Positions 1 through 64,000 of a stretch of 64,000 bases of DNA are shown here, piece after piece. Each line of letters opens with the position of its first letter. Position 1 is the first letter of the stretch. Source of the DNA: Prochlorococcus sp. MIT 1314 (GTDB lineage Bacteria > Cyanobacteriota > Cyanobacteriia > PCC-6307 > Cyanobiaceae); the NCBI RefSeq assembly GCF_034093315.1, contig NZ_CP139300.1, positions 248,001 to 312,000 on the forward strand. The letters run 5' to 3'. A program made the position numbers and the translations under genes. The notes under the pieces were generated by a model. It ran no database searches. It was not told the origin of the DNA and saw only the letters and a program-made list of their open reading frames with translations.

Positions 1-1389
1 GTAACTGATTTCTTTTATAAAATTGATTCTAAAGATATTGAAATTAACTCATACATTTGCACGACAAAAGATAATGCCATATCACAAGCTGAAAATATAG
101 ATAAATTAATACAAGATGAAAAAATACTACCTCCTCTTGCTGGAATGCCAATAGCAGTTAAGGATAACATTTGTACAAAGGGAGTCGTAACTACTTGTGC
201 AAGTAAAATGCTCAAAAGCTTTGTTGCCCCTTACGAATCGACCGCCTCAAATAAATTATGGACTTCGGGTGGAATTTGTTTAGGTAAAACAAATTTAGAT
301 GAATTTGCAATGGGTAGTTCTACAGAAACTTCTGTATTTGGTGTTACTTCAAATCCTTGGGATATTAATAGAGTTCCAGGAGGTAGTTCAGGAGGTAGTG
401 CTGCTTCAGTTGCTGCGGGATTATGTGCCGCTGCGATAGGTTCTGATACTGGAGGTTCAATAAGACAACCAGCTTCTTTTTGTGGAGTTGTGGGACTTAA
501 GCCTACCTATGGAAGAGTAAGTAGATGGGGATTAGTAGCATTTGCTAGCTCTCTTGATCAAATTGGCCCCATTACAAATACTGTTTCAGATGCTGCCGAA
601 ATCCTTTATTCAATATCTGGCAAAGACCCCTTAGATTCAACATGTCTTGATATCCCAGTACCAAATTATTTGAGTGATTTAAATAAATCTATAAAGAATT
701 TGAGAATTGGAATTATTAAAGAATGCTTTGAACATCCAGGTCTTAATCCAGAAGTTAAAGAATCTGTTCTTTCTGGTGTTGAGAGATTCAAAACCTTAGG
801 AGCAGAAATTATTGAAGTTGAATGTCCTAGGTTTAACGATGGAATAGCCACATATTATGTGATTGCACCATCTGAGGCCTCTGCAAATTTAGCTAGATAC
901 GATGGTGTTAAATATGGTTACAGATCGAGTGAAGGAGCTAATCTTTTAGATATGACTTCTAAAAGTAGAGCTGAAGGATTTGGAGATGAAGTGCAAAGAA
1001 GAATTTTGATAGGAACTTATGCTTTATCAGCTGGATACAGTGATGCCTATTACAAGAAAGCACAAAAAGTTAGAACACTAATAAGAAAGGATTTTGATAA
1101 TGCTTTTAAGAAAGTAGATATTTTATTAACACCTACTTGTCCAACTACTGCTTTTTTGAAGGGTGATTTTACAAATGATCCACTTTCTATGTATTTATCT
1201 GATCTGTTAACAGTTCCCGCTAATTTAGCAGGACTACCAGCTATAAGTATTCCTTGTGGTTTTGATTCAAAAGGATTACCAATAGGACTTCAACTAATAG
1301 GTAATGTATTGGAAGAAAAAAGAATACTGAATGCAGCAAATATTTTCGAGATTGATGCTCAGGTAATTAAGAATAGACCTTTATTCTAA
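1..1389 (+). CDS. gatA: Glutamyl-tRNA(Gln) amidotransferase subunit A, 5'-truncated by window edge
   Basis: GatA is the amidase of the GatCAB complex. It frees ammonia from glutamine so that Glu-tRNA(Gln) (and Asp-tRNA(Asn)) can be converted to the amidated form. The frame is open from base 1, giving 462 codons, and the true start lies outside the window. The amidase triad is intact: Lys at codon 54 (AVKDN), cis-Ser at codon 129 (GGSSGGS) and nucleophile Ser at codon 153 (GSDTGGS). The spacings of 75 and 24 residues match the known family triad. The frame ends 78 bp before dnaE on the same strand. I see nothing odd apart from the truncation. Confidence 0.97.
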
Positions 1390-1467
1390 AACTTTATTAA
1401 AAATTAATTTGTAATCAAAAAGTATAGACCTTTTAGAATTTTTCTCTATCTTATATATATAAATTGA

Positions 1468-4400
1468 TTGAGTATGGGTTTCGTTCCGCTTCATAATCAT
1501 AGTGACTACAGTCTACTTGATGGAGCAAGTCAAATTTCCAAAATTGTTGATAAAGCTTGTGATCTAGGAATGGATTCTATAGCTCTAACTGATCATGGAG
1601 TTATGTATGGAGTTCTTGATTTAGTCAAGAAGTGTAAAGAGAGAGGTATAAAACCTATTATTGGTAATGAAATGTATGTCATTAATGGTTCTATTGATGA
1701 TCCTCAACCCAAAAAAGAAAAAAGATATCATTTGGTTGTATTAGCAAAAAATTATACTGGCTATAAAAATCTTGTAAAATTAACAACGATTAGTCACTTA
1801 AATGGTATGAGAGGTCGTGGGATCTTCTCTAGACCATGTATTGATAAATTTCTTTTAAATAAATATAAGGAAGGACTTATAGTTTCTACAGCTTGTCTTG
1901 GTGGTGAAATACCTCAAGCTATCTTGAAAGGAAGATTAGATGTAGCAGAGGATATAGCTCTTTGGTATAAAAAATTATTTGCAGAAGATTTTTATCTAGA
2001 AATTCAGGATCATGGTTCTATTGAGGATAGAATTGTTAATGTGGAATTATTGAAAATTGGGAAGAAGCATCAGATAAAAGTTATTGCTACAAATGATGCT
2101 CACTACATATCTAATATGGATGTTGAATCACATGATGCTTTGCTTTGCGTATTAACAGGAAAACTTATAAGTGATGAAAAAAGATTGAGATATACAGGTA
2201 CAGAATATATTAAAAGTGAACAAGAAATGCTTGAACTTTTTCAAGATCATATTGATGATGAGTCAATTAAAGAGGCAGTTAACAATACAGTAGAAATTTC
2301 TCAAAAAATTGAAGTATTTGAATTGTTTGGTAAATATAGAATGCCAAAATTCCCTCTTAACGATGACAAAGATTCATTCTCTCTTTTAACACAATTATCT
2401 TATGAAGGTCTTGTAAAGAGACTTAAAACAAACGATCTTAAAGAAGTTGATGATATTTATAAAAAAAGATTATCTTCAGAATTAAAAATAATAAAAGATA
2501 TGGGTTTCCCAGATTATTTCTTGGTTGTTTGGGATTATATCAAATTTGCTAGAGATAATTCTATTCCAGTTGGACCAGGAAGAGGTTCTGCGGCAGGTTC
2601 ACTAGTTGCCTATTCTCTTCAAATAACAAATATAGATCCTGTTGAGCACGGATTATTGTTTGAGAGATTTTTAAATCCAGCAAGAATGTCTATGCCTGAT
2701 ATTGATACCGATTTTTGCATTGATAGGAGAAACGAAGTAATTGATTATGTAACTAATAGATATGGTGAAGATAAAGTTGCTCAAATAATTACTTTTAATA
2801 AAATGACTTCTAAAGCAGTATTAAAAGATGTAGCAAGGGTTCTAGCTATTCCTTATGGCGAGGCAGATAAATTGGCTAAGTTAATACCGGTTGTGAGAGG
2901 GAAACCATATAAACTTAATGAAATGATCGATAAGAATACTCCTGTCAAGGAGTTTAGAGAAAAATACATTAATGACAATAGGGTGAAAAGGTGGATTGAT
3001 TTGGCTATGAGAATTGAAGGAACCAATAAAACCTATGGAGTTCATGCTGCAGGAGTTGTAATTGCCTCTGATCCTCTCGACGAGCTTGTACCTCTGCAAA
3101 GGAATAATGAAGGTCAAATAATAACTCAATATTCTATGGATGATATTGAGTCACTTGGATTATTGAAAATGGATTTTTTAGGCTTAAAAAATCTTACTAT
3201 GATCGATAAAACAGTTTCTTTGATTAATCAATCAACAGGAAAGAAAATAAATATTGATGAGTTACCTCAAAATGATGGTAAAACATTTGAACTTATTGGA
3301 AGAGGAGATCTTGAAGGTATTTTTCAACTAGAATCTTCTGGGATGAAACAAGTTGTTAAGGACTTTAAACCTAATTCTCTTGAGGATATTTCATCTATTT
3401 TAGCTCTTTATAGACCAGGTCCGCTTGATGCTGGACTTATCCCTAAATTCATAAATCGAAAAAATGGGAATGAAAAGGTTGATTTTCCTCATCCCTTTAT
3501 TAAGTCAATTCTTACTGAAACCTATGGAATTATGGTTTACCAAGAACAAATCATGAAAATTGCCCAGGACTTAGCAGGTTATTCTCTCGGTGATGCTGAT
3601 TTACTTCGAAGAGCAATGGGAAAAAAGAAAGTATCAGAGATGGTAAAACATAGAAATATTTTTGTGGGAGGGTCTATAAAAAAGGGTGTGAATGAAAAAT
3701 TAGCTAATGATCTTTTTGATCAAATGGTTTTATTCGCAGAATATTGTTTTAATAAAAGCCACTCAACAGCTTATGGTGCAGTAACTTATCAAACTGCATT
3801 TTTAAAAGCCCATTTTCCTGTTGCATATATGGCAGCTCTTTTAAGCGTTAATTCAGGCTCCAGCGACAAGATGCAAAGATATATTTCTAATTGTTATTCG
3901 ATGGGTATAGAAGTTATTTCACCAAGTATTAATTTCTCTGGTATTGATTTCACTATAATGAATAATCAGATTTTATTTGGACTTTCTGCAATTAAGAATT
4001 TAGGAGATTCTGCGATAAGAAATATTATTGAAAATAGAAATAAATTTGGTCATTTTAAGTCTTTATATGATTTGTGCGATCGTCTACCTTCTAATCTTCT
4101 TAATAAAAGAAACCTCGAATCTCTAATTCACTGTGGAGCCCTAGATGATTTTTCAACTAACAATAATAGAGCTCAATTGTTGTCAGATCTTGAACATACT
4201 ATTGAATGGGCCTCTTCAAGAAATCGTGATAGATTGTCTGGGCAAGGAAATCTATTTGATTCAAAAGAAGAATCTGCAAATATAGCATTATCAAATACGC
4301 AATTAGCTAAAGTTGAGGATTATTCACTAATTGAGAAGTTAAAGTTAGAGAAACAGCTTTTAGGTTTTTATTTATCTGATCATCCTCTAAAACATTTAAC

Positions 4401-4971
4401 TAAGCCAGCAAAACTTATTTCCCCAACTAGTATTTCGCAGTTAGAAGAAACAAAAGATAGAACTAAAGTCTCTTTAGTTGGTATGATCCCTGAATTAAAG
4501 CAAATAACAACGAAAAAAGGAGATAAGATGGCTATAGTTCAGCTTGAAGATCTTTCTGGAAGTTGCGAGGCAATAGTATTCCCTAAAACCTATCTCAGAT
4601 TATCAGAATTTCTTTTGACTGATACTAGATTGTTGGTGTGGGGAACTATAGATAAAAAAAGTGATAAGACCCAATTAATTATTGATGATTGTAGGGAAAT
4701 AGATAACCTTAAATTGCTTATTATTAATCTTGAAAGTTCTCAAGCATCAGATGTAAGAATACAAAATACTTTAAGAGACTGTTTAATTAAATTTAAGCCA
4801 GATAGGGGTAAATGCGGAATCAAGATTCCAGTTTTGGCAGCAGTAAGAAATAAAAATAGTGTTACTTACGTTAAATTTGGTGAACAATTTTGTATTGGCA
4901 ATATAGAAGGAGCGTGCAAATTATTAGAAAATAAATCATTTAAAGTTAATTTGAAATCCTTAGTTTCCTAG
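1468..4971 (+). CDS. dnaE: DNA polymerase III subunit alpha
   Basis: This is the replicative DNA polymerase catalytic subunit, about 1167 residues, the usual DnaE length. The N-terminal PHP domain opens with HNHSDYSLLDGA (about residues 9-20). The C-family polymerase core has the catalytic PDIDTDF motif near residues 410-416. A C-terminal OB-fold region (about 985-1080, VSLVGMIPELKQIT...) follows the helix-hairpin-helix part. Two starts are possible: TTG at 1468 or ATG at 1474, only two codons apart, and I see no strong Shine-Dalgarno sequence for either; ATG is equally credible. The 3' end lies 1 bp from the convergent PAM68-like gene. Confidence 0.97.
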   Translation: MSMGFVPLHNHSDYSLLDGASQISKIVDKACDLGMDSIALTDHGVMYGVLDLVKKCKERGIKPIIGNEMYVINGSIDDPQPKKEKRYHLVVLAKNYTGYKNLVKLTTISHLNGMRGRGIFSRPCIDKFLLNKYKEGLIVSTACLGGEIPQAILKGRLDVAEDIALWYKKLFAEDFYLEIQDHGSIEDRIVNVELLKIGKKHQIKVIATNDAHYISNMDVESHDALLCVLTGKLISDEKRLRYTGTEYIKSEQEMLELFQDHIDDESIKEAVNNTVEISQKIEVFELFGKYRMPKFPLNDDKDSFSLLTQLSYEGLVKRLKTNDLKEVDDIYKKRLSSELKIIKDMGFPDYFLVVWDYIKFARDNSIPVGPGRGSAAGSLVAYSLQITNIDPVEHGLLFERFLNPARMSMPDIDTDFCIDRRNEVIDYVTNRYGEDKVAQIITFNKMTSKAVLKDVARVLAIPYGEADKLAKLIPVVRGKPYKLNEMIDKNTPVKEFREKYINDNRVKRWIDLAMRIEGTNKTYGVHAAGVVIASDPLDELVPLQRNNEGQIITQYSMDDIESLGLLKMDFLGLKNLTMIDKTVSLINQSTGKKINIDELPQNDGKTFELIGRGDLEGIFQLESSGMKQVVKDFKPNSLEDISSILALYRPGPLDAGLIPKFINRKNGNEKVDFPHPFIKSILTETYGIMVYQEQIMKIAQDLAGYSLGDADLLRRAMGKKKVSEMVKHRNIFVGGSIKKGVNEKLANDLFDQMVLFAEYCFNKSHSTAYGAVTYQTAFLKAHFPVAYMAALLSVNSGSSDKMQRYISNCYSMGIEVISPSINFSGIDFTIMNNQILFGLSAIKNLGDSAIRNIIENRNKFGHFKSLYDLCDRLPSNLLNKRNLESLIHCGALDDFSTNNNRAQLLSDLEHTIEWASSRNRDRLSGQGNLFDSKEESANIALSNTQLAKVEDYSLIEKLKLEKQLLGFYLSDHPLKHLTKPAKLISPTSISQLEETKDRTKVSLVGMIPELKQITTKKGDKMAIVQLEDLSGSCEAIVFPKTYLRLSEFLLTDTRLLVWGTIDKKSDKTQLIIDDCREIDNLKLLIINLESSQASDVRIQNTLRDCLIKFKPDRGKCGIKIPVLAAVRNKNSVTYVKFGEQFCIGNIEGACKLLENKSFKVNLKSLVS

Positions 4972-4972
4972 A

Positions 4973-5422
4973 CTAACTATTCTCTTCAAAGTTTTGAGTT
5001 GCTGGTTTGAAGGCAGCTTTTGCTCTTTTTATATTCATTGGAATATTTTCAATACCTAAAATAGAACCAGGCTCTTTATCCCAACTAGCTGATAATATTC
5101 CATAACTCAATCCTGCAAGACCTATCAAGAAAAATAATGCTGATATCGCAATTGTTGAAGAAGGAGGTATTTCAGCGATGTTTCTAGTAACGATAATGTA
5201 GCTAACTACAAATACTGACATTCCCATTATAGTCGGTATTCCTGTTGTGAAAAAGATTCTTCTTGCCATCCTATCTGCTACATATTTGGGAATTCCACTA
5301 TTTGTTGGCTTCGCTGTAATAACTGTTTTAGGTTTTTTTTCTAGATTGGAAAATGCTGTTTTCTCAGATAAAGTATTTTTCTTTTTATTAATTATCTTTT
5401 TTTTTGGTTGTTTTTTTTTCAT
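4973..5422 (-). CDS. PAM68-like (DUF3464) membrane protein
   Basis: A 149-residue protein. It has a lysine-rich N-terminus (about residues 1-35, KKKQPKKK...), a conserved block GIPKYVADRMARRI, and two membrane segments (about 54-76 and 84-105) joined by a short IAEIPPS loop. This is the layout of the cyanobacterial/plastid PAM68 family. In that family PAM68 promotes photosystem II assembly, so a thylakoid assembly role is inferred. It lies 9 bp downstream of rpsO on the same strand. The N-terminal lysine codons create long A-runs in the message, which could be slippery. Family assignment is by recognition of the conserved block. Confidence 0.85.
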   Translation of the reverse strand: MKKKQPKKKIINKKKNTLSEKTAFSNLEKKPKTVITAKPTNSGIPKYVADRMARRIFFTTGIPTIMGMSVFVVSYIIVTRNIAEIPPSSTIAISALFFLIGLAGLSYGILSASWDKEPGSILGIENIPMNIKRAKAAFKPATQNFEENS

Positions 5423-5431
5423 TAACGGAAA

Positions 5432-5701
5432 TCATCCTCTGATTCCAATTTTATTTACTAATGCTTGATATTTTTGGACATTTTTATCTTTTATGTAAGT
5501 TAGTAATCTTTTCCTTTTCCCAATCATTTTTAATAATCCTTGCCTTGAAGCAAAATCATGAATGTTTCCTTGTAAATGGTCACTTAATTTAGAGATTCTT
5601 TTAGACAGCATTGCAACTTGTACTTCCGCTGAGCCTGTATCAGTTGCATGAACCTGATGGGTTTCAATAATCTTTTGTTTTTCAGCTGTATCTAATGACA
5701 T
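5432..5701 (-). CDS. rpsO: 30S ribosomal protein S15
   Basis: S15 binds the central domain of 16S rRNA and helps nucleate the small-subunit platform. The 89-residue product [16 protein letters not shown]... carries the family signature [16 protein letters not shown] and the basic helix [12 protein letters not shown], and has the standard length. ATG at 5701 is preferred over an in-frame upstream codon that would add six residues (MRKKFF) not found in S15. It sits between ruvA (33 bp upstream) and the PAM68-like gene (9 bp downstream), so the three may be one transcript. Confidence 0.98.
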
Positions 5702-5734
5702 AAAAAATTTTTTTCTCAAGTCTATCTTACTACG

Positions 5735-6412
5735 TTATATGTCTATATTACTACTACTACTATCTAAATAATTCATAGCTAACTTCAATAATTTTTCAAA
5801 TGATATATTTTTTTCTTTTTTGGTAAGAATAACTGTTTCTTTAATAATAATTGGCAAAATACTGCTAATTTGTTTTTGAGTATAATTTAAAGACTTTAGG
5901 GTTAACTTAAGGTCATCATGTAATTTTTTGATTTCATTATTCTTAATTAGAAAGGCTTCTTTGTTTTTCTCTTCCTCAATTTGTAATTCATTTTTAAATT
6001 TATTTTTTAATTCTAAAATTAGCCTTTCAGTCATTTTTTTACCTAAACCTGGGACTGAACTAATTAATTGCTTGTTTTGAGTATTAATTGCATTGATAAC
6101 TTCACTAATGGAAAATTTGTTTAATATTGCCATACCTATTTGGGATCCAACACCTCTGATATTTAAAATTTCAATAAAAAAATTCTTTTGATCCTTCGAG
6201 GTAAAGCCAAATAAAAAATCTGAATCCTCTTTCTTAATATGTTTTATCCAAAGATTAAGTTTTTTATTTCGTATCTTATTTGTGTTTAATTTGAGGAAAA
6301 ATGATTCTAATATTTGAATTTCATATCCTATTCCTTGACAATTTATTAAAACAAAAAATTTATGATTGATTTTCCATGATTCAATCAGTTCTCCACTTAT
6401 CCAACTAATCAA
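5735..6412 (-). CDS. ruvA: Holliday junction branch migration protein RuvA
   Basis: RuvA binds four-way junctions and loads the RuvB helicase. The product is 225 residues, slightly longer than the usual 200 or so. The N-terminal OB domain is divergent (LISWISGELIESW...GYEI). The central region has two helix-hairpin-helix motifs, ILNIRGVGSQIGMAIL (about 90-105) and SVPGLGKKMTERLILELK (about 118-135). The C-terminal third is the RuvB-binding domain. The start is TTG at 6412, which places the N-terminus where RuvA proteins normally begin. This TTG directly follows the TAA stop of the upstream gene, suggesting translational coupling. Confidence 0.93.
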   Translation of the reverse strand: MISWISGELIESWKINHKFFVLINCQGIGYEIQILESFFLKLNTNKIRNKKLNLWIKHIKKEDSDFLFGFTSKDQKNFFIEILNIRGVGSQIGMAILNKFSISEVINAINTQNKQLISSVPGLGKKMTERLILELKNKFKNELQIEEEKNKEAFLIKNNEIKKLHDDLKLTLKSLNYTQKQISSILPIIIKETVILTKKEKNISFEKLLKLAMNYLDSSSSNIDI

Positions 6413-6787
6413 TTAACCACCATCCACCTGACATCCAATAAGAGCCCCTGCAGTGCCACCAGCTGGTACAGCCCAAAATCTATCTTTGCCTCTAGAGGAG
6501 GAAAGTGCTATTCCAGCACCAAGAAGTCCTCCAATAACTGAACCTTCACTACAGTCATTATCATCTATTGCTTCTGCTCGATTTTGACCTCCACAGGGTA
6601 TTTCAACATCTATTTCATAACTTCTTACATAGCCAGGATTTGATTTTGTTCCAGGTATATATTCTTCTCTATATTCAGTTCTTGTACAAGTTACTGACTT
6701 TGGAGTTGTTGCTCTAATTGGAAGGATAGGGCAACAACAAAACAATAAGGTTAGATAGAATAATCTCACAGAATTTTGAACTCTCAT
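6413..6787 (-). CDS. Putative exported glycine-zipper protein, function unknown
   Basis: 124 residues. A hydrophobic N-terminus (about 8-22, VRLFYLTLLFCCCPILPI) looks like a signal peptide or lipoprotein-type leader with three adjacent Cys. The mature part has four more Cys (about 34, 65, 79 and 119). A C-terminal glycine-rich stretch (GGLLGAGIALSSSRGKDRFWAVPAGGTAGALIG) resembles glycine-zipper envelope proteins. I do not recognise a named family and cannot assign a function. The gene abuts ruvA exactly (stop TAA followed at once by the ruvA TTG) and lies 6 bp after the EamA gene, so it is probably cotranscribed. Confidence 0.75.
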   Translation of the reverse strand: MRVQNSVRLFYLTLLFCCCPILPIRATTPKSVTCTRTEYREEYIPGTKSNPGYVRSYEIDVEIPCGGQNRAEAIDDNDCSEGSVIGGLLGAGIALSSSRGKDRFWAVPAGGTAGALIGCQVDGG

Positions 6788-6793
6788 AATATT

Positions 6794-7681
6794 CTATGCG
6801 TTTTTGGTTATTTTGGTAGTAGATATAATAGTTCCTAATAAAACTAACAAAGCTCCTAATACAAAAGTAATATTTATTACTTCACTGAAAAATAATAATC
6901 CCCAAATTGATCCGAATAAAACTTGTAAATAGTTAATAGTAGAAGCCTCAGAAGCAGGTAAATTTTTTAATCCTATAGTTAAGAAAGTTTGTCCTAATTG
7001 TGTAAATATACCAATACCAATAATCCATATTAATTCATACCAATTTGGAGTAATCCAGTTAATTAAGACAATTGGTGATAGTGTTATTAAAGAAACCAGT
7101 GGAAAATATTCAATAATTACATAGACATCTTCAGTAAATGAAAGTTTCTTTACTGTAATGTAAGCCAATGCAGTGAAGATAGAACCAAGAAAAGCTATCG
7201 AAACCGAAGTATTATCTATTAGAACATTTATATTTGATAATTGATTTGGATTTAATATTAATAATATTCCAGTCCAGCCAATAATTAAAGCAAAAAACAA
7301 TTTCCTAGTTATTTTTTCGTTTATTAATATGCCAGCAAATATAGATATAAAAATAGGATAGGTATATTGAATAACAGTAGATAAACTAAGAGGCATATTT
7401 CGTATCGCATAAAAAATACAAAATAATGCTGATGTTCCTAGAAGACCTCTTAGAATCAGTAATGGTCTATTTTCTCCCCAAGGATTTATATTTTTAATTT
7501 TAATTATAAATAATGTAATGCTCAAACTCAGTAAAGATCTGAAAAAAACTAATTCATAAATAGGTATCCTTTTATCAATATTTTTTACACATAAAGTCAT
7601 CAAACTAAAGAAAAATGAGGCAAATACTAAATTAAACTTATTCAAAGAGTTTAATTTCTTTTCTAATTTTGCGATATTCAT
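6794..7681 (-). CDS. EamA/DMT-family transporter
   Basis: 295 residues, strongly hydrophobic, with about ten predicted membrane segments in two repeats of five, as in the drug/metabolite transporter superfamily. Recognisable pieces are FFRSLLSLSITLF and ILRGLLGTSALFCIFYAI in the first half, and ASTINYLQVLFGSIWGLLFFSEV in the second half, typical of EamA repeats. The substrate cannot be read from sequence. It is the first gene of the minus-strand run leading to ruvA and rpsO, and is divergent from dnaG across 98 bp. Confidence 0.88.
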   Translation of the reverse strand: MNIAKLEKKLNSLNKFNLVFASFFFSLMTLCVKNIDKRIPIYELVFFRSLLSLSITLFIIKIKNINPWGENRPLLILRGLLGTSALFCIFYAIRNMPLSLSTVIQYTYPIFISIFAGILINEKITRKLFFALIIGWTGILLILNPNQLSNINVLIDNTSVSIAFLGSIFTALAYITVKKLSFTEDVYVIIEYFPLVSLITLSPIVLINWITPNWYELIWIIGIGIFTQLGQTFLTIGLKNLPASEASTINYLQVLFGSIWGLLFFSEVINITFVLGALLVLLGTIISTTKITKNA

Positions 7682-7779
7682 TATTTAAAAAAATATTCTT
7701 ATTGTGAAATTAAGTAGATTCCTATTTGATTTTGAACTATAACAATAAAATCATTATTTGCTCCTTAGTAAAATTCTAA

Positions 7780-9813
7780 ATGGTTCATTCTATACATCCA
7801 AGAACTATTCAGGAAGTTAAAGAAAAGTCAGATATTGTCGAAGTAATATCTGAACATATTGTACTTAAGAAAAAAGGGAAGGAGTTTGTTGGTATTTGCC
7901 CTTTTCATGATGATAAAAAACCCTCTATGACAGTATCTCCAAGTAAACAATTTTATTATTGTTTTTCTTGTGGTGCTGGTGGGAATTCTATAAAATTTTT
8001 AATGGAATTTACACGTGCTAATTTTTCTGATGTTGTCCTTTCTCTTGCTAAGAAAAATAATATTAATGTTGAAAATCTTGATGGCCCTCAAGTAGAAGCA
8101 TATAAAAAACAATTATCTAAAAAGGAAGAACTGTATAAAATACTAAGAGTCACTAAAAATTGGTTTAAGTCTCAATTAAATAATTCTTTAGGTGTTGATG
8201 CTATGAAATATTTAACATCTAAGAGAAACTTTAATAACAAAATTATTGATAACTTTGAATTAGGTTTTGCTCCAAACTCATGGAATGATTTATTTGAATA
8301 TCTTTCCAAGGTAGAAAAATTTCCTATTAATCTTATTTTAGATTCAGGCCTTGCAATTTCTAAAGATAATTCTGACAAAATCTATGATCGTTTTAGAAAT
8401 AGATTAATTGTGCCAATACATGATATGCAGGGACGTGTAGTTGCCTTTGGGGGAAGATCTCTGGATGGTCAGGAACCTAAATATCTTAACTCTCCTGAAT
8501 CTGAAATATTTGAAAAGGGGAAAATGTTGTTTGCATTCGATAAAGCATCTAGCAATATAAGAAAAATGGATAAAGCTATAATTGTGGAAGGTTACTTTGA
8601 TGTAATCTCTCTTCATTCTAAAGGTATTACCAATTCTGTAGCTTCTCTTGGTACTGCATTAAATAAGTATCAAATTTCCCAATTATGTAGATGTACAGAT
8701 AATAAAAATATAATCTTGAATTTTGATTCTGATAATGCAGGGATAAGAGCCACAAAAAGAGTAATAAAAGAGGTGGAAAGTCTATCTCTCTATGACCAAA
8801 TTAATTTAAAAATACTTCAACTTAATGGTTTTAAAGATCCTGACGAATATCTTAAAAGACATACTCCAGAAGACTATTTTAATTTAATTGATAAATCATC
8901 CTTTTGGATTGATTGGGAGATTGATCAGATATTTAACAATAGAGATCTAACTAAGTCTGAAGATTTTCAGACTGTTATTTATTCATTGGTAAAGTTGTTA
9001 AGTAAATTACCTCAATCATCAACCAGAACCCATTATTTACAAATAGTTTCCGAAAGATTAAGTAAAGGTCAAGCCAGGTTGGCGATACAGTTCGAACAGG
9101 ATTTAAGAAATCAAGTCAAAGGATTTCGTTGGCACGGCAGAGCAAAAAAATTTGAGCAACCCCATGAAATTTCTCGACGTGAAAAAAATGAATCTGAAAT
9201 AATTTTTTATTATCTTCATTGTCCTAATCTTAGGCTCTTTATTCGTGATGAATTTCTTAAAAGAGAAATTAATTGTTTTAATACTAATTATATTCAAAAT
9301 GTATGGGAGGCCATTTCAAAAATCGAACAAAATAATCTTGGTCCAAATTATTTAAATGAATTAAAACAATCAAATAATCAAATTCTTAAAAAGGATTTTT
9401 CTGATATTAACTTAATTTCTCTTCTGCCAGATTACTTAGCTCTTAATAATGGTGAATTATCAAATAAAATTAATATTTTTGTTAATCCAGATGAGTTGTA
9501 TTTAACAATGCTTAGTAATCCCAAAGATAATTTACTTGGTACTTTATCACTTATTGAAAGATATAATTCTCTAAAAAGATGTAGACACTTGATCGAATCT
9601 TGGGGATCTCAAAGATTAAAAACGTTAGAAAATTGTATATCTATTCTAATTGATACTTCCTCTTCAGGTTCTTCAAATACCAATAAAGAGATAGATGATC
9701 TTTTTAAAGATTTAAATTCAGATGCGATTAAATTTCAGGAACTATATTACTTAGAAAGAAAACACATAAACTTTTTAGACAAACAACGCTGTGGTAATTT
9801 CATCGCTAGTTAA
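7780..9813 (+). CDS. dnaG: DNA primase
   Basis: Synthesises RNA primers at the replication fork. 677 residues. The CHC2 zinc-binding domain is complete, with C40, H43, C61 and C64 (CPFHDDKKPS...YYCFSCGAGG). The DnaG core follows (YDRFRNRLIVPIHD...GRVVAFGGRS about 203-227). The TOPRIM acid motifs are IIVEGYFDVI (about 266-275) and NFDSDNAG (about 313-320). The C-terminal DnaB-interacting part is divergent and Asn-rich. Start is ATG at 7780. It is monocistronic and convergent with the putative metallopeptidase gene 16 bp away. Confidence 0.97.
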   Translation: MVHSIHPRTIQEVKEKSDIVEVISEHIVLKKKGKEFVGICPFHDDKKPSMTVSPSKQFYYCFSCGAGGNSIKFLMEFTRANFSDVVLSLAKKNNINVENLDGPQVEAYKKQLSKKEELYKILRVTKNWFKSQLNNSLGVDAMKYLTSKRNFNNKIIDNFELGFAPNSWNDLFEYLSKVEKFPINLILDSGLAISKDNSDKIYDRFRNRLIVPIHDMQGRVVAFGGRSLDGQEPKYLNSPESEIFEKGKMLFAFDKASSNIRKMDKAIIVEGYFDVISLHSKGITNSVASLGTALNKYQISQLCRCTDNKNIILNFDSDNAGIRATKRVIKEVESLSLYDQINLKILQLNGFKDPDEYLKRHTPEDYFNLIDKSSFWIDWEIDQIFNNRDLTKSEDFQTVIYSLVKLLSKLPQSSTRTHYLQIVSERLSKGQARLAIQFEQDLRNQVKGFRWHGRAKKFEQPHEISRREKNESEIIFYYLHCPNLRLFIRDEFLKREINCFNTNYIQNVWEAISKIEQNNLGPNYLNELKQSNNQILKKDFSDINLISLLPDYLALNNGELSNKINIFVNPDELYLTMLSNPKDNLLGTLSLIERYNSLKRCRHLIESWGSQRLKTLENCISILIDTSSSGSSNTNKEIDDLFKDLNSDAIKFQELYYLERKHINFLDKQRCGNFIAS

Positions 9814-9829
9814 TATTTTTAGTTTAAAT

Positions 9830-10297
9830 TTATAGGCAGTATTCTTTAATCAAATTTTTTACTTTTTTGGGTTTGTCTTCAAGAACATAAGCTTCTACTT
9901 CTTTTGCATAAGTCCCAGAAAAATTGGAAGTAGAGAACTCAAGAGCTTTCCTCTTACTTTGATGTAATTTACTTTCTAGTTTTTTTATATCTCCTACTAT
10001 TTTATTGTTATTACATTTTTGAATTGCATGAGTGGCTTCATGTCTTAATGCTTTTCTTATTGCCCTTTCTATTTTGTGGTTATCTTTGCTTGGTTGTTGC
10101 TTTATTTTTCTATAATTTGTTTTTCTTTTTGCATTTTCAGTACAAATTATTATCTTATTTTCTTCAAAATTATGTAATCCTTTAATCTTTTTATTTAATA
10201 AACACTCAACTTTATTTTCTTCAACTATGTAATTTGCTTTTATCAATAAGTCAAGAATCTCTTTATCTAATTTGCTTAGAAATATTATAAATTCCAT
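9830..10297 (-). CDS. Putative HExxH zinc metallopeptidase, third gene of the umuDC operon
   Basis: 155 residues, no family I can name. The key feature is HEATH at residues 86-90, a zinc-peptidase HExxH signature, followed about 43 residues later by KEVEAYVLE (132-140). That second part resembles the ExEAxxxA segment supplying the third zinc ligand in gluzincin-type peptidases. Around HEATH the protein is rich in Lys/Arg, with five Cys overall. There is no signal peptide, so it is probably cytoplasmic. It follows umuC with only the shared homopolymer between them, so it probably sits in the SOS operon. Possible analogues are ImmA/IrrE-like or SprT/Spartan-like peptidases; both are inference. 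A non-enzymatic role is not excluded. Confidence 0.7.
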   Translation of the reverse strand: MEFIIFLSKLDKEILDLLIKANYIVEENKVECLLNKKIKGLHNFEENKIIICTENAKRKTNYRKIKQQPSKDNHKIERAIRKALRHEATHAIQKCNNNKIVGDIKKLESKLHQSKRKALEFSTSNFSGTYAKEVEAYVLEDKPKKVKNLIKEYCL

Positions 10298-10314
10298 TTT
10301 TTTTTTTTTTTTTT
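10297..10314. repeat. 18-nt T/A homopolymer joining umuC stop and next start
   Basis: Eighteen consecutive T on the plus strand. In the sense (minus) direction this reads TG-A18-TG. The first A completes the umuC stop codon TGA and the last A begins the ATG of the metallopeptidase-like gene. No Shine-Dalgarno sequence can fit, so translation of the downstream gene probably depends on reinitiation after umuC. A homopolymer this long is prone to length change and to polymerase slippage, and to sequencing error. Confidence 0.9.
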
Positions 10315-11600
10315 CACTTTACTATAGTTGGTATCTGATTGATATCGGTTGTAGATGAGCGACTTAAGAAATTCTTATTCATTGTCCAACTTTGTGGCTT
10401 TTTTGTAATCGCCCATGTAATTGCATTGTTATTAAATCTTTTATTTAATAAATCAATCGTTCTCATAAGATTTGCTGATTTTTTTAAGTCTTTCTGAGAT
10501 TTGTAATTGATAACTGATTGCTGTAAATATTCGCTATTAGTTAAACCCTGCATTAAAACTCCAGCTTTTGAGAATTTATGTTCGGGATTATAAATTTCTT
10601 TAGATAATTCAACTACTATTTTTAAAATATTATTTGTGTCGTCTGTTGCATTTGTAAGTTTTCTATGAGCACTTCTTTGATAATTTTGATTTGAATATTT
10701 ACTGGTTCTGGCAAATACTCTAATATCAGATGATTGCAAATGCAGACTTCTCATTTTTTCAGACGCTTTTATTGCGTGAGTCGCCAGTGCTTGGGTTAAG
10801 TCTTCTAATTTTGTGACAGGAGTACCAAAACTCCGGCTTACCTGAATTTCTTTTTTTGAGTTCTTGCTTTTTTCTATAGGCAAACATTTATGACCTTTCA
10901 GTTCTAATTGCAATCTTTTCCCAACGATGCCTAATTTCTTAATAATTTCATTTTCTTTCATATCTCTTAACTCTCTAGCATTTTTAATACCTTTACTTTT
11001 TAACCAATTAGAGGTTTGTTTTCCGACTCCCCATATCTCATCTACACTAATTCTTTTCAAATAATTATTCTCATTGCTGGTTCTAGCTAAATCAAATATT
11101 CCAGCTGAATAATCAATATTTTTAGCTAATTTATTAGCAATTTTTGCTCTTACTTTATTTTCTCCTATTCCTACTGTTATGGTAATCCCTAGATTCTGAT
11201 ATATTAATGATCTTATGCTTCTAGCCCAAGGATATAGATTTTTATCATTAGGTCTAGAAATTGAGACAAATGCTTCGTCAATAGAATAAATTTCTATCTG
11301 TTCACAGTAGCTTTTTAGTAAATTCATTAGCCTTCTGCTCATGTCGCCGTAAAGCACGTAGTTTGAGCTTAAGACTGCTACATTTAATTTGTTTAATCTT
11401 TCTTTCACCTTAAAATAAGGAGCTCCCATTTTGATTTTTAAAGCTCGCGCTTCAGGACTTCTTGCAATGATACATCCGTCATTATTAGATAAAATTACTA
11501 CTGGTTTATTTCTTAAATGAGGATTAATATTTTGTTCACATGATGCGTAGAAATTATTGGCATCTATAAGAGCTATAGCATCAATACTTGAAATTTTCAT
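10314..11600 (-). CDS. umuC: DNA polymerase V catalytic subunit (Y-family)
   Basis: Translesion polymerase used after DNA damage together with UmuD'. 428 residues, close to E. coli UmuC length. Y-family active-site motifs are present: LIDANNFYASCEQ (metal ligand D13) and YSIDEAFV (D108, E109). Next come the helix-hairpin-helix stretch EIWGVGKQTSNWLKSKGI and the little-finger region RSFGTPVTKLEDLTQAL. The start ATG overlaps the umuD stop by 4 bp (ATGA), the classic coupled umuDC arrangement. The stop is shared with the A18 homopolymer. Regulation is expected through the LexA-type box upstream of umuD. Confidence 0.96.
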   Translation of the reverse strand: MKISSIDAIALIDANNFYASCEQNINPHLRNKPVVILSNNDGCIIARSPEARALKIKMGAPYFKVKERLNKLNVAVLSSNYVLYGDMSRRLMNLLKSYCEQIEIYSIDEAFVSISRPNDKNLYPWARSIRSLIYQNLGITITVGIGENKVRAKIANKLAKNIDYSAGIFDLARTSNENNYLKRISVDEIWGVGKQTSNWLKSKGIKNARELRDMKENEIIKKLGIVGKRLQLELKGHKCLPIEKSKNSKKEIQVSRSFGTPVTKLEDLTQALATHAIKASEKMRSLHLQSSDIRVFARTSKYSNQNYQRSAHRKLTNATDDTNNILKIVVELSKEIYNPEHKFSKAGVLMQGLTNSEYLQQSVINYKSQKDLKKSANLMRTIDLLNKRFNNNAITWAITKKPQSWTMNKNFLSRSSTTDINQIPTIVK

Positions 11601-12013
11601 AAATAGTTATGTATTGAATAAATAACAACTCCCCATATCTGTACATCAATATGGTTTTTAAACCTAAAATCAGGATAATTGTGATTTTCTGCTTTTAAAT
11701 ATAATTCATTATTTTTTATAGATAATCTTTTTATTGTAAATTCCCCGTCTATCATTGCAATGATAATATTCCCAGGCCTAGCTGTTAAACTCTTGTCTAC
11801 TATTATTAAATCTTTATCTTTGATTCCTGCATTTATCATTGAGTCACCTTTAACTCTAAGAAAAAAAGTGCTAAATGGATTAGATATTAAATGTTCATTT
11901 AAATCAATATTTTCTTCTGTATAGTCATCTGCAGGAGAAGGAAATCCTGCTGATACCGAATCAGTTAATAAGGGGATCTTAAGCTTTTTAGTAGTTGAAT
12001 CAAAGAAATCCAA
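11597..12013 (-). CDS. umuD: DNA polymerase V subunit UmuD (S24 autoprotease)
   Basis: 138 residues. UmuD cleaves itself upon RecA activation to give UmuD', the partner of UmuC. The cleavage site A22-G23 (SAGFPSPADD), nucleophile S58 (GDSM) and Lys95 (FTIKRL) all keep the spacing of E. coli UmuD (24/25, 60, 97), so autoproteolysis should be intact. It lacks the N-terminal DNA-binding domain of LexA. TTG at 12013 is the only usable start, because an in-frame TAA lies two codons upstream. A LexA-type operator sits 14-28 bases upstream. Confidence 0.94.
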   Translation of the reverse strand: MDFFDSTTKKLKIPLLTDSVSAGFPSPADDYTEENIDLNEHLISNPFSTFFLRVKGDSMINAGIKDKDLIIVDKSLTARPGNIIIAMIDGEFTIKRLSIKNNELYLKAENHNYPDFRFKNHIDVQIWGVVIYSIHNYL

Positions 12014-12025
12014 GACTTAAATTAA

Positions 12026-12041
12026 TAGTATATATGTACTA
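12026..12041 (-). promoter_or_regulatory. LexA-type SOS box of the umuD operon
   Basis: The plus-strand bases 12027-12040 read AGTATATATGTACT, a palindrome with one imperfect base (AGTAC-N4-GTACT expected). It agrees with the cyanobacterial LexA consensus that I recall (RGTACNNNDGTWCB) at 13 of 14 positions, and flanking T and A extend the symmetry to 16 bp. It lies 13 bp before the umuD start and overlaps AT-rich promoter-like sequence (TATACT on the minus strand), where bound repressor would block initiation. Confidence 0.7.
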
Positions 12042-12112
12042 TATAATGAAAATTCAAAAAATAGTTAGTTATTAAAATTTTATATATTAATTTTAGATTA
12101 AATCTAATTTTT

Positions 12113-12529
12113 TTAAGAACGATGGTAAGGGGAGTTGTTAGATATAGAAATAGCTCTATAGATTTGCTCGATTAGGAATAATCTAGCTAATTCATGGGGA
12201 AAAGTTAAAGGAGAAAGACTTAATATAAGATCTGATTTTTCTTTTATATCTGAACTAATTCCATCAGTATCGCCGATTAAGAAACCAATTTTTTTATTTT
12301 TAAAATTTAAGAATAAAGAACATAGTTCAACTGAATTAAACTGCTTCCCTTCTTCACTTAGGCAGATAATAATATTGTTATTGGATCTAATATTATTTAA
12401 ATTAAAAGTCTTTAACTCATTAATGGTAAGTTCAGGCATTCTTTTTTTGTATTGATTAATTCCATCTCTAATCCAAAATTTCTTTATTTTGCCGACAGCA
12501 TAAATTGTTAGTCTATTACTCTGAAGCAT
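12113..12529 (-). CDS. rlmH: 23S rRNA (pseudouridine-1915 N3)-methyltransferase RlmH
   Basis: A SPOUT-fold methyltransferase acting on helix 69 of 23S rRNA in assembled ribosomes. The 138-residue product has the family's SAM-binding knot: [14 protein letters not shown] (about 79-92; the usual GGADG reads GDTDG here), then [23 protein letters not shown] and the C-terminal YHR. The N-terminal [25 protein letters not shown] matches RlmH. It lies 19 bp downstream of the small Asn-rich gene and 99 bp before the umuD start. Confidence 0.93.
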
Positions 12530-12548
12530 AAGTAAATATTAAAACCAA

Positions 12549-12881
12549 TTATTCATCAAGAAGATAATTAAATTCATCATATAGTTCCTCTTCGGTTGTT
12601 AATTTCTTAGAAAAATTAGCTCTTCTAGAATTGATATTAGTTTGATTAAGCTCAATTTTTCTTAGTGAATTATTAACGTTAGAAGTCTCTTCTAAAGATT
12701 CTGAATTATCAATTAACGAATAAAAAATTTTATTGGGATCTTCTGAATTAAGTGGATTGGTGATTAAATTATCATTGTTAGGTATATTTGTGTAATTACT
12801 TATATTTTTACTTTCGTTATTTAAATTTTTATTTTTTTTAAATTTATTGAGTTTATCTAAATTTTTTTTTGATAAGCTCAT
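12549..12881 (-). CDS. Small Asn/Lys/Ser-rich protein, function unknown
   Basis: 110 residues, hydrophilic, with very high Asn, Lys and Ser content and no membrane segment or signal peptide. The C-terminal end TTEEELYDEFNYLLDE is acidic and possibly helical. I recognise no family. It probably shares a transcript with rlmH (19 bp spacing) and is divergent from rsmA across 56 bp. Low-complexity composition reduces confidence, but the clean placement between divergent rsmA and codirectional rlmH supports a real gene. Confidence 0.6.
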   Translation of the reverse strand: MSLSKKNLDKLNKFKKNKNLNNESKNISNYTNIPNNDNLITNPLNSEDPNKIFYSLIDNSESLEETSNVNNSLRKIELNQTNINSRRANFSKKLTTEEELYDEFNYLLDE

Positions 12882-12937
12882 GATATAAAGTATTAAATAA
12901 ATTCATATTTAATTTAAACATATTATTTATCTTTTAG

Positions 12938-13762
12938 ATGAATTCTAAAAACTATCATCAAAAAAAAAGATTCGGACAACATTGGTTGGTAAATAAAAAA
13001 ATATTAGAAAAAATTAAAGAAATTGCTTTTCTTAATGAAAATGACTTTATTTTAGAAATTGGTCCAGGTAAAGGAGCTTTAACATCTAAGTTATTAGATT
13101 CAGAAATTAAAAAATTACATGCGATTGAATTAGATAAAGATTTAATAAATTTATTAAATGATAAATTCAATAATAATGATAAGTTTTCACTTCAGCAGGG
13201 AGATATTCTTTCTGTAAATTTAGATTCGATTAATAAGAAGATTACAAAAGTGATTGCAAATATTCCTTACAATATAACTGGCCCAATATTAGATATTTTC
13301 ATAGGCCGATTGGGGATTATAAGAAACTATAGTTACGAAAAAATAATTTTTTTAATGCAGAAAGAAGTTGTAGATAGGATTTTGTCAAAAGAAGGTAGTC
13401 CCTATGCTGGTGCGCTTAGTATAAGAATGCAACTCTTATCAAAAATAAAAAAAATTTGCGATGTACCGCCTTCATCATTTAGTCCGCCTCCAAAAGTTTT
13501 TTCTTCTTTAGTAGTTTTCGAACCAATTAAAAATGATTTAAGATTAGATATAAGTTTAGAAAAATATATAGATAAACTTCTACGAATTTCATTTAATTCT
13601 AGAAGAAAAATGCTTAGAAATACTCTTAATTCAATACTGTCAAATGAAGAGATAAATGAATTATCTGAATCTTCAAAAGTTTGTTTTAATTTAAGACCAC
13701 AAGATATTTCAATTGACCAATGGATTAAGCTTGCAGAAAATTGTATTAAAATTAAAAAATAA
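12938..13762 (+). CDS. rsmA: 16S rRNA (adenine1518/1519-N6)-dimethyltransferase
   Basis: KsgA/RsmA dimethylates two adenines in the 16S 3' hairpin, a late step of small-subunit maturation. 274 residues, the usual length. Motifs include [15 protein letters not shown] (about 9-23), SAM motif [15 protein letters not shown] (about 40-53), acidic HAIELDKDL (about 61-69), and motif [12 protein letters not shown] (about 108-117). The C-terminal RNA-binding domain contains [12 protein letters not shown]. ispE starts 12 bp downstream on the same strand. Confidence 0.97.
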
Positions 13763-13774
13763 AAATTTAAGTAT

Positions 13775-14710
13775 ATGCAAGATTTAGCTAAAAAGAAAAT
13801 TATTATAAAATCTCCTGCCAAAATAAATTTGCACCTTGAAATTATTGGTAAAAGAGAAGATGGATTCCATGAGTTAGCAATGATTATGCAAAATATTGAT
13901 CTTTTTGATTATTTGGAATTTCAAATTAATAATGAAGGGTTAATTAAACTAGAATCTGATTGTAATGATTTAAGCTTATCTAGTGATAACTTAATTGTTA
14001 AATCGGCAAATCTTTTAAGGAAAAATTCAAATATAGATTTCGGTGCGAATATATTTTTAAGAAAAAATATTCCAATTGGTGCAGGATTAGCTGGTGGATC
14101 CAGTAATGCAGCGGCAACATTAATTGGTCTTAATAAGTTATGGGATTTGAACTTAGATCAAGAAACATTGTGTTCGTTAGCATCAACTTTAGGTTCTGAT
14201 ATACCCTTTTTTATAAAAGGTGGTATTCAATTATGTTTTGGAAGAGGCGAAATTTTGGAGAAATTAGATTCAAACTTTGAATATGGAGTAATTCTTTTAA
14301 AAAATCCAAATGTATCAGTATCTACTGCTGAAACTTATAAAAAATATAGTAATAGATTTTGTGATCAATATCTTACTAATATAGAAATGATTGAGAACAT
14401 AAGAAAAAATTTAAGAGATAATGGTTTAAATAACTTAAATTTTGATAATCAACATTTAACTATCAAAAATGATTTGCAGTTAGTTGTTGAAAATGATAAT
14501 GATTCTGTAAAGCAAGCTTTATATTTACTTTCTAATTTAGAGAATTGTCTGACATTTTCAATGAGCGGATCAGGCCCTACATGCTTTGCAATCTTTAAAG
14601 ATGTAGAGACTGCTAAAAAAGAATTAACTGCAAATTATAAATTATTTAAAGATAAAGGTTACGATTCATGGGTTTGCTCTTTCCTTGAAAAGGGAATAAC
14701 ATTCATATAA
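13775..14710 (+). CDS. ispE: 4-(cytidine 5'-diphospho)-2-C-methyl-D-erythritol kinase
   Basis: Fourth step of the MEP isoprenoid pathway, the route that supplies carotenoids and the chlorophyll phytol tail. dxs, the first step, is also in this window. 311 residues in the GHMP kinase fold. Motif 1 is SPAKINLHLEI (13-23), with the catalytic Lys region. The ATP-binding glycine loop is IPIGAGLAGGSSNAAA (about 99-114), followed by LGSDIPFF (about 143-150) with the catalytic Asp, and motif 3 FSMSGSGPTCFA. It lies 12 bp after rsmA. Confidence 0.97.
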   Translation: MQDLAKKKIIIKSPAKINLHLEIIGKREDGFHELAMIMQNIDLFDYLEFQINNEGLIKLESDCNDLSLSSDNLIVKSANLLRKNSNIDFGANIFLRKNIPIGAGLAGGSSNAAATLIGLNKLWDLNLDQETLCSLASTLGSDIPFFIKGGIQLCFGRGEILEKLDSNFEYGVILLKNPNVSVSTAETYKKYSNRFCDQYLTNIEMIENIRKNLRDNGLNNLNFDNQHLTIKNDLQLVVENDNDSVKQALYLLSNLENCLTFSMSGSGPTCFAIFKDVETAKKELTANYKLFKDKGYDSWVCSFLEKGITFI

Positions 14711-14731
14711 TTTTTTCTATAAACAAAAATT

Positions 14732-15043
14732 ATGGTAGATAAAAATAAAAATGATGAGAATATTCAGAATAATAATATTCCAGAAAAAGGGCCTTTGAAT
14801 TTTATTATTGGATCATTAACAAGTTTTTTATTATTTATATTTTTTTATTTCTTAAGTAATAAAATTGCAATTTATTTTTCTATACATAAACCATCTAATT
14901 CATCTGAAATAGTACAAAATATTTCTTCTAGTATTAATACCTTAATAATTGGATTATCTTTTTTACTAACTTTTTCTTTTGCTTTCATAGGCATTGGCCT
15001 TTTTATTGTATTTATTCGCAGTTTTTTTCTGAAGAAAAGTTGA
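14732..15043 (+). CDS. DUF3082-like two-helix membrane protein
   Basis: 103 residues. The hydrophilic N-terminus (about 1-24) is rich in Asn and Lys. Two membrane segments follow (about 27-50 and 70-95) with a Ser-rich loop between them. Length, topology and position after ispE fit the cyanobacterial DUF3082 family as I recall it; the assignment is tentative. Function is unknown. It lies 21 bp after ispE and 33 bp before a 31-codon membrane ORF. Confidence 0.7.
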   Translation: MVDKNKNDENIQNNNIPEKGPLNFIIGSLTSFLLFIFFYFLSNKIAIYFSIHKPSNSSEIVQNISSSINTLIIGLSFLLTFSFAFIGIGLFIVFIRSFFLKKS

Positions 15044-15076
15044 ATTAATAATATTATAAAAAAAATACTATTCTTA

Positions 15077-15172
15077 ATGACTTTACATGACCTAGGTCTT
15101 TTAATTCTTTTGCTCTCACCAGGAATGATTTTGTCAATATTACTACTTATAACCTTTGCAGAAGGAGGATAA
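15077..15172 (+). CDS. 31-residue single-helix membrane protein, unassigned
   Basis: ATG at 15077 opens 31 codons ending in TAA: MTLHDLGLLILLLSPGMI... and finishing ITFAEGG. Residues about 5-27 form one strongly hydrophobic helix with a Pro near the middle and a short acidic, glycine-rich tail. This size and shape are typical of small thylakoid-complex subunits (PsaM, PsbM, PetN, Psb30 and similar), but the sequence does not match any I can recall, so no name is given. It fills most of the otherwise unexplained gap between the DUF3082-like gene and pdhB. Confidence 0.5.
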   Translation: MTLHDLGLLILLLSPGMILSILLLITFAEGG

Positions 15173-15202
15173 ATTAACCTGAATGGTAAGATTATATATG
15201 TG

Positions 15203-15221
15203 ATTAATTAGGAAATTAATT
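15203..15221 (+). promoter_or_regulatory. Hairpin displaying the pdhB Shine-Dalgarno in its loop
   Basis: A 7-bp AT inverted repeat (ATTAATT at 15203-15209 and AATTAAT at 15214-15220) brackets the tetraloop AGGA (15210-15213). The AGGA is a good Shine-Dalgarno element 8 nt before the pdhB GTG start at 15222. The helix is all A-U, so it may be weak in vivo. It supports the GTG choice. Confidence 0.4.
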
Positions 15222-16205
15222 GTGGCTGGAACATTATTGTTTAATGCTTTGAGAGAGGCAATTGACGAAGAAATGGCAAATGATGTTAATGTTTGCGTTA
15301 TGGGTGAAGATGTTGGTCAATACGGAGGTTCTTATAAAGTAACTAAGGATTTATATGAAAAATATGGCGAGTTTCGAGTATTAGATACTCCTATTGCCGA
15401 GAACAGTTTTACAGGTATGGCTGTAGGTGCTGCAATGACTGGCCTGAGACCAATAGTAGAAGGAATGAATATGGGTTTTCTTCTTTTAGCCTTTAACCAG
15501 ATATCTAATAATATGGGAATGCTTAGATATACAAGTGGAGGTAATTATAAGATTCCGGCAGTAGTTCGCGGCCCAGGTGGAGTTGGTCGACAACTTGGAG
15601 CTGAACATAGTCAAAGACTTGAAGCCTATTTTCATGCAGTCCCTGGTATAAAAATTGTGGCTTGTAGTACTCCCACAAATGCTAAAGGTTTAATGAAAGC
15701 AGCGATAAGAGATGATAATCCAGTTTTGTTTTTTGAACATGTACTTCTATATAATTTGTCTGAGGAATTACCTGAGGAAGACTACACCTGTGCTTTAGAT
15801 CAAGCTGACGTGGTAAAAGAAGGTAAAGATGTTACTTTATTAACTTATTCAAGAATGAGACATCATTGCCTTAAAGCTGTTGAAGAATTAGATAAAAAGG
15901 GAATAGATGTTGAGTTAATTGATTTGATAAGTTTAAAACCCTTTGATATGGATACCATTGCAAAATCAATAAGAAAAACAAATAAAGTAATTATTGTTGA
16001 AGAATGCATGAAAACAGGAGGTATAGGTGCAGAATTAATTGCTTTGATAACAGAAGAGTGTTTCGATGATCTAGATGCCAGACCAATTAGGTTATCAAGC
16101 CAGGATATACCAACTCCTTATAATGGAAATCTTGAGAATTTGACGATAATACAGCCACATCAAATAATTGAAAAAGTTGAACATTTAACAACCGGGAGTT
16201 TATAG
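15222..16205 (+). CDS. pdhB: Pyruvate dehydrogenase E1 component, beta subunit
   Basis: Half of the thiamine-diphosphate E1 enzyme that decarboxylates pyruvate and passes the acetyl group to E2, feeding acetyl-CoA synthesis. 327 residues, the usual E1-beta length. Recognisable blocks are [19 protein letters not shown] (about 27-45), [34 protein letters not shown], and the transketolase C-domain [18 protein letters not shown]...[12 protein letters not shown]. The start is GTG, with AGGA 8 nt upstream. secD begins 3 bp after its stop. The alpha subunit is not in this window. Confidence 0.96.
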
Positions 16206-16208
16206 TCA

Positions 16209-17687
16209 ATGAAAAGAAGGCAGGGCTGGCTTTTTTTTATAATATTTCTACTTACATTATCAGTTTATTTATTAATAAATTACCCTTTAAATTTAGGCTT
16301 GGATTTACAAGGTGGTTCTCAACTTACACTTCAACTTGTTAAAGAGGAAGGTAAGGTAACCAAAGATGAACTTGAAGCAGTTAAGTCGGTTATTGATAGA
16401 CGAGTTAACAATTTAGGTGTTTCCGAGTCCAATTTGCAAACCTTAGGTCGAGATCAATTGATTTTAGAATTACCTGGTGAGCAGAACCCATTAGCAGCTT
16501 CCAGGGTTTTAGGTAAGACTGCTTTACTAGAATTTAGAACCCAAAAAGTAGGAACATCAAGTGAATTAAGAAAATTACAACTTCAGAGATCCAATATTAA
16601 AGGTTTAATAGAAAAATATTCCTCTGTAGAAATAAATAAATATGGAGATAATTTCTTAGATAATATTCAGGATAGCCTTAAAGATATTGAGCAAGAATTA
16701 AATTACTCTGCCACGAGTGACGAATTATATGGAAAATTAATAGAGATAAAAAAGCATGTTGATAAATTAATTGCAAATCTATTTAACAAAACTGATTTAT
16801 CTGGCAAGGATCTAATTAATGCAGGTAGGAGACAAGAACAAACAAATAATAACTGGGAAGTTTTAATAACTTTTAGTAGTGCAGGGGGGGATAAATTTGC
16901 AGAAATTACAAAGTCAATTGCTGGTACTAATCAACTACTAGCTATTATTCTTGATGGAGAATCTATAAGTGAAGCCAGTGTTGGAAGTCAGTTTGTCAAT
17001 ACTGGTATTACAGGTGGATCTGCCACAATAAGTGGTAATTTTAATGCCGAAAATGCTAGAGAATTAGAGGTTCAACTTAAAGGCGGTTCATTGCCATTGC
17101 CAATTGAAATAGTAGAGACAAACACCATTGGAGCTCTTCTAGGTTCTAATAATATTCTCAAAAGCTTTTATGCAGCAGTAAGTGGATTAATTTTTGTTGG
17201 GATATTTATGATTTTTAACTATAGAATTTTAGGTTTGGTTTCAGTTATTTCTCTAATACTCTATGGATTTTTTAACTTAGCTCTTTATTCTTTAATACCT
17301 GTAACTTTAACTTTACCTGGAATATCTGGCCTCATATTAAGTATTGGTATGGCTGTTGATGCAAATATTCTAATATTTGAGAGAATTCGAGAAGAATTAT
17401 ATAGTGGAAATACTCTTATTAGATCTATTGATAGTGGTTTTCAAAGAGCTAATTCTTCAATAGTTGATGGTCACATTACAACGCTTCTAAGTTGTTTTAT
17501 ATTATTTTTATTAGGAACAAATTTTGTTAAGGGTTTTGCTGCAACATTAGGTATTGGTGTAGTAATAAGCTTATTTACATCATTAAATTGTTCTAAAACA
17601 ATTTTGAGATTTTTTACAACCTATCAATCATTAAGACAAAAAAATCTTTACCTTTCCAAGGAAAACTTTTCTGATAATAAAATTTAA
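16209..17687 (+). CDS. secD: Protein translocase subunit SecD
   Basis: SecD with SecF uses the proton gradient to pull preproteins through SecYEG. 492 residues, in the shorter cyanobacterial range. TM1 is at about 8-24, followed at once by NLGLDLQGGSQLTLQL, the SecD signature. A large periplasmic domain (about 45-310) contains IIDRRVNNLGVSE-type sequence and ends with LPLPIEIVETNTIGALLG. Five C-terminal TMs include the conserved GMAVDANILIFERIREEL. secF follows 13 bp downstream. Confidence 0.96.
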   Translation: MKRRQGWLFFIIFLLTLSVYLLINYPLNLGLDLQGGSQLTLQLVKEEGKVTKDELEAVKSVIDRRVNNLGVSESNLQTLGRDQLILELPGEQNPLAASRVLGKTALLEFRTQKVGTSSELRKLQLQRSNIKGLIEKYSSVEINKYGDNFLDNIQDSLKDIEQELNYSATSDELYGKLIEIKKHVDKLIANLFNKTDLSGKDLINAGRRQEQTNNNWEVLITFSSAGGDKFAEITKSIAGTNQLLAIILDGESISEASVGSQFVNTGITGGSATISGNFNAENARELEVQLKGGSLPLPIEIVETNTIGALLGSNNILKSFYAAVSGLIFVGIFMIFNYRILGLVSVISLILYGFFNLALYSLIPVTLTLPGISGLILSIGMAVDANILIFERIREELYSGNTLIRSIDSGFQRANSSIVDGHITTLLSCFILFLLGTNFVKGFAATLGIGVVISLFTSLNCSKTILRFFTTYQSLRQKNLYLSKENFSDNKI

Positions 17688-17700
17688 TTCTGATTATTCT

Positions 17701-18618
17701 ATGAAATTATTCAACCTTGACCTAATAAAAAATAAAAGAAAAATAATATTTTTTTCTACATTTCTTTTATTGCTAAGCCTATTAGGAATTTTATATTCCA
17801 CTTTTAATACTTCTTATAAGAAACCAATTAATCTAGGGATGGATTTTATTGGAGGAAATGAATTAAGAATTGAAAGAGTCTGTCCAAATGAATGTTCTTA
17901 TATTTCTCCCGATTTAGTATTAGAAAATTTAAGAGAAAGCTCCAAAAATAAAAATCTATTTAATACTGTTAATTTACAATTCCAAAATAATAATAAACTA
18001 GTATCAATAAGAACACCCTACTTAAATATTGAAGAATCTAATAATCTAATTAATAATCTTGAAAATATTATTGGCCCTTTAAATTATGAGAGTAAAAATT
18101 CAAGATTGATAGGACCAAAGCTAGGAAAAAGATTGCTTACTAATTGTGCTACCTCATTAGTTGTCTCCTTATTTGCAATATCCTTATACATAACAATTAG
18201 ATTTGATAGAAAATATGCATTATTTGCATTGTTAGCTTTATTCCATGATTTATTAATAGTTTTCGGAATTTTCTCTTGGTTAGGAATTATTTTATCTGTT
18301 GAGGTAAATAGTTTATTTGCAGTCTCTTTGTTAACTATTGCGGGTTATTCAGTAAATGATACTGTTGTAATTTTTGATAGGATACGTGAAAATTTAAGAT
18401 CAACTAGTAAAGGGCATAATGAAATTATTCAATTATCGGTTAATGAATCATTTAGGAGAACGACTTTTACTAGTATTACTACCCTAATTCCTTTAATAAC
18501 ACTAATTTTGTTTGGTTCCTATTCACTTTTTTGGTTTTCTATTTCTCTATCATTAGGAATTATAATTGGAAGTTATTCAAGTATTTTATTGGCTCCATCT
18601 TTTTTGTTAAAAGATTAA
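17701..18618 (+). CDS. secF: Protein translocase subunit SecF
   Basis: Partner of SecD. 305 residues. TM1 at about 15-33, then the SecF signature NLGMDFIGGNELRIE (about 43-57), a shorter periplasmic domain than SecD, and five C-terminal TMs. Conserved motifs are SLLTIAGYSVNDTVVIFDRIRENLR (about 209-233) and SFRRTTFTSITTLIPLITLILFG. The Asp residue in the VNDTVVIFDR motif lies in TM4 as in the family. The gene is followed by a 60-codon membrane ORF 18 bp downstream. Confidence 0.96.
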   Translation: MKLFNLDLIKNKRKIIFFSTFLLLLSLLGILYSTFNTSYKKPINLGMDFIGGNELRIERVCPNECSYISPDLVLENLRESSKNKNLFNTVNLQFQNNNKLVSIRTPYLNIEESNNLINNLENIIGPLNYESKNSRLIGPKLGKRLLTNCATSLVVSLFAISLYITIRFDRKYALFALLALFHDLLIVFGIFSWLGIILSVEVNSLFAVSLLTIAGYSVNDTVVIFDRIRENLRSTSKGHNEIIQLSVNESFRRTTFTSITTLIPLITLILFGSYSLFWFSISLSLGIIIGSYSSILLAPSFLLKD

Positions 18619-18636
18619 GTTTAAGTTTACAATATT

Positions 18637-18819
18637 ATGAAATTCAATTGCTATCTAATAGTTTTGCTTTCTTTAGTTTTAATTGATCTTTCTACTGAAT
18701 TAAGAATATTATTTGATCATTTTACTTTTAATTCACTATATTTTGCTTTATCTAAACATCCCTTAGCTTTCTTTATAATGTTCTCTTATCCATATTTATA
18801 TAAAAAATTAATTAAGTAA
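18637..18819 (+). CDS. Small hydrophobic protein, function unknown
   Basis: 60 residues: MKFNCYLIVLLSLVLIDLSTELR..., with one clear membrane helix (about 4-18) and a second hydrophobic, aromatic segment (about 33-54) ending in a basic tail KKLIK. No family recognised. It lies 18 bp after secF in the same direction and ends 3 bp from the convergent AI-2E-type gene. The placement and hydrophobicity argue for a real small membrane gene, but there is no homology evidence. Confidence 0.55.
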   Translation: MKFNCYLIVLLSLVLIDLSTELRILFDHFTFNSLYFALSKHPLAFFIMFSYPYLYKKLIK

Positions 18820-18822
18820 TTT

Positions 18823-19866
18823 TTAAATATCTCTAATTGATTCTTTAATAAAAACTTGAATTATTACAGCTAGAGGAAGAGATAAAATCAACCCTAATGG
18901 ACCAAAAAGAAAAGTAAATCCAAATTGAGATATTAATGTTAAACCAGGAAGTAAATTTGCTTTTTTCTTCATTATAGATGGCATTATTATATAGCTTTCA
19001 ATATTTTGAATAATTACATATGCACCTAATACAGCCAGTGGTTTCCAAAAATTATCTAATAGAGCAATTGAAATTGGAAATATACCACTTATAACTGGAC
19101 CTATATTTGGAATAATATTTAAAACCATAGCTATTAAAGCATTAGAAACAACATATTTGACATCTAATATCGATAAAATTATTAATGATAATAAACCTAC
19201 TGATAATGAGCTTATGACCATAGAAAAGGTCCAGTTTGCTAATGCAATATTGCATTTGTCCAGAATATTTCTAAATTTATTGCGATAATTTTTAGGAATT
19301 AATAATAGTATATTTTCTTTATATTGTTTCGGTTCAATAGATATCATCAAACTAACTACTAATACGAAAATTAATTTTAAAAGACCTGAGCCCAGATTCC
19401 CAGCGATATTTATTAAGTTCTTAAAACTTTCTTGAATAGCTTTAGCAATAGTTGCAGCATCTGGAATAGTAACTACATTATTTACAAGATTAAATATGTC
19501 TATAACATTTTCTGATTCTTCACCATAAAAAAAGTTATTTAATTTGTTCAGATTTGTATTTATTAAAAAATTTATTTTAGATAAACCATTTGGAATATCA
19601 ATTAATATTTCATTGAATTCTTTTATAAACGGAGGCAAAACAAGAATAAAAATAGTAAAAACTATTACTGATATAATCGTTAATACAAAAAACAAAGCAA
19701 AGGATCGTGGAATTTTAAACCTATTTTGTATTTGGTTACATAAATTACATACAATATTTGAAATTACTAAAGAGCAAATTATTAAAAGTAGGAAATCTCT
19801 TAAGGTCCATATTATAAAAGATGTGGCTAAAATTACTGCTAACTTGAAATATGATGAACTACTCAA
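18823..19866 (-). CDS. AI-2E family (PerM-like) membrane protein
   Basis: 347 residues with 7-8 membrane segments: two at the N-terminus (about 8-33 and 56-80), a soluble stretch with LPPFIKEFNEILIDIPNGLSKINFLI, and a C-terminal TM cluster. The family motif NIIPNIGPVISGIFPISIALL (about 244-264) and the C-terminal GPLGLILSLPLAVIIQVFIKE are clear. Substrates of cyanobacterial members are unknown, and the AI-2 label does not imply quorum signalling here. It is the last gene of the mnmH-psb28 run, 13 bp after psb28. Confidence 0.9.
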   Translation of the reverse strand: MSSSSYFKLAVILATSFIIWTLRDFLLLIICSLVISNIVCNLCNQIQNRFKIPRSFALFFVLTIISVIVFTIFILVLPPFIKEFNEILIDIPNGLSKINFLINTNLNKLNNFFYGEESENVIDIFNLVNNVVTIPDAATIAKAIQESFKNLINIAGNLGSGLLKLIFVLVVSLMISIEPKQYKENILLLIPKNYRNKFRNILDKCNIALANWTFSMVISSLSVGLLSLIILSILDVKYVVSNALIAMVLNIIPNIGPVISGIFPISIALLDNFWKPLAVLGAYVIIQNIESYIIMPSIMKKKANLLPGLTLISQFGFTFLFGPLGLILSLPLAVIIQVFIKESIRDI

Positions 19867-19879
19867 TTTAAATAATTTT

Positions 19880-20233
19880 CTACTTCTTCTCAGAATATCC
19901 TAATCCATTTGATTTAGCATAACTATTTGCAAATCTCATAAATCTTTCAAAGTCTGAAGTGTTCTTCCAAATATAAACTGCTTCTAAAAATATCGGTTCT
20001 CCATCGACAAACTTTACTTTAACTTCCCTCGTTATTATCTCGCCTTCTGCATCAATCATGCGCATACCTGTGATTTCACCCACAGTAATAGAAGATAATG
20101 CCTGAGGTTTCTCAAACAAAAATAATGCTTGTCCAGTCGTACCATCTTTACTCCTAGTAAGTCTTATTTCAGGAACTACTGGTTCATCAGTTCCTTCATA
20201 AAATTGTATCTTTGCAGTTTTATTTGCGGGCAT
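19880..20233 (-). CDS. psb28: Photosystem II reaction center Psb28 protein
   Basis: Psb28 binds the cytoplasmic face of PSII assembly intermediates (near CP47) and leaves before the complex matures. The 117-residue product [25 protein letters not shown]... contains the family blocks [31 protein letters not shown] and [18 protein letters not shown]. The ATG at 20233 is chosen over a TTG three codons upstream because Psb28 proteins begin at this point. It lies 60 bp after mnmH and 13 bp before the AI-2E-type gene. Confidence 0.96.
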
Positions 20234-20293
20234 GATTTTCAAATAGTAATGTTTTATCTTAGGAAATAATTTTCATTTTCGTTTACATGTATT

Positions 20294-21337
20294 TTATAAA
20301 ACATTATTTATTATTTCTAAAATTTTATAATCATATTTTTTATCGGTTAAATCTAATAACTTTATATTTTCTTTGCCAACCTTTTCATATTCATAACATT
20401 TATCGTAATAATCCAAAACTGATTTGCAAACTAAGTCCCATTTTTCTTCTTTAATTGATTCTAGAGCTATTTTTGTTCTTTGAGGTCCTAACCTTTTTTT
20501 TATCCTTAGTACACATTCTATAAGTTCTTCTTGCTTAAATACACTATAAGTATTTATCAACTCATCTAACCTGTTTGATTCGCTCCTTAAAATCTCAATT
20601 CTAGGAGAACTTTTCATCTGATTGAAGAATTCATGAGGAATTTTGCATTTACCTATATTTGCACTTTCAGCTTCTACAAAAATTTTATTAATACTTTTAA
20701 AAGAATTTAATTTTTCTGCAATTTTATTTTCAAATTGTTCGTTGGAAGGTTGTTCTTTCATTCCTAAACCACCAAATGTGCTTCCTCTATGACATGCCAA
20801 TCCTTCAAGATCTATAGTTTGTTTTTCATATTTCTCTAGTAATGATAATAATCTTGTCTTCCCAGTTCCTGTTTTTCCCCCAACAATTACAATATTCCAC
20901 TTTTTTGAAAAACTATCTAGTGTCCATCTTCTATATGTCTTGTATCCTCCTTTGAGTGTAATTGTATTAAATTTATATTTTTCTAATAACCAAGCAATAC
21001 TTTGTGAACGCATTCCCCCTCTAGAACAATATATTCTTACTTGTAAGTCATTATTATTTTTTTCAGTAATAATTTTATGAGATTCAATCTTCAAAAACAA
21101 ATTGTCAAGAAATAATTCCATTTTCTTTTCAAAGAATTTTAATCCCTCTATTACAGCTTTTTCTCTACCTTCTTTTTTGAAAATTTTCCCAATTATTGAC
21201 CTCTCATCATTATCAAATAGTGGAATATTAATAGAATTAGGCATATGTCCTTTATAATATTCACCTGGGCTCCTAACATCTATAAGAGGTCCGTTAAAAC
21301 TTCTAAATTTCTCTAGTACTTTTCTTCTGAAATTCAT
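20294..21337 (-). CDS. mnmH: tRNA 2-selenouridine synthase (also tRNA 2-geranyl-2-thiouridine synthase)
   Basis: MnmH/SelU modifies the wobble 2-thiouridine of Lys, Glu and Gln tRNAs, replacing sulfur with selenium via a geranylated intermediate. 347 residues. The rhodanese domain (about 1-140) has the family active-site Cys104 in YCSRGGMRS and LIDVRSPGEYYKGHMPNSIN near the start. A P-loop GGKTGTGKT (153-161) begins the C-terminal nucleotide-binding domain, with EGLACHRGSTFGG further on. selD is not in this window. It is divergent from GUN4 across 32 bp. Confidence 0.94.
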   Translation of the reverse strand: MNFRRKVLEKFRSFNGPLIDVRSPGEYYKGHMPNSINIPLFDNDERSIIGKIFKKEGREKAVIEGLKFFEKKMELFLDNLFLKIESHKIITEKNNNDLQVRIYCSRGGMRSQSIAWLLEKYKFNTITLKGGYKTYRRWTLDSFSKKWNIVIVGGKTGTGKTRLLSLLEKYEKQTIDLEGLACHRGSTFGGLGMKEQPSNEQFENKIAEKLNSFKSINKIFVEAESANIGKCKIPHEFFNQMKSSPRIEILRSESNRLDELINTYSVFKQEELIECVLRIKKRLGPQRTKIALESIKEEKWDLVCKSVLDYYDKCYEYEKVGKENIKLLDLTDKKYDYKILEIINNVL

Positions 21338-21369
21338 GGATAGTTTTTAATTTAGGTAATTTATTTAAA

Positions 21370-22086
21370 ATGACTAACAAAGAACAAGATAACTATAATG
21401 GTACATTAGATCTGATAACTAAATTTGCAGATTCTAATCAAAGAAAAAGAATAAATTTATTAACTAAAATCGAAGCTGAAGTTGAAAATATTTTTAAACT
21501 TGGGCCATCATTTTTTGAAATATTTGATAATGATGGAGATGATTGGGCCGCAGGCTGGTTATTGCAAGTTTTAAAAAAATATAAGCCTGAATTTTTTGAA
21601 AATAATAAATTCAATAGTTGGTTTAATACTTATTCAGATATTGGTATTAATTATGAAGAATTACAATTGATGTTATTAGATCAAAAATTTGAAGAAGCTG
21701 ATAGATTAACAAGTTCATACTTACGAATTTTAGCCGGAAAATTAGCTGAAAAACGAGGATATGTTTTCTACAGTGAAGTTAAGAATATGTCAGATAAAGA
21801 TCTACAAACTATTGATAGATTATGGACTATTTATTCTACTGGTAGATTTGGCTTCTCAATTCAAGCAAAGATTCTAAAATCAGTAGGGAAAAAATATGAA
21901 TTATTGTGGCCTAAGATAGGTTGGAAAAAAGATGGATTATGGACAAGGTATCCTACTTCTTTTTGTTGGTCATTGGAGGCGCCTGATGGACATATGCCTT
22001 TAATAAATCAATTAAGGGGAGTAAGACTTATGGATTCGATCCTAAGACATCCTGCTATCGCTGAGAGACATAACAATATTCTTTGA
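21370..22086 (+). CDS. GUN4 domain protein
   Basis: GUN4 binds protoporphyrin and Mg-protoporphyrin and stimulates Mg-chelatase, the entry to chlorophyll synthesis. 238 residues. The N-terminal half is a helical bundle (about 1-90). The GUN4 core starts with YEELQLMLLDQKFEEADRLTSSYL (about 96-119) and continues with LQTIDRLWTIYSTGRFGFSIQAKI, GWKKDGLWTRYPTSFCWSLEAPDGHMP and RGVRLMDSILRHP. This is a full-length cyanobacterial-type GUN4, probably the chelatase activator itself. A GHKL ATPase gene follows 49 bp downstream. Confidence 0.93.
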   Translation: MTNKEQDNYNGTLDLITKFADSNQRKRINLLTKIEAEVENIFKLGPSFFEIFDNDGDDWAAGWLLQVLKKYKPEFFENNKFNSWFNTYSDIGINYEELQLMLLDQKFEEADRLTSSYLRILAGKLAEKRGYVFYSEVKNMSDKDLQTIDRLWTIYSTGRFGFSIQAKILKSVGKKYELLWPKIGWKKDGLWTRYPTSFCWSLEAPDGHMPLINQLRGVRLMDSILRHPAIAERHNNIL

Positions 22087-22135
22087 AATTGAGGTATTTA
22101 ATAAGTTAAAATTGAGTTAGTATCAAAATATTATT

Positions 22136-22570
22136 ATGTCCTTATTTCAGGGCAAAAATATTTTAAAAATTTTTTTTAAGAGGCCAGGGATTTACTGGTC
22201 AAATTACGAATATGAATCGTCACTACAATTAAATGAATTTGTAGATCAATTATTAGAACCAATTAAAAAATCTCAATCAAGTTATCTTATTAAACTTGGC
22301 TTACATGAAGCTCTCGTTAACGCAGTAAAACATGGAAATAAATTAGATCCTACAAAAAGTATTAGAGTCAGAAGAATTATTACACCTAATTGGTGTGTTT
22401 GGCAGATTCAGGACCAAGGTAATGGTTTAGAAATAAAAAAAAGAAAATATAATTTACCCAAAAAAATAAATAGTTTAAATGGCCGTGGCTTATATATTAT
22501 TAATGAATGTTTTGATGATATTAGATGGAGTAGTAAAGGTAATAGGCTTCAGTTGGCTTTAAAAAGATGA
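22136..22570 (+). CDS. RsbW-like GHKL ATPase (anti-sigma/serine kinase type)
   Basis: 144 residues with the compact HATPase_c_2 fold of anti-sigma-factor kinases. The N box is LHEALVNAVKHGN (about 59-71), the G1 box is IQDQGNGLEI (about 91-100), and the G2 box is LNGRGLYIINECFDDI (about 114-129). No fused sensor or output domain. A partner anti-anti-sigma factor or phosphatase is not visible nearby, so the target is unknown. Its last 22 bp overlap the 3' end of the convergent DUF6439 gene. Confidence 0.87.
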   Translation: MSLFQGKNILKIFFKRPGIYWSNYEYESSLQLNEFVDQLLEPIKKSQSSYLIKLGLHEALVNAVKHGNKLDPTKSIRVRRIITPNWCVWQIQDQGNGLEIKKRKYNLPKKINSLNGRGLYIINECFDDIRWSSKGNRLQLALKR

Positions 22571-22812
22571 TTTTTACTTGGACATGGTTGATCAACGTTA
22601 ATTTCTTTTAACCATTTAATGCTTTCCTCCATGTACTCAATGGTTTCTTTTTCATTACATGAAATAATTAATTGGCATAAACCCGCTGAAATTAATTCTG
22701 CTGATCTTTTATATTTATTACCTTTATCTTTATGCCATTTTGTATGATCAATTTTCAATTTACCATTAAGACTTTGAACAAGTTTAATAGTATCTTTATC
22801 CCAATAGGTCAT
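22549..22812 (-). CDS. DUF6439-like small protein
   Basis: 87 residues, soluble and basic: MTYWDKDTIKLVQSLNGKLKI.... It looks largely helical, with two Cys in the centre (LCQLIISCNEKET) and a CPSKNHLF tail. I recall this pattern as the cyanobacterial DUF6439 family; function is unknown. It starts 12 bp after the methyltransferase stop, so it is probably cotranscribed with it. Its 3' end overlaps the convergent GHKL ATPase gene by 22 bp. Confidence 0.7.
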   Translation of the reverse strand: MTYWDKDTIKLVQSLNGKLKIDHTKWHKDKGNKYKRSAELISAGLCQLIISCNEKETIEYMEESIKWLKEINVDQPCPSKNHLFKAN

Positions 22813-22824
22813 AGAAGTTTTGAT

Positions 22825-23880
22825 TTACTTTACAGCAGACCATACTTTGGTCATGAAATAGGAATTTGATTTTACATTTTTAAACCCTACTTGTTCCATT
22901 CTTGAATTAATATCCTCCTTTATATAATCACAATAGAAAGGCTCATGAAAAGTTTTATAAAAATTTTCCATAACAGATGTGAAATCAGGAGAATCGCTTA
23001 TTTGAATCGAATCGGCTAAAACTAATGTTCCTCCTGGCTCAAGAACTCTAAAAAATTCATTTAATACTTTAGCTCTAACTGTTCTTGGTAATTCATGAAA
23101 TAAATAAACACAAGAAACGCATTGAAAACTATTATTTTCAAAAGGTAGTTCTTCGGCATTACCTTTTATTAATTCAATTAGATCACCATCTAATTCTGAA
23201 ATGTATCTACTAGCTTCTTTTAGGTATGAATCAGATAAATCGATTCCTGTTATTTTTTCTTTAGGGAATGCTACTCTTAGTTGTTTTAATGTTCTTCCAG
23301 AACCAGTAGCTACATCAAGTATTTTTATACTACTTTTATTTCTATCACGAAAATTCTCTAGTCCTTCTTTTATTGGCTTGATTATTCTCCTTCTCATGGA
23401 GTCAGCACTTCCATTAAAAAGTATATCTACTTGTAAATCGTAAATACTAGCTGAAAAATCTGATAAATAACCATCTGTTTGATGATGAAAGTTTCTTAAG
23501 TAATATTGTGGATAATTATCTTTTTCAATCGATTCAGGCAGGTCATCAAAGTTTTGGTTTCTTCGTCTATTCCATATATTAGGCATATCTAGCCAAATTT
23601 TAGGATATTGACTCAAATATCTAAGCCATGGCTCATCAAACAATAATTTTTTTGGATATATATTTTTTTCTGCGTCATTCCAATCTTCCTCTCTTAATAG
23701 ATCCATTGAATTTTGGATTTGTAATAAAAGGTTCTTATCTATATCAAAGTTCTCAAGATTAGAATCGGGAAGAATAAAGTTCATTATCCTTGAACTAATT
23801 TGCTTATGAGCAAATCCAGCAATGCTTTTACTCTGTTGAAGCGTTTTATATGCAATTTTTGAAATAGATTCCCTAGCCAT
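22825..23880 (-). CDS. Class I SAM-dependent methyltransferase
   Basis: 351 residues from ATG at 23880 (MARESISKIAYKTLQQ...). An upstream in-frame start would add 14 hydrophobic residues unlike the family. The N-terminal third (about 1-165) is a helical region specific to this cyanobacterial group. The Rossmann methyltransferase core starts at KILDVATGSGRTLKQL (about 187-202), then ITGIDLSDSYL, NAEELPFENNSFQCVSCVYLFHELP and LEPGGTLVLAD, as in the UbiE-like families. The substrate is unknown; a prenyl-quinone or pigment-related acceptor is a guess. The glnA terminator precedes it. Confidence 0.87.
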   Translation of the reverse strand: MARESISKIAYKTLQQSKSIAGFAHKQISSRIMNFILPDSNLENFDIDKNLLLQIQNSMDLLREEDWNDAEKNIYPKKLLFDEPWLRYLSQYPKIWLDMPNIWNRRRNQNFDDLPESIEKDNYPQYYLRNFHHQTDGYLSDFSASIYDLQVDILFNGSADSMRRRIIKPIKEGLENFRDRNKSSIKILDVATGSGRTLKQLRVAFPKEKITGIDLSDSYLKEASRYISELDGDLIELIKGNAEELPFENNSFQCVSCVYLFHELPRTVRAKVLNEFFRVLEPGGTLVLADSIQISDSPDFTSVMENFYKTFHEPFYCDYIKEDINSRMEQVGFKNVKSNSYFMTKVWSAVK

Positions 23881-23908
23881 TTTTAAATTTATATATATAT
23901 ATTCCAAC

Positions 23909-23957
23909 AAAAAAAAAATCAATTTGAGAATATTTTGTGATAATTCTCAAATTGATT
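23909..23957 (-). terminator. Rho-independent terminator of glnA
   Basis: A perfect 15-bp inverted repeat (23917-23931 against 23943-23957, core ATCAATTTGAGAAT / ATTCTCAAATTGAT) with an 11-nt loop. In the minus direction it is followed by ten T (complement of the A-run 23909-23918). It sits 26 bp after the glnA stop. It is the clearest intrinsic terminator in the window and separates glnA from the downstream methyltransferase gene, although read-through is possible. Confidence 0.9.
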
Positions 23958-23982
23958 AATCTAAACTTATTGATTGATTTAA

Positions 23983-25404
23983 TTATGCATCATAGTACAT
24001 GAAGAATTCATGTGGATGAGGCCTCTGTCTTAATTGTTGTACCTCTTCGTATTTTATATCGATAAAGTTATCAATAAAATCTTCTGTAAATACTCCACCA
24101 GCCAATAGATAATCCTTATCTGCTTTGAGTGCATTAAGTGAATCATTAAGAGATGAAGGAACGGTATCAATTTTTGCAAGTTCATCTGCTGGAAGTTCGA
24201 ATAAATCAACATCTACACCATCACCAGGATCTATTTGATTTTTAATTCCATCAATACCAGCAAGCATCATTACGGAGAAAGCTAAATATGGGTTGGCAAG
24301 TGCGTCACCTGATCTAAATTCTAATCTTTTAGCTTTTGGACTTGGACCAGTTAAAGGTATTCTGACAGCGGCAGATCTATTACCCTCTGAATAAACTAGA
24401 TTAACAGGTGCTTCGAATCCTGGAACCAATCTTTTATAACTGTTTGTAGTTGGATTAGTAAATGCTAGGAATGAAGGTGCATGTTTAAGTATTCCTCCGA
24501 TGTACCATCTAGCTGTTTGAGATAAATTTGCATAGGCACCTTCACCAAAGAATAATGGCTCTCCACTCTTCCACAAACTTTGGTGAACATGCATTCCAGT
24601 ACCATTATCGTTAAATACAGGCTTAGGCATAAAGGTAGCTGTTTTGCCATACTTTTTAGCTACGTTTCTAACCACGTATTTATACGTCATAACGTTATCA
24701 GCAGCATTTATTAAAGAATCAAATTTCATTCCAAGCTCGTGTTGGCCGGCACCAGCAACTTCATGGTGATGTTTTTCTGTAGGGATACCTAATTCACCCA
24801 TAAGAAGAAGCATCTCAGATCTGATATCTTGCGCAGTATCATTTGGAGCTACAGGAAAATATCCTTCTTTATACTGTATTTTGTATCCTAAGTTTCCACC
24901 TTCTTCTATTCTCCCAGTATTCCATGGAGCTTCAATAGTATCTACACTGTAAAAACAACCTCCTTCTTTAGAGTCATATCTAACATCATCAAATAAAAAG
25001 AATTCTGGCTCTGGTCCAAAAAATGCAGTATCTGCTATGCCAGTAGAGTCTAAATATTTTAATGCCTTTTGAGCTAAAGCTCTTGGACATCTATCATAAG
25101 GCTCCCCGCTTCTTGGCTCTTGAATAGAGCAAATCATACTAAGTGTTTTATGTTTATAAAAAGGATCGATCCATGCAGTACTTGCATCAGGCACCATTGA
25201 CATATCAGATGCATTAATTGCTTTCCAACCTCTTATTGATGACCCATCAAAAGCTAAGCCTTCTGTAAAAGAGTCCTCTTCTATCATGTCTGATGTAAGT
25301 GTTAAATGTTGCCATTTTCCATGAATATCTGTGAATTTTAAATCGATGAGTTCAATTCCTTCGTCTTTAATTTGACTTAAAACATCTTGAGGTGACTTAG
25401 ACAT
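23983..25404 (-). CDS. glnA: Glutamine synthetase, type I
   Basis: Central ammonium-assimilating enzyme (glutamate + ammonia + ATP to glutamine). 473 residues, standard GSI length. Motifs include [33 protein letters not shown] (about 49-67), the ATP/metal region [29 protein letters not shown] (about 211-227), and [18 protein letters not shown]. The C-terminal loop near Tyr397 of enteric GSI reads [21 protein letters not shown] without an evident adenylylation Tyr, as expected for cyanobacteria. It has an NtcA-like site upstream and a strong terminator downstream. Confidence 0.98.
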
Positions 25405-25453
25405 AATTTTTTAATACCTTATATGAAATTAATAACTTGATGATTCTTGTTAT

Positions 25454-25467
25454 GTATCAACCGTAAC
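25454..25467 (-). promoter_or_regulatory. Candidate NtcA-binding site upstream of glnA
   Basis: On the minus strand the sequence reads GTT-acggttga-TAC, a one-base variant of the NtcA consensus GTA-N8-TAC. About 22 nt downstream is TAATTT, which fits the TAN3T -10 element of class II NtcA-activated promoters. The site lies 50 bp before the glnA ATG. NtcA activation of glnA is established in cyanobacteria; this exact site is inferred. Confidence 0.55.
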
Positions 25468-25617
25468 TTTTTTTAAGACTAGATGACTTCTTTTAGTGTT
25501 TCAAGTCATAAGTTTAATAATTGTTTACCTAAATATTTAAATTGAATGAATTTCTTTAAATAAATCTCGCTTATGCGGCGATATTAGTCTAATTTAAAAG
25601 TAATTGAATGTAATGCT

Positions 25618-26802
25618 TTGACAGAGGCAAAACTTATTTCTGCTTTAAATGAAGAGAATTTATCTCATTTCTCAAAGACTTATGTTCCCTCTAGACTTTT
25701 ATTAGGTCCCGGTCCTTCAAACGCGCATCCAGAAGTTTTAAACGCTCTTTCTCTAAATCCAATTGGTCATTTAGATGAAGCATATATTTCATTAATGTCT
25801 GATGTTCAGCAACTTCTAAGATATACCTGGCAATGCAATAATCGTCTTACTCTCCCAATGAGTGGTACTGGAAGTGCAGCTATGGAAGCTTCAATAGCAA
25901 ATTTTATAGAGGAGGGAGAAAAAATTCTTATTGCCAAAAAAGGATATTTTGGAGACAGATTAGTTGATATGGCAAGTAGATATAAAGCTGATGTTTCCGT
26001 TATACATAAACCGTGGGGTGAGGCTTTTTCTTATGAAGAAATTAAGTATGAAATAGAGACTAAAAAACCTGCTATATTTGCTATCGTTCACGCCGAGACA
26101 TCTAGTGGTGTTTTACAACCTCTTGATGGAATTGGAGATATATGTAGAAAAAATAACTGCTTGTTTCTTGTTGATGCAGTTACTTCACTTGGCGCTTTAG
26201 AACTATTAATAGATGAATGGAATATCGATTTAGCATATAGTTGCAGCCAGAAAGGATTAAGTTGCCCACCCGGATTAAGTCCTTTTACAATGAATAAAAG
26301 GGCTGAAGAAAAACTAAGTTCAAGAAAAACTAAAGTCCCAAACTGGTATTTAGATTTATCTCTTCTAAATAAATATTGGGGTTCTGACCGGGTTTATCAT
26401 CATACAGCGCCCGTAAATATGAATTTTGCAATTCGCGAAGGTTTAAGATTAATTGCAAATGAGGGTTTAGAGAATGTTTGGATTAGGCATAATACTAATT
26501 CAAAGAAATTGTGGAATGGTTTAGAAAGTTTAGGCATGGAATTACATGTATCTAAGGACTATAGGTTGCCAACTCTCACAACCGTTAAGATTCCTCCAGC
26601 TGTTGATGGTGAAGGGTTTAGAAACCATCTTTTAAGAAATTTTGGTATAGAAATAGGAAATGGACTTGGAGAATTGTCGGGTAAGGTATGGCGTATAGGA
26701 TTAATGGGCTACAACTCAAGTGAAGATAATGTAGACAGATTATTAAACCTTTTTGATACCGAGTTAAAGAAATTCTCTATTTTTGAGTCCTCAACTTTTT
26801 GA
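25618..26802 (+). CDS. Class V aminotransferase, alanine/serine-glyoxylate type
   Basis: 394 residues, a fold type I PLP enzyme. The substrate-binding loop is LLGPGPSNAHPEVLNAL (about 28-44), the PLP phosphate loop is MSGTGSAAMEASIANF, the PLP Asp is in LFLVDAVTSLG, and the Schiff-base Lys212 is in SCSQKGLSCPPGLS. This family uses glyoxylate as amino acceptor, so in a cyanobacterium it probably serves photorespiratory glycine formation. Older annotations call it soluble hydrogenase small chain, which is misleading. TTG at 25618 is used because no in-frame ATG lies upstream. The 3' end overlaps tadA by 26 bp. Confidence 0.92.
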   Translation: MTEAKLISALNEENLSHFSKTYVPSRLLLGPGPSNAHPEVLNALSLNPIGHLDEAYISLMSDVQQLLRYTWQCNNRLTLPMSGTGSAAMEASIANFIEEGEKILIAKKGYFGDRLVDMASRYKADVSVIHKPWGEAFSYEEIKYEIETKKPAIFAIVHAETSSGVLQPLDGIGDICRKNNCLFLVDAVTSLGALELLIDEWNIDLAYSCSQKGLSCPPGLSPFTMNKRAEEKLSSRKTKVPNWYLDLSLLNKYWGSDRVYHHTAPVNMNFAIREGLRLIANEGLENVWIRHNTNSKKLWNGLESLGMELHVSKDYRLPTLTTVKIPPAVDGEGFRNHLLRNFGIEIGNGLGELSGKVWRIGLMGYNSSEDNVDRLLNLFDTELKKFSIFESSTF

Positions 26803-27292
26803 ACCATAATTGTAAAATCTGTCTGCATTCATCTTCTAAAATTCCCCCTATAATTTCCATTTTGTGATGAGAACTTTTATGCTTTGATAAGTCTATTGAA
26901 CCACCCAAACCACCTCTCTTCTTATCGTAAGCACCAAAAACAACTTTACCCATCCGCGCTTGGATCAATGCTGATGCACACATGGTACATGGTTCTAAAT
27001 TTGAGATAATAGTACATTCATTAAATCTCCAATCATTTTTAATTAAAGATGCCTGTCTTAGTGCCATTATTTCAGCATGACCTAATGGGTCTTTATTAAT
27101 AGTTCTCTTGTTAACTCCTCTTCCAATACATCTTCCTCGCTGATCTAAAATTACTGAAGAGATTGGTAATTCAACTTTTCCAATTTCTTCAGATCTTCTT
27201 ATTATCAAATTCATCCAATTAAGATATTTTGAATTAATTGTTCTTTTTTTTTGATCTCTAATAGTATTTTCATTTTCAAAAATATATCTCAT
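26777..27292 (-). CDS. tadA: tRNA-specific adenosine deaminase
   Basis: Converts the wobble adenosine of tRNA-Arg(ACG) to inosine. 171 residues. The zinc deaminase motifs are H72-A-E74 (GHAEIMALRQA) and P-C102-T-M-C105 (LEPCTMCASALIQARM), followed by VVFGAYDKKRGGLGGSIDL, characteristic of TadA rather than cytidine deaminases. The N-terminus has an extra 20-25 polar residues compared with E. coli TadA. The 3' end overlaps the convergent aminotransferase gene by 26 bp. Confidence 0.94.
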   Translation of the reverse strand: MRYIFENENTIRDQKKRTINSKYLNWMNLIIRRSEEIGKVELPISSVILDQRGRCIGRGVNKRTINKDPLGHAEIMALRQASLIKNDWRFNECTIISNLEPCTMCASALIQARMGKVVFGAYDKKRGGLGGSIDLSKHKSSHHKMEIIGGILEDECRQILQLWFKKLRTQK

Positions 27293-27335
27293 TTATCAAT
27301 ATTAAGAATAGACTTATTATTAGATATCTTATCTG

Positions 27336-28730
27336 ATGGCTGAAGATTTAAATAATAATAAAGATATTTACTTCCCCTCGTATTTAGGGATGAATGATAA
27401 TTTGATTACTCTTTTAAATAGAGCAACTCAAACTCTTTGTAACTGGTTTGCTAAAGCCGAAAAATATGGTCCTTTACCTTTTGATGAAAATTTTAAGTGT
27501 ACTATGCCCGAGGAAGATGGTAATTCAGTAGATGATTTGTTTTCTGAGATCGACTCCCTTTTGAATAATTCATTTAATCCCGTTCATCCAGGATCACTTG
27601 CTCACCTAGACCCCCCGCCTTTGACTTTTTCTATTTTAGGAGATTTAATTGCTGCTGGTTTAAATAATAATCTGCTTGCCTACGAGTTATCTCCAAGTGT
27701 CACATTGCTTGAGGAATCATTATGCAAATGGTTTGCAAATAAAATTGGGTTTAATGATTTGTCAGGAGGGATAGCAGCTAGTGGAGGAACTTTAAGTAAT
27801 TTGAATGCATTAATAGCCGCTAGACATAATGCAGGATTAGGTTCAGACCCTAATTCAGTCTTACTTGTTAGTGAAGATGCTCATTCTTCCTTTATCAAGT
27901 GCGCAAGAATTATGGGTCTTGATGAAAAAAATCTCATCTGGATTAATACTGATAATAATGGATGTATGGATATACAAAATCTTAGAAAAACGTTAGATAA
28001 ATGTTTAATAGATAATAAAAAAATCTTTGCTATTGTTGCCACCTTAGGAACAACTGTAAGAGGAGCAATTGATCCTATTAAAGATATTAGTGAAATATGC
28101 AAAGAAAGAAGAATATGGTTACATATAGATGGTTCCATTGGAGGGATTTTTGCTATAACTTCTATACCTATAGAGGGTTTAAAATATATTAAACAAGCTA
28201 ATTCCATAACAATTAATCCTCAAAAAATAATAGGTATTACAAAGACTTCCTCCCTGTTAATAGTTTCCAATATGCGTACTTTAGAAAATACTTTTTCTAC
28301 TGGACTTCCGTACATATCATCTAAAGAAAAAACTATAAATAGAGGAGAAATTGGCATACAAGGTTCTAGACCAGCAGAAGTCATAAAACTCTGGCTTGGC
28401 TTAAAATTTTTAGGTCTGAAAGGAATAGAAGATATATTAAAATCATCAATAAAAAGAAAAGAAGTTTTTATAGATAATATTATTAAAAAAAATCAATTTG
28501 AAATATATTCTGGTCCTTTACATATCGTTTCATTTTTACCTAAAGGACTATCGCAAAAAGATTCAGATCTCTGGACTCAAAATAAAATTAATGAACTAAT
28601 GAAAAATAATTTCATGCTTTCTAGACCGAAGTTTAAAGGAAAATATTTTTTAAGAGTCGTCATGGGAAACTACAATACAAATGAATCTCATATCGAAGAA
28701 CTATTGAAATTTTTAAATGCATATCAATGA
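27336..28730 (+). CDS. Group II PLP-dependent amino acid decarboxylase
   Basis: 464 residues with the fold of glutamate/aromatic amino acid/diaminobutyrate decarboxylases. Seen: FNPVHPGSLAHLDPPPL (about 77-93), GGIAASGGTLSNLNAL (PLP phosphate region), WLHIDGSIGG (PLP Asp), and the Schiff-base Lys297 in ITINPQKIIGITKTSS. The residue before the Lys is Gln instead of the usual His, and the Trp after it is Ile. The exact substrate cannot be read; 2,4-diaminobutyrate, glutamate or aspartate are options. The stop overlaps the start of a 45-codon ORF (ATGA). Confidence 0.9.
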   Translation: MAEDLNNNKDIYFPSYLGMNDNLITLLNRATQTLCNWFAKAEKYGPLPFDENFKCTMPEEDGNSVDDLFSEIDSLLNNSFNPVHPGSLAHLDPPPLTFSILGDLIAAGLNNNLLAYELSPSVTLLEESLCKWFANKIGFNDLSGGIAASGGTLSNLNALIAARHNAGLGSDPNSVLLVSEDAHSSFIKCARIMGLDEKNLIWINTDNNGCMDIQNLRKTLDKCLIDNKKIFAIVATLGTTVRGAIDPIKDISEICKERRIWLHIDGSIGGIFAITSIPIEGLKYIKQANSITINPQKIIGITKTSSLLIVSNMRTLENTFSTGLPYISSKEKTINRGEIGIQGSRPAEVIKLWLGLKFLGLKGIEDILKSSIKRKEVFIDNIIKKNQFEIYSGPLHIVSFLPKGLSQKDSDLWTQNKINELMKNNFMLSRPKFKGKYFLRVVMGNYNTNESHIEELLKFLNAYQ

Positions 28731-28864
28731 ATATTGGAAGACCAAAAATTATTGCAATAGTTACAGGGGTTATATCTATAGCCATTTGTATTGCCTATTT
28801 ACTCTTAATAACTATTTTTGATTTCAGAACTTATCTAAATGATCAATTATCAAATATTACTTAG
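28727..28864 (+). CDS. 45-residue single-helix membrane protein, function unknown
   Basis: ATG at 28727 overlaps the decarboxylase stop by 4 bp and opens 45 codons ending in TAG: MNIGRPKIIAIVTGVISIA... and finishing FRTYLNDQLSNIT. A basic start (RPK) precedes one long helix (about 8-31), then a charged tail (FDFRTYLNDQL), so N-in orientation is likely. No family named. The ATGA coupling and amphipathic layout support a real gene. Its last 8 bp overlap the convergent GTPase gene. Confidence 0.65.
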   Translation: MNIGRPKIIAIVTGVISIAICIAYLLLITIFDFRTYLNDQLSNIT

Positions 28865-30356
28865 GAAATGGAGGCAAACTTTTATTTGATTTAAAAAATT
28901 TTCTTATTTCTATTTTTGAAATGGCTTCTTTTAAAAATTTATTTAATATTTCCTCTCTCTTGCTTATTTTGTAGATCTTATCTACAACTTCTTGAATACC
29001 TCCATCGCCCCAATCTTGCCCATTTTTAAAATATTCAATCAAACTGAGTCCTACTATTTTTATTAACCAGCCTGCTGTAATTGATTGTATAGACTTTGAA
29101 ATTATTATCTTAGTCAAACTTGTAGCTAAAGCAGGAGAAATAATAGCAAGTCCTCCTTTTAGTATGCCTAGTTTAGCCAAAGCACTTAGTAAAGATTTCG
29201 ATAAATCTTTAGCATCTTTTTTAGTAAGTTTTATTTCATATATTTTTGATATTTCCATTATCATTTGGACATTCACTGAAGTAGTAGTTAAAAAATCAAC
29301 CGCAGGTAATGGATTAACTAGTATTACTCCTCCTGTTATCCACATGTACTTATTAATTACTTTATTTGACATTAAATATCTTTGTTCTTGTATGAAATTT
29401 TTACTTTTAATACCTAATTTATTTGAGCGAAAAAGGATATTATCAGCCAATAACTCTTCCCCATTATTATCTAGCGTTTCTATTATTTCTCTAAATAAAC
29501 TTCCTACATCTGGAACTAAATTTAAGGTATCTGATTTTATATAAGGTGAGGGTTGTGGTACTGCAATTGTTTGAACAACAGAAATTTTATTTTTTTTAGC
29601 AGAAGTAATAGAAATTATATTTTCTTTAATGAGGTTATTATCATCTCGAGACCTTAAATCACATTTATTAAGTACTATTATTATTTTTTTTCTTATTTTC
29701 AATAATTCTTTAATTAAATAGTTTTCATATTTATTTATATCTTGATCTAACACAAATAGAACTAAATCAGAATTTGATGCTTGTATTATTGTTGATTTTT
29801 CTCTTTCTTCTCCTAACTTTGATGGTTCAAATAATCCTGGAGTATCAATTATATTAATGTTTCTTTTTAAAATAGGAATACGAATTTTATAACTATTAAT
29901 TTGCTTCGTTGTACCTATTTTTGCAGAAGTTCTTCCGACAATATTTTTTAATAGAGATCTTGCTATAGATGTTTTTCCTGAGGAACCTGCTCCAAAAAGA
30001 GTAACTTTATAATCACCCGTTCTTAATTGTGACTCTAGTTTATTTTTTTCATAATTTAACAATTCAACTTTTACTTTATCACTAATTTTTCTATTGATTT
30101 TTTCGATACCTTCTAAACTTATCTTGGCAGCTCCATATGTATTTTTAAAGGAAAGTCGATTATTATTTTTTTCGTATATAACTTTATAAACTATTTTTTT
30201 AAATAATTTTTTATCAACCCTATAAAAGGTATACATAATTATTGTTATAAATAATAGTGAATAAATATTTACTATTCTTATTAAGATAGAAAATAAAATA
30301 TAAAGTAATAAAAAAAATATAAAATATTTTAAATATTTTAATTTTAAATAATTCAT
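28857..30356 (-). CDS. Membrane GTPase with DUF697-like C-terminal domain
   Basis: 499 residues. Two N-terminal membrane helices (about 10-27 and 31-44) precede a linker and a small GTPase domain: G1 GAGSSGKTS (122-130), G3 DTPG (171-174), G4 NKCD (230-233). The C-terminal half has further hydrophobic helices (about 337-350, 390-440), as in YcjF/DUF697 proteins. The role of these cyanobacterial GTPases is not known; membrane or stress functions have been suggested for relatives. It follows lspA by 1 bp in a minus-strand operon. Confidence 0.85.
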   Translation of the reverse strand: MNYLKLKYLKYFIFFLLLYILFSILIRIVNIYSLLFITIIMYTFYRVDKKLFKKIVYKVIYEKNNNRLSFKNTYGAAKISLEGIEKINRKISDKVKVELLNYEKNKLESQLRTGDYKVTLFGAGSSGKTSIARSLLKNIVGRTSAKIGTTKQINSYKIRIPILKRNINIIDTPGLFEPSKLGEEREKSTIIQASNSDLVLFVLDQDINKYENYLIKELLKIRKKIIIVLNKCDLRSRDDNNLIKENIISITSAKKNKISVVQTIAVPQPSPYIKSDTLNLVPDVGSLFREIIETLDNNGEELLADNILFRSNKLGIKSKNFIQEQRYLMSNKVINKYMWITGGVILVNPLPAVDFLTTTSVNVQMIMEISKIYEIKLTKKDAKDLSKSLLSALAKLGILKGGLAIISPALATSLTKIIISKSIQSITAGWLIKIVGLSLIEYFKNGQDWGDGGIQEVVDKIYKISKREEILNKFLKEAISKIEIRKFFKSNKSLPPFPK

Positions 30357-30357
30357 A

Positions 30358-30816
30358 TTACCTATTATTTTTAAAAGTGCTATATAAAATAACTATAAAA
30401 CCAATATTGATAGATATATCAGCAATATTAAATACTGGGAAATCTATTATGTTTAAATTTATAAAATCAATTACAAAACCCTTCAATATTCTATCTAAAC
30501 CATTACCAACAGTACCTCCAAGAATAAGGCTGTAAGAGTAAAGATCTAAAGAATTTAAATTGTTTTTTATTAATATTAAATAAATAAGTATTATTGAAAA
30601 AATAATACTTATCATAGATAAAAATATTCTATTCCCACTGAATATATTAAATGCTGCTCCATAATTTTTTACAAAGTCTAATTTAAATAAAAATAAATCC
30701 TTATTTACAAATATTTTGTAGTTAAAAAACATTAAATATTTCGTAAATTGATCTATAAGAATTATAAAAATACTGAGAGAGAAAAAGTATAATTTTGGTT
30801 GAAGTTTATTAATCAT
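30358..30816 (-). CDS. lspA: Lipoprotein signal peptidase (signal peptidase II)
   Basis: Cleaves the signal peptide of diacylglyceryl-prolipoproteins in the plasma membrane. 152 residues, four membrane helices. Family motifs: ILIDQFTKYLMF (about 19-30), FVKNYGAAFNIFSG (about 48-61), GGTVGNGLDRILKGFVIDFINL with one catalytic Asp (VIDF), and FPVFNIADISINIG with the second (NIAD). The start ATG shares one base with the bioY stop codon and the stop lies 1 bp from the GTPase start. Confidence 0.95.
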   Translation of the reverse strand: MINKLQPKLYFFSLSIFIILIDQFTKYLMFFNYKIFVNKDLFLFKLDFVKNYGAAFNIFSGNRIFLSMISIIFSIILIYLILIKNNLNSLDLYSYSLILGGTVGNGLDRILKGFVIDFINLNIIDFPVFNIADISINIGFIVILYSTFKNNR

Positions 30817-31385
30817 TATTTGTTATATTTTAAATAACTTATAGGCTTTATAAGTAATATTAGTGGAATAAGCATTAATAAGTGATATCCAATTTTACCT
30901 ATAGTGTATTTACCTAGATTGTATAAAAATATATTAAATTGACTGTATAATAGTAGATTAATAAGGTTATAAAATATTCCAGTTAAATGCATAACACTTA
31001 TAGCTATAATTCCATTTATTAAAAAGTTTCCAATATTTATTTTATTCCTTTTGTTTAAATTATCAATTATTTTTATTAATGGATATGTTCCTAATAAATA
31101 ACCAAAATTTGGAGTAAGCAAATACCCTATTGAACCTCCTTGATGAAATACTGGAGATATAAATAAACCTAAAATTATATAAATGGTAAATGCTCTAAAA
31201 ACTACTTTCCTATCAAATATAAGTGTTAATAAAATTATAGTTGGAATTTGCCAGGTGATTGGCATATCTAAGGTTTTATTTGATTCATTAAAAAATGGCA
31301 CTTTAATATAAACAGGAAGCATTGTAGATATTATTAATGATTGAAGACTAATCAATATCTCAATTAATTTATAAAAATTGAGCAT
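30816..31385 (-). CDS. bioY: Biotin transporter substrate-binding subunit BioY
   Basis: BioY is the membrane S-component of the biotin ECF transporter and can work alone in some bacteria. 189 residues, about six membrane helices. Family blocks: DMPITWQIPTIILLTLIFDRK (about 40-60) and GGSIGYLLTPNFGYLLGTYPL (about 82-102), matching the BioY pattern. No ECF ATPase or T-component is adjacent. It overlaps lspA by one base and lies 15 bp after the MacB-like permease. Confidence 0.88.
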   Translation of the reverse strand: MLNFYKLIEILISLQSLIISTMLPVYIKVPFFNESNKTLDMPITWQIPTIILLTLIFDRKVVFRAFTIYIILGLFISPVFHQGGSIGYLLTPNFGYLLGTYPLIKIIDNLNKRNKINIGNFLINGIIAISVMHLTGIFYNLINLLLYSQFNIFLYNLGKYTIGKIGYHLLMLIPLILLIKPISYLKYNK

Positions 31386-31400
31386 GATTATAAATTCTTT

Positions 31401-32633
31401 TTACAAGCTTCTTAATGCAACAATTGGATCTAATTTGGAAGCTCTTTTTGCGGGTAAAACACCAAAGATTAAACCGATTGATCCCGAAATGATCATTGTG
31501 GATAAAGTTGTTGTTATTCCTACTGATGCAGGAAGTGGTGTTATTAGAGACAAAAGATAAACACCAGATAATCCGGTTGTTGTTCCTATTAATCCACCAA
31601 TTGTAGATAAAATCAATGCCTCAATTAAAAATTGAATTAATATATCCGACTGTTTTGCTCCTATTGCTTTTCTAAGCCCTATTTCTTCAGTTCTTTCACT
31701 TACAGAAACGAGCATAATATTCATGATTCCTATACCTCCAACTACTAAAGATACTGCTCCAATACCTGCCAATAGAAATGTAAGCCCACTTGTTATGTTA
31801 GTTACTATGTTTAATGCATCTTCTTGTGATCTAACTGCAAAGTCATCATCTCTTATTATTTTATGTCTTTGCCTTAATAAATTAGTTATTTGAAATTTTG
31901 CAGCACTTGTTGCATTTTTATTTTTTGCTTCCACACTAATGAAGCTTAAACTTACTCCATATGTTGGATCCTTTCCCGTAATCCTATTAACCATTGTGGT
32001 CAATGGAATATAAGCATTTTTGTCTTGATTACTTCCAAAAACCGCTCCTTTTGGTTTTAATATTCCGATTATTTCATATGTATGATCTTTAATTCTGATT
32101 TTTTCCCCAAGTGAAGAAGATTTATCTTCGAACAATTCGTCTTTAAGATCAGGACCTATTACTACATAACTTCGAGCACTGTTAACATCAATTTTTGATA
32201 TAAATCTACCCTTATCAATTTCAAAACTTCTAACATCAAGAAACTCAGGAGTAACTCCTGCAATTGATATATTTAAGCTCTTAGAATTTGATTGAACTAT
32301 TTCGTTCGCAGAGATTTGTGGAGCAACTTTTTTAACCGTTGGCACTTGATTACTTATTGCAGTTGCATCTTCTAAAACTAAGTTTTTAGGAAATGAAATA
32401 CCTCTTCTTCTGGTGTCATTATTTCCAGGAACAATAAATAAAACATTTGCACCTAAATTACTTAATTGGTTTTTAGCTAATGTTTGAGCTCCTCTCCCAA
32501 GCCCAACTAGTGTAATTACAGATGCATTTCCTATGATTATCCCAAGCATGGTTAAAGAACTTCTTAGTTTGTTTGAGACTAATGTTTTAGTCGCCATGCC
32601 TAAGGCTTCCTTTATTGAGATATTTCTAGACAT
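31401..32633 (-). CDS. MacB/FtsX-type ABC transporter permease
   Basis: 410 residues. The N-terminal ALGMATKTLVSNKLRSSLTMLGIIIGNASVI is the hallmark start of MacB-like permeases (amphipathic helix plus TM1, about 10-40). A large extracytoplasmic MacB_PCD domain spans about 60-270. The FtsX core has three TMs, with GIGAVSLVVGGIGIMNIMLVSVSERTEEIGLRKAIGA (about 289-325). The cognate ATPase is not adjacent, so the substrate (efflux or lipoprotein/glycolipid export) is open. Its first codons overlap the end of pyk by 8 bp. Confidence 0.92.
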   Translation of the reverse strand: MSRNISIKEALGMATKTLVSNKLRSSLTMLGIIIGNASVITLVGLGRGAQTLAKNQLSNLGANVLFIVPGNNDTRRRGISFPKNLVLEDATAISNQVPTVKKVAPQISANEIVQSNSKSLNISIAGVTPEFLDVRSFEIDKGRFISKIDVNSARSYVVIGPDLKDELFEDKSSSLGEKIRIKDHTYEIIGILKPKGAVFGSNQDKNAYIPLTTMVNRITGKDPTYGVSLSFISVEAKNKNATSAAKFQITNLLRQRHKIIRDDDFAVRSQEDALNIVTNITSGLTFLLAGIGAVSLVVGGIGIMNIMLVSVSERTEEIGLRKAIGAKQSDILIQFLIEALILSTIGGLIGTTTGLSGVYLLSLITPLPASVGITTTLSTMIISGSIGLIFGVLPAKRASKLDPIVALRSL

Positions 32634-34419
32634 ATTTATATTTATCTACTGCTTCCTCATCATCTTCTATTTGTCCCATATAAATAACTCCTTCATTAAG
32701 CTGCAATGTTATTAGGTCACCATTATTAATTTGATTATCATCTATATTTTCTAAACTACAAATGGTAGAAATTTTTTTATTATTTTTATTAAATAAAGCA
32801 TAGACATCATCTACTTTTTGATTAGTAACAATACCGCCAATATTTTTGCTTAGAGGAATATTGTCCATTAACTCTTCTGGAACAAATAATATTTCGCCTG
32901 GACAAATTAAGGACATATCTAAATTATTTTTAATTATTCTTGCTTTTCCTGTAACTCCAGTCTCACCTATAGAAATCCCTCTTGAAACAATCTTTCTTAC
33001 TAATCCGACTTTTATTAAATCTGTAGAGCCGCTTATACCAGTTAGTGTGCCTGCAGTTTGAACAACTAAATCTCCTTGATTCAAAATACCCATTTCCTGA
33101 GCAATTTGCATAGCTATACTAAATGTTTTTGCTGTTCTTTCATCATTTTTTACTACTAATGGTGTAACTCCCCAAACCAGTTGTAGTCTTCTCGCTACAC
33201 TCCTCTCTGTAGTAGTCGCCAAAATAGGAGTTGGCGGTCTAAATTTACTTACGTTTCTAGCTGTAGAACCAGATTTCGTTAAAGGAATTATGGCTCCAGC
33301 ATCAAGTTGTCTGGCAATATTACTTACTGCAGCACTAATAGCATTTGGTATCGTACTAGGTAAGTGACTTTCTATAGCTTTAAGCGGATAATCCCTCTCA
33401 ATTCTTCTTGCTATTGTTGCCATCGTTTGTACTGCCTCTACAGGATAATCCCCAACTGCCGTCTCATTTGAAAGCATTACTGCATCAGTTCCATCAAGTA
33501 TTGCATTGGCAACATCGCTTACTTCCGCCCTAGTTGGTCTTGGATTAGAAGCCATGGAATCAAGCATTTGAGTTGCGGTAATTATTGGTATACCTAATGA
33601 ATTAGCTTTTCTGATTAACTCTTTTTGTAAAAGTGGAACTTCTTCAGCGGGCATTTCTACTCCTAAATCCCCTCTGGCAACCATAACACCATCACATAAT
33701 GGTAATACTGTATCAATCTGATCTATTGCTTCAAATTTCTCAATTTTTGCAACTACTGGTGTTGAATGCCCTTTTTTATTTATCAAATCTTTTATTTCGT
33801 TAATATCGGATGGATTTCTTACGAAACTTAGTGCAATCCAGTCAACACCTTCAGATAATCCGAATTCTAAATCCTCTTTGTCCTTTTCTGTTAATGCTTT
33901 AACAGATAATTGCACATCTGGGAAATTAACACCTTTATTATTTGATAGAACCCCACCTACAGTAACCAAACACTCTAAAAGATCAGCTTTGATATCAACT
34001 TTTTCAACAATCATTTCAATTTTACCATCATCTAATAGTATTCTTTTTCCTTCACTAACTTCTTGAGAAAGTTTATCGTAGGTAACATTCGCTATGGTTT
34101 TTGTACATTCAACTTCATTAGAAGTAAGTGTAAATTTATCCCCTTTTTTTACTTTGACTGGGCCATCTTTGAACCGTCCCAATCTAATTTTAGGTCCTTG
34201 TAGATCTTGAAGTATTCCAATATCAATATCTAATTTTTTTGATACCTCCCTAATAGTTTTAATTCTCTCTGCATGATCTTTATGATCTCCATGTGAGAAA
34301 TTTAATCTGAATGTTGTTACTCCAGCCTTAATTAAATCTGTAATTATCTCTTCAGACTGAGTTGCAGGTCCAATAGTGGCTACTATTTTTGTTCTTCTTT
34401 TTAAATCAATATTCGACAT
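32626..34419 (-). CDS. pyk: Pyruvate kinase with C-terminal phosphohistidine-like domain
   Basis: Last step of glycolysis (PEP + ADP to pyruvate + ATP). 597 residues, longer than the 470 core. The barrel starts with RRTKIVATIGPATQSEEII (about 8-26), the metal and PEP motif is VDWIALSFVRNPSDI, and the family signature is PVVAKIEKFEAI (about 221-232) with catalytic Lys. GDLGVEMPAEEVPLLQKELI follows. The extra about 110 residues at the C-terminus (GEILFVPEELMDNIPLSKNIGGIVT) form a PEP-utilizers mobile-like domain, common in cyanobacterial and Bacillus pyruvate kinases. 3' end overlaps the permease gene by 8 bp. Confidence 0.96.
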   Translation of the reverse strand: MSNIDLKRRTKIVATIGPATQSEEIITDLIKAGVTTFRLNFSHGDHKDHAERIKTIREVSKKLDIDIGILQDLQGPKIRLGRFKDGPVKVKKGDKFTLTSNEVECTKTIANVTYDKLSQEVSEGKRILLDDGKIEMIVEKVDIKADLLECLVTVGGVLSNNKGVNFPDVQLSVKALTEKDKEDLEFGLSEGVDWIALSFVRNPSDINEIKDLINKKGHSTPVVAKIEKFEAIDQIDTVLPLCDGVMVARGDLGVEMPAEEVPLLQKELIRKANSLGIPIITATQMLDSMASNPRPTRAEVSDVANAILDGTDAVMLSNETAVGDYPVEAVQTMATIARRIERDYPLKAIESHLPSTIPNAISAAVSNIARQLDAGAIIPLTKSGSTARNVSKFRPPTPILATTTERSVARRLQLVWGVTPLVVKNDERTAKTFSIAMQIAQEMGILNQGDLVVQTAGTLTGISGSTDLIKVGLVRKIVSRGISIGETGVTGKARIIKNNLDMSLICPGEILFVPEELMDNIPLSKNIGGIVTNQKVDDVYALFNKNNKKISTICSLENIDDNQINNGDLITLQLNEGVIYMGQIEDDEEAVDKYKYV

Positions 34420-34480
34420 ATATAAATAATATTGCTAGATATAAATAAATTTACCATACCCAAAGTTAGTTGTTTAAGTC

Positions 34481-34810
34481 ATGGATTTTAAAACTTATCA
34501 GAAAAAAGCAAGAGAAACAGCACAATATCCAAATTTAGGTTCAAATAATATTTATCCAACTCTTGGTTTAGTTGGAGAAGCAGGTGAGGTTGCAGAAAAA
34601 GTTAAAAAAGTAATTAGAGATAAAAATGGAATATTTGATGATGAATCAAAAATTGCTATAAAAAAAGAGTTAGGAGATGTTTTATGGTATATATCAAATC
34701 TTTGTACAGAATTAAATTTCAATTTGGATGATGTTGCATTGCAAAATCTAGAAAAATTAAGATCAAGAGCTGCTAAAGGTATGATAAAAGGGTCTGGTGA
34801 CGATAGATAA
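34481..34810 (+). CDS. MazG-like nucleotide pyrophosphohydrolase
   Basis: 109 residues, all-alpha NTP pyrophosphohydrolase fold. The metal-binding pattern is clear: GLVGEAGEVAEKVKKVIRD (about 28-46) supplies the first Glu cluster and IKKELGDVLWYISNLCTEL (about 64-82) the E..D pair. Such small MazG relatives hydrolyse non-canonical or dNTP substrates, but the preferred nucleotide cannot be read. It is a single gene, divergent from pyk across 61 bp and 2 bp from the convergent YggT gene. Confidence 0.87.
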   Translation: MDFKTYQKKARETAQYPNLGSNNIYPTLGLVGEAGEVAEKVKKVIRDKNGIFDDESKIAIKKELGDVLWYISNLCTELNFNLDDVALQNLEKLRSRAAKGMIKGSGDDR

Positions 34811-34812
34811 AT

Positions 34813-35094
34813 TTAGCTATAACCTAAGCTTGCATACTGGAGATTTGTAATTAAGCTTTGAATAACATTTAAAATTAGAAAAGCTAATAAAGATGAAATA
34901 TCAAATCCGCCTATTGGAGGAATAATACCCCTAAAAATGTTTAAATAAGGATCTGTTATAGATGTTAAAGCAGATAAAATTCCGTTACTCCAATCGATAC
35001 CTGGAAACCATGTAAGTAAAATTCTTATAATCAATATGAATGAATAAATCGATAATGTTTGACCCAGAACTGCTAAAATCTCAAATAACATCAT
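34813..35094 (-). CDS. YggT family (Ycf19-like) membrane protein
   Basis: 93 residues, two membrane helices (about 7-27 and 67-85). The YggT motif RILLTWFPGIDWSNGILSALTSITDPYLNIFRGIIPPIGG (about 23-63) is well kept: a helix, short amphipathic segment and DPYLxxFR-x-IPP. In cyanobacteria and plastids, relatives affect nucleoid or membrane organisation and cell division. It is the last gene of the ilvA-scpB run, 36 bp after scpB. Confidence 0.9.
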   Translation of the reverse strand: MMLFEILAVLGQTLSIYSFILIIRILLTWFPGIDWSNGILSALTSITDPYLNIFRGIIPPIGGFDISSLLAFLILNVIQSLITNLQYASLGYS

Positions 35095-35130
35095 TAATAT
35101 TGTAATTTACATTATTTTAGCATTTACATA

Positions 35131-35592
35131 TTATTGCTGCTTATTTTTACGGGTACCTATTCTTGAGAGATATTCATTACTCACAGCAAAAGTTTGAAAA
35201 AACTTTTCTGATAATGATAACCAATATGATCTACCATCTTTTTGCTTCCGTTTCACAATAAACTTCTTTTCTAATAATTCTTTAATATGGTCATAAGCTC
35301 CTGAACCTCGAAGAAGTATAAGATCCGATTGCAAGATCTTCTTTTTTATTGCAATAGTTGCCAATGTTCTTAATTCTGATGTTTTTAACTCAGAAGGAAG
35401 TAAGAAATCAACAAAATCATTAAGACTAGATTTAAGCTCGAGACAAAAACTATTATTTACTTCATTTAGTACAATTGCTGAATTTGGATTAGAATATTTA
35501 CTTTTTAGATCTTTAATTGCATCATTTATTGAGTTGATATCAGAATTAGTAATTTCTGAGAGATCTTTTTTTGTTATCGGTCTGCCTTTCAA
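35131..35592 (-). CDS. scpB: Segregation and condensation protein B; true N-terminus uncertain
   Basis: ScpB is the winged-helix kleisin partner of SMC-ScpA in chromosome organisation. From TTG at 35592 the product has 153 residues, with KGRPITKKDLSEI, NNSFCLELKS, FLLPSELKTSELRTLATIAIKKKILQSDLILLRGSGAYDHIKELLEKKFI matching the tandem winged helices. However, the same frame stays open upstream to TAA at 35700 and encodes VTRIEAVLYL just before KGRPI, which is the conserved first helix of ScpB. No ATG, GTG or TTG exists in that extension; ATT at 35682 is one possible unusual start. See findings. Confidence 0.88.
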   Translation of the reverse strand: MKGRPITKKDLSEITNSDINSINDAIKDLKSKYSNPNSAIVLNEVNNSFCLELKSSLNDFVDFLLPSELKTSELRTLATIAIKKKILQSDLILLRGSGAYDHIKELLEKKFIVKRKQKDGRSYWLSLSEKFFQTFAVSNEYLSRIGTRKNKQQ

Positions 35593-35703
35593 ATAAAGTA
35601 CCGCCTCAATTCTTGTGACTAAATCTATATCAGATAGTTGATTATTAATTAGATCAGATTGGTTGATTTTTAATACCGAAATCTTACCTAATTTACCTTA
35701 TTT

Positions 35704-37251
35704 TTAACTTGATGCACCTAGGAATAATTTATATGTACGGTTTTTAGTTTCATCCCAATATTTATATCCTAAAAATTTTACAAATTTGTTCCACTCTTCA
35801 ATTTCACTTTCATCGATCAAAACGCCTATAACAATTTTTCCTACATCAGCACCATAATTACGATAGTGAAATACACTTATTGACCAATTAGATTTCATAT
35901 TATTTAAAAAATTTATTAAAGCTCCAGGTCTTTCTGGAAATTCAAATCTGTATAACAACTCTACAAAATTTCTATTATAAATTTCTTTAAAATTTTGTGG
36001 TAATCTTCCACCTACCATATGTCTGAGATGATTTTTAGATAATTCATCATCACTTATGTCAATAAAAGGGTACTGTGATTTTTTAAATTCATCTAATAAG
36101 TTTTTTTTATCAACTAATCCATAAACTTGAACCCCTATAAAGATCTGAGCATTTATAGAATTTGACATTCTATAACTAAATTCAGTTAAATTTCTATTAT
36201 TAAGTAATCTACAAAAATCAATTAAACTTCCAGCTCGTTCAGGAATTTCAACAGCCATCATTACCTCTTTACATTCACCAAGCTCCGCTCTTTCTGCAAC
36301 AAATCTAAGTCTTTCAAAGTTCATATTTGCACCACATGCAATTGCAACCATTTTTTTATTTAAATGTTTAGATTTTAAAATATCTTTTTTCATTCCAGCA
36401 ATTGATAATGCTCCTGCTGGTTCTAATATTGATCTAGTGTCCTCAAAAATATCTTTTATTGCAGCACATATTTCATCTGTGTTAACCCTAATCATCTTAT
36501 CTATGTATCTCCTTCCAATATCAAAAGTATTATTACCAACTTTTTTAACTGCAACTCCATCTGCAAACTGCCCTACCGATGATAATTCCACAATTTTTGA
36601 TTCTTCTAAGGATTTTGACATGGCATCTGCGTCTTCAGGCTCCACCCCAATTATTTTTACTTCAGGCCATATTTTTTTAATGTATAAGGATATTCCTGAT
36701 ATCAATCCACCACCGCCAACAGCAATATAAATTGCATATGGTTTTTCGTTTAACTGTTGTTCAAGTTCAATAGCTATGGTTGCTTGTCCTGCTATGACAT
36801 CTGGATCATCAAAAGGATGAATAAAACATAAATTTTTTTCCTGGCTAATCCTTATTGCCTCTTTATAAGTATCATCATAATTATCTCCAAATAATATTAC
36901 TTTTGCTTTTAAATTTTTTACTGCATTTATTTTTACTAGTGGTGTTGTAATGGGCATTAATATGGTCGCTTGACAATTTAACTTAAGAGCACTTAATGCA
37001 ACACCTTGAGCATGATTACCAGCACTAGAGGTAATCACCCCATGAGCAAGCTGTGATTTAGTGAGCTTACTCATTTTGTTATATGCACCTCTTATTTTGA
37101 ATGAAAATACATCTTGAAGATCTTCTCTTTTTAAGAAAACTTCATTTTTTAGAGAATTACTTAAATTATGGGCTTTTTCTAGTGGTGTTTTCTTTGCTAC
37201 TTCATAGACATCAGCTTGAAGTATCTTTTTAAAATAATCATTCATATTCAT
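35704..37251 (-). CDS. ilvA: Threonine ammonia-lyase, biosynthetic
   Basis: First committed step of isoleucine synthesis (threonine to 2-oxobutyrate). 515 residues, the IlvA long form. PLP Lys52 lies in DVFSFKIRGAYNKM (47-60). SSAGNHAQGVALSA and the PLP phosphate loop AVGGGGLISGIS are also present. Two C-terminal ACT-like regulatory repeats (about 325-420 and 425-515, AVEIPERAGSLIDFCRLL and RFEFPERPGALINFLNNM) predict isoleucine/valine feedback control. Start ATG at 37251 or 37245 (MNMND). Divergent from dxs across 110 bp. Confidence 0.96.
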   Translation of the reverse strand: MNMNDYFKKILQADVYEVAKKTPLEKAHNLSNSLKNEVFLKREDLQDVFSFKIRGAYNKMSKLTKSQLAHGVITSSAGNHAQGVALSALKLNCQATILMPITTPLVKINAVKNLKAKVILFGDNYDDTYKEAIRISQEKNLCFIHPFDDPDVIAGQATIAIELEQQLNEKPYAIYIAVGGGGLISGISLYIKKIWPEVKIIGVEPEDADAMSKSLEESKIVELSSVGQFADGVAVKKVGNNTFDIGRRYIDKMIRVNTDEICAAIKDIFEDTRSILEPAGALSIAGMKKDILKSKHLNKKMVAIACGANMNFERLRFVAERAELGECKEVMMAVEIPERAGSLIDFCRLLNNRNLTEFSYRMSNSINAQIFIGVQVYGLVDKKNLLDEFKKSQYPFIDISDDELSKNHLRHMVGGRLPQNFKEIYNRNFVELLYRFEFPERPGALINFLNNMKSNWSISVFHYRNYGADVGKIVIGVLIDESEIEEWNKFVKFLGYKYWDETKNRTYKLFLGASS

Positions 37252-37361
37252 ATTTTTAGCATTAATTATTAACCTAATAAAACATTACATGATCTATTTC
37301 AAAAAAAACACTCAAAGTGCACCTCGGCGTTTTAGATTATATATATAAATATTTTTATGTA

Positions 37362-39248
37362 ATGCTTTTAAGTGAGTTAAGTCATCCTAATGATCTACAT
37401 GGCTTAACAGTCTCACAATTAGAGGAAATTGCTTGTCAAATTAGAGAAAGACATCTTCAAGTAGTATCCACAAGTGGTGGACACCTTGGACCAGGATTAG
37501 GTGTAGTTGAATTGACATTGGCTTTATATCAAACGCTTGATCTTGATTTCGACAAGGTCGTTTGGGATGTTGGTCATCAGGGTTATCCCCATAAATTAAT
37601 AACTGGTCGTTTTAATGAATTTGATTCTCTAAGACAAAAAAATGGTGTAGCAGGTTATCTCAAAAGAAGTGAAAGTAAATTTGACCATTTTGGAGCGGGT
37701 CACGCAAGCACATCTATATCAGCCGCATTAGGAATGGCAATAGCAAGAGATAGAAAAGGAGAAAATTATAAATGTGTTGCAGTTATTGGTGATGGAGCAT
37801 TAACTGGCGGCATGGCTTTAGAAGCTATAAATCATGCAGGTCACTTACCAAATACTCCCTTGGTTGTAATACTAAATGACAATGATATGTCTATATCTCC
37901 TCCAGTTGGGGCTCTTTCCTCTTATTTAAATAAGGTTAGACTTAGTCCACCATTACAATTTTTATCAGATAGTGTACAAGAAAGTGTAAAAAATATTCCT
38001 CTAATTGGTAAGGATATTCCGGAAGAATTGAAAAATATTAAAGGAAGCGTGAGACGTCTAGCTGTACCAAAAGTTGGTGCTGTTTTTGAAGAACTTGGAT
38101 TTACATATATGGGACCAATTGACGGCCATGATATTGGAAATTTAATTAATACATTTAATGCAGCACATAGACTTAAAAAACCTGTCCTTGTTCATGTTGT
38201 TACAACAAAAGGGAAAGGTTACCCTTATGCTGAAGCCGATCAAGTTGGGTACCATGCACAGTCTGCATTTGATCTTACTACTGGCAAATCCATACCATCA
38301 AAAAAGCCAAAGCCTGTAAGTTATAGTAAAATTTTCGGTCAGACCTTATTAAAAATATGTGAACAAGATAGCAAAGTCATAGGTATTACAGCGGCAATGG
38401 CTACTGGTACTGGATTAGATATATTGCAAAGAAATATCCCAGATCAATATGTTGATGTGGGAATAGCTGAGCAGCATGCAGTTACTCTTGCAGCAGGAAT
38501 GTCATGCGATGGTCTAAAACCTGTAGTGGCGATTTATAGTACATTTCTTCAACGTGCATTTGATCAATTAATTCATGATGTAGGTATACAAAATTTACCT
38601 GTTTCATTTGTACTAGATAGGGCTGGGATAGTAGGTGCTGATGGTCCTACTCATCAAGGTCAGTATGATATTAGTTATATGCGGTCTATTCCTAATTTTG
38701 TCTTAATGGCACCAAAAGATGAGTCCGAATTGCAGAGAATGTTGGTTACATCAATTAATCATAAAGGACCTACAGCTCTTAGAATTCCAAGAGGTTCGGG
38801 TTTAGGTGTTGCGGTAATGGATGAGGGTTGGGAACCTTTGAATATAGGGGAAGCTGAAATAATAGAAAAAGGTGATGATGTATTGATCATTGCTTATGGC
38901 TCTATGGTTGCTTCAGCTATTGAAACATCAAAAATATTAAATGAAAATAAAATTAAATCATGCATTGTAAATGCAAGATTTGTAAAACCTATTGATAAAA
39001 ACCTTATCATCCCTTTAGCAAGTAGGATTAAAAAAGTTGTAACTATGGAAGAAGGAACATTAATTGGTGGCTTTGGATCAGCGGTTGTTGAATTATTTAA
39101 TGATAATGAAGTAAATATTCCTGTATACAGAATTGGAATACCAGATGTTTTAGTTGATCATGCTTCACCTGATCAGAGTAAAGAAAAATTAGGTCTTATG
39201 CCTGATCAGATGGCAGATAAAATTATTGAGAAATTTAAATTAAAATAA
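37362..39248 (+). CDS. dxs: 1-deoxy-D-xylulose-5-phosphate synthase
   Basis: First step of the MEP isoprenoid pathway (pyruvate + glyceraldehyde 3-phosphate), thiamine-diphosphate dependent. 628 residues from ATG at 37362 ([15 protein letters not shown]...). An in-frame GTG 45 bp upstream would add residues not found in the family. Motifs: [33 protein letters not shown], the ThDP motif [18 protein letters not shown]...NDNDMSIS (about 143-178), [13 protein letters not shown] with the catalytic Glu, and [15 protein letters not shown]. It ends 23 bp from convergent psaK. Confidence 0.98.
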
Positions 39249-39271
39249 TTAATACTTATTTTAATTAACTT

Positions 39272-39532
39272 CTATAAAACTCCACGTGATGCTAATCCAA
39301 GGATGGCTCCAATTCCAAATATGTGGCCTAAGCAATTAGCCCCAACAACTGAGGCATGACTTAAACCCCCATAGAATTTTGAATTAGGTATTTCAAAACC
39401 TTCATTAGGTTTTTGAATATTTGCTCTAGCTATTGCATAAGCAATACCATTACATGTAATCATTATCATGGCGCATTTTGGAGACCAAGAAAATGTTGCT
39501 GGATCTGCAGCTGCAAATAATGTAGTAAGCAT
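39272..39532 (-). CDS. psaK: Photosystem I reaction center subunit PsaK
   Basis: Peripheral two-helix subunit of photosystem I. 86 residues. A short N-terminal part (MLTTLFAAADPATFSWSP) may carry the processing site after AAA. The first helix CAMIMITCNGIAYAIARANI contains the family's NxxxxAIAR motif, and the second is FGGLSHASVVGANCLGHIFGIGAILGL-like. The length and both motifs fit PsaK. It ends the minus-strand run, 65 bp after the DUF3593 gene, and probably has its own promoter. Confidence 0.94.
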   Translation of the reverse strand: MLTTLFAAADPATFSWSPKCAMIMITCNGIAYAIARANIQKPNEGFEIPNSKFYGGLSHASVVGANCLGHIFGIGAILGLASRGVL

Positions 39533-39597
39533 AAAAATAAGTTATTTTTTATATTGTCTAATATTTTTTCCTAAAAAACACAAAATTGTTAAAGGTC

Positions 39598-39933
39598 TTA
39601 AGAGTTGTTTACTTCTAAATTATTTAACATCTTTATAAATCCAACTAATATAACAAAATCGCTTAGGGTTAAGAAAAACTCAGCGGTACCATGTAAAAAG
39701 TCAACCTCCACAAGGGTTTTATGGTAATAAGTTAATGAAAAAATAGATAAAATTATAGTTATAAATACAAAGAAAACTGTTAAAGAAAAGCCTATTTTTA
39801 CAAATCTATTGATAAATTTAATTTTATATAAGTAAAACAAAAAAATTGAATATGGAATAATTGAAGCGGCAAATAATACTGTATTATCATAAGTTGCTAA
39901 TTTTTCTAAAAACTTCAGAAATAAATCATTCAT
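39598..39933 (-). CDS. DUF3593-like membrane protein
   Basis: 111 residues from ATG at 39933 (MNDLFLKFLEKLATYDNT...), three hydrophobic helices (about 20-38, 45-68 and 80-102). The motif YHKTLVEVDFLHGTAEFFLTLSDFVILVGF fits the cyanobacterial/plastid DUF3593 family as I recall it. The start codon lies inside the DUF2499 gene (8 bp overlap), and these two families are usually neighbours, so they probably work together in the membrane. Function not assigned. An upstream TTG would add 12 residues; ATG is preferred. Confidence 0.8.
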   Translation of the reverse strand: MNDLFLKFLEKLATYDNTVLFAASIIPYSIFLFYLYKIKFINRFVKIGFSLTVFFVFITIILSIFSLTYYHKTLVEVDFLHGTAEFFLTLSDFVILVGFIKMLNNLEVNNS

Positions 39934-40228
39934 AAGTCCGCGATGTTTTGTAAATAACAATAATTGCAAGGGCCAATGTTGAATTACCTATAAAAGTCAA
40001 GATTCCTTGAAAAGTAACTAAACCATATAATGCTTCTTGATTATCGTAAATATGCCAGGTAATTGCGCACATGGCACTGATTAAATTTGGAATCATAGCT
40101 AGGCTTAACCAAAAAAATAAATTAAATTCTTTAAATGAAGAAATCTTATTTATGATAAAAATTGCAAAAATCCATTCAACTACTGAGGAGATATGTATTA
40201 ACCATGTTCCAAATGAAAGTTCGTGCAA
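39926..40228 (-). CDS. DUF2499-like membrane protein
   Basis: 100 residues, three helices. The opening MHELSFGTWLIHISSVVEWIFAI and the segment WLSLAMIPNLISAMCAITWHIYDN...LVTFQGILTFIGNSTLALA match the DUF2499 pattern conserved in cyanobacteria and plastids. Conserved Trp, His and Asn residues in the membrane segments suggest a cofactor or partner interaction. Function unknown. It overlaps the DUF3593 gene by 8 bp and starts 3 bp after the peroxiredoxin stop. Confidence 0.82.
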   Translation of the reverse strand: MHELSFGTWLIHISSVVEWIFAIFIINKISSFKEFNLFFWLSLAMIPNLISAMCAITWHIYDNQEALYGLVTFQGILTFIGNSTLALAIIVIYKTSRTYE

Positions 40229-40231
40229 GAT

Positions 40232-40765
40232 TTATATTTTTTTCTTTAATACGTTAAGTACTTCCTTAGCATGATTTAAAGGTAAAACACTTATCCATCT
40301 ATAAGATATTTTCCCTTCTGGTGAAATCAAAAAAGTATTTCTATCAGATAATGGTGGAATCCAGGAACCATATTTATCACTAATAATTCCGTCAGGATCA
40401 GATAATAAAGTATAGTTTATGGATTTCTCGCTGCAGAAACTTTCATGAGAATCTTTATTATCAGCACTAATCCCAACAATTTCGGCATTATATTTTAAAA
40501 AATCTTTTTTTAATTCAGAAAAACCTTTAGCTTCAATAGTGCAACCTGCTGTAAAGTCTTTTGGATAAAAATACATAACAAGCCACTTATCTTGAAAATC
40601 ATTTAATTCCCATATTTTTTTTGATTTTATGTTTTTATTAAAACCTTCTAATTTAAAGTTTGGAGCCATATCCCCTACTTCAGGAGCAAAGTCAAAAGCT
40701 ATTGCTGAATTACAATTAAATAAAATAATGAATGGTATTACTATACTTAAAACTAAATTTCTCAT
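40232..40765 (-). CDS. Exported peroxiredoxin, PrxQ/Bcp type
   Basis: 177 residues from ATG at 40765. The N-terminal signal peptide (about 1-23, ending NSAIA) suggests delivery to the thylakoid lumen or periplasm. The AhpC/TSA domain has PKDFTAGCTIEAKGF with the peroxidatic Cys75. The classical PrxQ resolving Cys five residues later is Lys80 here; the only other mature Cys is C111 (SFCSEKS), so the mechanism may use that Cys or be one-Cys. It follows rpmB by 5 bp. Confidence 0.92.
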   Translation of the reverse strand: MRNLVLSIVIPFIILFNCNSAIAFDFAPEVGDMAPNFKLEGFNKNIKSKKIWELNDFQDKWLVMYFYPKDFTAGCTIEAKGFSELKKDFLKYNAEIVGISADNKDSHESFCSEKSINYTLLSDPDGIISDKYGSWIPPLSDRNTFLISPEGKISYRWISVLPLNHAKEVLNVLKKKI

Positions 40766-40770
40766 CAAAT

Positions 40771-41007
40771 TTAGAATTTTTTTAAATCAACTCCATTTGA
40801 TTTAGCAAATTTATCTAATCCCACTTTTTGTATAGATTTTAGTGCTTTAGTACTAATTTTTATATTTACCCATTTTTTGCCTTCTTCCCACCAAAGTCTC
40901 CTTTTCTGGAGGTTAACTTGTTGCAATTTTTTTGTACGAATATGTGAGTGACTTACAGCCATCCCATTATTAGCTTTTGCTCCAGTAAGTTCGCAAACTC
41001 TTGACAT
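40771..41007 (-). CDS. rpmB: 50S ribosomal protein L28
   Basis: 78 residues: [27 protein letters not shown]..., the standard L28 start, followed by [32 protein letters not shown]. It is the zinc-free type with only the first Cys kept. L28 binds the 23S rRNA near the exit site. It lies 40 bp after htpG and 5 bp before the peroxiredoxin gene on the minus strand, and is probably transcribed with them. Confidence 0.97.
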
Positions 41008-41047
41008 ATTTTTTTGAGTTATATCTGTAAAAATTTTAACACACGAC

Positions 41048-42952
41048 TCAATTTGTTGAATTAAGTAATTCTGAAATCAGTTCGGCGTTATTATTTTGTA
41101 AATTAATAATCTGTTCTTGATCTAATCCACCAACAGATAGTTTAGCCATATCGTAAACATGATTTGCAATTTTAGATGCCAATGGATTTTCTATAGGGTC
41201 TTTTTTATCAATAATTATTTTATTGCTTGTAATTTTATTAAGACCAACAATAAGAGGATGTTCCTTATTAATTAAAAGCACATGATATTCAGGTAAGCCA
41301 GGCATCTTTTGTTCCATGTAAGCACCCATATCATTAATTCTTCTCATTTGCTCGGGAAGCAAGATCATAGCAGGTGGTGCACCTTTACTTGAAAGTGACT
41401 GAACTTTAACTGTTACTTTCTCATTGTTAAGTGCTTTTACAATCGTATCTCTAAGATTTTCTGTATTTGATTTGCCGTCCTTATCTACAATTTCTTTAGA
41501 TTCTTTATCTTCTAGTTCATTTATTTCTGAATCAACTCTTTGAAACTGATAATCTTCGTTTTTACTTTCTAACCAAGGAAGAAATTGTGCATCAATTAAG
41601 GGATCTGATTTAATAACTTCTTTGTTATCAGATAAGCAGATATTTAATGCGCTTGACTGAGCAATCGAATCTGAACAGTAAATTATTTTTTTAGAATCAG
41701 TTATCTTATTTCGTTCTTTATAATTTGCCAGAGTTGTGAAATATTTATCATTGGATTTGATAAGCGACTTATTTTCAATATCTTTAGTTACGTCTTTCTC
41801 CGAATTTATGATTGTTTCAAAAATTATACTGTTATTTACTAAATCAGCAAATTTTTCATCTTCGATAGCACCTATTTTAATAAAAGCAGAGATAGAATCC
41901 CAGATTTCTGCATAAAATTCTGGAGAATTCTTTATCAAATCCTTCAATTTATTGGCAATTTTTTTTGAAATAAATGATGATATAGATCTTACTTTTCTAT
42001 CTGTTTGTAATGCGCTTCTACTAACATTTAATGGTATATCTGTAGAGTCAATTACTCCTCTTAGAGGTAATAGATATTTTGGTACAATCTCTTTAATTGA
42101 ATCGCTTACGAATACTTGATTACAAAATAGTTTAATCTCTCCCTTTTCCCAATCAGCTCTACCAGATAACTTAGGGAAATACAATATCCCTTGTATGTCA
42201 TATGGATAATCAGTATTTAGATGAATCCATAATAGAGGATCTCCCTGAAAAGGATAAAGGTATTTATATAACTCAATATAATCTTCATCTTTTAATTCAC
42301 TAGGTTGTTTTCTCCAGGGAGGATTTTTCTTATTAATTGTCTCACCTTCTAATAAGACATCTATTGGCATAAAATCACAATATTTTTTTATTAATGATTT
42401 AATCCTTTCAGGCTCAATAAACTCTTTTTCTTCGTCAAGTAGGTGAAGTATCACATCTGTACCAATTGTCTCTCTTTCTGACTCCTCTAACGTGAAATTT
42501 GGCGATCCATCACAAGACCATTTGAAAGCTTTTGATTCTCCAATTGCTGATTTAGTTAATATATCAACTCTATCTGCGACCATGAAACTTGAATAAAAAC
42601 CAAGTCCAAAATGGCCTATAAATTCATCATTATCTTTTTTGTATTTTGTTAGAAATTCTTCTGCGCTAGAAAATGCTACTTGATTTATGTACCTCTTAAT
42701 TTCTTTATCGTTCATTCCAATTCCATTATCAGAAATCGTTAGAGTATTTTTTTCACGATCAATAGATATTTTTACTTTAGCTTCTTCAGTATTTTCGCAG
42801 TCGCCTGCCATAGATGCCATTCTTCGTTTACTTATTGCGTCAACACCATTACTAACAAGTTCTCTTAAAAAGATTTCATGGTCAGAATAAACTGCCTTCT
42901 TGATAATTGGGAAAATATTTTCGGTATTAATTCGGATTTCGCCTTTTTCCAT
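41048..42952 (-). CDS. htpG: Molecular chaperone HtpG (Hsp90)
   Basis: 634 residues, full-length bacterial Hsp90. The N-terminal ATP-binding domain has [15 protein letters not shown] (N box, normally SNASDA; here SNGVDA), ISDNGIGMN and [14 protein letters not shown]. The middle domain contains [22 protein letters not shown] with the catalytic-loop Arg. The C-terminal dimerisation domain ends around [16 protein letters not shown]. In cyanobacteria HtpG supports heat and light stress tolerance and phycobilisome or tetrapyrrole enzymes. It is preceded by a 118-bp gap holding its likely promoter. Confidence 0.96.
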
Positions 42953-43070
42953 TTAAAAAAAATCAAACATATTAAATCCTATTTCCTAAAAACTAGTTAA
43001 TCAAGTTTAATTAGGAGTATTGTCCGAACAATATATGAATTTAAAAACCTAAATATACTTTTAAAAGGTT

Positions 43071-44222
43071 TTATTTAAGCCACAAAATCTCAGTACAGTT
43101 ATTTTCTTTCATTATTTGATTAGCTTTAGCTATGTCATCACAAGGATTTAAATGTAAGACGGCAATATTTCCTCTTTTCTGTAGTTCTTTTTGCTCATTC
43201 ATACCTTTTTCTAATAAAAAGTAATCTTTAAACATTAATAAAATCTTTTTCTTATCTGAATTTTCTTCCTTAATTAAATTTCTTAATGTATCTATTGAGA
43301 TTGTAAATCCAATTCCATTTAATATTTTCTCATTAGGACTAAAGAATCTTACTAGTTCATCATATCTTCCACCTTTAGCTATAACGTTTTTATTATTTCC
43401 AATATTCCCTATAAGTTGAAAAACTATACCTTCGTATAAATTCAAGTGAGGTTGAAAAGTGGGATCAAGTTGTAATTTAACACCATATTTATTTGATATT
43501 TTTGATAATGTTTCAAATAAAAAATTTAGGTCATCTAATATTTCACTAGTGCCATATATACTTTTCAATTTATTTAATATTGAAATTGGTTCTCCTCTTG
43601 TGAATAATAAATCTTTAAGAATATATTTATCATCATCATCTATCCCTAATTTAGATAATTTATCTTGATCAAAGTTAACCAGACTTTTCTTGATTTCTTC
43701 AAAATTATTATTCTTATATTTATTCAAGATCAAGTCCATTATTTTTGTTGTGCTTACAAGTAGACATAACTTACAACCTTCCTTCAAATTAATATTGTCT
43801 ATTGCATCAAACAAAATATTAATAACTTCAATTTCTGGGTATTTTGTATCATATCCAATTAATTCAATTCCACTGTGCAATTTCTCTTGCAGCTTAAATG
43901 AATTTTTATTATTTTGTTTCTTATCAAAAACCATTCCATTGGTGAATAATCTTATTGGTCTTTTCTTATTAATTAATCTAGTAGAAGATAATTTGACAAT
44001 AGATGTTGTCATTTCTGGCCTAAGACATAATGAATTATTACTTACTATTCCAACAACTTCATTTTCTTCAATAACCCCACGACCTTTTATCGTTTCCAAA
44101 GTGTTTATAAATGATGGTGAGACTTCCTCATAACCCCATAGTTTATAAATATTATTTAAATTATTTATGATATTAGAGTTATTCCTTACATCTACTAATT
44201 TAATTTCTTTTATTTCAGTCAT
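43071..44222 (-). CDS. hisZ: ATP phosphoribosyltransferase regulatory subunit
   Basis: HisZ is a HisRS-like protein without aminoacylation that complexes with the short HisG in the first step of histidine synthesis. 383 residues. The HisRS-type core is visible in LYKLWGYEEVSPSFINTLE, LRPEMTTSIVKLSSTRLI (motif 2 region), KLHSGIELIGYD and a degenerate GGRYDELVRFFSPNEKILNGIGFTI. It is shorter than HisRS and lacks the C-terminal anticodon-binding domain motifs, favouring HisZ. hisG is not in the window. Confidence 0.88.
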   Translation of the reverse strand: MTEIKEIKLVDVRNNSNIINNLNNIYKLWGYEEVSPSFINTLETIKGRGVIEENEVVGIVSNNSLCLRPEMTTSIVKLSSTRLINKKRPIRLFTNGMVFDKKQNNKNSFKLQEKLHSGIELIGYDTKYPEIEVINILFDAIDNINLKEGCKLCLLVSTTKIMDLILNKYKNNNFEEIKKSLVNFDQDKLSKLGIDDDDKYILKDLLFTRGEPISILNKLKSIYGTSEILDDLNFLFETLSKISNKYGVKLQLDPTFQPHLNLYEGIVFQLIGNIGNNKNVIAKGGRYDELVRFFSPNEKILNGIGFTISIDTLRNLIKEENSDKKKILLMFKDYFLLEKGMNEQKELQKRGNIAVLHLNPCDDIAKANQIMKENNCTEILWLK

Positions 44223-44240
44223 TTTAATATCTAATGGTTT

Positions 44241-45089
44241 TTAAGTATAAAGATTTTTATTAAATGGAGAAACTTTTTCTATTTCTTTTTTAAATTCATC
44301 CTCAAGGCAGGGGGGGCATGCAAGAATTCTTCCTGAATTTAAATTAAATTCGCCAGTTGGATAATCCGAAATAATTCCACCTGCCTCTTTAACAATAATA
44401 GCACCGGCCGCCAGGTCCCAAACCTCTAATCCCCTTTCCCAGTATCCATCTACCTTTCCTGCAGCAACAAATGCAAGATCAACTGCCGCTGCTCCTCCTC
44501 TTCTGACTCCTCTTGTTTTATGTGTTAAGTAACAAAACTCAGCATAATTATTATCCTCTGTCTCAAACCTGTCATAAGAAAAACCAGTAACAAGTAAACT
44601 ATCAGAAAGAGTATTAGGTTTAGATACTTTAATTTCAGTATCATTGCAGAAAGATCCCAAACCTATACAGGCCGAATAGAGTTCATCTAAATATGGTACT
44701 GATATAGCTCCTATAATTGGCTTATTTTTATATACAAGACCAATAGAGGTTCCAAAAAAAGGATATCCATGGGAATAATTAGTTGTACCGTCTAATGGGT
44801 CTATTAACCATGTTAAATCTGAGGATTTATTTAATTTTCCAGATTCCTCTGCATGTATAGATATGTTTGGTGTTTCTTTAACTAAATATTCTTTTATTTT
44901 ATTTTCAACTTCTAAATCTACATTGGTTACAAGATCACCTTTCCTACCTTTAGATGATATTTTTTGAATTTTATTGTAATTAATTTTTAAAATCTCATTC
45001 CCAATTTGAGCAGATTTTTTGGCTATTTCGTACAACCTAGGTAAGGGTAACTTATTTTCTAGTTCCTTAATATCAATTAGTTTAAACAT
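44241..45089 (-). CDS. Inositol monophosphatase family protein
   Basis: 282 residues, Mg-dependent, Li-sensitive phosphatase fold. Metal ligands: E81/E82 in IHAEESGK, DPLDGTTNYSHG (97-108) and the distal Asp in GLEVWDLAAGAIIVKEAGG (about 219-237). The N-terminal GDLVTNVDLEVENKI is typical. Members dephosphorylate inositol phosphates, or (in cyanobacteria) fructose/sugar phosphates and histidinol phosphate. Because hisZ follows by 18 bp, a histidinol-phosphatase role is possible but only by context. Confidence 0.9.
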   Translation of the reverse strand: MFKLIDIKELENKLPLPRLYEIAKKSAQIGNEILKINYNKIQKISSKGRKGDLVTNVDLEVENKIKEYLVKETPNISIHAEESGKLNKSSDLTWLIDPLDGTTNYSHGYPFFGTSIGLVYKNKPIIGAISVPYLDELYSACIGLGSFCNDTEIKVSKPNTLSDSLLVTGFSYDRFETEDNNYAEFCYLTHKTRGVRRGGAAAVDLAFVAAGKVDGYWERGLEVWDLAAGAIIVKEAGGIISDYPTGEFNLNSGRILACPPCLEDEFKKEIEKVSPFNKNLYT

Positions 45090-45094
45090 GATAT

Positions 45095-45469
45095 TTAATC
45101 TTCCTCGAACTCCCAGGGTGGAGCGACTCTTGTATTTCCCCTTCCAAAATATTGTCCAAATTGCAAATCATAAACTTCATCTTCGTAGGTTGTTTCTAAC
45201 TCGAGATCTGAAGTGGCTTTAGCAACACAAAGCAGTGCATAACCTTTGTCTTTTAAGGCTTGGGATACACCCATGGCTTCAGTTTGTTGCAACGTACCAG
45301 ATATTATTCTAACTGCACAACTTGTACAACAACCATTTCTACATGAAAATGAAAGGTTGAAGCCTTTCTTTTCAAATTCCTTAAGAATATATTGATCACT
45401 ATTAACCTGCTCTCGGTAAACCTTTCCGGTTTCCTTATTTTTAATTGTGACTGTGAAAGTCTTGTTCAA
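45095..45469 (-). CDS. [2Fe-2S] ferredoxin
   Basis: 124 residues, plant-type ferredoxin fold. Cluster ligands are C43, C48, C51 and C81 in SCRNGCCTSCAVRI and LLCVAKA, with an extra Cys at 47. The C-terminus is extended by about 25 residues after the usual end (YEDEVYDLQFGQYFGRG). This is longer than photosynthetic PetF (about 97), so it is a second, divergent ferredoxin with an unknown electron partner. It is divergent from the tRNA-Ser gene across 49 bp. Confidence 0.9.
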   Translation of the reverse strand: MNKTFTVTIKNKETGKVYREQVNSDQYILKEFEKKGFNLSFSCRNGCCTSCAVRIISGTLQQTEAMGVSQALKDKGYALLCVAKATSDLELETTYEDEVYDLQFGQYFGRGNTRVAPPWEFEED

Positions 45470-45518
45470 ATAACTTTCCTCAAAAATGGGATGATAAAGG
45501 TTTAAAATATGTGTCTTG

Positions 45519-45605
45519 GGAGAGGTGGCCGAGTGGTTGAAGGCGCAGCACTGGAAATGCTGTATAGGGGCAACTTTATCGAGGGTTCGAATCCCTCTCT
45601 CTCCG
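45519..45605 (+). tRNA. tRNA-Ser(GGA)
   Basis: 87 nt, class II tRNA. The acceptor stem GGAGAGG pairs with TCTCTCC (one G-U), with discriminator G at 45605. The D arm begins GGCCGAGTGGTTGAAGGC. The anticodon stem-loop CAGCA-ctGGAaa-TGCTG gives anticodon GGA (serine UCC/UCU). A long variable arm follows (tataggggcaactttatc). The T arm is GAGGG-TTCGAAT-CCCTC. CCA is not encoded; the next bases are TTT. Confidence 0.97.
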
Positions 45606-45630
45606 TTTTATATTAATTGATTTTGGTCAA

Positions 45631-45666
45631 TTACATCAACAGCTTTGCATGTAAAGGATTTTTTAA
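45631..45666 (+). terminator. Possible terminator of tRNA-Ser
   Basis: A short inverted repeat TTACAT (45631-45636) / ATGTAA (45649-45654) with a 12-nt loop, followed by AGGA and six T. A competing 7-bp repeat (TAATTGA / TCAATTA, about 45614-45633) overlaps it. Both stems are AT-rich and short, so this is weak evidence. Confidence 0.3.
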
Positions 45667-45817
45667 AATAAATAGTAATAAGTTTGACAATTTATAAATA
45701 ATCTTATTTATTTAAAAAAAGTTGAAAAAATTTGATTTTTACTATTATATGTAAATATCAAAGATAATAATTGATTAAATTATTAGTAAGTTTTGCTTAA
45801 TTTAGCAATCTAAAATC

Positions 45818-47815
45818 ATGGGGCAAATAGTTGGAATTGATTTAGGTACTACTAACTCTGTTGTAGGAGTTATAGAAGCTGGTCGTCCAATTGTAATTGC
45901 AAATTCTGAAGGTTCTAGAACTACTCCTTCAATAGTTGGTTTTACAAAAGACAAGGAAATTGTAATTGGTGATCAAGCAAGAAGACAGCTTGTTTTAAAT
46001 CCTAAAAATACCTTTTATAACTTAAAAAGATTTATTGGTAGCGAATGGGATGAACTAGATGAGACAAGTATTTCTGTTCCTTATAATGTCAAAGCAAATA
46101 ATACTGGAAGTGTTAGAATTCTTAGTCCAAATACTGAAAGAGAATATGCTCCTGAAGAGTTAGTTAGCTCATTAATCAGAAAGTTAGTTAATGATGCTGA
46201 AACATATCTTGGAGATACTGTTGACTCCGCTGTTATTACAGTTCCTGCATATTTTAATGAATCTCAAAGGCAAGCCACAAAGGATTCTGCAATATTAGCT
46301 GGTATTAAAGTAGATAGAATCCTAAATGAACCTACTGCAGCTGCCCTAGCCTATGGTTTTGAAAAAAGTTCCTCTAATAATGTTTTGGTTTTTGATTTAG
46401 GGGGAGGAACATTTGATGTTTCATTATTAAAAATTTCTAATGGTGTATTTGATGTAAAAGCAACCTGTGGAGATACACAATTAGGTGGAAACAATTTTGA
46501 CTCCAAAATAGTTGATTGGCTTGCTGAGAAATTTCTTGCCAAACATAATATTGATCTTAGAAGGGATAGGCAAGCATTGCAGAGATTAACCGAAGCTGCT
46601 GAAAAAGCTAAATGTGAATTGTCAGGATTATTAAAAACAAAAATATCATTACCATTTATTACAACAAATAAAGATGGCCCATTACATATTGAGGAGAGTT
46701 TTGATAGAAAAAAATTTGAATCATTATCCCAAGACCTACTAGACAGATTATTAGAGCCAGTGCAAATAGCCTTAGATGACTCTGGATGGAATTCAGAAGA
46801 TATAGATGAGGTAGTTCTTGTTGGTGGCAGTACAAGAATCCCAATGGTCCAACAATTAGTCAAGACTCTCGTTCCTAATAATCCCTGTCAATCTGTAAAT
46901 CCAGATGAGGTCGTTGCAATTGGTGCTGCGATACAATCTGGAATAATAAGTGGTGATTTACAGGATCTTCTGCTAAATGATGTAACACCCTTATCTTTAG
47001 GTCTAGAAACTATTGGTGGTCTTATGAAGGTACTTATTCCACGTAATACACCAATTCCAGTAAGACAATCTGATGTATTTAGTACATCAGAAGCTAATCA
47101 ATCTTCAGTAGTTGTTCAAGTAAGGCAAGGTGAAAGACCATTGGCTTCTGAAAATAAATCATTAGGTAAATTTAGGTTATCTGGAATACCGCCCGCACCC
47201 AGAGGAATACCTCAAGTTCAAGTAGCATTTGATATTGATGCAAATGGACTATTAGAAGTTAGTGCAACTGATAGAACAACTGGAAGAAAGCAAACAGTTA
47301 CAATTTCTGGAGGCTCTAATTTAAATGAACAAGAAATTAATTCGATAATTGAAGAAGCTAAATCAAAAGCCAATGAAGATCGAAAGAAAAGATCTGTCAT
47401 AGATAGAAAAAATAATGCTTTAACTCTTATTGCTCAAGCTGAGAGAAGGCTTAGAGATGCTTCTTTAGAGTTTGGACCTTATGGAGCCGAGAGGCAACAA
47501 CGAGCTGTTGAATTGGCTATTCAAGATGTTGAAGAATATATAGACGATGATGATCCTCAAGAATTGGAAATTTCAGTAAGTGCTCTCCAAGAAGCATTAT
47601 TTGGTTTAAACAGAAAATTTGCTGCAGAAAGGAAAACTGATAATAATCCGTTACAGGGTATAAAAAATACATTTGGATCATTAAAGGATGAACTTTTTTC
47701 TGATGATTATTGGGATGATGATCCTTGGGATAATCAAATGAATAGAAATTATAGAAATTCGAGGTATGGTAATTCTAGGGATGATGATCCATGGGACAAT
47801 GACTATTTCCTCTAA
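45818..47815 (+). CDS. dnaK: Hsp70-family chaperone DnaK, divergent C-terminus
   Basis: 665 residues. The nucleotide-binding domain is classic: IVGIDLGTTNSVVGV (about 4-18), AVITVPAYFNESQRQATKDSA, NEPTAAALAYG, DLGGGTFDVS, VVLVGGSTRIPMVQ. The substrate domain NDVTPLSLGLETIGG is intact. The lid ends in an acidic tail with two copies of DDDPWDN (633-639 and 655-661) instead of the usual EVID-type end. Cyanobacteria carry several DnaK paralogues, and this looks like one with a dedicated J-protein, because dnaJ starts inside its tail (17-bp overlap). Confidence 0.95.
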   Translation: MGQIVGIDLGTTNSVVGVIEAGRPIVIANSEGSRTTPSIVGFTKDKEIVIGDQARRQLVLNPKNTFYNLKRFIGSEWDELDETSISVPYNVKANNTGSVRILSPNTEREYAPEELVSSLIRKLVNDAETYLGDTVDSAVITVPAYFNESQRQATKDSAILAGIKVDRILNEPTAAALAYGFEKSSSNNVLVFDLGGGTFDVSLLKISNGVFDVKATCGDTQLGGNNFDSKIVDWLAEKFLAKHNIDLRRDRQALQRLTEAAEKAKCELSGLLKTKISLPFITTNKDGPLHIEESFDRKKFESLSQDLLDRLLEPVQIALDDSGWNSEDIDEVVLVGGSTRIPMVQQLVKTLVPNNPCQSVNPDEVVAIGAAIQSGIISGDLQDLLLNDVTPLSLGLETIGGLMKVLIPRNTPIPVRQSDVFSTSEANQSSVVVQVRQGERPLASENKSLGKFRLSGIPPAPRGIPQVQVAFDIDANGLLEVSATDRTTGRKQTVTISGGSNLNEQEINSIIEEAKSKANEDRKKRSVIDRKNNALTLIAQAERRLRDASLEFGPYGAERQQRAVELAIQDVEEYIDDDDPQELEISVSALQEALFGLNRKFAAERKTDNNPLQGIKNTFGSLKDELFSDDYWDDDPWDNQMNRNYRNSRYGNSRDDDPWDNDYFL

Positions 47816-48725
47816 AAAAGACTATTTGTCAATTTTGGGTTTATCCCATGATTTCGACGAAAAAGAACTTAAAAAGGCCTTTCGTAGAGAAGCAAGAAAA
47901 TGGCATCCAGATCTAAATAAAAATGATCTAAATGCTGAAGAAAGATTTAAATTAATTAACGAAGCATACGAATACTTTCGTAATCCAAATAAAAGAAATC
48001 AATTATCGGATATAAATAATCAGCAAAACTACGAAGACAATAATTTCAAGACAGGTTTTCCAGATTTTCAAGATTATCTTGATTCATTATTTGGATATGA
48101 ATACAACTCAATCAATTACGATGAAAACATTAATGAATCATTTGATCATGAATCAATAAATATAGATAATGAAGAATTCAATAATTATGAATACCCTACG
48201 ACATCTCCAGAAGAACCACCTCCAGTTAAACTTCATCAAGATATTGAGACTATTATCGAATTGACTCCTGATGAGGCCTTAAATGGAGCCTCAATTTTAA
48301 TTGAACTTGAAGATCAAACTGTCGTAGAAGTTGATACGCCGCCCTTCGCTGGAGATGGATGGAGATTAAGACTTGAAAATATTGCGAGGGGTGGAAAAGA
48401 TCATTATCTACAGTTAAAAGTTCAAACGGAAAGTGGTCTAAGAATAGATGGTTTGAGAGTTCATTATAAATTAGAGTTATTTCCTCATGATGCTCTTCTT
48501 GGTTGTGCAGTGGAGGTTCCTACTCTTGATGGAAATGTAACCCTTCAAGTACCTCCTAAATCATCTACTGGAAGAATGTTACGTTTGAAGGGCAGAGGTC
48601 TAATATTTGAAGATAATGTTGGCGATCAATATGTTGAAATCTTGGTTGTAATTCCTGCAGATATTAATGATGAAGAAATTGCTTTATATACAAGGTTACA
48701 AGAATTATCACTTTCAGAGTCTTAA
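47799..48725 (+). CDS. DnaJ-type (Hsp40) co-chaperone, class B-like
   Basis: 308 residues from ATG at 47799 (MTISSKKDYLSILGLSHDF...). An in-frame GTG further upstream would overlap dnaK more and adds no family residues. The J domain (about 8-70) has the HPD motif in RKWHPDLNKN. An acidic Asn/Glu-rich linker replaces the G/F region (about 75-145), there is no zinc-finger domain, and the C-terminal beta-sandwich substrate domain (IIELTPDEALNGASILIEL...LKGRGLIF) is present. It overlaps dnaK by 17 bp, suggesting a matched pair. Confidence 0.92.
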   Translation: MTISSKKDYLSILGLSHDFDEKELKKAFRREARKWHPDLNKNDLNAEERFKLINEAYEYFRNPNKRNQLSDINNQQNYEDNNFKTGFPDFQDYLDSLFGYEYNSINYDENINESFDHESINIDNEEFNNYEYPTTSPEEPPPVKLHQDIETIIELTPDEALNGASILIELEDQTVVEVDTPPFAGDGWRLRLENIARGGKDHYLQLKVQTESGLRIDGLRVHYKLELFPHDALLGCAVEVPTLDGNVTLQVPPKSSTGRMLRLKGRGLIFEDNVGDQYVEILVVIPADINDEEIALYTRLQELSLSES

Positions 48726-48758
48726 TCAAATAATATATAAAAAGAAAAATTGATACTT

Positions 48759-49136
48759 ATGAACATATTTGTTCTTTTATATAATTCAGGAACAGATAAA
48801 GAAGGAATTCATTCAATCGAGCTTAAAGGAAGAACTATAGTTCTTATGTTTGAAGACAAGGATGATGCGATAAGATACTGTGGTCTACTTGAAGCTCAAG
48901 ATTTCCCTTTACCTACAGTTGAAATGATTGACATTAAAGAAATAAAGGATTTCTGCATTAAGTTAGATTATGAATACAAATTAGTGGAGAGAAATTTTGT
49001 TCCTAAAAATGCGGAAGACAGATTACTAATTTCTCCACCACAAAAAAACCTAGAAGTAGAAGATTGGGATGGAGACAATAATAAAGAAAAAATAGATATA
49101 AATACCATTAAGGAAAACCTTGAAAAGTTGCTTTAA
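48759..49136 (+). CDS. DUF3110 domain protein
   Basis: 125 residues from ATG at 48759 (MNIFVLLYNSGTDKEGIHSIEL...). A TTG three codons earlier is less likely. The first about 90 residues match the DUF3110 family of cyanobacteria and plants (GIHSIELKGRTIVLMFEDKDDAIRYCGLLEAQDFPLPTVEMI), a small alpha/beta fold of unknown function. The C-terminal 35 residues are acidic. It lies 33 bp after dnaJ and 32 bp before the cyclophilin, within a chaperone cluster. Confidence 0.87.
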   Translation: MNIFVLLYNSGTDKEGIHSIELKGRTIVLMFEDKDDAIRYCGLLEAQDFPLPTVEMIDIKEIKDFCIKLDYEYKLVERNFVPKNAEDRLLISPPQKNLEVEDWDGDNNKEKIDINTIKENLEKLL

Positions 49137-49168
49137 TGATTAATATATAAATAATTTAATAAATAAAA

Positions 49169-49606
49169 ATGACAAAAGCATTATTTGAAACTGAAGTTGG
49201 GAATATTAATATTGAGTTTTTCTCTGAGGATGCACCTAATACTGTTAATAACTTTACTAAGTTAATAAGTGATGGTTTTTATGATGGTCTTTCCTTTCAC
49301 AGAGTTATTCCTGGGTTTATGGCACAAGGAGGATGTCCAAATACTCGTGAAGGAGCATCTGGAATGCCTGGGACTGGAGGTCCTGGATATAATATAAAAT
49401 GCGAAATCAATACAAATAAACATCTTAAAGGTTCACTTTCTATGGCTCACGCAGGTAAGGATACAGGTGGTAGTCAGTTTTTTATAGTTTATGAACCACA
49501 ACCCCATCTTGATGGAGTTCATACTGTTTTTGGTAAAACCGAGGATATGGATGTAGTTTTAAAACTTACTAATGGTTCAAAAATTTTAAAAGCATCCCTA
49601 AAATAG
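49169..49606 (+). CDS. Peptidyl-prolyl cis-trans isomerase, cyclophilin type
   Basis: 145 residues, small cytoplasmic cyclophilin with no signal peptide. Motifs: [36 protein letters not shown] (about 22-57) with the catalytic Arg in [23 protein letters not shown] (about 89-107) and [11 protein letters not shown]. It assists proline isomerisation during folding and closes the dnaK-dnaJ-DUF3110 cluster, in keeping with a protein-folding role. It ends 5 bp from convergent ribBA. Confidence 0.95.
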
Positions 49607-49611
49607 TAATT

Positions 49612-51336
49612 CTAGTTTTCAAAAACAATACTAAAAGTTTCCTTATCTAAATTAAATTTTCTTGTAGATGAATACAAGATTTCATTATTGATAGTAAATT
49701 TAGTATTGATAAGTTTGATGCTATTTTTTAGATGTAATGCTTGTTCAATATTTCTAGAAACAATAATCCCAAACTTTGTACTATTTTCATATTTAGATAA
49801 AAACTGAATAAATAATTCTATATTTTTTATTTCTTCATCAGTAATGTTTAAATTAGTTCTGTTTCGATCATGCAAAATTCGCCAAACTAATTTTGGTCGA
49901 TTCCAAAAAGCCAATAATCTTGGCGTACTTTCCAACTTAATATTAATGTTTTGATTAACACAGAATTTAATAACTTTATTTTTTATTGGAACTAGCTCTA
50001 TTGATTTATATTTTCCATCAAGAAAAATAGATATAAATGGATCAATATTCCTTGAATTAGAATTATCTTCATCAATCATGTGGCCAAGCTTTGTTTTCTT
50101 TACACTCAAATATTCAGCATTATTATCATTTGGACATATCACTAATGGAACCCTTTCAATAACTTCGATACCATAACCTCCTAATCCTGCAATCTTTCTA
50201 GGATTATTCGTTAATAACTTTAATTTTTTTATCCCAAGATCCGTTAATATCTGCGCTCCAACTCCATAATTTCTTAGGTCAGCAGGAAATCCTAATTTTT
50301 CATTAGCTTCTACTGTGTCTAAACCACCATCTTGTAGACTGTACGCTTTTAATTTATTTATAAGACCAATACCTCTTCCTTCTTGTCTCAAATAAACAAC
50401 AACCCCTTCTTCTTCCTTTTCTATCCTTGATAAAGCAGCTTCTAACTGTGGTCTACAATCACAACGTAACGATCCAAAAGCATCACCAGTTAGGCATTCT
50501 GAATGCATCCTTACGAGTACAGGTTCACTTAATTTTGATGATTTCTGTTTAACTAACGCTACATGCTCTGAACCATCAAGTTCATTAATATACCCATAGG
50601 CCTTGAAATTTCCAAAAATACTAGGAAGAACGGCATCAGATTTTCTAAAAACAAATCTCTCATTTTTAAATCTATAACTAATTAAATCAGCTATGGATAT
50701 TAATTTCATTCCCCATAATTTTGCATACTCTTTAAGTTGGGGAAGTCTTGACATTGAGCCGTCAGGATTTTGTATTTCACAAATTACTCCAGCAGGATAT
50801 AGTCCAGACATTGCAGCAATATCTACTGCTGCTTCAGTATGACCTGCCCTTTTTAAAACACCCCCTTTTTTAGCTCTTAATGGAAATATATGTCCTGGTC
50901 TCCTTAAATCCTCAGGTTTTGTGTTTGGATTTATAGCAACTTGAATCGTTTTAGCTCTGTCTTCAGCTGAAATTCCAGTTGAAACATTGTTTTCAGGTCC
51001 GGCATCTATAGATATTGTAAAAGCTGTTTGATTCTCATCTGTATTTCTATCTACCATTAAGGGTAAATCTAAAGAGTCAAGTTTTTCACCTTGCATTGCT
51101 AGGCATATGAGACCTCTTCCTTCAGTAGCCATAAAATTTATTTGTTGAGGAGTTGCAAACTGAGCCGCACATATTAAATCACCCTCGTTTTCTCTTCTTT
51201 CATCATCTACCACAATTATGCATTCACCATTCCTTATTGCAGCTAATGCATCACTTATAGGATCAAATTCGATTTTAAAACTTTGATTTATATCCAAAAT
51301 TGTTCCATTATTTGATTTGGGACTTGTTTCTTTCAT
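49612..51336 (-). CDS. ribBA: Bifunctional 3,4-dihydroxy-2-butanone-4-P synthase / GTP cyclohydrolase II, extended
   Basis: Supplies both precursors of riboflavin. 574 residues from ATG at 51336; a TTG four codons upstream is possible. The DHBP synthase domain (about 20-215) has VVDDERRENEGDLICAA and RRPGHIFPLRAKKGGVLKRAGHTEAAVD. The GTP cyclohydrolase II domain (about 220-410) has RMHSECLTGDAFGSLRCDCRPQL with the three zinc Cys and YLRQEGRGIGLINK. A further about 150 residues after GHMIDEDN (from about 420) have no counterpart in standard RibBA and resemble nothing I can name. Divergent from argC across 88 bp. Confidence 0.95.
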   Translation of the reverse strand: MKETSPKSNNGTILDINQSFKIEFDPISDALAAIRNGECIIVVDDERRENEGDLICAAQFATPQQINFMATEGRGLICLAMQGEKLDSLDLPLMVDRNTDENQTAFTISIDAGPENNVSTGISAEDRAKTIQVAINPNTKPEDLRRPGHIFPLRAKKGGVLKRAGHTEAAVDIAAMSGLYPAGVICEIQNPDGSMSRLPQLKEYAKLWGMKLISIADLISYRFKNERFVFRKSDAVLPSIFGNFKAYGYINELDGSEHVALVKQKSSKLSEPVLVRMHSECLTGDAFGSLRCDCRPQLEAALSRIEKEEEGVVVYLRQEGRGIGLINKLKAYSLQDGGLDTVEANEKLGFPADLRNYGVGAQILTDLGIKKLKLLTNNPRKIAGLGGYGIEVIERVPLVICPNDNNAEYLSVKKTKLGHMIDEDNSNSRNIDPFISIFLDGKYKSIELVPIKNKVIKFCVNQNINIKLESTPRLLAFWNRPKLVWRILHDRNRTNLNITDEEIKNIELFIQFLSKYENSTKFGIIVSRNIEQALHLKNSIKLINTKFTINNEILYSSTRKFNLDKETFSIVFEN

Positions 51337-51424
51337 TATTCCTATCAATATAGAAAAATAGTGTGTTAGTTATCCTAATTTCAACACTTTATAATCCTAT
51401 CTCAAAGTCAGCCAATTCTAAGAA

Positions 51425-52480
51425 ATGAATGTTGCAATAGTAGGTGCTACTGGTTACGGCGGTATTCAAGCGGTAAATCTTTTAAAGAAAAATAAAAACT
51501 ACAAAATCTCTTTTTTAGGAGGTAATAAAACCTCGGGATCAAAGTGGAATGATAATTTCCCTTTTATTTTTCTTGATACCGATCCTTATATTGAACAAAT
51601 TTCAGTTGAAAATATCTCAAATAAAGCTGATATTGCTTTGCTTTGTTTACCAAATGGAATATCTTCTACTTTGACAAGAAAATTATTAGATAGAGGAATT
51701 AAAGTTATTGATTTATCAGCTGACTATAGATATAAGTCTTTGGAAGAATGGCAAAAAGTATATCCTAAAGAAGCAGCGATTTATAAAAGAAATGATGATG
51801 ATTTATGTAAGGAGGCAATATACGGTCTTCCTGAAATAAATAAAGAAGATATTTCAAAAGGAAGATTAATTGCATGTCCAGGATGTTATCCAACATCGGC
51901 TCTTATTCCACTAGTTCCTTATTTATCCCAAGGAATTATTGAAAATGAAGGTATAGTTATTGATTCTAAAAGTGGAACTTCAGGAGGGGGTCGAGAACCA
52001 AATCAAAAGCTACTTTTATCAGAATGTGGAGAAGGTCTATCAGCATATGGATTGATTAATCACAGACATACTTCAGAGATCGAGCAAATTGCATCTTCAA
52101 TATCAGGTAACAATATTGAACTACTTTTTACTCCTCACCTAGTTCCAATTGCAAGGGGTATGCATTCAACTATTTATGGAAGATTAAGAGATCCAGGGTT
52201 AACTTCGGATGATTGCAGAATTCTATTGGACAATTATTATAGAAATTTTAAAAATATTATTGTCTTACCAGTAGATACATTCCCATCTACAAAATGGGTT
52301 AAAAATACAAACCAAATTTTTCTTTCTGTGAAAGTTGATATTCGAAATGGAAGGATTATTATTTTATCTGTGATTGATAATTTGTTAAAAGGACAAAGTG
52401 GGCAAGCAATTCAAAATTTAAATATTATGAGTGGATATTCAATGGATGATGGTCTTGAGTTAACTAATAATTTTCCATAA
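51425..52480 (+). CDS. argC: N-acetyl-gamma-glutamyl-phosphate reductase
   Basis: Third step of arginine synthesis, NADPH dependent. 351 residues, typical. The N-terminal Rossmann motif is MNVAIVGATGYGGIQAVNLL (1-20), the catalytic Cys is in LIACPGCYPTSALIPL (about 154-169), followed by DSKSGTSGGGREPNQKLL and HRHTSEIEQIA. FTPHLVPIARGMHSTIYG is also family-typical. Its 3' end overlaps the convergent purN by 17 bp. Confidence 0.97.
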   Translation: MNVAIVGATGYGGIQAVNLLKKNKNYKISFLGGNKTSGSKWNDNFPFIFLDTDPYIEQISVENISNKADIALLCLPNGISSTLTRKLLDRGIKVIDLSADYRYKSLEEWQKVYPKEAAIYKRNDDDLCKEAIYGLPEINKEDISKGRLIACPGCYPTSALIPLVPYLSQGIIENEGIVIDSKSGTSGGGREPNQKLLLSECGEGLSAYGLINHRHTSEIEQIASSISGNNIELLFTPHLVPIARGMHSTIYGRLRDPGLTSDDCRILLDNYYRNFKNIIVLPVDTFPSTKWVKNTNQIFLSVKVDIRNGRIIILSVIDNLLKGQSGQAIQNLNIMSGYSMDDGLELTNNFP

Positions 52481-53120
52481 AATTACTTCTTATCAAAAAA
52501 CCAGCATGAGAGATTGAGTGAGGTAAAATTTTATGTTCAAGTATTTGTATTCTTTTGGAAAGTGAATCAATATCATCATCTTCTCTAATTGACAATGCAG
52601 CTTGCATTATTAATGAACCACTATCTACCTCTTCATCTACAAAATGTACTGAACAACCAGTTATTTTTGAACCATTTGATATAGATTCCTTTATTGCAGA
52701 ACTACCCTTATATGCAGGAAGTAATGATGGGTGAATATTAATAATTTTATTCTTAAATTTATTAATAAAGAATGGAGTGACAATTTTCATCCAGCCAGCC
52801 ATTACAACAAGTTCAACATCGTAATTAATTAAAGTATTTATAATTTCTAACTCAAATAGCTCTTTTTGCAGAAAGTCTTTGCCTCTTATTATTTTGTGTG
52901 GTATTTTTACACTCTTAGCTCTTTTTATACAAGCTGCATCATCTTTATTAGTTATAAGAACTTTTATATCTATATCTAATTCACCTTTTTCTGAGAGATT
53001 AATTAACTCCTGAAAGTTTGTTCCTTTCCCAGAAGCAAGCACACCTATTTTTAATTTTGGTGAAAATCTTCTAAAATCAGATATCTCAGGCGAAATTATG
53101 TAATTAAATGATTTATCCAA
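52464..53120 (-). CDS. purN: Phosphoribosylglycinamide formyltransferase
   Basis: Third step of purine synthesis using 10-formyl-THF. 218 residues. Substrate-binding KIGVLASGKGTNFQELI (about 24-40), ELVVMAGWMKIVTPFFI (about 104-120) and the active-site stretch IINIHPSLLPAYKGSSAIKESI...GCSVHFVDEEVDSGSLI with catalytic Asn-His-Asp residues. The first 20 residues are an extension compared with E. coli PurN. 17-bp convergent overlap with argC. Divergent from pgi across 182 bp. Confidence 0.95.
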   Translation of the reverse strand: MDKSFNYIISPEISDFRRFSPKLKIGVLASGKGTNFQELINLSEKGELDIDIKVLITNKDDAACIKRAKSVKIPHKIIRGKDFLQKELFELEIINTLINYDVELVVMAGWMKIVTPFFINKFKNKIINIHPSLLPAYKGSSAIKESISNGSKITGCSVHFVDEEVDSGSLIMQAALSIREDDDIDSLSKRIQILEHKILPHSISHAGFLIRSNFMENY

Positions 53121-53302
53121 AATTTTTTATTTTTTCCAATGATAAATTCATATGAAATAAAAAAAACCATTTATTTTAATTGTTTATATTCAAAAACATA
53201 TTTATTTGAAGATAAAAATTTAAACAAATTTAAATGATTCAAATCTATGTACTATTCGTATAGATATAATTAGAAGATAACTAAAAGAAACAAATATATA
53301 AA

Positions 53303-54886
53303 ATGAATGGAGATTTAAACTCTTGGGATAAATTTTGTAATTATCTTTGGTTTGATAAAAAACTAAATATTTGGTTAGACATAAGCAAAATTAATTTTAC
53401 CAATGAGGATATAAATACTCTAGAAGAAAAATTTATAGATGTTTTTTCATCAATAAAAGAATTAGAAAATGGTGCAATCGCAAATATTGATGAAAATAGA
53501 CTAGTTGGACATTATTGGCTTAGAAATCCGTCAATTTCTCCATCTTCAAAAATAGGAGAAGAAATTAGCACAAATATTAATGAAATCTCAGAATTTGGAA
53601 AACAAATTTTAAATGGAGATATTAACAATAAAAATAATGAGAACTATACTGATGTTCTATGGATAGGAATTGGTGGAAGTGGATTAGGCCCATTACTCAT
53701 TACTGAGTCTCTGCAGAAGTGCTCTATAGGCTTAAATTTTTCTTATATCGATAATGTTGATCCTTTTTTAATTAGCGAAAAATTAGAAGAGTTATCTGAG
53801 AAATTATCCACAACATTATTTGTAGTAGTAAGCAAATCAGGTGGTACGCCTGAGCCTAGAATTGCTATGGAAATCATTAAAAGTCATTGCGAAAACAATT
53901 CTCTTGAATGGAATTCTAATGCTATAGCTATAACAATGAAAGATAGTAAGTTATTTAAAAAGGCCACTTCTGAAAATTGGTTAAAAATATTTAATTTACA
54001 AGATTGGGTTGGAGGAAGAACTAGTATTACAAGCTCCGTGGGATTACTCCCATTAGCTCTTATCAATGAAAATATATTTGAATTTATTAGAGGTGCATCA
54101 TTAATGGATATAGCCACACGTACAAGTGATTTTAAAAATAATCCAGCGGCATTATTATCATCTGCATGGTATTTAACAGGGGATGGCGTTGGGAAGAGAG
54201 ATATGGTCGTATTACCTTATAGAGACAGGTTACAGGTATTTAGTAAATATCTGCAGCAATTAGTGATGGAATCATTAGGTAAGAAATTTAATAGGAATGG
54301 TGAGGTAGTTAATCAAGGTATTTCCGTTTTTGGTAATAAAGGATCTACAGATCAACATGCTTATGTTCAGCAACTGAGAGATGGTATTGATAATTTCTTC
54401 TGTATTTTTATTGAATTATTAGATTCTCCATCTACTAATATTTTTGATGAAAAAGAGAATCCTAAAGAATATCTTTCTGGTTTTTTGCAAGGAACCAGAT
54501 CAGCACTCTCTAGTGAAAACAGACAAAGTATCACTATTACGCTAGAAAATTTAAATTGTTTTACACTAGGTGCCTTAATCGCTTTATTTGAGAGGGCTGT
54601 ATCCTTCTACGCTGAATTGGTAAATATAAATGCATATGATCAACCTGGAGTTGAAGCTGGAAAGAAAGCAGCCGCAAATATTATTGATTATCAACAAAAA
54701 GTAAGTAATTTATTAGATGAAGGTGGAGAATATTCTATAAATGACATAACATCATTATTTGATAATTCAGTGAGTGAACCTATATTTTTCATACTCCGTG
54801 AAATGTGTTTCGGTAATGATAATTATTTAGTTAAGGGCGATTGGTCAAATCCAAATTCATTAGTTATTCAAAAAATAAATTCTTAA
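53303..54886 (+). CDS. pgi: Glucose-6-phosphate isomerase
   Basis: Interconverts glucose-6-P and fructose-6-P, linking the Calvin cycle to glycogen and pentose phosphate flux. 527 residues. Sugar-phosphate loops: [17 protein letters not shown] (about 117-133) and [17 protein letters not shown] (about 173-189), then the signature [20 protein letters not shown]. Catalytic Glu region NREGEVV-like ([32 protein letters not shown]), and the Lys/Gln near [13 protein letters not shown]. The 3' end overlaps leuS by 4 bp. Confidence 0.97.
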
Positions 54887-57453
54887 ACAACAATATTCAT
54901 AATTTTTCCTTTAACAATAATTATTTTTCTTATATCCTTATCTTGAGTCCATTTTAATATGTTAGGTCTTTTAAGAGTCAATTCTTTAATTTGATCTTCA
55001 CTCATATCATTATTAATATTTACCTTGTCTCTAACTTTTCCATTAACTTGTATTACTAGTTCATATGAATTTTCCTTTAGTGCCTCGGCATTAAATGAAG
55101 GCCAGCATTCTAAATGCACAGATTTTTTAAAACCTATAAGATGCCATATTTCTTCTGCAATATGAGGTGCAAATGGAGCCAACAAAATACAAAATGTTTT
55201 TAAAGCATCAATTTTTAAATTATTGTTTACGTCATTAATGGAATTTGATAATGAATTATAAAACTTCATTAGTTCTGAAATCGCAGTATTAAATTGGTTA
55301 TTTAATATGTCATTTGAAATTTCTTTTATAGCTATATTCATTGACTTTATTAAACTTATTTCTTTATCTGGACAGGAATTAGATTTACTATTTATATTTT
55401 TTGCACAATTTACATAAAGCTTCCAAATCCTGCTTAAAAATCTAAATTGTCCTTCAACATCTGTATCTCCCCATTCCAAATCTTTTTCTGGTGGTGCTTT
55501 AAATAATATAAACATTCTTGCTGTATCTGCTCCATATTTTTTAATTACTGATTCAGGGTCTATTCCATTATATTTTGACTTAGACATCTTCTCGAAAAGA
55601 ACTTCGAGTTTAGAATTGTCGATTGGATCTGTAGGATTTGATAGGTCAGTAATATCGGAAGGAGAAACATATTTACCCGTTTTATTGTTTTTATAGGCTG
55701 CCGCCTGAACCATTCCTTGCGTTAATAGTTTTTTAAATGGTTCATCAATTTCAAATAGTTCATTATCCCGCAAAGCTTTAGTGAAAAATCTTGCATATAA
55801 CAAATGCAATATTGCATGCTCTACTCCTCCAACATATTGATCTACAGGCAACCACTTATTAATTTCAATCTTTTCAAATGGCTTATTTGAACATTTTGAA
55901 GATGGATATCTTAAAAAATACCATGATGAACACATAAAAGTATCCATAGTATCAGTTTCTTTTTTTGCCGCTATTCCACATTTTGGACATGTTGTATTTA
56001 TCCAATTATTATTATCACCTAAAGCATTAATCTTGTTAGCCGAGATATCTATATCTTTTGGTAATGCAACAGGTAAATCTGATTGGTTTAAAGGAACAGA
56101 TCCACATTTTTTGCAATTAACGATGGGAATCGGACATCCCCAATATCTTTGTCTAGATATTAACCAATCTCTTAAACGATATTGAATCTTATTTTCGGCC
56201 CATCCATTATTTACACCCTCTTCTAAAATTTTTAATTTAGCAAAAGTATTTGCTATACCATTGTATTGATTTGAATTAATAAGATATCCATTTTCCACAT
56301 AAGCTTCATCAAGCTCATTAGTTTGTTCATTTTTATCCTTTATTATTACCTGATTAATATCAATATTATTTTTCTTAGCAAATTCAAAATCTCTTTGATC
56401 ATGAGCAGGCACGCCCATAACAGCGCCAGTTCCGTATTCATCGAGGACATAACTTGCAATCCAAATAGGAATAGGTTGAGAATTAACTGGATTTATTGCT
56501 ATTAAGCTAGTTTTTATTCCAATTTTTTCTAGTTCATTATTTTTATTATTTTTCAAATATTCTTTAAGATTTTCTATATTTTGTATGGTTTCTTGATCAG
56601 AAATATTTTTAATTAATGAATGATTAACAGAAATTGCTAAATAAGTTACTCCAAATAAAGTATCTGGCCTTGTTGTAAATACAGTTATTTTCTTTTCTGG
56701 ATTGTTATTGATATTGAAATTAATATTTGTACCAATTGACTTTCCAATCCAATTATCTTGCATTATTTTTACTCTTTCTGGCCAGTTATCTAATTTTTCT
56801 AAATCCTTCAATAACTCATCCGCATAATTAGTAATCCTTAAAAACCATTGCTTTAATAATTTTTTTTCAACTACTGCCCCAGATCTCCAAGATTTACCCT
56901 CTGAGTCAACTTGTTCATTAGCTAAGACTGTATTATCTATAGGATCCCAATTAACTTCTGATTCCTTTTGATATACAAGACCTGCCTTGTATAATTCCAA
57001 AAATAGATATTGTGTCCAAATATAATAATTTTCATCACAGGTTGCAAATTCCCTATCCCAATCAACTGATAGTCCCAAAAGCTTTAATTGTGACTTCATA
57101 TGAGAAATGTTTTTTTTAGTCCATACACTTGGACTAATTCCTCTTTCAATCGCTGCATTCTCAGCAGGCAAACCAAAAGCATCCCAACCCATTGGATGTA
57201 AAACAGATTTGCCCTTAAACCTTTGGAACCGAGCTATTAAGTCTGTAATAACATAATTCCTAACATGTCCCATATGAAGATTACCTGATGGGTAGGGAAA
57301 CATTGATAAGGCATAAAATTTATCGCTTTGTTCAGTTAATTCATCTGTTTTGTATAAATTGTTTTCTGTCCATATTGACTGCCATTTATTTTCTATTTCA
57401 GATGGATTATATAAATTGGTATCAGCTTCATATTGTTTATCGGGAGAAATCAC
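54883..57453 (-). CDS. leuS: Leucyl-tRNA synthetase
   Basis: Class I synthetase, 856 residues. HIGH motif as [16 protein letters not shown] (about 52-67). A zinc-like site [16 protein letters not shown] and TTCPKCG sits in the catalytic insertion. The CP1 editing domain has [17 protein letters not shown] and [24 protein letters not shown] as [18 protein letters not shown], and a C-terminal anticodon-binding domain ending in [13 protein letters not shown]. All key parts are intact. Convergent overlap of 4 bp with pgi; divergent from dapF across 107 bp. Confidence 0.98.
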
Positions 57454-57560
57454 TTAATTTTTATTTGTTAAATTATTATTTTAATATCCATTGTATAAAA
57501 TAGAAATAGATTGTTAAAAGGAATAATTTATAATTAAAATTTAAAATATATTATCTACAA

Positions 57561-58421
57561 ATGAAAAATATAACTTTTGAAAAATATCAAGGTAACGGAA
57601 ATGATTTCGTAGTAATTGATTCTAGAGGAAATGATTTATATAAAAATTATAAGACAAATAAAATATTTGATATAAAAAAAATTTGCAACAGGCAATTTGG
57701 TATTGGAGCAGATGGTGTGATTTTTATAGAAGAACCTAATGAAGATAATTATGCAAAAATGATAATCTTTAATTCTGATGGTTCTGAAGCAGAAATGTGT
57801 GGAAACGGAATTAGGTGTTTAGTTGAGTATCTCCATGTAAATGATTCAATGAATAATAAAAATATAGAATATAAAATTGAGACTAAAGCAGGTTTAAAAA
57901 TTGCAAAATATATAAATGATGAAATTACAGTAAAAATGGGAGTTCCAATTTTAGATAGTCAAAATATACCAACAAAAATTGAAAAAAAAATCAATTCAAT
58001 TCCTTCACATGAATTTATTGAGAAAAATTTTAATAATGTAGGTTATGCAGTGGGAATGGGAAATCCTCATTTAATATTCTTTGTACAAGATATAGAGTCA
58101 ATTGTTCTTTCCAGACTTGGACCTATATTTGAAAAAAATGAATTATTTCCAGAAAAAACTAATGTTCATTTTTGTCAAATCTTAAATAGAGATAATATCA
58201 AAGTAAAGGTTTGGGAAAGAGGAGCAGGACCAACCTTAGCCTGTGGAACAGGTGCCTGTGCTATTCATGTAGCTGCTTTTAAATTAGACCTTTGTAATTC
58301 ACAAACCATAGTAACTTTACCAGGAGGTAATCTTAAAATTGATTGGTCAAAAGACGATTGTGAAGTCATGATGACCGGTATTGCTAAAAAGGTTTTCTCA
58401 GGATCAATGTTAGTAAATTAA
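57561..58421 (+). CDS. dapF: Diaminopimelate epimerase
   Basis: Converts LL- to meso-diaminopimelate for lysine and peptidoglycan. 286 residues. Opening FEKYQGNGNDFVVID (about 5-19). The two catalytic Cys lie in FNSDGSEAEMCGNGIRCLVEY (about 71-91) and AGPTLACGTGACAIHVAAFKL (about 221-241). GMGNPHLIFFVQDI is also typical. The TAA stop and the ATG of the next gene share one base (TAATG), so the genes are translationally coupled. Confidence 0.97.
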   Translation: MKNITFEKYQGNGNDFVVIDSRGNDLYKNYKTNKIFDIKKICNRQFGIGADGVIFIEEPNEDNYAKMIIFNSDGSEAEMCGNGIRCLVEYLHVNDSMNNKNIEYKIETKAGLKIAKYINDEITVKMGVPILDSQNIPTKIEKKINSIPSHEFIEKNFNNVGYAVGMGNPHLIFFVQDIESIVLSRLGPIFEKNELFPEKTNVHFCQILNRDNIKVKVWERGAGPTLACGTGACAIHVAAFKLDLCNSQTIVTLPGGNLKIDWSKDDCEVMMTGIAKKVFSGSMLVN

Positions 58422-59593
58422 TGGAAAATAATTTTATTTATTTAGATAATGCATCCACAACTCCATTATCTGAGAATGTTTTAAATATAATAAATTCAAC
58501 TTACAGGAATTATTGGCATAACCCATCATCTACATATCAGCTAGGGATAAAATGCTCTACATATCTTGAAAAAATTAGATCTAAAATTGCTTATATATTT
58601 GAAGCAGAACCAGAGGATATAATTTTTACTTCTGGTTCTTCGGAATCAACAAATATTGTATTTAATAATATTTATGAGAACTTTAAAAATAGTAGAGTTG
58701 TTATTTCGAATGTTGAACATCAAGCTACCAATATTTGTGCTAATAAATTAAGAATTCAAAACTGGGATATTTACGAATGGACGGTAAATAATGATGGTAT
58801 TTTAAATATTTCAAATATCGATAAAGTTTTAACCAATGAAACTAAGCTTGTATCAATTATTTGGGGACAAAGTGAAATAGGGACAATACAACCTGTTCAA
58901 TTTATAGGTTCCAAATGTGAAGAATTAAATATAATGTTTCATTTAGATGGAACTCAAATATTAAGCAATGGAATATTCAGTTGGAAAGATCTTAAATGTG
59001 ATTTTTTAAGTTTATCTGCTCATAAATTTGGAGGTCCAAAAGGTATCGGTATTCTTTTAACAAAAGAAAAGTCTAGACAAATTTTAAAAAATAAAGACAT
59101 ATCAGCAACTCAGGAATTTTCAATTAGACAAGGTACACAAGCCTTGCCATTAATCGCTGGAATGTATGAATCATTAAAGAATATTAAAGGAAAAATAAAA
59201 TTATATGATTACATAACTGAATTTCCTTCTAATAATATTAATAAACTTAAAAATTATTTTTTTCAAAAAATTAAGGATAATAATCACATAAAGATTACCG
59301 GTAGTATTAACCATAGGCTTCCCAATCATATTTCGTTTCTACTATTAAATAAACTATTTGAACCTATAAAGGCCTATAAGATTGTTAATTTCATGTCAGA
59401 AAATAGAATAGCCATAAGTAGTGGAAGTGCTTGTTCAAGCTCATCTGGTAAACCTAGCTCAACACTTAAAAATATTGGTTTACAAGATAATGAACTATAT
59501 TCAAATATTCGTGTTACTTTAGGTTCAATAAACAATAAGTCAGAAATAGATAAATTTTTAGAACTTATTCAAATATGTATTGACAAATTTTAA
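58421..59593 (+). CDS. Cysteine desulfurase (NifS/IscS-like)
   Basis: 390 residues, PLP enzyme that mobilises sulfur from cysteine for Fe-S clusters or thio-modified tRNA. Start YLDNASTTPLSENVL, then FTSGSSESTN, VSNVEHQAT (His stacking on PLP), FHLDGTQILSNG (PLP Asp) and the Schiff-base Lys in LSLSAHKFGGPKGIG (about 197-211). The active-site loop Cys is in ISSGSACSSSSGKPS (about 335-349). Which of the several cyanobacterial paralogues this is cannot be fixed from sequence. It shares one base with each neighbouring gene. Confidence 0.92.
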   Translation: MENNFIYLDNASTTPLSENVLNIINSTYRNYWHNPSSTYQLGIKCSTYLEKIRSKIAYIFEAEPEDIIFTSGSSESTNIVFNNIYENFKNSRVVISNVEHQATNICANKLRIQNWDIYEWTVNNDGILNISNIDKVLTNETKLVSIIWGQSEIGTIQPVQFIGSKCEELNIMFHLDGTQILSNGIFSWKDLKCDFLSLSAHKFGGPKGIGILLTKEKSRQILKNKDISATQEFSIRQGTQALPLIAGMYESLKNIKGKIKLYDYITEFPSNNINKLKNYFFQKIKDNNHIKITGSINHRLPNHISFLLLNKLFEPIKAYKIVNFMSENRIAISSGSACSSSSGKPSSTLKNIGLQDNELYSNIRVTLGSINNKSEIDKFLELIQICIDKF

Positions 59594-60219
59594 TGGAAAC
59601 TAATTACAGACTACCTAAAGATTTAAATGAATCTCTTAAGAATATGGAGGATGCAATTATTCCAAGTTTATTAGATTCAAATAAAAGATTTACCATAGAA
59701 TTTAATTTTGAAGGACTGAAGTTTAACAGAATTGGAATAACTATCTATAAGATATTATCTATAAATAATAATGTATTCATAACATTTGCTGATCAAGGTG
59801 CTGTGGCATTGGCTCAAAGAGACTATCCAGATATTAAGGATAAAATCTTTACTTTTAAATCATTTAATGAATCAAATAATATAAATAATATTGATAGTGC
59901 AATGATATCCATACTACCTCAACCATATGATTTCGATTCATTTGAACCTATGTCTGATAATTATCAAGGAAAGCATTATTCATTAAATCCAAAATTTGAA
60001 GATGCCAATATTGGAATAGGAAGTGTTATTAGAGAGAGACGTAAAAACTTTGTCAAAACTTGGAAAAATATTTATTTTCTTCAGCCTTTAAATAAAGCTG
60101 CTCTTATGCATATTTATCCAAATAACTGGTTACTTTTCAAAGAAGAAAACAAAAAGTATTTTTTTAAAAAAGAATTTGAAATTAAACCGGATAACGAATC
60201 TATTTTTGTAAACTTATAG
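59593..60219 (+). CDS. DUF1995-like protein
   Basis: 208 residues, soluble. The start YRLPKDLNESLKNMEDAIIPSL, the segment FNFEGLKF, FITFADQGAVALAQRDYPDI and RERRKNFVKTWKNIYFLQPL fit the DUF1995 family of cyanobacteria and chloroplasts. The Arabidopsis member LPA3 assists PSII CP43 assembly, so an assembly role is possible but not shown. Coupled to the cysteine desulfurase gene by a one-base overlap. Confidence 0.8.
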   Translation: METNYRLPKDLNESLKNMEDAIIPSLLDSNKRFTIEFNFEGLKFNRIGITIYKILSINNNVFITFADQGAVALAQRDYPDIKDKIFTFKSFNESNNINNIDSAMISILPQPYDFDSFEPMSDNYQGKHYSLNPKFEDANIGIGSVIRERRKNFVKTWKNIYFLQPLNKAALMHIYPNNWLLFKEENKKYFFKKEFEIKPDNESIFVNL

Positions 60220-60225
60220 ATTGAT

Positions 60226-61443
60226 TTGATAAAAAAAATTTATTCATTTTTCTTAATTTTTCCTGTTTTAGTAACATTTCCTTTCTTAATAAGATATTTA
60301 CTAGTAAATCAGAAAATAACTATTTTAAATAGTATCTATTTTAATTTCCCTGTAATAATTACTAAAAATAAAAATTGTCCTACTTATGATGCTTTATTAA
60401 ATCAAACCCTAGATGATTCTTTTAGTGTATCAATTATTAATAATAAAGGGGAAATAATTAGTTCCTATAATGATGAAGTTCCAAGGTTGCCAGCATCAAA
60501 TCAAAAATTATTCTCATCAGCTTATGTTTTAAGTAAATATAAATTAAATAATAATTTAAAAACTTCCTTATTAAAAAATAAAAACAATTATTATTTGCAC
60601 GGTCAAGGTGATCCAGATTTGAATTATGAAAATATAATCGAACTAATTTCAAATGTTAAAGAAAAAAAAATTATTAACTTTAATATTGTAGAAATTGATT
60701 CAAAATTATATTGGCCTAATGGTTGGACAAATACAGATAAACTTTACGAATATGGATCTCCAATTACATCTCTTGCAATAGAAAGTAATCACAATAAATA
60801 TGAAGATATTTATGCTTTAAAAAATTTTATTAAAAACTATTTAAAAAATAAATTTCCAAATTCAAAAGTATATATAGATTTTTTTGATGCAGAAAAAACA
60901 TTTTACTTAAAAGATACTACAGAGATAAATAAAATATATTCAACTCCAATTCTTTCATTATTAACTCTAACAAATTCTGAAAGCCATAATTTTACAGCTG
61001 AATCTCTCTTTAAAAATGCCTCAAATACATGGAACGATAATGACTATATAAAAATTAAAATATGGCTTGAAAATAAAGGCCTCCCAGTAACTAATACATA
61101 CTTTGCAGATGCTAGTGGATTGTCTAGAAAAAATAAAATTACAACAAAATTAGTTGTATTGTTTTTAGATAAAATGAGATATTCTAATGATTTTCAATCT
61201 TATCAATCTTCACTTTCAATAATGGGTGTAAGAGGAACATTAGCTAAAAGATTTGTAAATAGTGAATTATCTGGAAAGTTTTTTGGAAAAACTGGGACTC
61301 TTTCAAATGTCTTTGCATTATCTGGCTTTTTGTACAAAAATGAAAAGCCAATAATTATAAGCATTATCCAGAATTCTAATAATATTGATAAAGAAAAAGC
61401 TTTTAAATTATTACGCGATGTTTATCACTTGAAATCTTGCTAA
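60226..61443 (+). CDS. D-alanyl-D-alanine carboxypeptidase, PBP4/S13-like
   Basis: 405 residues from TTG at 60226, 6 bp after the previous stop. An N-terminal membrane anchor or signal (about 5-27) suggests a periplasmic location. The penicillin-binding motifs are SxxK as S91-N-Q-K94 (RLPASNQKLFSSAYVL), SxN as SHN (about 254-256, SESHNFTAESLF) and KTG (about 355-357, GKFFGKTGTLSNVFALSGF). It trims or crosslink-edits peptidoglycan. It is shorter than E. coli DacB and lacks most of the extra domain between motifs. The 3' end is 8 bp from coaD. Confidence 0.9.
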   Translation: MIKKIYSFFLIFPVLVTFPFLIRYLLVNQKITILNSIYFNFPVIITKNKNCPTYDALLNQTLDDSFSVSIINNKGEIISSYNDEVPRLPASNQKLFSSAYVLSKYKLNNNLKTSLLKNKNNYYLHGQGDPDLNYENIIELISNVKEKKIINFNIVEIDSKLYWPNGWTNTDKLYEYGSPITSLAIESNHNKYEDIYALKNFIKNYLKNKFPNSKVYIDFFDAEKTFYLKDTTEINKIYSTPILSLLTLTNSESHNFTAESLFKNASNTWNDNDYIKIKIWLENKGLPVTNTYFADASGLSRKNKITTKLVVLFLDKMRYSNDFQSYQSSLSIMGVRGTLAKRFVNSELSGKFFGKTGTLSNVFALSGFLYKNEKPIIISIIQNSNNIDKEKAFKLLRDVYHLKSC

Positions 61444-61451
61444 TAAAAATA

Positions 61452-61925
61452 TTATTTAAAATATTCTTTTAAATCCCTTTCAACAGAGGCGGGTACCATG
61501 TGATTAATTTCGCCTCCAAATTTTGCAACTTCTTTTACTAAAGAACTACTAAGAAAACTATAATTTGTATTTGTCGATAAAAATATAGTTTCAATATCAT
61601 TATTAAGAGATTTATTTGTATGGGCAATCTGAAGTTCATACTCAAAATCACTCATTGCTCTTAAGCCTCTAAGAATAAGATTAGCTTTTAGATCATTTGC
61701 ACAATCAACAGTGAGTCCAGAATAAGAAATAACTTCAATATTAGGTAAATGAGAAAGAGAATTTTTTATTTGTATTATTCTTCTTTGTAGATTAAATGTT
61801 GGTGTTTTAGAAGTATTTTCTAAAACAGCAACTACTAGATTTCCAAATATTTTTTCGGCCCTTTCTATTAAATCAAGATGCCCGTTTGTTAAAGGATCAA
61901 ATGTACCTGGATAAAGAATTTTCAT
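61452..61925 (-). CDS. coaD: Phosphopantetheine adenylyltransferase
   Basis: Fourth step of coenzyme A synthesis. 157 residues, standard. The nucleotidyltransferase motif [17 protein letters not shown] (7-23) has the T/HxGH site (NGH), [26 protein letters not shown] is the phosphopantetheine-binding part, and [18 protein letters not shown] ends the core. It is divergent from the flavin reductase-like gene across 59 bp. Confidence 0.97.
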
Positions 61926-61984
61926 GAATTTATTATGATCGAATAAGAAATTTAGTTAAAATAAGATCATTAGATAAATCAATT

Positions 61985-62473
61985 ATGACATTAAATCTAG
62001 AAGCAAAAAAAATCTTATTAAGAAAAATACCTCACGGATTATTTATTTGTGGCGTTAGAGACGAGGAAAAAAATGAAGTGAATGGATTTACTGCAAGTTG
62101 GGTGACTCAAGGTTCTTTCACCCCACCATTAGTTGTAATGGCTGTTAGAGCAGAGGGTTCTAGTCATGAAATAATAAAGTCCACCAATAAGTTCTCATTA
62201 AATGTGCTCAAAAGTGATCAAAAGGATCTAGCAGCTGTTTTCTTTAAACCTCAAAAAGCATTAGGAGGTAGATTTGAATCTGTTGAATTTAATTTAGGTG
62301 AGCTTGGATTGCCTATTTTAGTTGATAGTGTTGGGGGAGTTGAATGTAATGTTGTTGGAAGTGTTATGCATGGAGACCATACCGTTTTTGTAGGAGAGGT
62401 TCACTCTGCTTATCTGAATAATGATGTTGACTCACTAAATTTATCTTCAACTGGCTGGAATTATGGAGGGTAA
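61985..62473 (+). CDS. Flavin reductase-like (FMN-binding split barrel) protein
   Basis: 162 residues. Matches the flavin reductase-like domain: LRKIPHGLFICGVRDE, NGFTASWVTQGSFTPPLVVMAVRAEGSSHEII (about 33-64), FSLNVLKSDQKDLAAVFF, and HTVFVGEVHSAYLN. The FMN site motif GFTASW is clear. It is close to the C-terminal domain of cyanobacterial flavodiiron proteins but stands alone here. Electron donor and acceptor unknown. uvrC starts 9 bp downstream, so they may share a transcript. Confidence 0.9.
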   Translation: MTLNLEAKKILLRKIPHGLFICGVRDEEKNEVNGFTASWVTQGSFTPPLVVMAVRAEGSSHEIIKSTNKFSLNVLKSDQKDLAAVFFKPQKALGGRFESVEFNLGELGLPILVDSVGGVECNVVGSVMHGDHTVFVGEVHSAYLNNDVDSLNLSSTGWNYGG

Positions 62474-62482
62474 TCATTATAA

Positions 62483-64000
62483 ATGAGTAATTCCTCTATT
62501 GAAAAAATAGATAACAAATATAATTTTAAAATTGAATATGAATTAATTAATAATAAGGAGTTATTAAAATCAAGATTATCCGAAATTCCAAAGTCATCTG
62601 GTTGTTATCTTTTTAAAGATATTGATAATAACTTACTTTATATCGGTAAATCTAAAAAACTACGCAGTAGAGTAAGTAGTTATTTCAATAATTATTCAGA
62701 TTTAACTCCCCGATTAAGTTTGATGGTTCGTCAAATAACTGAAATAGAAATAATAGTTACAGATAGCGAATATGAAGCATTAAATTTAGAGTCAAATTTA
62801 ATTAAAACAAACAAACCATACTTTAATATTCTTTTAAAGGATGATAAGAAATATCCATATCTTTGTATAACTTGGAGTGAAAAATATCCTCGAATATTTA
62901 TTACAAGAAGAAGAAGAAATAGAAATAATTTAGATAGATATTATGGACCTTATGTTGATGTTGGATTATTAAGGAGAACATTATTTACGATAAAAAAAAT
63001 ATTTCCACTTAGACAAAGACCAAGGCCAGTATATAAAGATAGAACTTGTTTGAATTACTCAATAGGAAGATGCCCAGGTGTTTGCCAAGAAGTTATATCA
63101 TCTGAAGATTATAAAAAAATAATGAAACAAGTATCTATGATATTTCAGGGAAGAAATGATGACTTAGAAATATTTTTACAAAAAAAAATGCTGCAACTTT
63201 CAAATGATTTAGATTATGAGAATGCAGCAAAAATAAGGGATCAAATTTCAGGTTTAAAATTATTAACTGAATCACAAAAAATATCAATACCAGATTCTTC
63301 AATTAATAGAGATATCTTTGGAATAGTTTCAGAAAAAAATGTAGCTAGTATACAAATTTTTCAAATGAGATCTGGTAAGCTTATTGGGAGAATTGGCTAT
63401 AGTCAAAAATTAAATAATGAAGATGACAATCTTATTCTACAAAAGATATTAGAAGAGCATTATATGAATGTTGAAGCTGTAGAAATACCATCAGAAATTC
63501 TTATTCAATATAAACTTCCAAAACAAGCAACCATAGAGGATTGGTTAACGGAGCTAAGAAAAAAGAAAGTAAAAATCTTAATCCCAAAAAGAAATAAAAA
63601 ACATGAAACTGTAGAAATGGTTTTAAAAAATGCGAAATTGGAATTAGATAGAATATTAAATGGGATACAAGATAATGAATCATCAATTGAGGATCTTGCC
63701 CAAATACTTGAATTAAGCGAACAACCTAAAAGAATTGAAGGTTATGATATAAGCCATATTCAAGGTAGTGACCCTGTAGCATCTCAAGTCGTTTTTATTG
63801 ATGGGATTCCTTCTAAACAGCATTATAGGAAATATAAAATTAAGGATCCAAACGTTTTTGTAGGACATAGTGATGATTTTGCTTCTATATATGAAGTAAT
63901 ACATAGAAGGTTTAAAAAATGGTCAAGATTTAAAAAAGGCGGAGGGGATTTTTCAATATTAAATGATAAAACGAATAGTAAATTAGACAATGAACTTCTA
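62483..64000 (+). CDS. uvrC: Excinuclease ABC subunit C, 3'-truncated by window edge
   Basis: Makes the dual incisions in nucleotide excision repair. ATG at 62483 opens 506 codons with no stop before the window end. The GIY-YIG 3'-nuclease domain is at about 38-115 (PKSSGCYLFKDIDNNLLYIGKSKKLRSRVSSYF), with the zinc or Cys stretch CLNYSIGRCPGVC (about 193-205), the UVR UvrB-binding domain (about 215-260, DYENAAKIRDQI), and the start of the RNase H-like 5'-nuclease domain (GYDISHIQGSDPVASQVVF, about 420-438). The end is outside the window. Confidence 0.96.
   Translation, partial: MSNSSIEKIDNKYNFKIEYELINNKELLKSRLSEIPKSSGCYLFKDIDNNLLYIGKSKKLRSRVSSYFNNYSDLTPRLSLMVRQITEIEIIVTDSEYEALNLESNLIKTNKPYFNILLKDDKKYPYLCITWSEKYPRIFITRRRRNRNNLDRYYGPYVDVGLLRRTLFTIKKIFPLRQRPRPVYKDRTCLNYSIGRCPGVCQEVISSEDYKKIMKQVSMIFQGRNDDLEIFLQKKMLQLSNDLDYENAAKIRDQISGLKLLTESQKISIPDSSINRDIFGIVSEKNVASIQIFQMRSGKLIGRIGYSQKLNNEDDNLILQKILEEHYMNVEAVEIPSEILIQYKLPKQATIEDWLTELRKKKVKILIPKRNKKHETVEMVLKNAKLELDRILNGIQDNESSIEDLAQILELSEQPKRIEGYDISHIQGSDPVASQVVFIDGIPSKQHYRKYKIKDPNVFVGHSDDFASIYEVIHRRFKKWSRFKKGGGDFSILNDKTNSKLDNELL

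Follow-up and report, generated by a model that had tools for sequence, protein, structure and literature searches.

The canonical umuDC operon has a LexA box followed by umuD and umuC with a 4-bp overlap, and all of these parts are present in Prochlorococcus sp. MIT 1314; what sets this locus apart is a third gene, which lies 5-16 bp 3' of umuC in the genus. The predicted product of this gene shares features with several described zinc metallopeptidases. As in ImmA/IrrE proteins (Peptidase M78, PF06114), its predicted fold class has an HExxH helix followed by an E-x-x-A helix, and IrrE/PprI is its top match in a second-look structure comparison; however, no profile membership was found here, and the neighbours are umuC and dnaG, with no repressor gene. 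SprT/Spartan and WLM/Wss1, which act on DNA-protein crosslinks, are likewise small HExxH zincins that give weak Pfam echoes in 2 and 3, respectively, of 44 family members, and Wss1 also matches the structural model (Z 4.2), but the members fall below both family cut-offs and the third ligand is probably Glu here, whereas in SprT it is His. ATP23 (Peptidase M76, PF09768) is the commonest weak Pfam echo, seen in 9 of the 44 members (best E 0.0012). Finally, PHROG 16003, a phage family without name or function, matches most of the protein in a profile search.

A third gene behind umuC

The window analysed is a stretch of 64,000 nt from Prochlorococcus sp. MIT 1314 (NZ_CP139300.1, positions 248,001 to 312,000, forward strand), in which the locus is arranged as follows.

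12027..12040, minus strand: LexA-type operator AGTACATATATACT, 14-27 bp 5' of the umuD start; best matrix score in the window
11597..12013, minus strand: umuD, S24 autoprotease subunit of pol V, 138 aa, TTG start (PF00717, E 5.3e-34; over the cut-off of NCBIfam PRK10276.1)
10314..11600, minus strand: umuC, Y-family polymerase, 428 aa (PF00817, E 4e-39; PF11799 and PF13438 over cut-off)
10298..10313, minus strand: gap between umuC and the HExxH gene, 16 bp that read solely as A on the coding strand (sequence read)
9830..10297, minus strand: putative gluzincin-type metallopeptidase, 155 aa, PHROG 16003 family (ORF, profile, alignments, model)
7780..9813, plus strand: dnaG primase, convergent with the operon; a conserved flank outside the unit

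A sequence-only reading of this DNA had proposed a LexA-type box, umuD and umuC with a 4-bp overlap and a 155-aa HExxH gene forming an SOS-type operon, and we find all of these elements on the minus strand. Both umuD and umuC are full-length ORFs with Pfam domains, overlapping at 11597-11600, and together make up a complete umuDC pol V operon. UmuD scores 163.4 bits against a curated NCBIfam cut-off of 110 for the pol V autoproteolytic subunit, and UmuC exceeds the Pfam cut-offs for IMS, IMS_C and DUF4113 and falls below the NCBIfam UmuC cut-off (332.9 vs 431). A scan of 9700-12200 found no terminator-like site.

LexA sites were scored with a matrix of 12 distinct picocyanobacterial sites, none of them from umuD, published in the accessible portion of PMC3091678. 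The sites chosen were the mutually alike ones of recA, lexA and similar picocyanobacterial genes. Left out were the Nostoc sites and three divergent, predicted sites from that portion (two of ssb, one of P9515_18121), which makes the matrix somewhat idealised. By this matrix, the operator before umuD is the top-scoring site in the whole 64 kb at 13.6 bits, with the runner-up at 11.0, and an identical site is present in 72 of 80 close relatives. Sites of at least 13 bits lie 5' of umuD in 76 of the 79 Prochlorococcus loci with upstream sequence (best sites of 7.4, 5.9 and 4.8 bits in the other three), and sites of at least 12.5 bits in 10 of 11 loci from other genera (8.3 bits in the eleventh). 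The operon promoter therefore bears a LexA box, as in the SOS (LexA) regulon, and the accessible portion of PMC3091678 gives umuCD as LexA-regulated in several high-light Prochlorococcus. According to the accessible portion of PMC2921402, umuC of PCC9511 stays high under UV; our search of the open-access literature by locus tags around umuC found expression data for umuC only and none for the HExxH gene.

The 150 bp 5' of the HExxH gene in the window contain no LexA-like site by the same matrix (best -2.6 bits), and the umuC-linked copies that were scored have no convincing LexA box of their own (best 7.5 bits), so SOS control of the linked copies would depend on read-through alone. A LexA box belonging to the standalone copies described below was rejected, the best site in the seven promoters scored with this matrix reaching 4.1 bits.

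Conservation, predicted fold and family of the HExxH protein

The 155-aa protein carries HEATH at residues 86-90 and KEVEAYVLE at 132-140. Residues H86, E87, H90 and E133, together with four cysteines (C32, C52, C95 and C154), are invariant in all 81 close sequences (the window protein and 80 relatives), none of which lacks HExxH, and the key residues likewise show no change in alignments of 25 diverse members from hosts and of 44 members from hosts and phages together. Given the invariance of H86, E87, H90 and E133 across these alignments, the HExxH is no chance match. Among the close sequences the dN/dS of the gene is 0.158, next to 0.134 for umuC and 0.138 for umuD; this is a real, strongly conserved gene. 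The sequence-only reading had allowed either E133 or E135 in the zinc site, and the alignments favor the former: E135 is replaced by Q in 2 of the 25 diverse members and E133 is invariant, so E133 is the likely third metal ligand. The predicted metal site would consist of H86, E87 and H90 and, probably, E133.

AlphaFold2 modelled both the window protein (pLDDT 88.9) and a phage relative (pLDDT 94.9) with confidence. In each model the HExxH motif sits in a single helix and the conserved Glu in another one further along the chain, E133 being in helix 130-139 of the window protein. Foldseek searches of the PDB returned no significant match for either model. In the second-look comparison, most solved chains at Z of at least 4, including IrrE/PprI, lethal factor, ArdC, Wss1, minigluzincins and YbeY-type proteins, belong to what we take to be zincins or zincin-like domains, with all Z values below 8, in the range the tool calls common. 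By its predicted fold the window protein is a probable zincin-like protein, as is its phage relative, and with the HExxH invariance this agrees with the earlier proposal of a putative zinc metallopeptidase; we class it as a putative gluzincin.

The same reading had recognized no known family. This holds for Pfam and NCBIfam, where direct searches with the protein, as with PDB sequences, found nothing significant, but not for phage families: PHROG 16003 matches the window protein over residues 11-154 (E 2.8e-11) and all six relatives tested (weakest 6.5e-4), which makes it a member of this unnamed family. One family member is annotated as a serine hydroxymethyltransferase, probably wrongly. The sequence-only reading had suggested repressor cleavage, as by ImmA/IrrE, or cleavage of DNA-protein crosslinks, as by SprT; by sequence, the protein belongs to neither of these families, nor to M76. 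When Pfam echoes were sought in the 44 members, M78 was absent among the 25 of 27 families listed, and the M78 profile has no match in the window's own genome. We also compared profiles with hhalign, using M78 and SprT alignments built from genome matches and five column-shuffled M78 controls: the probability was 2 for M78, with an alignment that does not extend past the HExxH helix, 4 for SprT and 9 for the phage rows alone against M78, as opposed to 0.1-0.4 for the shuffled controls. These signals reflect, at the level of sequence profiles, the common HExxH helix and not membership. SprT-like matches in 2 of 44 members were weak and below cut-off (best E 0.084), and the window's genome has a separate SprT-like gene (G000:C1:1107338-1107679), its one SprT-like match. 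For M76, none of 40 genomes exceeded the 25.2-bit cut-off and the window's genome had no match; one of the three weak matches (E 0.054, in G004) is the umuC-linked gene itself.

Genomic context in hosts and phages

Conservation of the umuC neighbour across genomes, which the sequence-only reading had put forward as a check, is borne out: among 97 genomes carrying a clear copy, 83, from many genera, have the HExxH gene immediately 3' of umuC, although the genomes are related and the counts are therefore not independent events. The 97 genomes comprise 24 of the window's genus, its own included, and 73 of other genera at E <= 1e-12 (G307, at 1.3e-12, was left out). The 83 linked cases are the 24 of the same genus, 28 that were fetched and read, and 31 identified by coordinates alone, with umuD within about 2 kb on the same strand and contig. 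The gap to umuC is 16 bp in the window and 5-11 bp in the other genomes of its genus. Five genomes were set aside (in two the contig ends, in one umuD lies on a different contig, and two have short-type copies only), one has umuC inverted 1.1 kb from the HExxH gene, and eight have a full-length copy away from umuC (seven read for ~2.5-3.5 kb on each side, one for 1.5 kb). No umuD match was found in five of these eight genomes, only one of the five being near-complete; G085, at 99% completeness, has two clear copies and no detected umuD match.

The gene is not part of every umuDC operon of the family. Of 15 further umuD loci that were fetched, two stop inside or at the end of umuC and one has no umuC match; none of the remaining 12, with readable sequence past umuC, has the HExxH gene there, and dnaG is still near in 9 of the 15. 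Genomes of other genera hold up to five family matches, and Synechococcus elongatus, taken as a control, also gave a match. Several paralogues seem to be exported, as judged by eye from signal peptides. Names of unannotated neighbours (rplT, secG, groEL and CRISPR-like genes) were likewise assigned by eye from sequence.

By hhalign, the profile of the host proteins is homologous to that of the phage proteins (probability 100, E 9.5e-56). The viral set was the best 80 of 313 confirmed stretches, taken in order of similarity to the window protein; the clamp linkage applies to this set, in which 78 loci have both genes readable. Within it, the homologue in T4-like cyanophage contigs overlaps the gp45 sliding-clamp gene at its stop codon in 77 of 78 loci, by 4 bp in 73 and by 1 bp in 4; the 78th was counted at +14, uncorrected for an alignment starting at residue 6. 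In the T4-like contigs of the same 80 the homologue usually also stands beside genes for a pyrimidine-dimer glycosylase and clamp loader. These names were checked by Pfam in one contig, where gp45, Pyr_excise, gp44 and clamp-loader A surround the homologue, and the same gene order is found in two phage isolates. The T7-like cyanophages have the homologue just 5' of the RNA polymerase gene. In S-CREM2 and S-N03 its neighbours are unnamed genes rather than replication genes. In a midpoint-rooted tree the umuDC-linked genes belong to a host group that is separate from the phage group (support 100/92), and two phage-type host copies, L071 and L072, nest within phage branches. L072 and a broken copy, L073, adjoin genes that by eye look CRISPR-associated.

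Candidate roles

The chief new argument for a role linked to replication comes from the phage clamp-operon context, which hints at a shared host and phage job at stalled replication. Our leading reading, if barely ahead of a general peptidase, is that of a replication- or damage-associated protease, and we tentatively propose a zinc peptidase that is co-transcribed with umuDC and works at such forks on a protein substrate. The third gene would encode a small cytosolic zinc metallopeptidase of the gluzincin type, in which H86 and H90 would bind the metal, E87 would act as the general base and E133 would be the third ligand. Upon LexA cleavage the gene would be transcribed together with umuDC, and the peptidase would cleave its substrate where replication forks are damaged or have stalled, with the result that its activity would rise along with translesion synthesis. 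Phages, facing a similar need, would retain a relative whose translation is coupled to that of their own sliding clamp.

A tentative case can also be made for a cytosolic zinc peptidase that serves a general function in picocyanobacteria and is not specially involved in DNA damage. Its gene would have landed between umuC and dnaG in a forebear of the Prochlorococcus lineage and then stayed, SOS read-through being incidental. The standalone copies and missing umuD speak against a dedicated SOS role, and the absence of LexA boxes from the seven standalone promoters scored, the 12 readable umuDC loci elsewhere in the family that lack the gene, the retention of dnaG near 9 of the 15 fetched loci and the multiple family matches in other genera all fit a general function. 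However, linkage to umuC has been retained in 83 of 97 genomes of many genera, the gap has narrowed to 5-16 bp in the window's genus, and phages show a separate linkage to replication genes.

A regulatory protease of the ImmA/IrrE kind, acting on a repressor or anti-factor by cleavage after DNA damage, seems improbable. IrrE/PprI chains are the 1st, 2nd and 14th second-look matches of the window model (Z 6.9, 6.6 and 6.2, with 90-91 residues aligned), where they tie with lethal factor chains, and the glutamate helix has the E-x-x-A signature of M78 proteins, but with the phage model PprI comes no higher than 19th (Z 5.2), and both the profile results and the neighbouring genes, which include no repressor, argue against it. 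Very improbable is a phage-host conflict protein that cleaves host proteins early, in takeover or counter-defence, with host copies captured or anti-phage: in Syn5 and P60 the gene immediately precedes that of RNA polymerase and in S-CBP42 and S-TIP28 a single gene separates the two, a position that in T7 marks the end of the early region, and the nested L071 and L072, the CRISPR-like neighbours of L072 and L073 (by eye) and the antirestriction protein ArdC among the fold matches would fit, but the umuDC-linked genes form a host group of their own and the T4-like copies (best 80 of 313) sit in a replication module.

Within the replication- or damage-associated reading, we further consider, as a rather unlikely possibility, an undescribed picocyanobacterial and phage fork protease that would partner both the sliding clamp and the translesion polymerase. 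Hosts would place the gene under SOS control behind umuC and T4-like phages would couple it to gp45, and the protein would be unrelated by sequence to Spartan/Wss1 and perhaps gated by its four invariant cysteines. In the open-access literature searched we found no description of a umuC/umuD-metallopeptidase linkage in Prochlorococcus, of a cyanophage metallopeptidase-sliding clamp linkage, or of umuDC or clamp linkage for PHROG 16003; the accessible portion of PMC7824862 does not include this gene, and the word 'peptidase' does not occur in the S-CREM2 paper (PMC10665884). The genomic context gives a hypothesis for a phage family without assigned function, PHROG 16003, and, if true, the proposed role would be a lead to protein removal at stalled forks in very abundant photosynthesizers of the ocean.

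A probable third gene of the umuDC operon

In Prochlorococcus sp. MIT 1314, whose genome is a single contig of 1.70 Mb, a LexA box precedes umuD, umuC and a third gene encoding a 155-residue putative zinc metallopeptidase with an HExxH motif (HEATH, residues 86-90):

12027-12040, minus strand: LexA box
11597-12013, minus strand: umuD, ordinary by Pfam
10314-11600, minus strand: umuC, ordinary by Pfam and below the NCBIfam UmuC cut-off
9830-10297, minus strand: HExxH gene, after umuC
7780-9813, plus strand: dnaG, convergent with the operon and beyond the HExxH gene

A matrix scan placed the box before umuD as the top LexA-type match in the entire 64-kb window, and the box is kept in relatives. 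According to earlier reports, umuCD is under LexA control in several high-light Prochlorococcus (PMC3091678), and in strain PCC9511 a LexA motif precedes umuC and umuD, with umuC remaining expressed for a prolonged time under UV (PMC2921402). In Synechococcus CC9311, mitomycin C raised umuDC along with a gene cluster downstream of it (PMC3744912), a demonstration, for genes other than the HExxH gene, that co-induction can extend beyond umuDC itself. Since this control and the UV and mitomycin C behavior are already published, the umuDC part of the operon is not new.

The third gene is a genuine gene under constraint. It has matches in 25 of 60 genomes, its own included, and in 117 of 300 family genomes at E <= 0.1, the weakest of these being distant paralogues. 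Its dN/dS over 81 close sequences is 0.158, similar to umuC and umuD, and all ten checked residues are without variation in that set. Over 25 diverse host members H86, E87, H90, E133, A136, E140, P143 and four cysteines are among the invariant positions. The sequence-only reading had asked whether E133 or E135 belongs to a zinc site; conservation favors E133, as E135 is replaced by Q in 2 of these 25 members.

The umuC-HExxH gap (10298-10313) is an uninterrupted tract of 16 A on the coding strand, 18 counting the flanking A of the ATG and stop, and is possibly slippage-prone. Mean synonymous difference, compared with loci L107-L186, is about 0.12-0.14 in umuD, umuC and rlmH (10314-12529). It rises to 0.24-0.26 in dnaG and the HExxH gene (7780-10297); the shift falls at the umuC end and may be a trace of recombination or of a sweep.

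Family and predicted fold

The HExxH protein fell outside every curated family searched, and by profile match it belongs to PHROG 16003, a phage family without known function. Weak Pfam echoes appeared among 44 members (M76 in 9, WLM in 3, SprT in 2); membership of M78 or SprT was not upheld by profile comparison, and the genome carries a separate SprT-like gene. AlphaFold2 gave confident models of the window protein (pLDDT 88.9) and a phage relative (94.9), in which one predicted helix carries HExxH near its end and a later helix carries E133. Neither model had a significant Foldseek match among solved structures. Six predicted viral structures matched at E <= 0.001, with TM 0.62-0.68 normalized to query length; among them were proteins from cyanophages S-CBP42, Syn5, ACG-2014f and S-N03. 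In a second look at solved structures, IrrE/PprI came top for the window model (Z 6.9), tied with the lethal factor catalytic domain (6.5), which was top for the phage model (6.3); ArdC, Wss1 (window model), minigluzincins and YbeY-type proteins followed. Every Z was below 8, a range the comparison tool itself calls common, so we read the models as a zincin of gluzincin type and claim kinship with no single matched structure.

Linkage in host genomes

The HExxH gene is linked to umuC in 83 of the 97 genomes with a clear copy, although these genomes are related and many incomplete, so that the counts are not independent events. The gap to umuC measures 16 bp in the window; other members of the genus have 5-11 bp, and in other genera it widens to 34-355 bp. 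In eight genomes a full-length gene lies away from umuC, for instance (neighbors named by eye) beside rpmI-rplT (L052) or near malate:quinone oxidoreductase-like and lepA-like genes (L061, L062). The LexA box was absent from the seven scored promoters of these standalone copies (best 4.1 bits), and the linked copies' own upstream 200 bp scored 7.5 bits at most. No umuD match was obtained in G085, a 99% complete genome in which two clear copies of the HExxH gene are present. Conversely, umuD has a match in 264 of 300 family genomes, and among 15 further umuD loci read the HExxH gene followed umuC in none of the 12 informative ones, with dnaG still nearby in 9 of the 15. Each therefore works without the other, yet the pairing is maintained in the majority of genomes that have a clear copy. 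A phylogenetic tree (bootstrap not fully settled) requires 7 changes of the umuDC-linked label, versus 25 in shuffles; linkage is therefore clustered and has been made or broken repeatedly. In one genome (L275) umuC and the HExxH gene occupy opposite strands, separated by about 1.1 kb, which may reflect a local inversion.

Elsewhere in the class there are as many as five family matches per genome. Three related genomes (L068, L069, L070) carry a second, shorter copy flanked by genes that resemble secG and groEL (by eye), and these copies form their own clade. Phage-type copies in two host contigs (L072, L073) adjoin CRISPR-associated-looking genes (by eye), that of L073 being interrupted by an in-frame stop. 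Paralogues at L074 (11622-12230), L079, L080, L085 and L089 have apparent signal peptides (by eye) and retain HExxH and, mostly, the four cysteines.

Phage relatives and a proposed role

Scanning viral contigs yielded 313 confirmed relatives, and profile comparison shows the host and phage groups to be homologous (probability 100, E 9.5e-56). Among the best 80 by likeness to the window protein, 78 had both genes readable: the overlap between the relative's start and the end of the gp45 sliding clamp gene is 4 bp in 73 and 1 bp in 4, and the remaining locus was scored at +14, uncorrected for an alignment that had been shortened. Pfam domains around the relative on one scanned contig were gp45, pyrimidine-dimer glycosylase, gp44, D12 methylase and clamp loader A. 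In isolate DSL-LC02 the relative directly follows the processivity factor, and in S-SRM01 it comes after a clamp-size gene annotated 'DNA polymerase'. The DSL-LC02 protein (L267 6001-6411; OR032571.1 132103-132513) is annotated 'serine hydroxymethyltransferase', yet is a 136-residue HExxH family member. The relative lies immediately before RNA polymerase in T7-like Syn5 and P60, one gene from it in T7-like S-CBP42 and S-TIP28, and among mostly unnamed genes in S-CREM2 (already annotated 'metallopeptidase') and S-N03; the clamp link is thus strong in one phage group and not universal. Upstream of one phage clamp (L195 152-3861) are a MoxR/CobS-type ATPase and a 717-residue protein without a Pfam match, which recall the MoxR-vWA pair of jumbo phages described in PMC7824862.

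A general peptidase parked behind umuC would explain the host data nearly as well as a role at replication forks, but the phage relatives add another link to replication genes, which tips the balance slightly toward the latter. Less likely possibilities are ImmA/IrrE-type cleavage of a repressor and a role in phage-host conflict. The analysis establishes the gene and its conservation, a fold class at the level of prediction, the operon layout and the two gene neighborhoods tied to replication; co-transcription with umuDC, induction, metal binding, proteolysis and the candidate substrate are inferred. On the likeliest reading, the HExxH protein is a cytosolic zinc peptidase that would be raised together with pol V once LexA is cleaved, and would then remove or trim protein at stalled forks.
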